DNA of 33,089 nucleotides, from IMG/VR virus record IMGVR_UViG_3300008107_000204, positions 1 through 33,089 of that record; one strand, written 5' to 3'. Within the stretch, counting starts at the first letter, position 1, and every line of letters begins with the position of its first letter. Position numbers and translations under genes: made by a program. Of the stretch, positions 1-33,089 are shown piece after piece. Below the pieces are notes generated by a model. It did no database searches. It was not told the origin of the DNA and saw only the letters and a list, made by a program, of their open reading frames with translations. The stretch is from a virus.

Positions 1-16
1 ATTGCAAGAAAAGAAA

Positions 17-226
17 ATGGCTAAACTTACTATCCTTCCTAGACTAGGATGCGAAGGTTTAGCAGACATGCTATATAAGTATGTCAATGGTGTTTACATT
101 CCGGACCTATGGGGACCGGGTGAAGCAAAGCGTTTATGGTGCTATCGTGTAGAAGTTCGTGAGACTCAAAGTAACATGGCTTTTCGTGAAGGGCATCGTG
201 AATGGAACGAGGACTTGTTTAATTAA
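17..226 (+). CDS. small hypothetical protein
   Basis: A 69-residue soluble protein that I do not recognise, rich in Trp and charged residues (WGPGEAKRLWCYR, EWNEDLFN). I chose the ATG at 17. A TTG at 2 would add five residues, and the window edge means an upstream start cannot be excluded. It lies 12 nt before the YhhQ-like transporter, so the two are probably co-transcribed. No signal peptide or membrane segment is visible. Confidence 0.6.
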   Translation: MAKLTILPRLGCEGLADMLYKYVNGVYIPDLWGPGEAKRLWCYRVEVRETQSNMAFREGHREWNEDLFN

Positions 227-238
227 AAAGGAGAAATT

Positions 239-877
239 ATGTTAGACAAATTTTTAGAGGGAGTGGATCGTGCATTAGCATTTAAGTTAATGTTAGCCCA
301 CATTATTATCATTGCTATTAGCAATTATATTGTACAATTTAAATTTGAAATGTTTGGCGCTCCAATTGCATGGGCTGCTTTTACTTTCCCATTAGTAGTT
401 GTACTTACTGACTTGACCGTTCGTTTACTTGGTAAACAAACCGGACGTGCAGTAATTGCAATAGCGTTTATCCCAGCTATCATTGTATCAATGGTAGTAG
501 TTAAAATGGGTGGTGCACCTGATTCAGTAGCATTTCGTATTGGATTAGGTTCAGGTGTTGCTTACTTGTTAAGTAACTTACTTGATGTTTATGTATTTCA
601 GTATATCAGAGAAAAGTATGCAACGTGGTGGTATGCTCCTGCTATTAGTGCAGTAGTGTCAACATTCCTTGATACTTATGTATTCTTCTTTACAGCGTTT
701 GCATATGGTGCTAATGAGTTTATGGCTAATAATTGGCATATTGTTGCGACTAACAATTCAATCAGTAAAGTACTTGTAAGTTTGTTAGTCATTCTACCCG
801 CTTATGGTGTATTGTTAAATCAGTTGCAAAAGAAATTGGCAAGTGATGAAGAAAACATTGTTAAGAGTAGTAACTAA
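239..877 (+). CDS. yhhQ: YhhQ/VUT-family queuosine precursor transporter
   Basis: A 212-residue polytopic inner-membrane protein matching the YhhQ (DUF165/VUT) family, which takes up queuosine precursors (preQ0/preQ1) in E. coli. Family signatures visible in order: SNYIVQF (about 27-33), AFTFP and DLTVRLLGK (about 46-66), DVYVF (about 120), WWYAP followed by DTYVFFFTAFAYG (about 137-160), and the C-terminal PAYGVLLN (about 195). Length is close to bacterial homologues and the hydrophobic segments fit about six helices. A good ribosome binding site (AAGGAGAAATT) precedes the ATG. It is followed closely by a small membrane protein and then a QueE-like enzyme, which points to 7-deazaguanine metabolism. 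Family assignment is strong; its use by the phage (tRNA queuosine or DNA modification) is inference. Confidence 0.9.
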   Translation: MLDKFLEGVDRALAFKLMLAHIIIIAISNYIVQFKFEMFGAPIAWAAFTFPLVVVLTDLTVRLLGKQTGRAVIAIAFIPAIIVSMVVVKMGGAPDSVAFRIGLGSGVAYLLSNLLDVYVFQYIREKYATWWYAPAISAVVSTFLDTYVFFFTAFAYGANEFMANNWHIVATNNSISKVLVSLLVILPAYGVLLNQLQKKLASDEENIVKSSN

Positions 878-1028
878 AATTTGGCGAATATGGGCAAAAG
901 CCCTAGGTGAGAAAGCAGGTAATACGGATCAAGAAGCTGACCGTATTGCTTGCATTCGTACCATAATTGTGCTAATATATGTTATCACAAACTTTTTTAT
1001 TGTTGCAGGTGTAATACATCATTGGTGA
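846..1028 (+). CDS. small membrane protein, T4-like phage type
   Basis: A 60-residue protein with a basic/amphipathic N-terminus (MKKTLLRVVTKIW), a polar middle (NTDQEADRIACIRT) and one hydrophobic segment at about 40-57. This layout resembles a small protein common in T4-like cyanophages, judged from memory of the pattern. I chose the ATG at 846; the GTG at 843 is directly upstream. It overlaps the transporter gene by 32 nt and precedes the QueE-like gene by 3 nt, so it sits inside that operon. Function unknown. Confidence 0.75.
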   Translation: MKKTLLRVVTKIWRIWAKALGEKAGNTDQEADRIACIRTIIVLIYVITNFFIVAGVIHHW

Positions 1029-1031
1029 AAC

Positions 1032-1880
1032 ATGACAGATATTAAGATTTCAGAATTATTTTATAGTATACAAGGCGAAGGTCGTTATATGGGTGTACCT
1101 AGTGTGTTCTTACGAACATTCGGGTGTAATTTTAAATGCCAGGGCTTTGGTATGCCTAAAGGCGAATTAAGTAAAGAAGTAGAGGATGTTGCTAGTAGAG
1201 TTCATTATTACACTGATTACAAACAGTTACCGCTTGTTAGTACTGGCTGCGACAGCTATGCGTCTTGGGACCCTCGTTTCAAACATCTTAGTCCTTATCG
1301 CACTACCGATGATATTGTTGGTAGCATTATTGATGTACTTCCTCATGGTCGTTGGTTGGATGAACATCTTGTTATCACTGGCGGTGAACCTCTTCTCGGT
1401 TGGCAAAAATCATATCCAGAACTACTTTCGCACGAAAAAATGAGACCACTCAAAGAACTAACAATTGAGACAAATGGTACACAAATGTTATATCCAGAAG
1501 TTAAAAGCTATCTAAGTGATTGGAAAAGAAACAGAGAAAAGAATTGTATTACATTTAGTGTAAGTCCAAAACTTAGTATCAGCGGTGAGAGTTGGGAAGA
1601 TGCAATTAAGTCAGAGGTTATACATGATTACGGTGAAGTAGGATTTGTATATCTTAAGTTTGTGATTGCTACAAAAGAAGATGCCGAAGAGGCGGAGGAA
1701 GCAGTCAATGAATATCGTAAGAGGGCTTTTCGTGGTCCTGTTTATCTCATGCCTTGCGGTGGGGTTGAGCGGGTGTACAATCTTAATAATAGAAATGTGG
1801 CGGAACTTGCAATGCGAAAAGGCTGGCGATACTCAGACCGACTCCAAGTCCCATTGTTCAAAAATGAGTGGGGAACATAA
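1032..1880 (+). CDS. queE: QueE-like 7-carboxy-7-deazaguanine synthase (radical SAM)
   Basis: A 282-residue radical SAM protein. The N-terminus (FYSIQGEGRYMGVPSVFLR), ITGGEPLLG (about 115-123) and IETNG are QueE hallmarks. QueE converts 6-carboxy-tetrahydropterin to 7-carboxy-7-deazaguanine, the precursor of preQ0 and of queuosine, archaeosine and phage 7-deazaguanine DNA bases. The cluster cysteines are unusual. C32 and C36 lie in GCNFKCQGFG, but the third, normally two residues further on, is C73 in STGCDSYASW, after an insertion of about 34 residues. Similar 'GFGMPKGE...GCDSY' inserts are, as I recall, typical of phage homologues, so I read this as a functional variant and not a decayed gene. 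It ends in TAATG overlap with the next gene. Confidence 0.88.
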   Translation: MTDIKISELFYSIQGEGRYMGVPSVFLRTFGCNFKCQGFGMPKGELSKEVEDVASRVHYYTDYKQLPLVSTGCDSYASWDPRFKHLSPYRTTDDIVGSIIDVLPHGRWLDEHLVITGGEPLLGWQKSYPELLSHEKMRPLKELTIETNGTQMLYPEVKSYLSDWKRNREKNCITFSVSPKLSISGESWEDAIKSEVIHDYGEVGFVYLKFVIATKEDAEEAEEAVNEYRKRAFRGPVYLMPCGGVERVYNLNNRNVAELAMRKGWRYSDRLQVPLFKNEWGT

Positions 1881-2083
1881 TGATAGAAACAAAAACTAGA
1901 ACTATTGTTAGGATGCTTACATATAGGTTAACTGCATGGTTATTCACAATCTTTTGGACATACTTGTTTACTGGTAATTTAACTAATGCTACTGGATTTG
2001 CAACCGCACTTCACATATTGCTAAGTGTTGATTACTACATACATGAGCGTATTTGGTTAAAAGTAAAATGGGGTCTAAATTGA
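1880..2083 (+). CDS. DUF2061-like small membrane protein
   Basis: A 67-residue protein with the DUF2061 pattern: a basic N-terminus (TKTRTIVRMLTYRLTAW), a hydrophobic segment, TGNLTNATGFATALHI, and the terminal YYIHERIWLKVKWG (the family ends in Y-x-HERIW). Two membrane segments are likely. The start at ATG 1880 overlaps the queE stop (TAATG), preferred over an upstream in-frame codon. The stop overlaps the next ATG (TGATG). The biochemical function of this family is not known. Confidence 0.82.
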   Translation: MIETKTRTIVRMLTYRLTAWLFTIFWTYLFTGNLTNATGFATALHILLSVDYYIHERIWLKVKWGLN

Positions 2084-2319
2084 TGGGTATAACATATTCA
2101 AATCCAAGTGTAGGTAAAGACGATTGGTTTTATCGCCGTTGCGTTGGATGGGAATTTAAATTTGTGTGGTGGCCAACTCAGTGCTATATAACAGGTAGAA
2201 AAATGTGGCTAGAGTATGCTTATCGAGGAACCAGTGTATTAACGGGGCCAGGTGATTCAATTATAGAGCATCGTTGGCATCACAAACATGAACATTTAAT
2301 TTGGAAACTAAAACAATGA
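2083..2319 (+). CDS. hypothetical Trp-rich protein
   Basis: A 78-residue protein with many aromatic residues (DDWFYRRCVGWEFKFVWWPTQCY) and a His-rich end (HRWHHKHEHLIWKL). I do not recognise the family. The start is set by the TGATG overlap with the preceding stop. The 3' end overlaps the glycosyltransferase start by ATGA, so the genes are translationally coupled. The hydrophobic stretches are too short and mixed for a confident membrane call. Confidence 0.65.
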   Translation: MGITYSNPSVGKDDWFYRRCVGWEFKFVWWPTQCYITGRKMWLEYAYRGTSVLTGPGDSIIEHRWHHKHEHLIWKLKQ

Positions 2320-3665
2320 AATTATATAACAAACGAATTGCATTTTTAATTAGCGACCAACACTTTATCCCACATGGTGGCATTGGTTCATTTGCTAAAG
2401 GCTTCACAGAGATGTGTGGGCGTATCAATTGGAAAGTTGATATCATCTTAGACAAAGCACCTACTAATTTATTTAGCGATTTAATTAGTGGGTTAGGTGC
2501 AAATATTATTTACCCAACTGATCCACTTAAGTACACAGACCATACAGGTACATTTGCATTTAGTGATACAATCAACTTTGAAAAGATTATCAACTTTCGC
2601 AAATCATTGTTAAAGGCGTTTGAAACAAATATCTATGATATGATTGTGTGTAATACGCAGGAAGCAATGACTGCGGCGTATGCCATGACTGTCAACAAGT
2701 ATATTCCGGTAGTATTCTATACACATTTACATAGTATGATTTTTCGTGAAAGTCAAGGCAGTGATGTGTTTTTGGATAGTTATCATAACTTCTATAACAA
2801 GCATATGGAGTTTACTGATATCATCATTGGTACACAAAGTAAAAAGAACATAGATGAATTAACTAAGTTTGGTGCAACTAACTGTGCATTATTGCGTATG
2901 CCAATGAGTGAGCGAGGATTACTTGAATCTTATACAGGACCTCGTAAAGGTGTGTTGTTTATTGGTAGATGGGAAGAGGGTAAAAATCCTGACGCATATA
3001 TTCGTGCAATGAAAGAATGTCAATTACCTTGCAAAGTTATGACTAATAGCAACGGTGAAAAGAAATTTATCAAAGCATTTGAAGAAGCTGGTATAACTGA
3101 TTACGAAATTAAAGCAGGTATCACTGGTCAAGAAAAGGTTGACTTTATTAAAGGATGTAGTGTATTCTTTATGCCTAGCTTGCGTGAGAACTATCCGTTT
3201 GCATTCTTAGAATGTTTAGGTCATATGCAAACTGTGGTGTTAGATTCACAAGATTGGTCAGATAATTTTAGAGATGACTTTTTTCATAAGGTAAATATCA
3301 AAGATGCCAGTACTCGCATTAAACAAATATACGGAACCAATCAGTCAGAAGGTGCATTGGTTTATATTCGTATGTTAGATGAACTAGTGGCTGAAGGGTG
3401 GATACAGTTTTTAGATAACTTTGTCGGCAAGCAGAGCAATACAAATTCTGCCAAGATTAACACATATGAAACAATAAAGTATAGTGATTACATCAAAGAT
3501 TTAAAGCGTAGTCATTTGGCACGTGAAGATTTTGAATCCGTATTAGCGAATAGATACAAATTTATCAATGTATGGTATACTGATGATAATTCTTACCTAA
3601 GTAAAGACCCAAGTTTTAAACCAAAAGAAGAGGAAGTAGGCGCAAGTCTATTTGAATTTATATGA
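2316..3665 (+). CDS. GT-B fold glycosyltransferase (GT4-like)
   Basis: A 449-residue protein with the architecture of retaining GT4-type glycosyltransferases. The N-terminal glycine loop is HGGIGSFAKGF (about 20-30). A Rossmann-like second half begins at GVLFIGRWEEGKNPD (about 212), and the donor-binding segment SVFFMPSLRENYPFAFLEC (about 282-300) contains the E-x7-E-like pattern. It would transfer a nucleotide-activated sugar; acceptor unknown. It overlaps the sugar epimerase gene by 4 nt (ATGA), suggesting a two-gene unit that makes and transfers a modified sugar, perhaps to phage DNA, virion protein or host surface glycan. The start at ATG 2316 overlaps the previous stop. The last ~100 residues carry no motif I recognise. 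Confidence 0.82.
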   Translation: MKLYNKRIAFLISDQHFIPHGGIGSFAKGFTEMCGRINWKVDIILDKAPTNLFSDLISGLGANIIYPTDPLKYTDHTGTFAFSDTINFEKIINFRKSLLKAFETNIYDMIVCNTQEAMTAAYAMTVNKYIPVVFYTHLHSMIFRESQGSDVFLDSYHNFYNKHMEFTDIIIGTQSKKNIDELTKFGATNCALLRMPMSERGLLESYTGPRKGVLFIGRWEEGKNPDAYIRAMKECQLPCKVMTNSNGEKKFIKAFEEAGITDYEIKAGITGQEKVDFIKGCSVFFMPSLRENYPFAFLECLGHMQTVVLDSQDWSDNFRDDFFHKVNIKDASTRIKQIYGTNQSEGALVYIRMLDELVAEGWIQFLDNFVGKQSNTNSAKINTYETIKYSDYIKDLKRSHLAREDFESVLANRYKFINVWYTDDNSYLSKDPSFKPKEEEVGASLFEFI

Positions 3666-4495
3666 AGAAAATTTTAATCACAGGTAACTCAGGCTACATC
3701 GGTAGTCATCTAACTAAATTGTTAGAGGATACGTATGAGTTATACGGGTTAGACACAATGAACCCTAGAGTAGATATCAAACATTTTATTAATTGTGATA
3801 TCAGAACTATGCATTACCTTCAAGGAGAGTATGATGCAGTAATACATTTGGCTGCACTAGTAAATGTAGGTGAGAGTGAGAAGATGCCTAGTAACTACTA
3901 TATGACCAATCTAACAGGAACTCTCAATGTATTGAATGGTATCAAGACAAAGAATTTTATATTTGCAAGTACTGGTGCCGCAGAGTATTGTCAAAGTGCA
4001 TATGGCACAAGTAAGAAAGCAGCCGAAGATTGTGTTCGTGAATACTGTACAAAAAACAATGTGCCCTATACTATCTTTAGATTTTACAATGTGATTGGTA
4101 GTACTGTAGTAGAACCTACTAATCCAGATGGATTATTCTATAATTTGATTCGTGCTATTCGTACCAAAGAATTTACTATATTTGGTAATGACTATGATAC
4201 AGTTGATGGCACTTGTGTGCGTGATTATGTTCATGTTATGGAAATATGCGAAGCACTAAAATTAGCGATTGAGCAACCTTCCAATGACATGGAATGCTTA
4301 GGACACGGAGTAGGACACACTGTAGGTGAGATTGTAAATCTATTTAGGGAAGTAAATGATATCAAAAACATTGACTTATTGACCAAAATAGGACCACGCA
4401 GACAGGGTGATTTGCCCATAAGTGTTTTAGGCAATCCTAGTTCCTACATGAAAAAGATGTATGAATTCAGAGACTTATTAAAAGTTGACAAATAA
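3662..4495 (+). CDS. NAD-dependent nucleotide-sugar epimerase/dehydratase (extended SDR)
   Basis: A 277-residue extended short-chain dehydrogenase of the GalE/RmlB type. The Rossmann NAD loop GNSGYIG is at 8-14, VIHLAALV at about 60-67, the catalytic Ser/Thr in FASTGA (about 101-106) and the Y-x3-K pair Y114/K118 in SAYGTSKK. YNVIG and the RDYVHVMEICEAL segment are typical of UDP-sugar epimerases. It is slightly shorter than GalE (about 330 residues). Coupled to the upstream glycosyltransferase by ATGA overlap, so it probably supplies that enzyme's sugar donor. The exact substrate cannot be read from sequence. Confidence 0.87.
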   Translation: MKKILITGNSGYIGSHLTKLLEDTYELYGLDTMNPRVDIKHFINCDIRTMHYLQGEYDAVIHLAALVNVGESEKMPSNYYMTNLTGTLNVLNGIKTKNFIFASTGAAEYCQSAYGTSKKAAEDCVREYCTKNNVPYTIFRFYNVIGSTVVEPTNPDGLFYNLIRAIRTKEFTIFGNDYDTVDGTCVRDYVHVMEICEALKLAIEQPSNDMECLGHGVGHTVGEIVNLFREVNDIKNIDLLTKIGPRRQGDLPISVLGNPSSYMKKMYEFRDLLKVDK

Positions 4496-4513
4496 TCAAT
4501 TATCTGCTACACT
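4485..4513 (+). promoter_or_regulatory. sigma70-like promoter of the UV endonuclease gene (leaderless)
   Basis: TTGACA (4485-4490), 17-nt spacer, TACACT (4508-4513), lying across the end of the epimerase gene. The predicted +1 falls at about 4520-4521, the A of the ATG, so the mRNA would be leaderless. No Shine-Dalgarno is visible. Confidence 0.6.
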
Positions 4514-4520
4514 CTTGTAC

Positions 4521-5546
4521 ATGACTACACCTATCAAACGCATCGGCTTTGCGTGTAAATTTGCCGAAATCAACAAGAAGGGCGAGATCGCCAGTGTCGA
4601 GGGTCTTAACACTGGGGGTACCACTATGGCATGGGCTAAACGCAATAAGCGTAATCTTGTAGAGGAAAAGATTATTGATGTTGCTAAGAAAAACATTCTT
4701 AATACCCATGCACTAATTAAGAAAGTAGCAAGTCTACCCGAACCATTGCGTATGTTGCGTATCACTAGTGATATGTTAAGTTTTTACACACATGAGGATT
4801 ACACTGAATTCTGGCAATCCACCGACGTTCAAAATCAGCTTGCACATTGGTTTGCCCCATTGGGTAAGACTGCTAGGGAAAACAATGTACGACTAAGTTT
4901 TCACCCAGATCAATTCGTAGTATTAGCAAGTGATCGTCCAGAAGTAGTAAATAAGAGTATAGAAGAATTTGAATATCATTGTGACATGGCTCGCTGGATG
5001 GGATATGGTCAGAAATTTCAAGACATTAAAATTAATGTACATATCTCTGGTCGTGCTGGCCCCGATGGTATCAGAAAAGCCTATGAAAGACTCTCGCCGG
5101 AAGCGAGAAACACACTTACAATTGAAAACGAGGAGATTACACATGGTTTACACACAGTTCTTGAAATTGCAGATTTGGTTCCAATCGTATTGGACATTCA
5201 TCATCACTGGGTTAACAGTGGAGAATATATTGACCCGAATGATGACCGCGTTAAAATGGTCATTGATAGTTGGAGGGGGAATCGGCCTACTATGCATTAT
5301 TCCGTCAGTCGTGATGATGTACTTACAGGCCATTCCAGATCATGTCGCCCCGCTCTTATTCCGTTGATAGAGAGTGGTCACAATAAGCAAAAACTACGTG
5401 CCCATAGTGACTTCTATTGGAATGACGCAGTAAATGATTGGGCATTGACATTCTTAGATAACTTTGATATAATGTGCGAATCGAAGGCAAAGAATCTTGC
5501 CAGCTTTAAATTATACGAGAAAGCAAAAGAAAATGGGTATATTTGA
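4521..5546 (+). CDS. uvsE: UV damage endonuclease (UvsE/UVDE family)
   Basis: A 341-residue TIM-barrel endonuclease of the UVDE/UvsE family, which nicks DNA directly 5' of UV photoproducts and some other lesions. Visible motifs: IGFACKFAEI near the N-terminus, RLSFHPDQFVVLAS (about 121-134), NVHISGR, LTIENEE and VLDIHHHW (about 222-229). The His/Asp/Glu residues are those that bind the metal ions in this family. Length matches bacterial enzymes (about 300-350). I chose ATG 4521 because it sits at the predicted transcription start of a consensus promoter; an upstream TTG at 4485 lies inside the -35 element. It overlaps the next gene by 14 nt. Confidence 0.92.
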   Translation: MTTPIKRIGFACKFAEINKKGEIASVEGLNTGGTTMAWAKRNKRNLVEEKIIDVAKKNILNTHALIKKVASLPEPLRMLRITSDMLSFYTHEDYTEFWQSTDVQNQLAHWFAPLGKTARENNVRLSFHPDQFVVLASDRPEVVNKSIEEFEYHCDMARWMGYGQKFQDIKINVHISGRAGPDGIRKAYERLSPEARNTLTIENEEITHGLHTVLEIADLVPIVLDIHHHWVNSGEYIDPNDDRVKMVIDSWRGNRPTMHYSVSRDDVLTGHSRSCRPALIPLIESGHNKQKLRAHSDFYWNDAVNDWALTFLDNFDIMCESKAKNLASFKLYEKAKENGYI

Positions 5547-5994
5547 TAGATTTAAAAAGAAGCCAGTAGAACAGGTAGTAGAGTCTGTTCAGGTTTTACC
5601 TGAGCCAACGGCAACTCCAAAAATGCCTAAGGTAAAGAAACCACGCAAGCCCAGAGTAAAGAAACCTACTGTAGAATTGTCTGCTAAAGAAAAGGCTACA
5701 CAAGCAGGAGAGCCCTATGTTGCTGTAGTTAGTATGGAACTTGATCCTGGAAATATCAATGCAGGCGCATTTGAGTTGGATTGGAATGACAAATTCATTC
5801 TCAATTTGATAAGAGCGGGTTATAAAATGCGTGATGATGATACCGACACTATGATAGTCGATAGATGGTGGACTGCAATTTGCAGGAATATTGCTTTAGA
5901 AGTATATGAACAGGCCCAAGCTGATCCCTTAAACCGAGACATTCGTCCTGTGCAACAACGGGATCTAGGAAATGGGCGCACAGAGGTTAGTTAA
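5533..5994 (+). CDS. conserved T4-like phage protein, basic N-terminus
   Basis: A 153-residue protein starting MGIFDRFKKKP. A Pro/Lys-rich linker (about 30-55, KVKKPRKPRVKKP) is followed by a compact C-terminal domain with GAFELDWNDKF, IRAGYK and DRWWTAICRNIA. That C-terminal pattern resembles a hypothetical protein of T4-like cyanophages (recognised from memory). The basic linker suggests nucleic-acid or virion contact, but this is inference. It overlaps the UV endonuclease gene by 14 nt in another frame. A 106-nt gap holding a promoter follows. Confidence 0.75.
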   Translation: MGIFDRFKKKPVEQVVESVQVLPEPTATPKMPKVKKPRKPRVKKPTVELSAKEKATQAGEPYVAVVSMELDPGNINAGAFELDWNDKFILNLIRAGYKMRDDDTDTMIVDRWWTAICRNIALEVYEQAQADPLNRDIRPVQQRDLGNGRTEVS

Positions 5995-6038
5995 TTAACT
6001 TATTAACATTAAAACAAACAAAAGTATTAAGTTTTTGG

Positions 6039-6067
6039 TTGACTTAATATCTGTAGTCGTGTATACT
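6039..6067 (+). promoter_or_regulatory. sigma70-like promoter of the helicase gene
   Basis: TTGACT (6039-6044), 17-nt spacer, TATACT (6062-6067), about 33 nt upstream of the ATG at 6101. It sits in the only gap between the preceding gene and the helicase. Confidence 0.7.
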
Positions 6068-6100
6068 ACGTACTTCTTTGACTACTAAGTAAGAGCCGAT

Positions 6101-7909
6101 ATGCTTATGAAAACTAACCGTGAATTCACTTGTAAATATCCGATGGATAAAGACCAACGTGAATTTCTACATGATAATATTTTGAATTATGCTGAGTTGA
6201 TGCTTACTACAGGCAACCCTCATATGCTATTGGGTACAGCAAACACCGGCGCTGGTAAGACTTTTGTAATTAGTAACTATTTGATTCCTAGCCTTGTTCG
6301 TCTACAAATTCCGGGTGTTAAATCTTTACGTAATTTTTTAATCATTGCGCCACCGCGTGAAGTACGTGATGACATTTGGGAAACATTAGAAAACTTAGAC
6401 TACAAAACTATTGACGGTCTTACTGTTTGTGTCTATGAAGAAAAAGATTTACTAGATGTAGCGAATAGTAAAAAATCTCTCAAAGGTGATGTAAACATTT
6501 TAGTCGTGACAAATGCATGGTTTAATAAGAATCACAAAAAGATTCATAAGAACCCTAATATCAAGTTTGATTGTATTATCAATGACGAAGCGCATTATGC
6601 AAACGGTGTCCCTCATATTGATGATATGAAAGTTTCGACAGGTGCAAAAAACAATCAAGCAAAACTTACTACTTTTCATAATTTAGATGCATTGCGTGAA
6701 AATGGATCATTAGTGATTCAGTTCACAGCTACCCCAACCGTGAGTCAGACTGGTGTTACATATCACGGTAGTATGACTTACTGGCCACTACCAGTAATGC
6801 CGTTTAACCCATTGACTATGCCGTTTGTGCATTTCTTGCCATCAACATTAGACAACAGTTATAGTACTATTTTTTCTTGGTATAAAAATCATGTTAATGT
6901 AATTAAAGATTTGCAAAATTCAATTACACAAGAAACATGGGATTTAGTTACTACAAATAGTCCAATTCGTAAGATGATGCCAGCAGTTTCGATCCGTGTC
7001 GGTAATGTCAACGCAAAGGAAGACCGAGCAAAAACATGGGATGACTTGGAAACTACAGTTCGTAATGATTGTACCAAAGAAAATTGGGACTTGGTTGACT
7101 TAATTGATACTTTAGAGTATGATGGTGTTTACACTAAAAATACGCTTGATGCTATTAAAATGGCTAACAGTCCAGAAAAAGAAAATCGCCCAACAGTTTT
7201 TGTCGTTAAGAATAAATTTATGATGGGTGCCAACTTGCCTCGTTTAGCAGTATCAGGTGTTGTTCGTAATCCAAGTCAACAATTAGTGGAAAACAATTGG
7301 GTTCAGTTTTATGCACGTACAAGTCGTTTACCTTACTTCCGCAATCACGAAGATGCCCGTAATTATATTTACAGCCTGCCAATCAATCATCAACAAAAAT
7401 ATTTCCTGTGTTTGTTGTATGTATATATGAGCAGTGCAGTATGTATCGTATTGACTGAAAGTACCTTGTTATCCGAAAAAGTTGTCAAAGCATACAGTGA
7501 TGGCAAATGGACAGTTCAAAAAGGTCTTAGTTATTTCTTAGACAACTTGAAGACAGGTTACTATAATACTGAGCAATTTGGAAGCAGTATTCGTGCAAAT
7601 CGTAGGTTCGATGACTATATTAAATCTGAATATTGCACAGGGTGTCCTACTGGAACAAATGGATTACCTAATTGCTTAATGAATCATTATGCGGTTTATT
7701 GTCAAAATTACGGTGATATAGACTTTGAGACATTTTTAACTGGACAATGCAACATGATTGACGGTGAGCATAAAGATGGTAACCGCTACAATAACTCAGT
7801 AGAAAATAGAGTCGGGGTTTGTTCTAACGTCCATCGTATTAAAACTTTCTTACACAAAGACCACTTGACTAGATATGTAAATGGGCAGCCTGGCGTTGAC
7901 AAAATCTAA
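6101..7909 (+). CDS. SF2 DEAH-type helicase/ATPase
   Basis: A 602-residue superfamily 2 helicase. Walker A (motif I) GTANTGAGKT is at about 45-54, LIIAPPREV (motif Ia) at about 80-88, NDEAH (motif II) at about 161-165 and FTATPT (motif III) at about 209-214. The second RecA domain contains FMMGANLPRLAVSGVV and, where motif VI should be, NNWVQFYARTSRLPYF, which is Q..AR..R-like but lacks the usual glycine. The C-terminal ~100 residues hold a Cys-rich patch (CTGCPTG, NCLMNH, YCQNY) that could bind zinc. It could also be read as the helicase part of a restriction-like enzyme, but no nuclease motif is visible. The start is ATG 6101 or ATG 6107. It has its own promoter. Confidence 0.85.
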   Translation: MLMKTNREFTCKYPMDKDQREFLHDNILNYAELMLTTGNPHMLLGTANTGAGKTFVISNYLIPSLVRLQIPGVKSLRNFLIIAPPREVRDDIWETLENLDYKTIDGLTVCVYEEKDLLDVANSKKSLKGDVNILVVTNAWFNKNHKKIHKNPNIKFDCIINDEAHYANGVPHIDDMKVSTGAKNNQAKLTTFHNLDALRENGSLVIQFTATPTVSQTGVTYHGSMTYWPLPVMPFNPLTMPFVHFLPSTLDNSYSTIFSWYKNHVNVIKDLQNSITQETWDLVTTNSPIRKMMPAVSIRVGNVNAKEDRAKTWDDLETTVRNDCTKENWDLVDLIDTLEYDGVYTKNTLDAIKMANSPEKENRPTVFVVKNKFMMGANLPRLAVSGVVRNPSQQLVENNWVQFYARTSRLPYFRNHEDARNYIYSLPINHQQKYFLCLLYVYMSSAVCIVLTESTLLSEKVVKAYSDGKWTVQKGLSYFLDNLKTGYYNTEQFGSSIRANRRFDDYIKSEYCTGCPTGTNGLPNCLMNHYAVYCQNYGDIDFETFLTGQCNMIDGEHKDGNRYNNSVENRVGVCSNVHRIKTFLHKDHLTRYVNGQPGVDKI

Positions 7910-7917
7910 ATATACGT
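7896..7917 (+). repeat. 22-bp direct repeat, left copy
   Basis: Identical to 8352-8373 (starts TTGACAAAATCTAAATATAC). The two copies flank the HNH gene. The left copy includes the last codons and stop of the helicase. Confidence 0.9.
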
Positions 7918-7924
7918 TTATATT
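7896..7924 (+). promoter_or_regulatory. sigma70-like promoter of the HNH gene, first copy of a repeat
   Basis: TTGACA (7896-7901), 17-nt spacer, TATATT (7919-7924), overlapping the 3' end and stop codon of the helicase gene. Its first 22 bases recur exactly at 8352-8373. Confidence 0.65.
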
Positions 7925-7951
7925 TAAGGTTTAAACTTAAAAGGAATTCTA

Positions 7952-8344
7952 ATGGCAACTACCTTAAATTATTTGAAATGTTCAATGCCAAACTGTCATA
8001 AAACGGTTGGTCAACATAATAAAAAAAGTAATAAGAACAAACAAGTTTGTTCAGCACACAGGACTTACCGTAAACATGAGGTTGATCAATGGAAATTAAA
8101 TAGCGGTTGTGCTAACAAAAATGGGCAGTATGGATTTCCATGCGGGGCAAAGATAATCACACATCCTGCACAATTAGATATCAATCATATTGACGGGATC
8201 AACTCTAACAGAGATCCTAAAAATATTGAAGTTTTGTGTAAGCTATGTCACCCGATAGTCACATTAGCTAATGAGCATCATCTAACTCCCACTGAATCTA
8301 GGAGGGCAAAATTACTTGATACAAAATTATTTGACTTTGGGTAA
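7952..8344 (+). CDS. HNH endonuclease-like zinc protein
   Basis: A 130-residue protein with an HNH/zinc core in its second half: LDINHIDGINSNRDPKNIEVLCKLCH. H79 is the catalytic-type His in NHIDG, N85 or N91 the middle residue, and H100 follows the C96-x2-C99 zinc pair. The N-terminal half has further Cys pairs (CSMPNC at 10-15, CSAH at 33-36, then C53 and C64), so it may hold another zinc knuckle. Such proteins are free-standing HNH/homing-type nucleases or nicking enzymes in phages. An AAGGAATT ribosome binding site precedes the ATG. The gene is bracketed by 22-bp direct repeats containing promoters, suggesting insertion between helicase and exonuclease genes. Confidence 0.82.
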   Translation: MATTLNYLKCSMPNCHKTVGQHNKKSNKNKQVCSAHRTYRKHEVDQWKLNSGCANKNGQYGFPCGAKIITHPAQLDINHIDGINSNRDPKNIEVLCKLCHPIVTLANEHHLTPTESRRAKLLDTKLFDFG

Positions 8345-8351
8345 TACAAGT

Positions 8352-8373
8352 TTGACAAAATCTAAATATACGT
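8352..8373 (+). repeat. 22-bp direct repeat, right copy
   Basis: Identical to 7896-7917. It contains the -35 element and most of the spacer of the exonuclease promoter. Confidence 0.9.
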
Positions 8374-8380
8374 ATATAAT
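8352..8380 (+). promoter_or_regulatory. consensus sigma70 promoter of the exonuclease gene (leaderless)
   Basis: TTGACA (8352-8357), 17-nt spacer, TATAAT (8375-8380). Six nt separate the -10 from ATG 8387, so the predicted +1 is the A of the start codon and the mRNA would be leaderless. Confidence 0.75.
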
Positions 8381-8386
8381 ACACAC

Positions 8387-9391
8387 ATGAAATACGCACT
8401 CATTGATACCGCAAACACTTTCTTCCGTGCTAGACACGTTGCAAGCCGCAACTCTACACTAGAAGAAAAGATCGGAATGGCCTTGCACTTGACACTTGCT
8501 AGTGTTAATCAAGCAGTAAAACGATATGGAATTGACCATGTTGTATTCTGCTTGGAGGGGAAATCATGGAGGAAGGCCGTATACGAACCTTACAAAAAGA
8601 ATCGTGTGGTTGATGCAATGTCAGTCACTGAGGCTGAAAAAGAAGAAAACACCATGTTTTGGGAAACTTACGAAAAGTTCACCACTTTCATCAAAGGGAA
8701 AACCAACGTCAGTGTCCTACGTCATCCTCAAGCAGAGGCTGATGACTTGATTGCCCGATTCATTCACTTGCACCCAGAAGATACACACTATATAATTTCA
8801 ACCGACAGCGATTTTGTACAGTTAATTGCACCAAATGTCAATCAATATCAGGGGGTAGCAGGTGAACTTATCACTCTAGAGGGATACTTCAAAGAAAATG
8901 GCAAGCCAGTTATTGATAAAAAAACTAAACAGCCTAAACTGTTAGAAGATCCTGAGTACTTACTGTTTAAGAAAATTATCCGCGGTGACGCAGGCGACAA
9001 TGTATTCACTGCATATCCCCGTGCCCCTGAGAAAGGTAGTAAGAATCGTGTCGGCATTCGTGAGGCATTTGAGGATCGTAATGCGCAGGGCTTCCGATGG
9101 AACACGTTCATGCTACAACGCTGGCTTGACCATAATAATCAAGAACAAGTAGTGCGTGATTGCTATAACAGGAATCGGATGTTGATCGACTTAACAGCAC
9201 AACCCGATGATATTAAACAACTGGTTGATGAATCAATTCGCATAGGTGTTCGCACTACTACAACACCACAAGTGGGCGTTCATTTTATGAAATTCTGCGG
9301 CAAGTATGAACTTACAAAACTTTCAGAAAATGCTGAAACATTCGCACGTTGGTTGAATGAACCATATAAGGGTAATTTGTTAGCACAATGA
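8387..9391 (+). CDS. FEN-like 5'-3' exonuclease / T4 RNase H-type
   Basis: A 334-residue PIN/FEN-superfamily nuclease. Acidic metal-binding motifs in order: ALIDTANTFF (D7), the basic arch-like region YEPYKKNR, EADDLIARF (about 117-125), STDSDFVQLI (about 138-147) and IIRGDAGDNV (about 197-206). The last matches the helix-hairpin-helix entry GD-xxDN of 5' exonucleases. By analogy with T4 rnh it would remove RNA primers and 5' flaps during lagging-strand synthesis. No Shine-Dalgarno; a perfect promoter ends 6 nt upstream. It overlaps the next gene by ATGA. Confidence 0.88.
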   Translation: MKYALIDTANTFFRARHVASRNSTLEEKIGMALHLTLASVNQAVKRYGIDHVVFCLEGKSWRKAVYEPYKKNRVVDAMSVTEAEKEENTMFWETYEKFTTFIKGKTNVSVLRHPQAEADDLIARFIHLHPEDTHYIISTDSDFVQLIAPNVNQYQGVAGELITLEGYFKENGKPVIDKKTKQPKLLEDPEYLLFKKIIRGDAGDNVFTAYPRAPEKGSKNRVGIREAFEDRNAQGFRWNTFMLQRWLDHNNQEQVVRDCYNRNRMLIDLTAQPDDIKQLVDESIRIGVRTTTTPQVGVHFMKFCGKYELTKLSENAETFARWLNEPYKGNLLAQ

Positions 9392-9870
9392 GCGAGAAAA
9401 CAATTTTTTATAAGAAAGTAGGTCGTAGATACGTACCAGTGTATGAGTACGACCAAACACTTATGGATGCGTTTCCTGAAGGGGCACATCTTGTAATATG
9501 CTATCCCGGTGGGCAAAGCACACGTTACAATGTAAACCCTGCATATGCACCAATGATTGCGGCTGGCCGTGTAGCAGAAGATGCAATTAGTTCGGCATTA
9601 ATGAAGGCTAGTGATTTGCGCCCTACTAACAAACAAAAAGAATTAACACCTGAACAACTACGTTGTTGGAAAGCATTGAGTAAAGCATTTGGTGTAGAGA
9701 ACCATGCACTACAATGGCCTAGCGCACGTGAGGCATGTGAAGAAGCAGTCAAAGCAATGTCTGTGGAAGCAGAGAAACTATTAACTGTTCCAGCAGTTAG
9801 AAAAGCCTATGAACATTTCTTGTTTGTAGCAGAATTAACAAAGGATAATAAAGATGAATCTAGTAGCTAA
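9388..9870 (+). CDS. conserved large-phage hypothetical protein
   Basis: A 160-residue protein beginning MSEKTIFYKKVGRRYVPVYEYD, followed by PEGAHLVICYPGGQSTRYNV, GRVAEDAISSALMKASDLRP and a helical C-terminus ending YEHFLFVAELTKD. I recall this pattern as a conserved protein of unknown function in T4-like and large phages. Soluble, no catalytic motif visible. It is coupled to the exonuclease by ATGA and overlaps the following gene by 17 nt. Confidence 0.8.
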   Translation: MSEKTIFYKKVGRRYVPVYEYDQTLMDAFPEGAHLVICYPGGQSTRYNVNPAYAPMIAAGRVAEDAISSALMKASDLRPTNKQKELTPEQLRCWKALSKAFGVENHALQWPSAREACEEAVKAMSVEAEKLLTVPAVRKAYEHFLFVAELTKDNKDESSS

Positions 9871-10300
9871 ACCTATTATTAAAGGTGAATATTGGGTAGT
9901 CACAGACGGTGACAAAAAAGTAGGTAATGTAATTCAAGAGGGTAGTGATTATCAAGTAATCATGGATAATACTGTTGAAAAGTACAGTAGTACCAAAGCC
10001 ATTGAAAAATCAAAACAAATTGAGTTTGAAAAGGTAGGGAAACAAGAAAAGCAATCAGCACCTCCGTTTGCTATCTATCCTACTAGTGGTAATCGGATTT
10101 ACAATAGTTTTTATGATGTGAAACGAAAACTGCATATTTTTACTAAAACTCCCAAGAGTAAGTGTTACTATGTTGCAGGGTGGTTCGGAATCAAACAAAA
10201 TGAAGAATTTGTAAAGATTTTCTGTCCAAAGTACATTTTTGTGCAACGATATGACTATACAGGTCCTTTTAAGACAGAGGATGAGGTTTTGTTAGCATAA
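9854..10300 (+). CDS. conserved T4-like phage hypothetical protein
   Basis: A 148-residue protein. The C-terminal half carries KLHIFTKTPKSKCYYVAGW, KIFCPKYIFVQRYDYTGPF and a final EDEVLLA, a pattern I recall from conserved hypothetical proteins of T4-like cyanophages. The N-terminal half is Lys-rich. A late-type promoter octamer for the next gene overlaps its stop codon. Function unknown. Confidence 0.8.
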   Translation: MNLVAKPIIKGEYWVVTDGDKKVGNVIQEGSDYQVIMDNTVEKYSSTKAIEKSKQIEFEKVGKQEKQSAPPFAIYPTSGNRIYNSFYDVKRKLHIFTKTPKSKCYYVAGWFGIKQNEEFVKIFCPKYIFVQRYDYTGPFKTEDEVLLA

Positions 10301-10303
10301 ATA
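10296..10303 (+). promoter_or_regulatory. T4-type late promoter octamer CATAAATA
   Basis: CATAAATA followed by TACA and then ATG 10308. The predicted start of transcription is at the start codon, giving a leaderless mRNA. It overlaps the upstream stop codon. Confidence 0.55.
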
Positions 10304-10307
10304 TACA

Positions 10308-10499
10308 ATGAGTCAAATTAAAAAATTTATAGATAAAGTGGCTAGTGCAGAGGCACGCCAATCCCGTGAATTATTGATTCCAATCACTGATGCTAAAGAA
10401 ATGCGTGACGAAATTATGGTATTACTTTTAGACCAAAGAGGACAGACTAATAATAAAACTGAGGATGTTACTATCGTAATGACTGGTGGCAAATGGTAA
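10308..10499 (+). CDS. small conserved phage protein
   Basis: A 63-residue protein (MSQIKKFIDKVASAEARQSRELLIPITDAKEMRDEI..., written in part) with a helical N-terminus and the ending VTIVMTGGKW. The pattern resembles a small T4-like phage protein of unknown function. It lies 4 nt downstream of a NATAAATA octamer and has no Shine-Dalgarno. The next ATG begins 3 nt after the stop. Confidence 0.75.
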   Translation: MSQIKKFIDKVASAEARQSRELLIPITDAKEMRDEIMVLLLDQRGQTNNKTEDVTIVMTGGKW

Positions 10500-10502
10500 A
10501 CA

Positions 10503-10796
10503 ATGAGCAGAACACAACCTAAAGTAATACTAGAAATAGTTGATAAAGAAACATACAAATGTGATCAAATTGTAGAGGCAGCAGGAATATGGGCTGTGTT
10601 CTATGATAACCAACCTATCAACTTAAAAAGTCAACATTACTTAGATAGTGAAGCCGTTCCAAAATATAAAAAAACAAGTTTTAGTAATCCCGGTCATGCA
10701 AGAAATCTATGCCGCAAACTGAATATACAATTCAAAACTGATAAATTTACTGTGGTGTTTATGAACAACGGCACACGTGTTTATCCAGATGAATAA
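10503..10796 (+). CDS. small hypothetical phage protein
   Basis: A 97-residue soluble protein with a beta-rich feel (VILEIVDKETYKCDQIVEAA, WAVFYDNQPINL, NPGHARNLCRKLN, FTVVFMNNG). I do not recognise a family beyond its place in a run of small T4-like genes. It follows the previous stop by 3 nt and overlaps the next gene by 8 nt. Confidence 0.72.
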   Translation: MSRTQPKVILEIVDKETYKCDQIVEAAGIWAVFYDNQPINLKSQHYLDSEAVPKYKKTSFSNPGHARNLCRKLNIQFKTDKFTVVFMNNGTRVYPDE

Positions 10797-11175
10797 AATC
10801 AGATACAAAGAACAACTAACTAAAACTGTAATAGACCAGTTATCTGATACTACTTGGTCATATGAAGAAGCAATAAAGAAATGGTGGTTTAATCCTCGTG
10901 GTGGATTAAGACTCACTCAAGTTGGTGATTTGGAATTACGGTTTGCCAAAATTGAACACTATAACCACGACTTTGAAGCATCCAAAAAATATAGTTGGTA
11001 TGCCTTCATTCTGGACTTAGACAAAAAAATCAAATGTCCCTACTACATTGATGTAAATAAAAGTGATAAAGGTAATAAACCTTTTATCAGGTTATATGAC
11101 AGTAGAATATCTATGTTACTTAATTTGTACGGTGATCTAGATAGTTACTTACATTCAATAAAGGTAAAAAAATGA
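10789..11175 (+). CDS. conserved phage hypothetical protein
   Basis: A 128-residue protein with WSYEEAIKKWWFNPRGG, GLRLTQVGDLELRFAKIEHY and KPFIRLYDSRISMLLNLYGD. The 'LRLT..G...F' pattern recurs in T4-like phages. ATG 10789 is preferred to the upstream GTG at 10777, since the ATG overlaps the previous stop by a few bases. The stop overlaps the next gene (ATGA). Function unknown. Confidence 0.72.
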   Translation: MNKIRYKEQLTKTVIDQLSDTTWSYEEAIKKWWFNPRGGLRLTQVGDLELRFAKIEHYNHDFEASKKYSWYAFILDLDKKIKCPYYIDVNKSDKGNKPFIRLYDSRISMLLNLYGDLDSYLHSIKVKK

Positions 11176-11348
11176 CAGAAGAAAAGAAAAGCAAGAACCC
11201 GTTTATTAACATGGCTAACGAAGCTAAAAAGAATAACACCGAACTTCATCCGGGCTTAGGTAAGGCTCCAAAGAAACAAGGACCTAAACCTAATTCAAAA
11301 GGATTTGGGGGAAGTAGTGTGGTAAGACGTACTGGTCGTGGCGGTTGA
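11172..11348 (+). CDS. short basic phage protein (PKGFGGS...RRTGRGG type)
   Basis: A 58-residue, Lys/Gly-rich protein: MTEEKKSKNPFINMANEAKK, then HPGLGKAPKKQGPKPNSKGF, and the end GGSSVVRRTGRGG. The 'NPF..MAN', 'PK.KGFGGS.VVRRTGRG' pattern is one I associate with small proteins in T4-like and jumbo phages. Likely unstructured and possibly nucleic-acid binding (inference). It is coupled to the previous gene by ATGA. Confidence 0.75.
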   Translation: MTEEKKSKNPFINMANEAKKNNTELHPGLGKAPKKQGPKPNSKGFGGSSVVRRTGRGG

Positions 11349-11428
11349 TGTAAACTTTTATACAGGCTACCGCGTTATATATATATGTAGACAAAACTAC
11401 GAATTCATTAACTTCAAAGGAAAACAAA

Positions 11429-11659
11429 ATGAAACTAATCGCAACTCTAATCGCTACCCTAGTTACAGTATCTGCATTTGCCGCAGAGCCAGCAAAAGCA
11501 CCAGCTGCCCCAGCAGCCGCAACTGCTCCGGCTACACCGGCAGCACCTGCTGGCGAAATGAAATTAGCTAAGAAGAAGGCTGACAAGGAGGCTGAAAAGA
11601 AAGCTAATCCCAAAAGCGAACCAGCTAAGGATCAAAAAGCCGAAGCTCCTAAGAAGTAA
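11429..11659 (+). CDS. exported Ala/Pro/Lys-rich small protein
   Basis: A 76-residue protein with a clear Sec signal peptide (MKLIATLIATLVTVSAFA, cleavage AFA|AE). The mature part is almost entirely Ala/Pro, then Lys/Glu/Ala (about 40-76). It would be a small, disordered, basic periplasmic protein; composition resembles acid-shock (Asr-like) proteins, but no homology is claimed. AAAGGAAAACAAA is the ribosome binding site. An AT-rich tract at 11375-11390 may hold a promoter, but no clean -35/-10 pair is visible. A coding-like stretch in the +1 frame follows immediately. Confidence 0.75.
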   Translation: MKLIATLIATLVTVSAFAAEPAKAPAAPAAATAPATPAAPAGEMKLAKKKADKEAEKKANPKSEPAKDQKAEAPKK

Positions 11660-11663
11660 TCCA

Positions 11664-11867
11664 ATAAGATACTCATTAATTAAACAAGGGGCTGATCCAA
11701 GTCTATTAGAGTTTGATGATGAGGCTCTTTGTACTAGATATCGTAAAGTTAAAATTGTTGAAGAAGATGTAGACGATACATTATCCGAGTACGCAGAAAA
11801 TAGATTACTAATTGCTAGAGTACTTGCTCTAAAAAAGTATAGAGAAATACATGATAGAGTAGGATAG
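11664..11867 (+). CDS. probable small protein lacking a normal start codon
   Basis: The frame from about 11661 to the TAG at 11865-11867 encodes about 67 residues of convincing protein, for example GADPSLLEFDDEALCTRY, KIVEEDVDDTLSEYAENRLL and IARVLALKKYREIHDRVG, an amphipathic end common in small phage proteins. There is no ATG, GTG or TTG anywhere in the open part of this frame; the frame closes upstream at a TAG near 11561. Candidate starts are ATA 11664 or ATT 11679, a CTG inside the upstream gene, or +1 frameshifting from the exported protein gene, which ends 4 nt before. The boundary given (ATA 11664) is a guess. Confidence 0.45.
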   Translation: MRYSLIKQGADPSLLEFDDEALCTRYRKVKIVEEDVDDTLSEYAENRLLIARVLALKKYREIHDRVG

Positions 11868-11868
11868 G

Positions 11869-11876
11869 CATAAATA
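11869..11876 (+). promoter_or_regulatory. T4-type late promoter octamer CATAAATA
   Basis: CATAAATA directly after the preceding stop codon and about 61 nt upstream of the phasin-like gene. The predicted +1 at about 11881 places the following pseudoknot-like element at the very 5' end of the mRNA. Confidence 0.55.
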
Positions 11877-11879
11877 TTA

Positions 11880-11909
11880 ATGCAGTTATGGGTTCTGCAT
11901 AAAAACCCA
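11880..11909 (+). promoter_or_regulatory. compact H-type pseudoknot candidate in the 5' leader
   Basis: ATGCAG (11880-11885) pairs with CTGCAT (11895-11900). The loop bases TGGGTT (11889-11894) can pair with AACCCA (11904-11909). Two 6-bp stems with 3-nt connecting loops form a classic H-type pseudoknot ahead of the phasin-like gene. The ATG at 11880 also opens a 21-codon frame running into the next gene. Confidence 0.45.
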
Positions 11910-11937
11910 ATTTTAAACACACACATAGGAGATAAAA

Positions 11938-12213
11938 ATGTTTAACACTTTCAATTACGCCGCTATTGACGCGGTCCAAGAAGCCAAAAAGCAATTCGTA
12001 ACAAATTTTGTACAACACGAAGGAATTGCCAAAGCAATGAACACATTCGTTGATTCCCAAGCAGATTACACAAAGCGTTATGCTGATGCAACAATGGCTT
12101 TTGCTACATCATTGGGTTTAATTTTTACAAGCAAACAGTTCTTTGACGAAGTTGCCAAAACTGTAAAGTTCCCAACAGCAGCCAAAAAAGCTGCCAGTAA
12201 GAAAGCAGAATAA
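11938..12213 (+). CDS. phasin-like protein
   Basis: A 91-residue helical protein. The segments AIDAVQEAKKQFVTNFVQHE, AKAMNTFVDSQADYTKRYAD and the Lys/Ala-rich tail (FPTAAKKAASKKAE) recall phasins, the amphipathic proteins that coat polyhydroxyalkanoate granules ('FVDAQ..YT' pattern). Phasins are usually longer (about 110-180 residues), so this would be a short form. The Lys/Ala tail also resembles nucleoid proteins. A strong ribosome binding site (AGGAGATAAAA) and a late-type promoter with a structured leader suggest high expression. Assignment tentative. Confidence 0.6.
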   Translation: MFNTFNYAAIDAVQEAKKQFVTNFVQHEGIAKAMNTFVDSQADYTKRYADATMAFATSLGLIFTSKQFFDEVAKTVKFPTAAKKAASKKAE

Positions 12214-12215
12214 TC

Positions 12216-12302
12216 ATGTTTGCAAAATTAATAGATAGCATCCTAGAGGCTATACAGGCTATTAAGAAATATAGATCAGGACCTGGTTTAAAGGGTCGAT
12301 AA
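12216..12302 (+). CDS. very small ORF (28 residues)
   Basis: ATG 12216 to TAA 12302 encodes MFAKLIDSILEAIQAIKKYR followed by SGPGLKGR. It starts 2 nt after the phasin-like stop and reads as an amphipathic helix with a basic Gly-rich tail. There is no separate Shine-Dalgarno, so coupling to the upstream gene would be required. Plausible but short. Confidence 0.4.
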   Translation: MFAKLIDSILEAIQAIKKYRSGPGLKGR

Positions 12303-12314
12303 ACCCAAACTAGA

Positions 12315-12343
12315 TTGACTGGTATTCTTAACAGTTATATAAT
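12315..12343 (+). promoter_or_regulatory. sigma70-like promoter
   Basis: TTGACT (12315-12320), 17-nt spacer, TATAAT (12338-12343), 24 nt upstream of ATG 12368. A Shine-Dalgarno (AGGAGA) lies between. Confidence 0.75.
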
Positions 12344-12367
12344 TCACAGACAAACACAGGAGACAAT

Positions 12368-12640
12368 ATGTCAGATTACACACCAAAAATGCCTGAAGTC
12401 AAATTCAGCAAAAACGGCTATGAGATTCGTAGTGATGTCCTCGGAATGGCTAAAGATTTCGTAGAAAAAGAATACAGCATGAAATTTGCTGGATGGGAAT
12501 TAACTGCAATAAAGGATCCTAAAACAGGTGAATTAGTTAGCAAAGTTGAAATGCCAGTCTTTCCTGGTCTAGAACAAATCCTAGAAACTGCGGAAAAAAT
12601 GTATGGTTTTGTAAATCAAACTACTACAACTAAAAAGTAA
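12368..12640 (+). CDS. conserved T4-like phage hypothetical protein
   Basis: A 90-residue protein with NGYEIRSDVLGMAKDFVEKE, KFAGWELTAIKDPKTGELVS and FPGLEQILETAEKMYGFVN. I recall this 'YEIR...MAK..V..EY..KF.GWE' pattern from T4-like cyanophages, function unknown. It has its own promoter and ends in AAAAAGTAATACTTA, a junction sequence repeated at other gene ends here. An intrinsic terminator follows. Confidence 0.8.
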   Translation: MSDYTPKMPEVKFSKNGYEIRSDVLGMAKDFVEKEYSMKFAGWELTAIKDPKTGELVSKVEMPVFPGLEQILETAEKMYGFVNQTTTTKK

Positions 12641-12657
12641 TACTTAGTATTACATTT

Positions 12658-12678
12658 AGCCCCGGAAACGGGGCTTTT
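12658..12678 (+). terminator. intrinsic terminator
   Basis: AGCCCCG (12658-12664), GAAA loop, CGGGGCT (12669-12675), then TTT. A perfect 7-bp GC-rich stem with a tetraloop and a short T run, placed just before the next promoter. Confidence 0.85.
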
Positions 12679-12685
12679 CCACGGC

Positions 12686-12714
12686 TTGACAATAAATCGG
12701 TTTGGGCATATAAT
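12686..12714 (+). promoter_or_regulatory. sigma70 promoter cassette (copy 1)
   Basis: TTGACA, spacer ATAAATCGGTTTGGGCA, TATAAT (12709-12714). Same cassette as at 13060, 29931, 30944, 31227 and 31722. The downstream leader ATTGATTGATTAAAGGAGC is shared with the copies at 13060 and 31227. Confidence 0.85.
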
Positions 12715-12743
12715 ACATGTATTGATTGATTAAAGGAGCTTGT

Positions 12744-13034
12744 ATGAGTAACGTAGATTTTGACATTCGTGTAGCAGTCGGCAAAGATATGCAACAAAAA
12801 CGTGAAATCCGTATGTATGGTTGCACCGAAGCACAAATGCGTGAGGCTGTAGAACAAAGTCTTACTTTTCGTCATTCAGGTCCTGCTATGATGGCAGCTA
12901 GCCTTATGAGTGATTGTCAGGAAATGATTGCTTACGACAACGGCGGTTCTTACGATTTCATGGTCATTGAAGATGTTCGCCAGGCACTGAATCGTGCTAA
13001 GTGGATCCTGTTTGAATACTGTGATAAAAAGTAA
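12744..13034 (+). CDS. hypothetical phage protein
   Basis: A 96-residue soluble protein: VDFDIRVAVGKDMQQKREIR, then EAQMREAVEQSLTFRHSGPA and YDFMVIEDVRQALNRAKWIL. Not a family I recognise. AAAGGAGCTTGT before ATG 12744 fixes the start. It is the only gene between a terminator and the next promoter, so it is transcribed alone or with read-through. It ends in AAAAAGTAATACTTA. Confidence 0.75.
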   Translation: MSNVDFDIRVAVGKDMQQKREIRMYGCTEAQMREAVEQSLTFRHSGPAMMAASLMSDCQEMIAYDNGGSYDFMVIEDVRQALNRAKWILFEYCDKK

Positions 13035-13059
13035 TACTTAATGTTGCATTACCCAAAGG

Positions 13060-13088
13060 TTGACAATAAATCACTTTGGGTATATAAT
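13060..13088 (+). promoter_or_regulatory. sigma70 promoter cassette (copy 2) with inverted repeat
   Basis: TTGACA, spacer ATAAATCACTTTGGGTA, TATAAT (13083-13088). ACCCAAAG (13051-13058) and CTTTGGGT (13074-13081) form an 8-bp inverted repeat flanking the -35 element, a possible operator. Confidence 0.85.
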
Positions 13089-13117
13089 ACTTGTATTGAT
13101 TGATTAAAGGAGCTGAA

Positions 13118-13390
13118 ATGTCTGCACTAGTTGAATACACATTGGAACTGTACAAATCTGACAAACGTGTCAAAGGCGGTAAGCGTCTTGTGTCAAAAGA
13201 AGAATTTGCCCCAGTCACTAGAGCCTACATCAAGGCTGTGATTGATGCTAAAACTAAATTGGGCTTCATTGTTGAACCCCATGAGACTTGGGTTACCAAG
13301 CGCAACATGATGACTGGTAAGACTTATCAAGAACGTTATGACACCCCGTATTTCTGTTCACCCTCTAGCGAATCTTTTTGGAGCAACTAA
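13118..13390 (+). CDS. hypothetical phage protein
   Basis: A 90-residue basic protein: VEYTLELYKSDKRVKGGKRL, EEFAPVTRAYIKAVIDAKTK and a Ser-rich end (CSPSSESFWSN). No family recognised. The AAAGGAGCTGAA ribosome binding site supports ATG 13118. It is coupled to the next gene by TAATG. Confidence 0.72.
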   Translation: MSALVEYTLELYKSDKRVKGGKRLVSKEEFAPVTRAYIKAVIDAKTKLGFIVEPHETWVTKRNMMTGKTYQERYDTPYFCSPSSESFWSN

Positions 13391-14061
13391 TGCCTAAATA
13401 TCAGAAACCTGTTCTTAATTTTAATGCCGATGCTGTGTGGGGTGCGGCTTGTGCCGCTCAACGTATCAACGGTGAGTATGTGAAAGAGGGTCGAAATCAA
13501 ATCGGTGAGTTTGGTGAGGTGTTGTCTACCAAACTCCGCAACCGTGATATCATGTTAGAGTTTTTGCACAATCCTGACAGGCTAACGGAAGAAGATGTTG
13601 AGCAGGCTAAAAAGGTTCGCAAGTACTACCAAGCATTCACTTTCAAAATTCTTAAAGGAATTAAATTGAGTGAGTTTGATAACACGGCAATGCTTATTAG
13701 CAACCGTGATATCATTAATGATAATTATGATGTAGCAGTTATCGCCAGTTTGCCCAGTTGCTATGAGCGTGGTGTCAAGCGGGATAATGTTGACCAACGA
13801 GTGAAATTTGCTACTGGTGGGTTCATCGGTAGGGTCGGTGACAAGGTTAATGTTACTGTTGAAATCTTGAAGACCATGTACAGTCAGAAGTGGAATACCA
13901 ACTATGTGACCGGTATCACTAGTGATGATCAGGCAGTATTTTTTGCTTACAATCACATTAACAATGTCGAAGTTGGTGAGACATATACCTTTTTTGGTAC
14001 TGTCAAAGCACATGCCCATCGTGACAACTTAACCCAATTGAATCGGGTAAAGATCGTTTGA
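13390..14061 (+). CDS. OB-fold-like phage protein
   Basis: A 223-residue protein. The N-terminal half is mainly helical (VWGAACAAQRINGEYVKEGR). The C-terminal ~80 residues look like an OB-type beta barrel: GFIGRVGDKVNVTVEILKTM, TNYVTGITSDDQAVFFAYNH, then GETYTFFGTVKAHAHRDNLT and QLNRVKIV. The 'GTVKAH...QLNRVK' ending is one I recall from OB-like domains in large phage proteins, so nucleic-acid binding is likely but unproven. The start is set by the TAATG overlap. The TGA stop lies inside the -35 of the next promoter. Confidence 0.72.
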   Translation: MPKYQKPVLNFNADAVWGAACAAQRINGEYVKEGRNQIGEFGEVLSTKLRNRDIMLEFLHNPDRLTEEDVEQAKKVRKYYQAFTFKILKGIKLSEFDNTAMLISNRDIINDNYDVAVIASLPSCYERGVKRDNVDQRVKFATGGFIGRVGDKVNVTVEILKTMYSQKWNTNYVTGITSDDQAVFFAYNHINNVEVGETYTFFGTVKAHAHRDNLTQLNRVKIV

Positions 14062-14086
14062 CATTATATCCTATATATAGTATACT
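14058..14086 (+). promoter_or_regulatory. sigma70-like promoter
   Basis: TTGACA (14058-14063, sharing bases with the upstream TGA stop), 17-nt spacer, TATACT (14081-14086), 30 nt upstream of ATG 14117. Confidence 0.78.
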
Positions 14087-14116
14087 ATACACATTCTTTC
14101 ACACACAGGAGTTTTT

Positions 14117-14242
14117 ATGAGCCACATAATCGCATTCATTCTAGGTATTGTTGTTGCAACAGTAGGCTTTACTGGCATTGCCAAAATGCTTGATAATGGT
14201 GTTGAGAAAACAAAATCCATTGTACAAGAGCAGGTTAAGTAA
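14117..14242 (+). CDS. small single-span membrane protein
   Basis: A 41-residue protein: a hydrophobic segment (HIIAFILGIVVATVGFTGIA, about 3-22) followed by a charged helix (KMLDNGVEKTKSIVQEQVK). The 'LG..VATVGF.G.A.M.DNG' pattern is familiar from small T4-like phage membrane proteins. The strong ribosome binding site CAGGAGTTTTT and a dedicated promoter support it. The stop overlaps the next ATG (TAATG). Confidence 0.75.
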   Translation: MSHIIAFILGIVVATVGFTGIAKMLDNGVEKTKSIVQEQVK

Positions 14243-14427
14243 TGTACCACTTAATTTTACTTACCTTCATTACTGGTAATGGCATGCTTGAAATGAAACA
14301 GACTAGAATTGATACATTCTACACCGCCAGTGAATGTGAGAAATTCAAAGTGGTAGTAGAAAAAAATGCTTTGGATAAACTCAAGAAAGATTCAACAGTT
14401 GAGTTTGTTTGCCGACGTGAGGTATAA
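14242..14427 (+). CDS. small phage protein with hydrophobic N-terminus
   Basis: A 61-residue protein starting MYHLILLTFITGNGMLEMKQ, then FYTASECEKFKVVVEKNALD and a Cys near the C-terminus (VEFVCRREV). The layout (short hydrophobic lead, two Cys) matches the protein at 16117-16299, so the two may be distant relatives and possibly exported. Function unknown. Confidence 0.7.
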   Translation: MYHLILLTFITGNGMLEMKQTRIDTFYTASECEKFKVVVEKNALDKLKKDSTVEFVCRREV

Positions 14428-14432
14428 TAGAA

Positions 14433-14783
14433 ATGGCAGATTTAATTGATTTTGATACTGAGTATGACTTGAAACACATGGGTATGGAGATACCTGTACA
14501 TACCCAAGAAACTATTGAGAATTATCTTATGCGTGGTTGGAAGCCAGGTGGTTTCGTAGAATCACTCTTGGCTAAAGACTATGAACGAGCAATTAGTATT
14601 GCTGACACAGCCAATCGTCAAAGATTTTGGACTATTGCAACATGGATCAAAGATTATGCACCTGACAATAGTTGGGGAAGTTATGATGCAGTAGATAACT
14701 GGTGCAATGATACAGATGGTATGCGTACCAAGTTTGCTGATGAAACTGAAAAGAAATTTATTTGGAAGGTTTTAAAAAAATGA
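14433..14783 (+). CDS. conserved T4-like phage hypothetical protein
   Basis: A 116-residue protein with NYLMRGWKPGGFVESLLAKD, IADTANRQRFWTIATWIKD and NSWGSYDAVDNWCNDTDGMR. This 'RG..PGGFVE..LA.D...A...AD..NR.R...IATW' pattern is strongly reminiscent of a conserved T4-like cyanophage protein, function unknown. It overlaps the DNA ligase start by ATGA, so expression is coupled to ligase. Confidence 0.82.
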   Translation: MADLIDFDTEYDLKHMGMEIPVHTQETIENYLMRGWKPGGFVESLLAKDYERAISIADTANRQRFWTIATWIKDYAPDNSWGSYDAVDNWCNDTDGMRTKFADETEKKFIWKVLKK

Positions 14784-16117
14784 GTGCAAGTTGGATCAAT
14801 AAACTAAACGAGAGTGATAGTCGCCTTCATAAAGAAGATGTGATTTTGCAGGCGCTTGAGGCAAGTGTCCTAGGTAGTCGCAATAGTCAGATTTTCTTGG
14901 GCTTTACTAAAGCCTGTTACAATCCCTATGTTACATTTGGTATTCGTCAAGTGCCCGATACAGTAGGTATTACTGATGCAGAGAATCCCTGGGATGATTT
15001 TAACGAATTGATGGTACAACTTAGTCAACGCAGATTGACAGGTCATGCGGCACGTGATGCAGTACAAAACATGGCTGGACAATTTGATAGTGATGAATGG
15101 AATACATTCTTAGCACCTGTATTGCGTAGAGACTTACGTGCAGGTATTAGTGATAAGACAGTTAATAAAATTTGTAAAGGTACTGATTACGAGATTCCAA
15201 TCTTTGGTTGTCAACTAGCAACCAACAGTGAAGGTCGCCCTGAGATGAAGGGCATCAAACGTCTTGAGCCTAAACTTGACGGTGTTCGTGTGTTGTTGAT
15301 GGCTATTCCTGATGAAGATGGCAATGTTGTCACTATTTGTTTTAGTCGCAATGGTAAACAGTTTGACAACTTTGGTCATATTGAAAATCAAATTCGTGAT
15401 AACTTTGTAAAACTTACACACAAAGCCGCAACAAGTAATCTGAGTATGGGCTTTGTAATGGATGGTGAGGTGATTGGTAATACATTCCAAGAACTTATGC
15501 GTCAAGCACGCCGCAAGACTGATGTACAAGCAGAGGATAGTGTGTTCAATGTATTTGACATCATTCCACTTGATGCTTTCCGTGAAGGTCATTGGAATGC
15601 ACAACTACACAAACGCATTACTATTTTAGAAGATATGCGTAGTATTATTGATGACATGCCCAATGTTGAGTTGTTGCCACATATCATGGTTGACTTAGAT
15701 ACGGCAGCAGGTAAGGATCAATTAGAACGATATGCTAAGGATCAAGTTAATCTTGGATTTGAAGGCATTATGATTAAAAATTTAGATGCCCCATATGTCT
15801 GCAAACGCAGTACAGATTGGATGAAGTGGAAGCCCACTATTACTGTAGATTTGGAGGTTATCGGTGTTGAAGAAGGTACTGGAAGAAATAAGGGACGCCT
15901 TGGAGCTTTGGTTTGCGAGGGATACGATGACGGAAAACATATATCCGTCAATGTTGGTAGTGGGTTTAGCGATAGTGATAGAGATGACTATTGGAATAAT
16001 AGTAATCACATCATTGGTCGGACTGCTGAAATCTTATGTGATGTAATTTCTCAAAACCAAGATGGTACCTACAGTTTGCGTTTCCCACGCTTTGTTAGAT
16101 TTAGGGATGACAAATAA
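14780..16117 (+). CDS. ATP-dependent DNA ligase
   Basis: A 445-residue ATP-dependent DNA ligase, T4 gp30 type in role. An N-terminal helical domain (1-130, with VLRRDLRAGIS near 114-123) precedes the nucleotidyltransferase domain. Motif I is KLDGVR with the adenylated lysine K165. A motif III-like FNVFDIIPLD, motif IV FEGIMIKN and motif V DWMKWKPT follow, and the OB domain runs to the C-terminus (DLEVIGVEEGTGRNKGRLGA). It joins nicks during replication and repair together with the FEN-like exonuclease encoded upstream. The start at ATG 14780 overlaps the preceding stop. All key motifs are intact. Confidence 0.93.
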   Translation: MSASWINKLNESDSRLHKEDVILQALEASVLGSRNSQIFLGFTKACYNPYVTFGIRQVPDTVGITDAENPWDDFNELMVQLSQRRLTGHAARDAVQNMAGQFDSDEWNTFLAPVLRRDLRAGISDKTVNKICKGTDYEIPIFGCQLATNSEGRPEMKGIKRLEPKLDGVRVLLMAIPDEDGNVVTICFSRNGKQFDNFGHIENQIRDNFVKLTHKAATSNLSMGFVMDGEVIGNTFQELMRQARRKTDVQAEDSVFNVFDIIPLDAFREGHWNAQLHKRITILEDMRSIIDDMPNVELLPHIMVDLDTAAGKDQLERYAKDQVNLGFEGIMIKNLDAPYVCKRSTDWMKWKPTITVDLEVIGVEEGTGRNKGRLGALVCEGYDDGKHISVNVGSGFSDSDRDDYWNNSNHIIGRTAEILCDVISQNQDGTYSLRFPRFVRFRDDK

Positions 16118-16299
16118 TGTGGACTTTGGTGTATATTACTATTGCATTGATTAATGCCGAGTATGGACAAGTGTTGGTGCCAGTGGGCATGTACACTACT
16201 AAAGAAGCATGTTTAATTGGCCTTGAAAAAGGAAGAATTGAACTAATGGCAAAAACAAATATCAGCCCAAATGCTTTGAAATGTATACAGGATTCATAA
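16117..16299 (+). CDS. small phage protein with hydrophobic N-terminus
   Basis: A 60-residue protein: a hydrophobic start (MWTLVYITIALINAEYG), GMYTTKEACLIGLEKGRIEL and a Cys near the end (ALKCIQDS). It resembles the protein at 14242 in length and Cys spacing and may be exported. It is joined to ligase by TAATG. Confidence 0.7.
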   Translation: MWTLVYITIALINAEYGQVLVPVGMYTTKEACLIGLEKGRIELMAKTNISPNALKCIQDS

Positions 16300-16300
16300 G

Positions 16301-16531
16301 ATGAACGAAAGAATTAAACAACTAGCTGAACAGGCTGGGTTAGTTAAAATACTTGATGAACACGCTAGCGAATATGGCAACGGTATGTTTGAGAATACTC
16401 CGTATCCAGAGTTAGAAAAGTTCGCCGAGTTAATTGTCAGGGAATGTGCCGAAGTTGGTTCTAAATTCAGTCAAGCACATCCTTTAGATATTCAATATCA
16501 AATTAAAAGGCATTTCGGAGTTGAAGAATGA
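16301..16531 (+). CDS. MNER-FGV family small protein (copy 1)
   Basis: A 76-residue member of a family with three clear copies in the window (16301, 16922, 32566): start MNERIKQLAEQA, central KFAELIVRECAE, end HFGVEE. Probably a small helical protein; function unknown, although the family is frequent in large phages. The codons for the FGV tail contain GGAG (16517-16520), which acts as the Shine-Dalgarno for the next gene at 16528. Confidence 0.78.
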   Translation: MNERIKQLAEQAGLVKILDEHASEYGNGMFENTPYPELEKFAELIVRECAEVGSKFSQAHPLDIQYQIKRHFGVEE

Positions 16532-16719
16532 ATGAAGTAATCAAATCCAGATTAAAACTACATCAAGACCGAGCAAATCATATTGATTACCTGATGCGTA
16601 ATTACGGTGATTCTAATTGGCCAGGTGGCGAACAGAAATTCAAAAAAGATTTCTATGAAAGAATGGTACTAAAGGGTATTATTCAAGAGCTGGAACACAT
16701 CCTCGGAGTTGAAAAATGA
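16528..16719 (+). CDS. small protein with LGVEK end
   Basis: A 63-residue helical protein: MNEVIKSRLKLHQDRANHID, then EQKFKKDFYERMVLKGIIQE, ending HILGVEK. It shares the start MNE and the terminal GVEK with the MNER family but the middle differs, so it may be a divergent member. ATGA overlap at both ends. GGAG (16705-16708) within its last codons serves the next gene. Confidence 0.7.
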   Translation: MNEVIKSRLKLHQDRANHIDYLMRNYGDSNWPGGEQKFKKDFYERMVLKGIIQELEHILGVEK

Positions 16720-16925
16720 ACAAGCGTAAAATTACCACTCGGGTTATCTTTGATGGTGTTATAGATAATACCTTTACTCAGATGCGACAAGTATATACTG
16801 ACGAAAATGGTGAATATGTAAATTGCACCCGCAATCGGTATTACATTGAGAATGATAGTTTTGATATTGTTTATACTACAGGTCGAGCCATTTCAGTTAA
16901 AGAATTGTTTAAGGGTATGATATGA
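16716..16925 (+). CDS. small hypothetical protein
   Basis: A 69-residue protein (MNKRKITTRVIFDGVIDNTF...; also YTDENGEYVNCTRNRYYIEN and ISVKELFKGMI). It has beta-strand character and no family was recognised. It overlaps both neighbours by ATGA and uses the upstream gene's internal GGAG as ribosome binding site. Confidence 0.68.
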   Translation: MNKRKITTRVIFDGVIDNTFTQMRQVYTDENGEYVNCTRNRYYIENDSFDIVYTTGRAISVKELFKGMI

Positions 16926-17122
16926 ACGAACGAGTTAAAGAACTTATTGAACAGGCAACCACAATTGAAGAACATGGCTGGGGCGTCAGTTATCAAAATT
17001 TTGATAAAGAAAAGTTTGCCGAGTTGATTTTAAAAGATGTAGAAAATATAATATGGAAGTCAGAACCAAAACCTTTTGCTATTATATATGATATGTATAA
17101 ACATTTTGGAGTTAAAAAATGA
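16922..17122 (+). CDS. MNER-FGV family small protein (copy 2)
   Basis: A 66-residue paralogue of the 16301 and 32566 proteins: MNERVKELIEQATTIEEHGW, EKFAELILKDVENI, end YKHFGVKK. GGAG at 17108-17111 in its FGV codons is 7 nt before ATG 17119 of the next gene. Confidence 0.78.
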   Translation: MNERVKELIEQATTIEEHGWGVSYQNFDKEKFAELILKDVENIIWKSEPKPFAIIYDMYKHFGVKK

Positions 17123-17286
17123 ACGATAAAAAATTGTATACCATTCGTTGGACGCAGGTTTACCCTGATTTGCAGGAAAAGATTGACGAGTTGATGAATG
17201 ATATGTTAGAATTGAGCGAGTATAAAGAAGCCAAACAGGTTATTGCAAAAATTAAAAATGATATCAACGCTGGTACTACTAAGTGA
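17119..17286 (+). CDS. small helical protein
   Basis: ATG 17119 to TGA 17286 encodes 55 residues: MNDKKLYTIRWTQVYPDLQE, then KIDELMNDMLELSEYKEAKQ and VIAKIKNDINAGTTK. Mostly helical. It starts 7 nt after GGAG in the preceding gene and overlaps that gene's stop by ATGA, which supports translation. The end overlaps the next GTG start (GTGA). Confidence 0.65.
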   Translation: MNDKKLYTIRWTQVYPDLQEKIDELMNDMLELSEYKEAKQVIAKIKNDINAGTTK

Positions 17287-17630
17287 ACGTTACTATTCAA
17301 GGGTATGATTCTAAGATTTACATTGCTAATAATTCGGTGATGGTAGAACCAGAGCATCCCACTAGTTTTAAAGTAGGTGAACAGGTTGTAATCAAATTAA
17401 TTGAAGGTGAAAATTATGCACTAGTGATTGACCCGCTTGACAGAGAAGCGGACCCATACCATGAAACATGGAAGGTATCTTATCTCAAACCTAAAATTAA
17501 ATATCCCGTAAATAATAAGCCTTACATCAAACCACTAGAATATGATGCAGGTATCGTTGATTACATTATGATACTAGGTTGGGTGTTAATGATAATATGG
17601 TGTATTTGGATGTTTATAAAGGTTATATGA
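17283..17630 (+). CDS. C-terminally anchored membrane protein
   Basis: A 115-residue protein starting with GTG at 17283 (GTGA overlap). The N-terminal ~85 residues are soluble and beta-rich (VTIQGYDSKIYIANNSVMVE, FKVGEQVVIKLIEG). One hydrophobic helix lies at the C-terminus (YIMILGWVLMIIWCIWMFIK, about 94-113). A tail anchor with the main domain in the cytoplasm is likely. Function unknown. It overlaps the next ATG by ATGA. Confidence 0.65.
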   Translation: MNVTIQGYDSKIYIANNSVMVEPEHPTSFKVGEQVVIKLIEGENYALVIDPLDREADPYHETWKVSYLKPKIKYPVNNKPYIKPLEYDAGIVDYIMILGWVLMIIWCIWMFIKVI

Positions 17631-17824
17631 ATAAATCTAATTTTAAAATTTTACTCAATAAGAAACTGGACGAGTTTGTTGGGAGAACCGATGATAAAGA
17701 AATTATAAAACAAGACATGTTAAAAATGATTTCTCAGTTGGCAAAAGAGTATCCGCAGTATATATATTACATGGAACAAATCATTAAAGAAGGAATAAAA
17801 AATGGTAACGGTAGTAAAGAGTGA
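17627..17824 (+). CDS. small helical protein
   Basis: A 65-residue charged protein: NFKILLNKKLDEFVGRTDDK, DMLKMISQLAKEYPQYIYYM and a short Gly/Ser tail. The start at ATG 17627 is chosen by the ATGA overlap; an upstream in-frame GTG/TTG would cut deep into the preceding gene. Its last 23 nt overlap the next gene in another frame. Unknown function. Confidence 0.65.
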   Translation: MNKSNFKILLNKKLDEFVGRTDDKEIIKQDMLKMISQLAKEYPQYIYYMEQIIKEGIKNGNGSKE

Positions 17825-18428
17825 GTGGCATCAGGTTGAAAAACGATATGGCATTGAAATTGATGCTGATATCCTTAGTGAGATTTATCCTGACCTAAAT
17901 GAAGATGAAATTCAAGCAAAATTAGATGGATTAGAATCCGGTGACGAAAATATTGACGAAGTTATCAATGATGCTTATGATTATGGTGTTGACTTAGATT
18001 GGGATTATCTCAACGATGATGATTGGTGGACCGATCGTAAAGGTGGTTATGATATTACCTATAGTGTTGAAGATTGGGAAGTGCGTGAAGAATATGTACC
18101 TCCTGTAACACACAAGTGTACTAAGTGCAAGTGGGAAGGTTCTAAGTTTGATGCTGATTGGGTATGGCCAGAAGATGATGAAACTGGTGAGCGTGAAGCC
18201 AAAAAAGTTTGTCCAATGTGCGAAAGTGATACTGAACTAACTGAAATTGGTGTCCAAGAAGAACAAAAAGAACTAGAGCGAAAGACTAATGCACTGAGTC
18301 ATTTAAAGGATGACGGGGAAGATGATACTGCAACACAAGCAGAGTTGGAAGAGGCATTGGAAGAACTCAAGCGTGAGTTTGAACGGTTAAGTGTTGAAGA
18401 AGATCCAGAAGATAAAAAAAATGTTTAA
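17802..18428 (+). CDS. acidic zinc-ribbon protein
   Basis: A 208-residue, very acidic protein. The first ~100 residues are Asp/Glu-rich (LNEDEIQAKLDGLESGDENI, DYGVDLDWDYLNDDDWW). A zinc ribbon follows, formed by CTKCKWEG (about 104-107) and CPMCESD (about 136-139). The C-terminal ~50 residues form a predicted coiled coil (ELERKTNALSHL, TQAELEEALEELKREFERLS). The strong negative charge with a zinc ribbon suggests a nucleic-acid mimic or adaptor, but that is only inference. AAGGAATAAAAA upstream is the ribosome binding site. Confidence 0.72.
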   Translation: MVTVVKSEWHQVEKRYGIEIDADILSEIYPDLNEDEIQAKLDGLESGDENIDEVINDAYDYGVDLDWDYLNDDDWWTDRKGGYDITYSVEDWEVREEYVPPVTHKCTKCKWEGSKFDADWVWPEDDETGEREAKKVCPMCESDTELTEIGVQEEQKELERKTNALSHLKDDGEDDTATQAELEEALEELKREFERLSVEEDPEDKKNV

Positions 18429-18642
18429 AACAATTTACACAGAAGTAGAAGTTGATGTTGACCTGTCAGACTTTGACACCGATGATCTAATAGAAGAATT
18501 AGAAAACCGCGGTTCGGGTGCTACAGAATATGGTGATGGCAAAGAAGTGTTACAAATAATTTACGAAAAACGTAGGATGGGTCAAGACTATCAGGAAGAA
18601 CTTGATCAATTAATTTGGTTAGGATTAGGAAAAATTGTATGA
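18421..18642 (+). CDS. small acidic phage protein
   Basis: A 73-residue protein: MFKTIYTEVEVDVDLSDFDT, DDLIEELENRG and a C-terminal helix with DYQEELDQLIWLGLGKIV. The 'VEVDVDLSDFDTDDLIEELE' pattern is common in T4-like phages, from memory. I chose ATG 18421, overlapping the previous gene by 8 nt. It overlaps the next ATG by ATGA. Confidence 0.75.
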   Translation: MFKTIYTEVEVDVDLSDFDTDDLIEELENRGSGATEYGDGKEVLQIIYEKRRMGQDYQEELDQLIWLGLGKIV

Positions 18643-18842
18643 AACACTCATTGGTAGGTAAAAAACATACATTTGAGGATGGCAATGTAATTGAAGTTAT
18701 TCAAGTTAAAGATAGAGACTATAACGAAGGTACAGAATCATTTGTAACCTATCTTATATATACTGGTAACAGTTTGCCACGCAAACTTGTAATGCGTATG
18801 GATGAATTTATAAGCACATTCGGCCATCTGTTTGATACATAA
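18639..18842 (+). CDS. small hypothetical protein
   Basis: A 67-residue protein: MKHSLVGKKHTFEDGNVIEV, TESFVTYLIYTGNSLPRKLV and a closing DEFISTFGHLF. Beta-rich, no family recognised. Its stop codon lies within a late-type promoter octamer (CATAAATA, 18838-18845). Confidence 0.65.
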   Translation: MKHSLVGKKHTFEDGNVIEVIQVKDRDYNEGTESFVTYLIYTGNSLPRKLVMRMDEFISTFGHLFDT

Positions 18843-18845
18843 ATA
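18838..18845 (+). promoter_or_regulatory. T4-type late promoter octamer CATAAATA
   Basis: CATAAATA, then CTAG, then ATG 18850. Predicted leaderless start of the large membrane protein mRNA; no Shine-Dalgarno is visible. Confidence 0.55.
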
Positions 18846-18849
18846 CTAG

Positions 18850-20481
18850 ATGTTCTCAAAATTTTTTACATTCAGTAATGCCACATTATTAGTGGCATTA
18901 ATACTTAGTTCCATTGCAGCCTGGTATTCAATTATCGGGCTGACCGCTATTTTTGCTGGTGCAGTTATTCCCATTATCATAATGGGTTCAGCACTAGAGT
19001 TAGCAAAGATTACAACAACAGTTTGGTTACGCAAATACTGGACAAAAGCAAGTTGGATACTTAAACTATATCTTGTCCCTGCTGTTATATTACTTGCGTT
19101 ACTAACAAGTATGGGTATCTTTGGTTTCTTAAGTAAAGCACACTTAGATCAAGGTGTACCAACTGGAGATGTTGTTGCTAAGGTTGCACTGTTTGATGAA
19201 AAAATTAAAACAGAACGAGACAATATTGAGACCAGTAGAAAAGCATTGCAACAGATGGATGCACAGGTCGATCAGATGTTGGGTCGTACAGATAGTGACA
19301 AAGGTGCAGAACGAGCCGTTGCCATTCGTAGACAACAGGCTAAAGAACGCAGTGCCCTACAAGCTGACATTGCCAAAGCACAAACTACTATAGCTAAACT
19401 AAACGAAGAACGAGCACCTATTGCTAGTGAACTACGCAAAGTAGAAGCCGAAGTAGGTCCAATCAAATACATTGCCGCATTGATTTATGGTGATAATACT
19501 GACGCCAATGTATTAGAACGGGCAGTGCGCTGGGTAATTATATTATTGGTTATCGTATTTGATCCATTAGCACTTGTATTAGTTATAGGTGCAAATCAAA
19601 GTCGTGAATGGGATAAAGAAGAACCTCAAAATGAACAAGATGATGAACCCAACAATGAAGAAGCATTACCTGAAGTAGCTCCTAAACAGGAAGAATCTGA
19701 TCCTACTATACATTGTTACAAATGTAATACTGAATTAATTAATGCACCTGGTATAGGACCATTCTGTCCTAACAAAGAATGTGACGTTCTTGACGGGCCA
19801 TTTGAACCAGAAGTAGAACCAATTAAATTCATGGTAACATTGCCCAAAGACCTACCACAAGAAACAACTGTAGAAGAGGAAGAGGCTTTTCAACAGATAG
19901 AAGAACAAGCTAAGGACCCTCATTCAGTTGGCTGGATGTATACAGACACTAAAAAAGAATTGACCATTGAAGAACAAATGGCAGATACTGTAGAACCAGA
20001 ACCAGTTAAAGATGATACTCCCAATTTTGAAGGGGTCAAGCTAGCAGATGGTACATGGCTACAAACTGGCCCTGAGTTTACAAAATCAAAAGAAAAACTC
20101 AAATATGATGTAGATGGTGCTGGGTATGTATCATATAAAGGTAGACATATGCCCATGTCAGTTTTTCAAGATTTATACCCAGAATTCTTTTTACAAGAAG
20201 ATAATGGGCGAAAAAGTTCAACAAATTTTGGAATAACCTTTCCTAACAAAGGAAGGACCGGAGATGTGTTTGTCCGTGTAGATATTGTTCCAAACCGAGT
20301 CTACAAATACAACGGTAAGCAATGGATTGAGACTCAGAGAAATTTATCTGATACACATTTATCAAATGAATATCTAAAATTCTTAGTTGATAAGATTGCT
20401 AGCGGTGAGTATGATCCAACTTTGTTGTCCGAAAATGAACAAGATGCTGTCCAAAACTACATTAAAAATCAAAATGCGTGA
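18850..20481 (+). CDS. large coiled-coil membrane protein, T4-like/jumbo phage type
   Basis: A 543-residue protein. Two or three N-terminal membrane helices (about 8-93, including WYSIIGLTAIFAGAVIPIII and VPAVILLALLTSMGIFGFLS) are followed by a long Gln/Lys/Glu-rich coiled coil (about 110-205), another membrane helix (WVIILLVIVFDPLALVLVIG) and a cytoplasmic acidic tail. The tail carries a possible zinc knuckle (CYKCNTEL ... FCPNKEC) and an aromatic beta-rich end. The N-terminal half matches a conserved membrane protein I recall from T4-like cyanophages. The topology suggests periplasm-facing or membrane-scaffold roles; the function is not known. It begins 4 nt after a late promoter octamer. 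Confidence 0.8.
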   Translation: MFSKFFTFSNATLLVALILSSIAAWYSIIGLTAIFAGAVIPIIIMGSALELAKITTTVWLRKYWTKASWILKLYLVPAVILLALLTSMGIFGFLSKAHLDQGVPTGDVVAKVALFDEKIKTERDNIETSRKALQQMDAQVDQMLGRTDSDKGAERAVAIRRQQAKERSALQADIAKAQTTIAKLNEERAPIASELRKVEAEVGPIKYIAALIYGDNTDANVLERAVRWVIILLVIVFDPLALVLVIGANQSREWDKEEPQNEQDDEPNNEEALPEVAPKQEESDPTIHCYKCNTELINAPGIGPFCPNKECDVLDGPFEPEVEPIKFMVTLPKDLPQETTVEEEEAFQQIEEQAKDPHSVGWMYTDTKKELTIEEQMADTVEPEPVKDDTPNFEGVKLADGTWLQTGPEFTKSKEKLKYDVDGAGYVSYKGRHMPMSVFQDLYPEFFLQEDNGRKSSTNFGITFPNKGRTGDVFVRVDIVPNRVYKYNGKQWIETQRNLSDTHLSNEYLKFLVDKIASGEYDPTLLSENEQDAVQNYIKNQNA

Positions 20482-20490
20482 CCAAAATAA

Positions 20491-20519
20491 TTGACCTAAA
20501 ATCAATTTAGTGTTATACT
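20491..20519 (+). promoter_or_regulatory. sigma70-like promoter of the lipoprotein pair
   Basis: TTGACC (20491-20496), 17-nt spacer, TATACT (20514-20519), 30 nt before ATG 20550. AATTGA (20489-20494) and TCAATT (20502-20507) form an inverted repeat over the -35, a possible operator. Confidence 0.7.
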
Positions 20520-20549
20520 ATCATTTTAACTAAGCCGAAAGGTCATTTT

Positions 20550-21176
20550 ATGAAACACACACTCACCGCTGTAGCTTTGGTTAGCTTGCTTGCCGCATGT
20601 TCTAGTATGAAAACGGGCAATGGCACTAATTCTAGTGATCCGATCGCTAATCAAAAACTATCCACTTCATTTACAAGTGAGAATATCAAAATTGAAACTA
20701 AGTGTTCTTGGTTCAGCTTTGGGCGTAATTGTAAAATTGTAGCAATTGAATCAATTGGTACTTCACCTAGTTTTGGCAACACTACTAATAACATGCGTAA
20801 CGCATTGACCAGAGCCGAAATGCGCGCCACTGCTAATGTAAGTGAATTTTTGAACAAAGAAATTACTACCAATCGTGTTAACAACACTATTGCCAAGAAC
20901 ATTGAAAAAGCAACAGATAAAGTCAAAGCCGGTAAGGCTGATGATAAAGCAGTTGAAATGACTGATAAAGAGGCTAACAACATTAGCCTGCGTGAGAACA
21001 CCAACGATACGGTCGTACAATTGACCGAAACTATTCAAACTTCTTCACGGGCAATCCTTAAAGGTTTTGTCAAAGTGAAAGAAGAAGTGGTTGGTGTGCA
21101 AGAAGTTTCTGTAACTATTCGCTGGGATTTGGACAGTGAAGATGCACGTAAACAACTTGCTCTTAAAATGAAATGA
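20550..21176 (+). CDS. phage-encoded lipoprotein
   Basis: A 208-residue lipoprotein. The signal peptide MKHTLTAVALVSLLAAC contains a lipobox (LAAC) with lipidated Cys17. Ser at +2 fits outer-membrane sorting in Gram-negative hosts. The mature part starts with a Ser/Thr/Asn linker, then a domain with two Cys (KCSWFSFGRNC) and a long helical stretch (MRNALTRAEMRATANVSEFL ... AKNIEKATDKVKAGKADDK), ending in a beta-rich VQEVSVTIRWDLDS. It is translated with a second lipoprotein (ATGA overlap). Possible roles are superinfection exclusion or envelope modification; neither is shown by sequence. Confidence 0.8.
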   Translation: MKHTLTAVALVSLLAACSSMKTGNGTNSSDPIANQKLSTSFTSENIKIETKCSWFSFGRNCKIVAIESIGTSPSFGNTTNNMRNALTRAEMRATANVSEFLNKEITTNRVNNTIAKNIEKATDKVKAGKADDKAVEMTDKEANNISLRENTNDTVVQLTETIQTSSRAILKGFVKVKEEVVGVQEVSVTIRWDLDSEDARKQLALKMK

Positions 21177-22183
21177 AATTCTTATCTATTTTAGCCATGC
21201 TGTGTCTTACGGCATGTGCTAGCACCAAGGTAGAGAAAACTTCTAGTTCAATCAACTACTCTACTGGGTACACACGTGTACTCGGTACTGGTCAAACTTT
21301 TGACGAGGCAAAAACTAACGCCTTCAATACTGCAATTGAAATTGTAGTAGGTTCGGTTTTAATATCCGACAAACAGTCAAACAATAATCAACTTGTGCGT
21401 GATGAAATTGTTAAGGCAAGTGCAGGTTACGTTGATGACTACACTATCATTAGTGAATCAAAAACTAGTAGAGGATATACATTAGTAGTTGATGTTAAAG
21501 TCAAGAACAGTAAGATTGCCGAACGTGTATTGAGTGTAGGCAAGTCAGAAACCAATCTAAAAGGTGAGGCACTTAATGCTCAATATCAAACCTATCAACA
21601 AGATAGGGTTTCAGGTGATGCGTTACTTTCTAGTGTGTTGAGTTCATATCCAAAACATGCATTCAATGTTTCTAATGTTAAGATTGATTGTGGAAATCAA
21701 ACTGCGCCATGGTGTTTTAAATTGGATAGGCAAGGCAATGCTCTGATTGAGGTGCCTTATAAACTAAGTTGGAACTACAATTTCTTACGTGCGTTTAATG
21801 AGGCACTTAGTTTAACCACTGATGCTAAAAATTACGGTGCAGATGTTATTACTGTTATGAGTAAAGATCCAAAAGCATTATTGCTCGGCAGTACAGATAA
21901 GTATTATTTTACTGATGTTAACCGATTTAAAATGATACAATCTACCTTTGTCGGGGACATTCATGTTGTTGCTAATGTTATGGACAATGCGGGTACTGTG
22001 TTATATACTAGTTGTTCCAACCCAGTATATCAAAAACGATATAGTGAGAGACAGTTTATGTTGCATGGCAATGATAAATGGGAAGGCAGAATAATGGTTA
22101 AAATTGATAAGAACAGTAACTATGATGCTATCCTAAAGAAAGCCACAAAAGTTGAATTAAGTTATTCAAGCACGGATTGCTAA
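21173..22183 (+). CDS. second phage lipoprotein (FlgT-N/LPP20-like core)
   Basis: A 336-residue lipoprotein with signal peptide MKFLSILAMLCLTAC and lipidated Cys15, again followed by Ala/Ser. The segment TRVLGTGQTFDEAKTNAFNT, with the later EIVVGSVLIS and VDDYTIISES, resembles the 'G.G.t...A...A...A' repeat of FlgT N-terminal and LPP20-type lipoproteins. Cys pairs occur at KIDCGNQTAPWC and at the C-terminus (SSTDC). ATGA-coupled to the first lipoprotein, so the two proteins probably act together at the envelope. Family link moderate, function unknown. Confidence 0.78.
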   Translation: MKFLSILAMLCLTACASTKVEKTSSSINYSTGYTRVLGTGQTFDEAKTNAFNTAIEIVVGSVLISDKQSNNNQLVRDEIVKASAGYVDDYTIISESKTSRGYTLVVDVKVKNSKIAERVLSVGKSETNLKGEALNAQYQTYQQDRVSGDALLSSVLSSYPKHAFNVSNVKIDCGNQTAPWCFKLDRQGNALIEVPYKLSWNYNFLRAFNEALSLTTDAKNYGADVITVMSKDPKALLLGSTDKYYFTDVNRFKMIQSTFVGDIHVVANVMDNAGTVLYTSCSNPVYQKRYSERQFMLHGNDKWEGRIMVKIDKNSNYDAILKKATKVELSYSSTDC

Positions 22184-22228
22184 AATTCAGATTTTTAATT
22201 GTTCCAAAATAAAAAGATAAGTAATTTA

Positions 22229-23455
22229 ATGTCCGAAGAATTAAAATCAACCAATCATTGTAGCTTTTGCGGCGCAAATAAAGAGTCAGTCAAGAAATTG
22301 ATTGTGGGGGAACAAGTAGCTATATGTAGCGATTGTGTAGAATTATGTGAGGAGCTTATCACCGATGATTCTAATCAGCCCGTAGAAGAACGAGGTCCAG
22401 AGTATGATCCAGAATCTATTAAAGAGTATCTGGATCAGCATATCATAGGACAAGATAGTGCTAAAATGGTACTTAGCGTAGCCATTTCAAATCACTATAA
22501 ACGTATCAACAATCCTCCTAAAGATTTAGAGATACAAAAAGGCAATGTTCTTATTGTAGGACCTACAGGTTCAGGTAAAACTTTACTTGCTAAGACAGCG
22601 GCAAAATATCTCAAAGTGCCCTTTGTTGTTGCTGATGCTACTAGTCTGACCGAAGCCGGGTATGTAGGTGATGATGTTGAATCAATGATATCTATGCTGT
22701 TAAATGCCGCAGGTGGAGATAGGCAACTAGCAGAACGCGGTATTGTGTTTGTTGATGAAATTGATAAAATTGCCCGTAAAGGAGAAAGCACCAGCATTAC
22801 CCGTGATGTAAGTGGTGAGGGTGTTCAACAAGCCTTACTTAAATTAGTAGAGGGAACCATATGCAGAGTTCCTGGCCAAGGAGGTAGGAAACATCCTGGT
22901 GGTGACATGATTGAAATCAATACCAAGGATATATTGTTTATTGCAGGTGGCGCATTTGTAGGATTGAAAGATGTAATCGCAAATAGAGTAAATGGTACAT
23001 CTATAGGATTCCAAGCGAATATTAAAGAGAATAAGATTGAAGGTGATCTAAGCACTGTGAGTCCCGACGATCTTACTAAGTACGGAATGATTCCAGAATT
23101 TATTGGTCGTTTTACTACTACAGTTAGTATTCAGGAACTCAATAAGGATCAATTGATACAAATTCTTACCGACGTAAAGAACAACTATGTAAGCCAATAC
23201 AAGTACTTGTTGAAACTAGATGATATTGAACTCAATTTCAACAAGGATGCATTGGATCAAATAGCTGAAAATACACTTACATTGAAAACAGGTGCTAGGG
23301 GATTACATACTGAGATTGAACGAGTGTTGATGTGTCATATGTACAATACCAAGACATATAGACAAAATAAAATTAAAATACTAAATATAGATAGAGATCA
23401 AGTTAAAAACCCTAAACCTATATACCATGAGCCAAGGAAGACGAGTACAAGTTAA
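22229..23455 (+). CDS. clpX: ClpX, ATP-dependent unfoldase
   Basis: A 408-residue AAA+ unfoldase matching bacterial ClpX (about 424). The zinc-binding domain has C11, C14, C33 and C36. Walker A GPTGSGKT is at 111-118, the pore loop GYVG at 144-147, Walker B VFVDEI at 173-178, the RKH substrate loop at 220-222, sensor-region GAFVGL at 241-246, IPEFIGR with the arginine finger, and GARGL near the C-terminus. The ClpP-docking IGF loop is present at 259-261, so it should bind a ClpP peptidase, and a ClpP gene lies downstream (29331). I chose ATG 22229; a TTG at 22199 has no support. Its last 29 nt overlap the bS21 gene. Confidence 0.96.
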   Translation: MSEELKSTNHCSFCGANKESVKKLIVGEQVAICSDCVELCEELITDDSNQPVEERGPEYDPESIKEYLDQHIIGQDSAKMVLSVAISNHYKRINNPPKDLEIQKGNVLIVGPTGSGKTLLAKTAAKYLKVPFVVADATSLTEAGYVGDDVESMISMLLNAAGGDRQLAERGIVFVDEIDKIARKGESTSITRDVSGEGVQQALLKLVEGTICRVPGQGGRKHPGGDMIEINTKDILFIAGGAFVGLKDVIANRVNGTSIGFQANIKENKIEGDLSTVSPDDLTKYGMIPEFIGRFTTTVSIQELNKDQLIQILTDVKNNYVSQYKYLLKLDDIELNFNKDALDQIAENTLTLKTGARGLHTEIERVLMCHMYNTKTYRQNKIKILNIDRDQVKNPKPIYHEPRKTSTS

Positions 23456-23645
23456 TGACAATAATTGGGAGAAGGCATTACGGAAGCTGAAAAAGAAAAT
23501 TACAGATTCCGGATTACTTCAAGAAGTCCGTGACCGTCAAGAATATGTCAAACCAACTATCAAAAGAAAATTGGCTAAGAGTCAAGCCAAACGTAGATGG
23601 AAAAAACATCTACGTGAACAAGAACTCCCCAAGAAACTATTTTAA
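23427..23645 (+). CDS. rpsU: small ribosomal subunit protein bS21
   Basis: A 72-residue, highly basic protein matching bacterial bS21: MSQGRRVQVNDNNWEKALRK, LKKKITDSGLLQEVRDRQEY, VKPTIKRKLAKSQAKRRWKK and a Lys/Arg/Leu end. bS21 sits near the mRNA exit/anti-Shine-Dalgarno region of the 30S subunit and affects initiation. Phage-encoded bS21 has been reported in several large aquatic phages. It overlaps clpX by 29 nt in another frame and has no visible Shine-Dalgarno, so translation probably depends on clpX. Full length, no missing part. Confidence 0.93.
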   Translation: MSQGRRVQVNDNNWEKALRKLKKKITDSGLLQEVRDRQEYVKPTIKRKLAKSQAKRRWKKHLREQELPKKLF

Positions 23646-23660
23646 CCAAATATAATAGAT

Positions 23661-23684
23661 TATTTTACGCAGTGATGTAAAATA
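23661..23684. promoter_or_regulatory. inverted repeat upstream of dnaK
   Basis: TATTTTAC (23661-23668) and GTAAAATA (23677-23684) form a perfect 8-bp inverted repeat with an 8-nt centre. It overlaps a weak promoter candidate (TTTACG at 23664-23669, 17-nt spacer, TATATA at 23687-23692). It is not a CIRCE element. Possible operator. Confidence 0.45.
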
Positions 23685-23694
23685 GATATATACA

Positions 23695-23742
23695 TGTAGA
23701 TGCTGTAACAAGGTCTACAGAAAATCTTGCTTTTTAAAGGAG
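23695..23742 (+). promoter_or_regulatory. ROSE-like RNA thermometer candidate, dnaK leader
   Basis: Two hairpins before dnaK. The first is TGTAGA (23695-23700) with TCTACA (23714-23719). The second is CTTGCT (23726-23731) pairing across a 6-nt loop with the Shine-Dalgarno AGGAG (23738-23742), one G unpaired. A U-U-G-C-U strand facing AGGA with a bulged G is the core of ROSE elements. The same module precedes hsp20. Confidence 0.6.
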
Positions 23743-23749
23743 AAACAAT

Positions 23750-25630
23750 ATGAGCAAAGTCATCGGTATCGATTTGGGTACCACAAATTCATGCGTAGCC
23801 GTTATTGAAAACGGAATCCCCAAAGTAATTGAAAATAGTGAAGGTGCTAGAACTACACCATCAATCGTAGCATATACTTCTGATGAAATTTTAGTAGGTG
23901 CAAGTGCTAAACGACAAGCAATTACAAATCCAAAGAACACAATCTATGCGGCTAAGCGACTAATCGGTCGTAAGTTTAAAGAACAAGCTGTTCAAAAAGA
24001 TATAGACTTGATGCCATATACCATCGTTGAAAACGAAAACGGTGATGCATGGGTTCAAGCACAAGATAAAAAGTTAGCACCCCCACAGATTAGTGCCGAA
24101 GTACTACGTAAGATGAAAAAGACAGCCGAAGACTATCTTGGTCATGAAGTCACGCAAGCAGTTATTACTGTGCCTGCGTACTTTAATGATAGTCAACGAC
24201 AAGCAACTAAAGATGCAGGTCGTATTGCTGGACTAGAAGTATTACGGATCATCAATGAACCCACAGCTGCCGCTCTTGCATACGGCGTGGACAAACAAGA
24301 CAAAAGGGATCGAAAGGTCGCAGTGTATGACTTAGGTGGTGGTACATTTGATGTATCTATCATTGAGTTAGCGGACGTTGATGGTGATAAACAAATTGAA
24401 GTCTTAAGCACAAACGGAGACACTTTCTTGGGTGGTGAAGACTTTGACCAACGCATCATGGACTTCTTGGTTGACGAATTCAAGAAGGATCAAGGAGTTG
24501 ACTTGACCAAAGATGTGTTAGCATTGCAACGTTTGAAGGAAGCCGCAGAGAAGGCTAAGATTGAACTAAGTAGCAGTAGTCAAACAGATGTTAACTTACC
24601 GTATATTACAGCAGATGCAAGTGGTCCAAAACACTTGAATGTTAAATTGAGTCGTGCCAAACTAGAAAGCCTAGTTGATGAACTAATCCAGCGCAGTATT
24701 GAACCTTGCAAAATTGCTATGCGTGACGCTGGTGTAAGCAACAGTGATATTGACGAAGTTATTCTAGTTGGTGGCATGACACGCATGCCTAAAGTACAAG
24801 AAACAGTTGAAAGTTTCTTTGGTAAAGCACCACGCAAAGATGTTAACCCTGATGAAGCAGTTGCCGCAGGCGCTGCCATTCAAGGTGACGTATTAAGCGG
24901 TGGACGCAAAGACGTATTATTGCTTGACGTTACACCATTAAGTTTGGGTATTGAAACATTAGGTGGAGTATTCACTAAAGTTATTCAAAAGAATACAACT
25001 ATTCCAACTAAGGCTTCACAGACATTTAGTACTGCCGAAGATAATCAACCTGCAGTTGATATTAAAGTAGGACAAGGTGAGCGTGAATTGTTCAAACATA
25101 ACAAGGTGTTAGGAGATTTCAAATTAGATGGTATCGCCCCTGCACAAAGAGGTGTACCTCAAATTGAAGTAACATTTGATATTGATGCTAACGGTATTAT
25201 GCACATCAGCGCCAAAGACAAAGGCACAGGTAAAGAAAACAAGATTACCATTAAATCTGACAGTGGCTTAACCGAAGCAGAGATTAAGAATATGGTCAGC
25301 GAAGCAGAAGAAAATGCTGAGGCTGACAAGAAACAGGTTGAATTGATACAAGCACGTAATGGTGCAGAATCAACTATGCATGGCTTTAGTAATGACTTGA
25401 AAAAGTACGGAGATAAAGTCACACCAGAAGAAAAGACAAAAGCGGAAGATGCAGTGAAAGCTGTTGAAACTGCAATTGATGGTGACGATGTTGAAAAAAT
25501 CAATCAATCTGTAAAAGATTTGTATGAGGCTATTGGTCCAATAACCAAAGTCAAATACGAAGAGGAGCAAAAATCAAAGGAAGATCCTGTGGTTGATGCA
25601 GAAGTTAAAGAGACAGCAACAACTGTTTAA
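23750..25630 (+). CDS. dnaK: DnaK (Hsp70) chaperone, full length
   Basis: A 626-residue Hsp70, close to E. coli DnaK (638). ATPase domain: GIDLGTTNS (6-14), [17 protein letters not shown] (about 142-158), [25 protein letters not shown] (about 191-203) and [13 protein letters not shown]. The interdomain linker [13 protein letters not shown] is intact, the substrate-binding domain is complete ([20 protein letters not shown]), and the helical lid ends in VVDAEVKE, resembling the proteobacterial EEVKD-type tail. It refolds proteins with DnaJ and GrpE, neither of which is in this window, so host co-chaperones would be used. Close similarity to bacterial DnaK suggests acquisition from a host. The leader carries a thermometer-like ribosome binding site. 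Confidence 0.97.
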
Positions 25631-25639
25631 CTTAAATAA

Positions 25640-25692
25640 ATCGGGTGCCGCATGGTGCGGGCCCGATATGTCATAACTTGCTTATTAAGGAG
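25640..25692 (+). promoter_or_regulatory. ROSE-like RNA thermometer candidate, hsp20 leader
   Basis: A long GC-rich hairpin (ATCGGGT 25640-25646 with GCCCGAT 25661-25667; inner CCGCA 25648-25652 with TGCGG 25656-25660) has no T run after it, so it is unlikely to be a terminator. Next, CTTGCT (25677-25682) pairs across a 5-nt loop with AGGAG (25688-25692). It is nearly identical to the dnaK module. Confidence 0.62.
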
Positions 25693-25699
25693 AAACAAC

Positions 25700-26149
25700 A
25701 TGACAAGAGAATTAACATTACGTTCATTAGACATTCCCGCAGTTCATAGATTTGGTATAGGATTTGATTCTATGCTAGATGAATTGATGCGTATGAATGC
25801 TTCACAATCAAACAATAACTATCCACCTTATAACGTGGTACAAAACTCAGAGGACAATTTTTCAATTGAAATTGCAGTTGCCGGGTTTAACGAAGGTGAA
25901 ATTGAAGTTACACTTGAAAACAATGTGTTGACTATTGCAGGCAATAAAGCACATAATTTAGATAGTCCACCGAAAGAGTACCTACATCGAGGTATTAGTT
26001 ATAGAAACTTCCAGCGTGAGTTTATTTTGGGCGAACATGTAGTAATTAAAGATGCAGAGAATACTAATGGCATTCTAACTATTATATGTGAGCGAATTGT
26101 CCCTGAAGATAAAAAGCCCAAGAGTATTGCAATAAAATACAATAAATAA
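25700..26149 (+). CDS. small heat shock protein (Hsp20/IbpA-like)
   Basis: A 149-residue protein with an alpha-crystallin domain. YPPYNVVQNSEDNFSIEIAV and AGFNEGEIEVTLENNVLTIA (about 43-88) are followed by EYLHRGISYRNFQREFIL (the dimerisation segment) and NGILTIICERIVPEDKKPKS. The order and motifs match IbpA/B-type sHsps, which hold unfolding proteins for DnaK/ClpB. I chose ATG 25700, 7 nt after AGGAG. It follows dnaK by 69 nt, and the shared leader element suggests co-regulation. sHsps are known from T4-like cyanophages. Confidence 0.93.
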   Translation: MTRELTLRSLDIPAVHRFGIGFDSMLDELMRMNASQSNNNYPPYNVVQNSEDNFSIEIAVAGFNEGEIEVTLENNVLTIAGNKAHNLDSPPKEYLHRGISYRNFQREFILGEHVVIKDAENTNGILTIICERIVPEDKKPKSIAIKYNK

Positions 26150-26155
26150 TATAAT
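26127..26155 (+). promoter_or_regulatory. sigma70-like promoter of clpS
   Basis: TTGCAA (26127-26132), 17-nt spacer, TATAAT (26150-26155). An AATAAATA octamer (26141-26148) inside the spacer could also serve as a late promoter. Confidence 0.55.
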
Positions 26156-26171
26156 ACATCATTGTAAATAA

Positions 26172-26195
26172 AAGTGTGTAGGGAACTACACACTT
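26172..26195 (-). terminator. perfect hairpin: minus-strand terminator and clpS 5' leader stem
   Basis: AAGTGTGTAG (26172-26181), GGAA loop, CTACACACTT (26186-26195), a perfect 10-bp stem. On the minus strand it is followed by a T-rich run (TTTTATTT), as in an intrinsic terminator for transcripts coming from the gene at 27215-26520. On the plus strand it lies in the clpS leader with no T run. Confidence 0.65.
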
Positions 26196-26211
26196 CCTAA
26201 AGGTAACTAAA

Positions 26212-26523
26212 ATGGCAAGTCAAACAGAAACAAAAGTAAGAATTAAACCCGATTTCAAAATGCCTGAACCCCCGATGTTCAAGGTCATTTATATGAATGA
26301 TAATCACACTAGTATGGAGTTTGTTGTATCTACTTTAATTGAACATTTTAATTACACCGAAGATACTGCTGAAAATATTACTACTGGAATCCACGAACAA
26401 GGTAGTGCAGTAGTAGCTGTATTGCCTTACGAGATTGCCGAGCAAAAAGGCATGGAAGTTACTTTAGAAGCCCGTAGTCAGGGTTTTCCATTACAAGTAA
26501 AAATTGAATCCGAAGAAAATTAA
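26212..26523 (+). CDS. clpS: ClpS, N-degron adaptor
   Basis: A 103-residue ClpS. After a flexible N-terminus (1-17) comes PEPPMFKVIYMNDNHTSMEF (18-37) with the N-degron pocket residues N29 and D30; the usual second Asp of NDD is N31. H61 in GIHEQG corresponds to the conserved His that contacts the N-terminal amine. The family ending is EARSQGFPLQVKIE. ClpS delivers N-end-rule substrates to ClpAP; no ClpA is in the window, so host ClpA is the likely partner. It has its own promoter and a leader hairpin. The stop overlaps a convergent minus-strand gene by 4 nt. Confidence 0.92.
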   Translation: MASQTETKVRIKPDFKMPEPPMFKVIYMNDNHTSMEFVVSTLIEHFNYTEDTAENITTGIHEQGSAVVAVLPYEIAEQKGMEVTLEARSQGFPLQVKIESEEN

Positions 26524-27215
26524 ATGACTATCTCTATGCGTTTAGCATAGTAAGGTTCACGGTCATATTTGGTATTATTTAAATAGTTGATATTGTTTAA
26601 TACAGTATCAACTAATTTATTATGTGTTCCGTAAACCCATTTAGTTACCTTGTGTTCGGTATCTTTATATAAGACATATCCGGGATATACATCTTCATCA
26701 TTGGTGTCACACTCACCAAAATACAGTTCCCTAAAAGGGACACAATTGCTCATAATTACAATCTTCTTTACATCGACATGCACTTGTAATTTTTCTAGTG
26801 TTTTTTCTAAATAACTTATATCTTCAAACCTATAGCACTTAGCGTGGAAATCATCTACAATGCTATTATTCTCATAATTTTTGTACCATCCATTGATACC
26901 AATGAATGCTACACCATCTACTACGACAACATTATTGTGTAAGTAGATTACATTTTTGAAATTACTACAGATTTTTTGAATTTCTTTAACTCTAATTTCC
27001 CGTGAGTTAATATCAATATTTTCTAGCCAACCATCTATATAAAATACCCCGTGATACATGCTACTAAGTTGACTAAAGACTTTGTATAGTATCTGCAAAT
27101 CACTTGAAATATTGCCGGGTATAAGGCAAAAAAGGCTGGTTGGTTTACCAGACCAATCAAATTCCTCTGCTGATTTTAAATTTAAATCACTAATAACATC
27201 AAAGCCAAATATCAT
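26520..27215 (-). CDS. degenerate metallophosphoesterase-fold protein
   Basis: A 231-residue protein with the layout of calcineurin-like phosphoesterases but lacking metal ligands. The D-x-H motif reads FDVISDLNL (His to Asn). The GD-x-x-D region reads PGNISSD and the GNH region YIDGWLE. YLHNNVVVVDGVAFIGINGW and the late YGTHNK remain. Similar ligand-poor MPE-like proteins occur in T4-like phages, from memory. It is probably non-enzymatic or a variant with a different site. A late-type octamer CATAAATA lies 4 nt before its ATG. It converges on clpS. Confidence 0.75.
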   Translation of the reverse strand: MIFGFDVISDLNLKSAEEFDWSGKPTSLFCLIPGNISSDLQILYKVFSQLSSMYHGVFYIDGWLENIDINSREIRVKEIQKICSNFKNVIYLHNNVVVVDGVAFIGINGWYKNYENNSIVDDFHAKCYRFEDISYLEKTLEKLQVHVDVKKIVIMSNCVPFRELYFGECDTNDEDVYPGYVLYKDTEHKVTKWVYGTHNKLVDTVLNNINYLNNTKYDREPYYAKRIEIVI

Positions 27216-27219
27216 TATG

Positions 27220-27227
27220 TATTTATG
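27220..27227 (-). promoter_or_regulatory. minus-strand late promoter octamer CATAAATA
   Basis: On the minus strand CATAAATA is followed by CATA and the ATG at 27215. Predicted leaderless mRNA for the phosphoesterase-like gene. Confidence 0.55.
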
Positions 27228-27252
27228 AAAAATAGGGCTTTCGCCCTATTTT
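27228..27252 (-). terminator. intrinsic terminator
   Basis: AAAATAGGGC (27229-27238), TTTC loop (GAAA on the minus strand), GCCCTATTTT (27243-27252). It ends transcription of the minus-strand gene at 27544-27254; the AT-rich arms make it potentially bidirectional. Confidence 0.85.
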
Positions 27253-27253
27253 A

Positions 27254-27544
27254 TTAGACCGTTTTCTTAGTTCGAGGCTTGGTTGTTTTTGTTGCAGTAC
27301 TGGCTGCTTTGGGCGTTGCTGCCTTTTTAGCAGGTGCTTTCTTAGCAGGTGCTCTCTTAGCTGGAGCAGCTTTTACAACTTCGGGTTCCGGTGTTGCAAC
27401 TACTTCAACTGTAGCAGGTGCTACAACTTCTTCAACTTTTGCTGGTTCTGCTACGGGTTGAACAGCTGGTTTTTCCTTACTAACTGATTTAATAAGAACC
27501 CAGGCCAAGCCCGCAACAATAATAACTCCAATGACTATTTCCAT
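27254..27544 (-). CDS. membrane-anchored histone H1-like tail protein
   Basis: A 96-residue protein: an N-terminal hydrophobic helix (EIVIGVIIVAGLAWVLIKSV), a Pro/Val/Glu linker, then a basic Ala/Pro/Lys tail with APAKKAPAKKA-type repeats ending TKPRTKKTV. The tail resembles bacterial and phage histone H1-like proteins, but here it is tethered to the membrane. Non-specific nucleic-acid binding at the membrane is a reasonable inference. AAAGGAGAAAAACT precedes the ATG, and a terminator follows 2 nt after the gene. Confidence 0.72.
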   Translation of the reverse strand: MEIVIGVIIVAGLAWVLIKSVSKEKPAVQPVAEPAKVEEVVAPATVEVVATPEPEVVKAAPAKRAPAKKAPAKKAATPKAASTATKTTKPRTKKTV

Positions 27545-27600
27545 AGTTTTTCTCCTTTAACTGTTTATTTAGATGTAGGACACCAACCTGATATTTTTCT

Positions 27601-27608
27601 GATAAATA
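27601..27608 (+). promoter_or_regulatory. T4-type late promoter octamer GATAAATA
   Basis: GATAAATA, then TTAGT, then ATG 27614. Predicted leaderless mRNA of the SprT-like gene. Confidence 0.55.
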
Positions 27609-27613
27609 TTAGT

Positions 27614-28108
27614 ATGCGTCTAGTATCCCTTTATTCTTTAGAGGAGTTAATGGATTTTCCATTACCTAGTATAACCTATCAAAAACGGTTAATGTACAGA
27701 CCATCCAAAAACGATGTGTATCATACATATGAATTATTGAACTACTATATTTTCAATAATGACTTAAAAACCCCAAAAATACACTTAGCTCCTAGATGTA
27801 GAAAGTACTGGGGAATGTGTCTAGGAGAGGTTGATAAACATAATACTGGTAGTTATTGTGAGATACGATTAATGGACAAATGGTTTTGTCCACAATGGAT
27901 GATAACTACATTGGCACACGAAATGGTACATCAACATCAATGGGATATAGAAGGGCCCAAAAGATATCGTAGGGGCAAAGATCATCTAATGAGTCATGGT
28001 CCTACATTTTTTAAGTTTCGTCAAACAATGAACGACTATAATATCCCATTAAAAACGGCGCATTCTATGCGCCGTTGGTTTAAGCATCAAAATATCTTTA
28101 AGTGTTAA
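27614..28108 (+). CDS. SprT-like zinc metalloprotease
   Basis: A 164-residue SprT-family protein. The zinc site is LAHEMVHQHQW (H102, E103, H106) with a probable third ligand H128 in SHGPTFFKF; NPxF/HGxxF-type spacing is typical for SprT/Spartan domains. Cys residues at RCRKYWGMC (62-69) and FCPQW could form an additional zinc site. Related Spartan proteins cleave DNA-protein crosslinks, which would fit a phage protecting its replicating DNA, but the bacterial SprT function is less clear. It converges with the minus-strand gene at 28105, stops overlapping by 4 nt, and contains that gene's terminator hairpin. Confidence 0.85.
   Translation: MRLVSLYSLEELMDFPLPSITYQKRLMYRPSKNDVYHTYELLNYYIFNNDLKTPKIHLAPRCRKYWGMCLGEVDKHNTGSYCEIRLMDKWFCPQWMITTLAHEMVHQHQWDIEGPKRYRRGKDHLMSHGPTFFKFRQTMNDYNIPLKTAHSMRRWFKHQNIFKC
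28049..28076 (-). terminator. minus-strand intrinsic terminator inside the SprT-like gene
   Basis: AACGGCGCAT (28054-28063), TCT loop, ATGCGCCGTT (28067-28076), a 10-bp GC-rich perfect stem followed on the minus strand by TTTTT. It lies about 30 nt after the stop of the minus-strand gene at 28105 and within the coding sequence of the SprT-like gene. Confidence 0.8.
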
Positions 28109-29250
28109 TCACGCTTCTTGCGTGTTGCTTCTTCACTGCCTGGTTCTAATTCAGGCTCTTTTTCTTTCTTAGATGGTTTTGCTGTTGAAGTACTAGATTT
28201 AGTAACTACATTCCCGTTAACATCTACTAATACAACGTCCTTGTCACCCTTCTTGCCTATACCGCGTGAAAGTGTTACACCTAATGTGCGTAGTCCGGGC
28301 AATGGATTATTACGAGTACTGTCATTACGAATTAACCATACCATTAAATGAGTTTCAGGAATGTCTTCTTTCTTAGCAATAACAGCATGTGCATCAACCT
28401 TGATGTTATTATCATCTTGTGTGAAATGTTGCGGCTTAAATGTTTGTATGACCACTCCACCTTTAGGGCTTATATCACTTCCAAACACAGCATTTAAAGC
28501 CTCTTCTGGTGTAGGCTCTACTACGATTTCTTTACTTAGTTTATACACAGGGGTAGATTCTCCTGTGCGATTATTCTTCTTTTGACCAATAACTTGCAAT
28601 TCAATCGTGCCGTCATCTCTTAGTTTTTTAATTATTTCTTTAGCCTTTGCACCAAACAAACTGTCAGCACTTTCCCACATATCAGCATTTAATTCTTTAA
28701 TACTGATAGGCAAATGCCCACGTTCGCTACGTAATACAACGTCGGCTTTCTTACGTTCTGCGGTGTCACGCCCAGCAACATCAACTGAAGTGCAATTTTT
28801 AATCGTTAGCTTTTTACCTCTTGGATCTTCAAATGTAACATTAGCTGACCCGTATTTTTCTACGACACTTTGAATAATACTGGCTAATTCTATTTCATTT
28901 GCTACGCCAGCACTATTTTCACCTTGTTTACCTTCATCTTTTACAACAACTGCAACTGGACTATTTTTAAAGATAATGCCACCCAAACTGCTTATACCAG
29001 GATCAGGACTGTAAGTGGGCATTGATTTTGGTAGTTGACGCTTTAATGCAATTAGAATGTCATTCAATACTTGTTTTCTAAAATCATTCTTTTTCTGACC
29101 ATCAGGTATTTGAACCAATACATTAATTTTATTTCCATTGATCTTTGGATTTTCATGGCCCAAGCTAGTCAATGCATTGACAATATCGTCTCTGGATACG
29201 GGCATTTCCCCATCTTCTACCAAAGGGCTTGTAAATTCAGTGTATCTCAT
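28105..29250 (-). CDS. phage protein with possible PD-(D/E)XK-like core
   Basis: A 381-residue protein. The N-terminal ~75 residues (SRDDIVNALTSLGHENPKIN) look like a small alpha/beta domain. The central region has GVANEIELASIIQSVVEKYG (E119), DVAGRDTAERKKADVVLRSE (D170) and LPISIKELNADMWESADSLF (K185, E186), reminiscent of nuclease-fold proteins although the E/D-x-K pair is not canonical (S-I-K). The C-terminal part is basic and low-complexity (SSTSTAKPSKKEKEPELEPG). No function can be assigned. ATG 29250 follows a minus-strand late-type octamer by about 50 nt, and a terminator sits just beyond its end. Confidence 0.7.
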   Translation of the reverse strand: MRYTEFTSPLVEDGEMPVSRDDIVNALTSLGHENPKINGNKINVLVQIPDGQKKNDFRKQVLNDILIALKRQLPKSMPTYSPDPGISSLGGIIFKNSPVAVVVKDEGKQGENSAGVANEIELASIIQSVVEKYGSANVTFEDPRGKKLTIKNCTSVDVAGRDTAERKKADVVLRSERGHLPISIKELNADMWESADSLFGAKAKEIIKKLRDDGTIELQVIGQKKNNRTGESTPVYKLSKEIVVEPTPEEALNAVFGSDISPKGGVVIQTFKPQHFTQDDNNIKVDAHAVIAKKEDIPETHLMVWLIRNDSTRNNPLPGLRTLGVTLSRGIGKKGDKDVVLVDVNGNVVTKSSTSTAKPSKKEKEPELEPGSEEATRKKRD

Positions 29251-29299
29251 GTAAAATGTCTCTTTGAGTTAATGAAGTGATAATTGTATCACCATTAAG

Positions 29300-29307
29300 T
29301 ATTTATC
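29300..29307 (-). promoter_or_regulatory. minus-strand late promoter octamer GATAAATA
   Basis: GATAAATA on the minus strand, then CTTA and an ATG opening an 8-codon frame (MVIQLSLH). The annotated gene start is 50 nt further on at 29250. Confidence 0.45.
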
Positions 29308-29330
29308 GCAAATTTATTTTAAGGATGTAT

Positions 29331-29921
29331 ATGAGTTTAGTGCCAATGGTTTTAGAACAAACAAGCAAGGGTGAACGTAGCTATGATATTTATAGTCGTT
29401 TGCTTAGGGACCGTGTAATTTTGCTTGAGGGCGAAGTACACGACCACATGGCAAATCTAATTGTTGCCCAGTTGTTGTATCTTGAAAGTGAAGGAGATAA
29501 AGATATCTCCGTATATATTAATAGTCCAGGTGGTAGTGTAACTGCTGGTATGGCGATCTATGATTGTATGCAATTCGTCAAGCCTGATATCCATACAATT
29601 GTCATGGGTCAGGCATGCTCTATGGGTAGTTTGCTTTCACAAGCAGGTAGCCCGGGTAAGCGTCATATGCTTCCAAATGCACGACATATGATCCATCAAC
29701 CTTCAGGCGGCGCACGTGGTCAAGCCACTGACATGGAAATTCAAGTAAAAGAGATTTTGCAAATGAAACGAACCTTGACAGAAATCTATGTCAATCACAA
29801 TAGCATGGGTAAAACATTTGTAGAATTGTCAAAAGACATGGAACGTGACTTTTACATGAGCGCCCAAGAATCTGTAGACTATGGTCTTGCAGACAAAATA
29901 CTTACCTCTCGTACTACTTAA
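29331..29921 (+). CDS. clpP: ClpP, ATP-dependent Clp protease proteolytic subunit
   Basis: A 196-residue serine protease of the ClpP family, full length (E. coli mature form about 193). The catalytic Ser97 is in [10 protein letters not shown], His122 in HMIHQP and Asp at about 168 in [11 protein letters not shown]. Other signatures: [36 protein letters not shown] and GQATDMEIQ. There is almost no propeptide before the mature start, so it may not need processing. It should form tetradecamers docking phage ClpX (IGF loop present) or host ClpA/X. ATG 29331 has the AAGGATGTAT ribosome binding site; an upstream in-frame ATG at 29277 is less likely. Confidence 0.95.
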
Positions 29922-29930
29922 GTATTCAGT

Positions 29931-29959
29931 TTGACAATAAATAGGTTTGGGTATACAAT
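29931..29959 (+). promoter_or_regulatory. sigma70 promoter cassette (copy 3)
   Basis: TTGACA, spacer ATAAATAGGTTTGGGTA, TACAAT (29954-29959), directly after the clpP stop. Confidence 0.78.
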
Positions 29960-29972
29960 ACGGTTATTCACT

Positions 29973-29980
29973 GATAAATA
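29973..29980 (+). promoter_or_regulatory. T4-type late promoter octamer GATAAATA
   Basis: GATAAATA, then GTTAT, then ATG 29986. In tandem with the sigma70 cassette 14 nt upstream, so the gene may be expressed early with a leader and late without one. Confidence 0.55.
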
Positions 29981-29985
29981 GTTAT

Positions 29986-30168
29986 ATGAAACTCAACGAA
30001 ATTTCCAAGCCTAGTAGAAAAGCAATTTTTGAAAGCCTTTGTTCCGATACTGAACAGCCTTTCACCACTGTTACATTACAGGAAATTGCTGAATCTATTT
30101 CCAAATTTGATGATTCCGACCCTGGCATGACCGTTGATGAAGCCCTTGACTGGCTTAAAAACGCATGA
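29986..30168 (+). CDS. small acidic phage protein
   Basis: A 60-residue acidic protein: MKLNEISKPSRKAIFESLCS, TVTLQEIAESISKFDDSDPG and the end MTVDEALDWLKNA. Helical. It stands directly before a larger protein with a RelE-like segment, and an antitoxin role is possible but unsupported by any motif. Tandem sigma70 and late-type promoters precede it, with no clear Shine-Dalgarno. Confidence 0.68.
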   Translation: MKLNEISKPSRKAIFESLCSDTEQPFTTVTLQEIAESISKFDDSDPGMTVDEALDWLKNA

Positions 30169-30184
30169 AGGGTGGAATCAATAA

Positions 30185-30928
30185 ATGCTTAGAGTATTAG
30201 GCGCCGGGCCAAACAGCGAACTTGCCAAAACAATAGATAAATTCACCGACCAGCGTGATCGGATAAAAACTGAATTATCTAAGTTCCTACAGTGGAAAAA
30301 CAAAACACCTTATAACGGATCTTTACCCGGGTTACCTGGCTTCGGTGATAGTGACAGAAAATTTAGATCGGGTGGTAATTTTGGTTCTAAGTTACCCGGT
30401 ATTTCACATGCACATTTAACACACAACCTTAGCATTGTGTATTTTGTTGACAAAGAAACAAACACTATACGATTATACGGTGTTTACAGCCATGATGATA
30501 TTGGCACCGGTAGTCCTCCTGACTTAAAACGCCAAGAACAAATGGGAGGTCGTTGGGCTAATATGAAGTTTGATGCTAGTATACAGCCTACTGCACTTGA
30601 CCCTTCAACAAAGACAATCACACAAAAATTGGTATCGCAAGGCAAACCAAACTATGCGCCTAAGCCAAAACAACCTGTAGCAAGTACCACGGCGCAACAA
30701 GAAGAATCTCCTTTTGTGCAAATGTCTAAGCAGGTAGATAGTTTTTGGCCTGATCGTAACCTGTACAAACAGTTACAAAATGCACGTTCAAAAACAGAAC
30801 AATTAGCCGTGATCAATGGTGAAGTAAATTATATCAATGTGATATCTAAACGCCACTCTCTATACCCTAACCAAATGCAATATGTAAGAGGGTTGCAGGC
30901 ACTATACAATGCACTTACCAAAAAGTAA
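30185..30928 (+). CDS. phage protein with RelE-like N-terminal segment
   Basis: A 247-residue protein. The segment LPGISHAHLTHNLSIVYFVD followed by TIRLYGVYSHDDIGTG (about 72-112) resembles the 'H..L...-l-Y.v-....l.L.....H' core of RelE/YafQ-type mRNA interferases. A Pro/Gln-rich linker (KPKQPVASTTAQQEES) and a helical C-terminus (VDSFWPDRNLYKQLQNARSK ...) follow. A weak AGGGTGG site precedes ATG 30185. It ends in AAAAAGTAATACTTA. Function uncertain: toxin-like fold or structural protein. Confidence 0.65.
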   Translation: MLRVLGAGPNSELAKTIDKFTDQRDRIKTELSKFLQWKNKTPYNGSLPGLPGFGDSDRKFRSGGNFGSKLPGISHAHLTHNLSIVYFVDKETNTIRLYGVYSHDDIGTGSPPDLKRQEQMGGRWANMKFDASIQPTALDPSTKTITQKLVSQGKPNYAPKPKQPVASTTAQQEESPFVQMSKQVDSFWPDRNLYKQLQNARSKTEQLAVINGEVNYINVISKRHSLYPNQMQYVRGLQALYNALTKK

Positions 30929-30943
30929 TACTTAAGCAGTAGG

Positions 30944-30972
30944 TTGACAATAAATCACTTTGGGTATACAAT
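30944..30972 (+). promoter_or_regulatory. sigma70 promoter cassette (copy 4)
   Basis: TTGACA, spacer ATAAATCACTTTGGGTA, TACAAT (30967-30972), 16 nt after the previous stop. Spacer identical to the copies at 13060, 31227 and 31722. Confidence 0.82.
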
Positions 30973-31001
30973 AGAGGCTTCTGTAGTGAAAAGGAGCTTT
31001 T

Positions 31002-31202
31002 ATGTCTTACATCGTTTTCAAACACAATAAAGAATACGGTCCTCGTCAAGGTCTCGAGGGTCCGTTTCACTACCCCAATGGTCAGGTTCTGTACTACGAT
31101 CCTAAACAAGGTGAGTACTACGATCCTCGTACCGACTTCTATGTTGATCGTGATGAGGTCGCATTGTTGCAAAATTCCATCTTTGATGTACTCAAAAAGT
31201 AG
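31002..31202 (+). CDS. small Tyr/Asp-rich phage protein
   Basis: A 66-residue protein: FKHNKEYGPRQGLEGPFHYP, GQVLYYDPKQGEYYDPRTDF and a C-terminal helix (VALLQNSIFDVLKK). The YYDPKQGEYYDP part is a short internal repeat. No family recognised. AAAAGGAGCTTTT before the ATG is strong. It ends in AAAAAGTAGTACTT. Confidence 0.72.
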   Translation: MSYIVFKHNKEYGPRQGLEGPFHYPNGQVLYYDPKQGEYYDPRTDFYVDRDEVALLQNSIFDVLKK

Positions 31203-31226
31203 TACTTTTTATCGCATACCCAAAGG

Positions 31227-31255
31227 TTGACAATAAATCACTTTGGGTATATAAT
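31227..31255 (+). promoter_or_regulatory. sigma70 promoter cassette (copy 5) with 10-bp inverted repeat
   Basis: TTGACA, spacer ATAAATCACTTTGGGTA, TATAAT (31250-31255). ATACCCAAAG (31216-31225) and CTTTGGGTAT (31241-31250) flank the -35. From the -35 to the ribosome binding site the copy is practically identical to that at 13060. Confidence 0.87.
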
Positions 31256-31286
31256 ACTTGTATTGATTGATTAAAGGAGCACATAA

Positions 31287-31559
31287 ATGCGTACAAAAAC
31301 AGTTATCGAAGGTCTGAAAAACTCACAAAAATTCCGTGTGATTTTCAAAGGCGACGGAAGTGAAAACGATATCGGTATGTACCTCACAATCAAGCAAATG
31401 ACCGAACAATTTGCTACAGTTAACGCCCGCACATTGTGTTGGGACGCAATGATTAGGTTAGCAGTTGAACGCCGTATTGCTAAGTCACTAAACGAACCAA
31501 TTCCAAGTGGTCTCGGTACTACTATTCGTGGCAAGCAAATTCAAGTTGATTTGGTTTAA
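31287..31559 (+). CDS. hypothetical phage protein
   Basis: A 90-residue basic protein: RTKTVIEGLKNSQKFRVIFK, DIGMYLTIKQMTEQFATVNA, ARTLCWDAMIRLAVERRIAK and a short Gly-rich end. The central part could be a helix-turn-helix (TIKQMTEQFATVNARTLCWD), which would fit a small regulator, but this is only a pattern reading. AAAGGAGCACATAA precedes ATG 31287, behind promoter copy 5. Confidence 0.7.
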   Translation: MRTKTVIEGLKNSQKFRVIFKGDGSENDIGMYLTIKQMTEQFATVNARTLCWDAMIRLAVERRIAKSLNEPIPSGLGTTIRGKQIQVDLV

Positions 31560-31569
31560 GGAGTATAGT

Positions 31570-31725
31570 ATGAAATACGAAACAGCCATCAAAGTCCTGC
31601 TCAAAGAATGTGAATTTTTAGGTCAGAATATTTCAGACCTGTTGCAAGATATTGCACAAAACGGTCGTATGATGTATAGCGAAAAAGTAGTACAAGCCGC
31701 AGATGTGTATAACAGCCGCGGTTGA
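31570..31725 (+). CDS. small helical protein
   Basis: A 51-residue protein: KYETAIKVLLKECEFLGQNI, then SDLLQDIAQNGRMMYSEKVV and QAADVYNSRG. Helical, unrecognised. AAGGAGTATAGT is its ribosome binding site, 10 nt after the previous stop. Its TGA stop lies inside the -35 of the next promoter. Confidence 0.68.
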   Translation: MKYETAIKVLLKECEFLGQNISDLLQDIAQNGRMMYSEKVVQAADVYNSRG

Positions 31726-31750
31726 CAATAAATCACTTTGGGTATATAAT
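31722..31750 (+). promoter_or_regulatory. sigma70 promoter cassette (copy 6)
   Basis: TTGACA (31722-31727, overlapping the upstream TGA), spacer ATAAATCACTTTGGGTA, TATAAT (31745-31750), 34 nt before ATG 31785. Confidence 0.87.
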
Positions 31751-31784
31751 AGAATCTTCAACAGTAAACAACAGGAGTTTGAAA

Positions 31785-32240
31785 ATGGGTACACGTTCAA
31801 TGATTGGTGTGATGCATGGTGATAACTGTAAAGCAGTGTATTGTCATTGGGATGGCTATCTGTCACACAATGGTCGTATTTTGCAAGAACACTATGATAG
31901 TGCAAAAGCTAACCATCTTGTTGCAATGGGCAATCTTTCTAGTCTTGCACCCGAGATTGGTGAAAAGCATCCCTTCAGCCAGTTTGAAGTCAACATGACC
32001 AGTGATGAATTTAAAGAAAAATATGGCAACATGTGTACATTCTATGGTCGTGACCGTGATGAATCTGAGAATGAGTTTGTGACATTCACTAGCAAAGAAT
32101 CATTGGTTGAACATTTCAACAATGTCTGGGCTGAGTTTTGCTACATTATGAAAGACGGTGTTTGGTATATGTTTGACCAAGACAATACTGAATTGCGTTT
32201 GTTGTCAGAAGAATTGGCTAAAGTAACTGAGGAAGTATAA
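31785..32240 (+). CDS. conserved phage protein (MGTRSxIG...CHWDGYLxHNG)
   Basis: A 151-residue protein opening MGTRSMIGVMHGDNCKAVYC, then HWDGYLSHNGRILQEHYDSA, LSSLAPEIGEKHPF and, late, FTSKESLVEHFNNVWAEFCY. The 'GTRS.IG......A.YCHWDGYL.HNG' pattern is widespread in tailed phages and some bacteria, but its activity is not established to my knowledge. CAGGAGTTTGAAA fixes ATG 31785. It is coupled to the next gene by TAATG. Confidence 0.82.
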   Translation: MGTRSMIGVMHGDNCKAVYCHWDGYLSHNGRILQEHYDSAKANHLVAMGNLSSLAPEIGEKHPFSQFEVNMTSDEFKEKYGNMCTFYGRDRDESENEFVTFTSKESLVEHFNNVWAEFCYIMKDGVWYMFDQDNTELRLLSEELAKVTEEV

Positions 32241-32569
32241 TGGAAGCAGTAGTAGAAACAACAGTATGGAATGATAGCAACAATGCTAATCACACATATC
32301 TTCTTGACGGTACCAAAATGCTTGCGTACATCAAGGTTGGTTCTACTACTCCATTCTACTTTAAGAACCCGATTACTATCGACAAGCGTGGTCGTAAGTT
32401 TGTTCCAGTAAAGCCGAATCCTTTCAAGGCTGTGAAAGAAAAGAGTACAATCGTGAAAGTGTCCGGTAGCAAAGGCAACATGTATAATATTGATACCGTA
32501 GACAAAACATGTACATGCCCTGGATACACATTTCGTGGTAGTTGCAAACACATTAAGGAATTGGTATGA
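32240..32569 (+). CDS. SWIM zinc-finger protein
   Basis: A 109-residue protein with a C-terminal SWIM motif CTCPGYTFRGSCKH (C91, C93, C102, H104), the C-x-C-x(n)-C-x-H signature, preceded by the usual beta hairpin (GNMYNIDTVDKT). SWIM fingers bind DNA or protein. The N-terminal ~70 residues (MLAYIKVGSTTPFYFKNPIT) are unrecognised. TAATG and ATGA overlaps with both neighbours. Confidence 0.82.
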   Translation: MEAVVETTVWNDSNNANHTYLLDGTKMLAYIKVGSTTPFYFKNPITIDKRGRKFVPVKPNPFKAVKEKSTIVKVSGSKGNMYNIDTVDKTCTCPGYTFRGSCKHIKELV

Positions 32570-32784
32570 ACGAACGAATTAAACAACTTTGGGAAGAGGC
32601 TGCTAAAACAACTCAGGGTGATTCTTGGCAAGAGCAGACAAAGTTCATGGAAAAGTTCGCCGAGTTGATTGTGAAAGAATGTATTGAACGAGCAAGCATT
32701 GGTAACGGACACGGTAATAATCAATGGGATAGAGCGTTGACCTTTGCTGGAAAGAATATCAAAGAACATTTCGGAGTTAAATGA
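32566..32784 (+). CDS. MNER-FGV family small protein (copy 3)
   Basis: A 72-residue paralogue of the 16301 and 16922 proteins, about 16 kb away: MNERIKQLWEEAAKTTQGDS, EKFAELIVKECIERAS, end KEHFGVK. GGAG at 32773-32776 inside the FGV codons is 7 nt before ATG 32784 of the next gene. Confidence 0.78.
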   Translation: MNERIKQLWEEAAKTTQGDSWQEQTKFMEKFAELIVKECIERASIGNGHGNNQWDRALTFAGKNIKEHFGVK

Positions 32785-33005
32785 TGGAAAACATTAAGGT
32801 ATTTGTTGTCGTAAGGGATGAAGAATCGGAATCATCTTCGGAAATTCTTGGTGTCTTTTCTAATAGAGTGGATGCACAAATGTATGTGTATGATGCGATT
32901 CATACCGAATTTGATATTGATGATGATATTCCTGATGAGGAATTGTTTGATGAAATCGCTGGGTCTGGTATTAATTTCACAATTGAAAGTCATTACTTGA
33001 GGTAA
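32784..33005 (+). CDS. small acidic hypothetical protein
   Basis: A 73-residue protein: MENIKVFVVVRDEESESSSE, ILGVFSNRVDAQMYVYDAIH and a very acidic stretch (DIDDDIPDEELFDEIAG). Of the two adjacent ATGs (32781, 32784) I prefer 32784, as it keeps the 7-nt spacing from GGAG seen in the other MNER-linked pairs. Function unknown. Confidence 0.68.
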   Translation: MENIKVFVVVRDEESESSSEILGVFSNRVDAQMYVYDAIHTEFDIDDDIPDEELFDEIAGSGINFTIESHYLR

Positions 33006-33008
33006 AAT

Positions 33009-33089
33009 ATGATTAGAATAATCCTAGCTTTTGTTATTGTTTTTGTATTGTTCTTTTTCGGTATTCAGTACCTACGGAATATGTCCGGG
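33009..33089 (+). CDS. small membrane protein, truncated by window end
   Basis: ATG 33009 opens a frame running off the window: MIRIILAFVIVFVLFFFGIQ then YLRNMSG. A single N-terminal membrane helix is clear, and the 'MIRII.AFV..F.LFFFGI' start is familiar from small T4-like phage membrane proteins. The C-terminus is missing. Confidence 0.6.
   Translation, partial: MIRIILAFVIVFVLFFFGIQYLRNMSG

Follow-up and report, generated by a model that had tools for sequence, protein, structure and literature searches.

The T4 early promoters are uniform promoters of the host polymerase that precede many small early genes, and the operators of lambda-type dimeric repressors overlap the −35/−10 region. 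In the PeSL motifs of T4-like phages, reportedly treated by Arbiol in 2010 and by Comeau in 2014, the stem-loop sits upstream of the promoter, with a terminator-like U-tract. PeSLs are composite promoter-terminator motifs of T4-like phages (PMC4503421), and the locus analysed here resembles them in joining a compact intergenic stem-loop to an early-type promoter cassette that recurs in variable regions of phage genomes. A literature search over titles and abstract openings, with few subscription papers among them, found neither the present promoter family nor a stem-loop spanning the −35 box described.

The DNA studied, called the window in the following, is an uncultivated virus record of IMG/VR with a length of 33,089 bases. 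Megablast of its positions 10000-33089 against 50,697 phage records gave no match. Proteins of the window matched a DNA ligase, an exonuclease and a QueE-like protein, and there was a weak match to a helicase; ClpP, ClpS and SprT-like proteins are also encoded. Large phages, e.g. GAP32 and CcrPW, have distant relatives of one small protein, with identities of about 29-40%. The DnaK-like chaperone (named by its relatives' annotation), ClpS and ClpP (23750-25630, 26212-26523 and 29277-29921) make up an unusual protein-quality-control set. A Pfam scan of 20 window proteins at E 0.01 gave no match to a DNA-binding regulator, and the Rfam search of the window at gathering scores gave 0 matches.

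The initial annotation had reported a 10-bp inverted repeat around the −35 element of a promoter cassette, and direct reading confirmed it: the arms ATACCCAAAG (31216-31225) and CTTTGGGTAT (31241-31250) enclose a centre of 15 nt, GTTGACAATAAATCA. A second repeat was found where it had been placed, but its arms, TACCCAAAG (13050-13058) and CTTTGGGTA (13074-13082), are 9 bp long and not 8. The 15-nt centre is identical in these two armed copies (31216-31250 and 13050-13082), as had been claimed. The features of the window that concern the repeat are the following.

31002..31202, + strand: upstream gene, 66 aa, partial match to PHROG 13298 (sequence, PHROGs)
31194..31210, + strand: A+T palindrome AAAAAGTAGTACTTTTT that overlaps the stop codon and is predicted to form a small hairpin (sequence, folding)
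31216..31225, + strand: left arm (sequence)
31227..31238, + strand: conserved box TTGACAATAAAT, the −35 hexamer plus an AT-rich half, inside the loop of the repeat (sequence, family comparison)
31241..31250, + strand: right arm, in the −35/−10 spacer and on the first base of the −10 box (sequence)
31227..31255, + strand: sigma70-type promoter with two perfect consensus hexamers and a 17-nt spacer (consensus scoring)
31216..31250, + strand: predicted stem-loop (folding of 31210-31256)
31287..31559, + strand: downstream gene, 90 aa, no PHROG match (sequence, PHROGs)
12744..13034, + strand: gene preceding the second copy, 96 aa, without PHROG match (sequence, PHROGs)
13050..13058, + strand: left arm of the second copy (sequence)
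13060..13088, + strand: promoter of the second copy, the same 29 bases as 31227-31255 (sequence)
13074..13082, + strand: right arm of the second copy (sequence)
13118..13390, + strand: gene following the second copy, 90 aa, without PHROG match (sequence, PHROGs)
12658..12678, + strand: terminator-like hairpin AGCCCCG-GAAA-CGGGGCT followed by TTT, directly 5′ of the 12686 promoter (sequence)
12686..12714, + strand: promoter copy without left arm (pattern match)
29931..29959, + strand: promoter copy without left arm (pattern match)
30944..30972, + strand: promoter copy without left arm (pattern match)
31722..31750, + strand: promoter copy without left arm (pattern match)

Both hexamers at 31227 and at 31722 agree with the sigma70 consensus at 12 of 12 positions, 13060 has the same 29 bases as 31227, and the 17-nt spacing at 31227 falls within the 16-18 nt of sigma70 promoters. 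With up to three mismatches, the promoter pattern matched seven sites in the window, six of them full copies and the seventh, at 8352, a weak match, compared with 0.04 in shuffles; CTTTGGGTAT with up to one mismatch was found 11 times compared with 2.64. All six full copies (12686, 13060, 29931, 30944, 31227 and 31722) lie on the + strand, and the left arm occurs only at 13060 and 31227. The remaining four had been said to keep the right arm only; the left arm is indeed absent from all of them, but the exact right arm is present just at 30944 and 31722, the variants being GTTTGGGCAT at 12686 and GTTTGGGTAT at 29931. Over an 89-base alignment, which starts with the palindrome at the stop codon of the upstream gene and reaches the ribosome-binding site, the armed copies are identical at 83 positions, and thus they were counted as one event and not as two independent cases; by this similarity they look like duplicates, most simply of one duplicated element. 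A palindrome, AAGTANTACTT, lies at or near the upstream stop before four promoters (12635, 13029, 30923 and 31197) and was found within 60 nt upstream of 16 of 996 family promoters compared with about 0.8 expected; it may form a small stem-loop of its own or serve as a binding site. At 26584-26614 there is a further inverted repeat, TAGTTGATA...TATCAACTA, with a loop of 13 nt, and its pattern was found in 17 of the collected sequences, away from the promoters.

The stop codons of the genes at 31002..31202 and 12744..13034 end 24 and 25 nt before TTGACA, respectively, and stop codon, stem and promoter are packed into about 60 nt at both sites (31200-31255 and 13032-13088), which is the likeness of the window to the PeSLs. 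The PeSL layout proper, with a separate upstream stem-loop, is seen in the window copy at 12658-12714. In the armed copies, in contrast, the stem spans the promoter, with the −35 box in the loop and the spacer as the 3′ strand, and it has no U-tract. Both layouts coexist in the window, as a GC hairpin with a T-run before 12686 and as a spanning stem at 13060 and 31227, and the armed copies appear to be a compact relative of PeSLs, in which stem and promoter share bases. The predicted RNA fold of 31210-31256 has −13.1 kcal/mol (z −4.0) and that of 13044-13089 has −12.0 kcal/mol (z −2.9). The arm-less copy at 30944 (30927-30973) gave −7.7 kcal/mol (z −2.2) with a different shape, and the arm-less copy at 31722 (31705-31751) folded no better than shuffles (z +1.0). 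A stem-loop of such energy a few bases after the stop codon resembles an intrinsic terminator; however, the loop of 15 nt differs from one, a G+C-rich hairpin with a U run was not found at the armed copies, and as the U-tract after the stem is absent from both of them, the stem is not called an intrinsic terminator here. Reading its function from sequence, we consider it somewhat more probable than not that the repeat is a stem-loop that closes the upstream transcript and shares bases with the next promoter.

The T4 early promoters differ in consensus from the promoter family of the window. In 40 kb of T4, a promoter pattern identified 14 promoter-like sites, at two of which the longest perfect run was 7 bp (one of them at register 13), while it was at most 6 bp at the other 12. 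At none of these sites did a perfect run across the −35 box reach 8 bp in registers −4 to 18; 14 sites are, however, too few at the family base rate of about 3% to speak against the spanning form in T4. At several of them, uncontrolled predicted folds pair across the −35 box.

The promoter family was collected from IMG/VR by scans with the right-arm pattern (91 stretches), the left-arm pattern (44 stretches) and five further scans (at least 120 each). From the matches listed, 568 sequences including the window were retained, and these contained at least 1,870 cassettes agreeing with the family core, TTGACAATAAAT-N11-TATAAT, at 15 or more of its 18 positions. Merging at ≥60% identity over the 45 upstream bases left 996 non-redundant cassettes. 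At an earlier stage with 400 sequences, the 484 best non-redundant cassettes, which exclude the sequences of the left-arm scan, had TTTGGG in the spacer in 204 cases, TGN in 156 and neither in 124. About half of the spacers without TTTGGG (105/206) end in TGN, the extended −10 element, and TTTGGG and TGN look like alternative spacer forms. A downstream ORF was found for at least 1,710 cassettes, the encoded proteins forming 343 clusters, and the same cassette precedes different genes. In some cassettes of family 1 (L032 235, L053 10422, L445 8071), ATG follows the −10 box by about 6 nt, which suggests that such cassettes may give rise to leaderless mRNAs. A tight pattern of the TTTGGG promoter form had 0 matches in 84,980 bacterial and archaeal genomes, and a relaxed one had a single match in the same set, in a Clostridia MAG.

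The arms could in principle be two independent motifs, namely a (C)CCAAA element in phase with the −35 box and a TTTGGGTA spacer element, which are complementary by accident. CCAAA was found at −7/−6 from TTGACA in 32 of 204 TTTGGG promoters, while each other upstream position had it in 0 to 5 promoters, and it was also found there with TGN (17/156) and other spacers (6/124), as expected if it did not depend on TTTGGG; the difference was not significant between TTTGGG and TGN promoters (p 0.22) but was so between TTTGGG and the rest (p 0.013). The initial annotation had asked if the left arm is absent or random in most copies of related phages, and it proved to be absent from most, as the 32 of 204 show, but far from random. 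The annotation had also proposed an alignment of all cassettes for co-variation of both arms, and co-variation was found. In 46 promoters with both motifs, the variable pairs matched in 63 cases compared with 50.1 expected in shuffles (p 0.002), in a stricter set of 35 promoters they matched in 46 compared with 37.5 (p 0.01), and the p-value for the outer pairs ranged from 0.0003 to 0.01 by selection, although register 13 alone, with n=4, gave p 0.33. Such co-variation is not expected of motifs matching by accident, nor are arms unrelated to either motif, such as CAGAATTCGG/CCGAATTCTG and TAGCACAGAA/TTCTGTGCTA, nor the outcome of the swap test (see below) in non-TTTGGG promoters (n=77, z −12.2). 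We regard two independent motifs as very improbable; an early form of this reading, based on CCAAA in 33 of 273 promoters whose spacer lacks TTGG and in 34 of 187 with TTTGGG, was dropped after the outer-pair, register and swap tests.

Perfect versions of the repeat of 10-15 bp with quite different arms were found in the family. The perfect 10-pair arms comprise 12 distinct sequences (13 if one is counted in two registers), and hence the conserved half-site of a dimer operator was not found. The arms AGTCCCAAAA/TTTTGGGACT in L339 pair over 15 bp in full and can run into the −10 box, ATGCCCAAAG/CTTTGGGCAT in L103 pair over 15 bp, ATACCCAATC/GATTGGGTAT in L449 over 14 bp, and the pair CAGAATTCGG/CCGAATTCTG of L387 belongs to the perfect 10-pair arms. 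Even promoters that lie on a single contig piece differ in their arm words (L049, L128, L445, L504). In family 13, the innermost pair of otherwise equal arms is C-G, T-A or G-C, and it is broken in three relatives (L032, L028, L035).

The relatives of the 13118 and 31287 genes did not support the left arm as a fixed mark of one gene's promoter. For the 13118 gene, seven of nine records at ≥89% identity (the window counted) keep the TTTGGG spacer without the left arm, four of these seven sharing upstream sequence and so representing fewer independent cases. For the 31287 gene, CCCAA[AC]G is in place in seven of 41 relatives among the matches listed, the window included, four of the seven (L099, L110, L122, L128) deriving from the left-arm-selected scan.

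The pairing was compared between registers in the 996 promoters. A helix score of at least 7 was reached at registers 11-13 by 48 of 996 promoters, compared with 5, 3, 2, 2 and 5 in five control triplets, and a score of at least 9 by 19 of 996, compared with 1, 0, 0, 0 and 0. From register 8 through register 16, the repeats of at least 8 bp numbered 0, 0, 1, 3, 16, 12, 5, 1 and 0; with perfect pairing and all registers counted, the excess arises where the dyad centre falls just after TTGACA. In the later loci (L408 on; 249 promoters), which were fetched after the hypothesis with patterns not naming the arms, five of 249 had a repeat of at least 8 bp at registers 11-13 compared with a mean of 0.16 per control register, and register 10 had one. 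Outside the cassettes, repeats of at least 9 bp with loops of 10-20 occur at about 9e-6 per position and loop length, in the cassettes at roughly 5e-3. A chance origin of the repeat was rejected on the register controls and the rate outside the cassettes.

The presence of the repeat was then related to the end of the preceding gene in 899 deduplicated promoters. Where the upstream stop ends 13-30 nt before TTGACA, the repeat was present in 30 of 110 promoters; it was found in four of 96 with gaps of 6-12 nt, in eight of 486 with an overlapping upstream gene, in three of 172 with the stop farther away and in none of 35 without a stop within 250 nt (short gap versus far plus none, p 1.8e-12), although the stops were assigned automatically and some wrongly (31227 was scored +4, while the true stop ends at 31202), the counts come from the matches listed, and the gap classes could differ in other ways as well. 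The later loci followed the same trend (6/31 vs 1/55, p 0.008). The median distance from the stop codon to the left arm is 7 nt, and 80 of the 110 short-gap promoters have no flush repeat. With the downstream family given, the upstream gene family is the better predictor of the repeat (z 6.2, compared with z 3.2 for the reverse). Where the gap is 31-60 nt, 55 of 137 distinct promoters are preceded by a terminator-like hairpin and T-run compared with about 0.6 in shuffles, and at 13-30 nt the same scan found 1 of 173, partly by construction, since a hairpin and a T-run scarcely fit there.

A template-switch (quasi-palindrome) mutation could also form such repeats if, during replication, the free left flank were overwritten by a copy of the constrained spacer, and the product would then have no function. 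The perfect arms reaching the −10 box (15 bp in L339), the lack of a clear G-U preference and the moderate excess of long repeats elsewhere (9.2e-6 compared with 4.5e-6 expected from base composition, for ≥9 bp) are in line with this origin. However, registers 8-10 with similar loops would be expected to have repeats too, and they had 0, 0 and 1 of 8 bp or more; the rate in the cassettes is hundreds of times the rate elsewhere; and the difference between three of 172 far-gap and 30 of 110 short-gap promoters is left unexplained. A mutational origin without function is thus unlikely.

According to the initial annotation, the repeat may be an operator that sets apart two regulated promoters, that is, a dimeric phage or host regulator would bind both arms and repress or activate the promoter between them. 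An inverted repeat over a promoter is indeed shared with the lambda-type operators, in most cases the dyad centre falls near a single point immediately behind TTGACA, and CCAAA is sharply placed at −7 relative to TTGACA, but the arms here, unlike those of the lambda-type operators, are not conserved in sequence. They differ among promoters within one contig piece, and their variable positions still match their partners, which is unnecessary for a binding site. Neither is the spacing fixed (registers 10-15 had 1, 3, 16, 12, 5 and 1 repeats of ≥8 bp), pairing remains after removal of the register 11-13 repeats, and the repeat is rare where the upstream gene ends farther away. We consider a dyad operator distinctly unlikely. 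Family 11 agrees with it: there, the promoter-spanning repeat occurs in 23 of 34 distinct promoters, many with constant outer TAACAC/GTGTTA. This family of about 125-aa proteins (L025 5373, L049 6760, L404 12138 and others) has a leader of about 60 nt, the inner pairs of its repeat vary between the distinct promoters, a PHROG search with one member gave no match, and from these sequence traits it is the strongest candidate for true regulation. The operator proposed for the two window promoters was not supported, since these look like duplicates, the left arm is absent from most close relatives of the 13118 gene, the arms vary, the register drifts and the repeat depends on the gene end; the same observations point to a stem-loop tied to the upstream gene.

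Further support for such a stem-loop was obtained by swapping the upstream pieces between promoters. In the short-gap class (n=110), the mean energy rose from −8.26 kcal/mol for the real sequences to −5.50 kcal/mol, and 0 of 100 swaps was as low. The gain was also seen when the later loci were taken alone (n=31, z −6.9), when the left-arm-selected loci were left out (n=94, z −12.0) and when the register 11-13 repeats were removed (n=80, z −6.3). The effect was small in the other gap classes, with z −3.0, −1.6, −1.4 and −2.7, the far class having −3.0 and the overlapping class, sampled at 250, −2.7. The gain was alike on the sense and antisense strands. Single mismatches of the G-T and A-C types numbered 11 and 4, respectively. 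The wobble was rejected as proof of RNA, since the raw ratios (11 to 4 and 25 to 6) come from a T/G-rich right arm, and given the right base no clear G-U preference was found. It is thus the gene-end rule, and not the wobble, that points to RNA as the probable acting molecule.

Taken together, the comparisons showed that the predicted pairing exceeds chance, survives changes of the arm sequence and goes with a gene ending 13-30 nt upstream. In the arrangement we propose, the transcript from the upstream promoter would cross its gene, and the stem-loop would fold a few bases past the stop codon, with its left arm formed by the short intergenic gap, TTGACAATAAAT in the loop, and its right arm by the −35/−10 spacer, in some cases together with the −10 box. 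Such a stem might slow transcription, bring it to an end or shield the 3′-end, and would limit read-through into the next unit, while the downstream promoter is presumably an ordinary early promoter of the host RNA polymerase. The spanning stem may then be what becomes of the terminator-then-promoter layout, found in these phages where there is room, once it is compressed. A further step, which we put forward tentatively, is that the bases have a dual use, serving as promoter in the DNA and, if transcribed from upstream, as loop and 3′ strand in the RNA, where they would end or insulate the upstream message and couple read-through to initiation at one site; the phages would then re-invent the arms by compensatory change wherever a gene ends shortly upstream of a promoter.

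These results suggest that in arrays of small phage genes the end of one transcript and the promoter of the next can be packed into about 50 bases. The positional rule, a gene end 13-30 nt before the promoter, is simple and can be checked by transcript mapping. They also advise caution against taking every inverted repeat around a −35 box for an operator.
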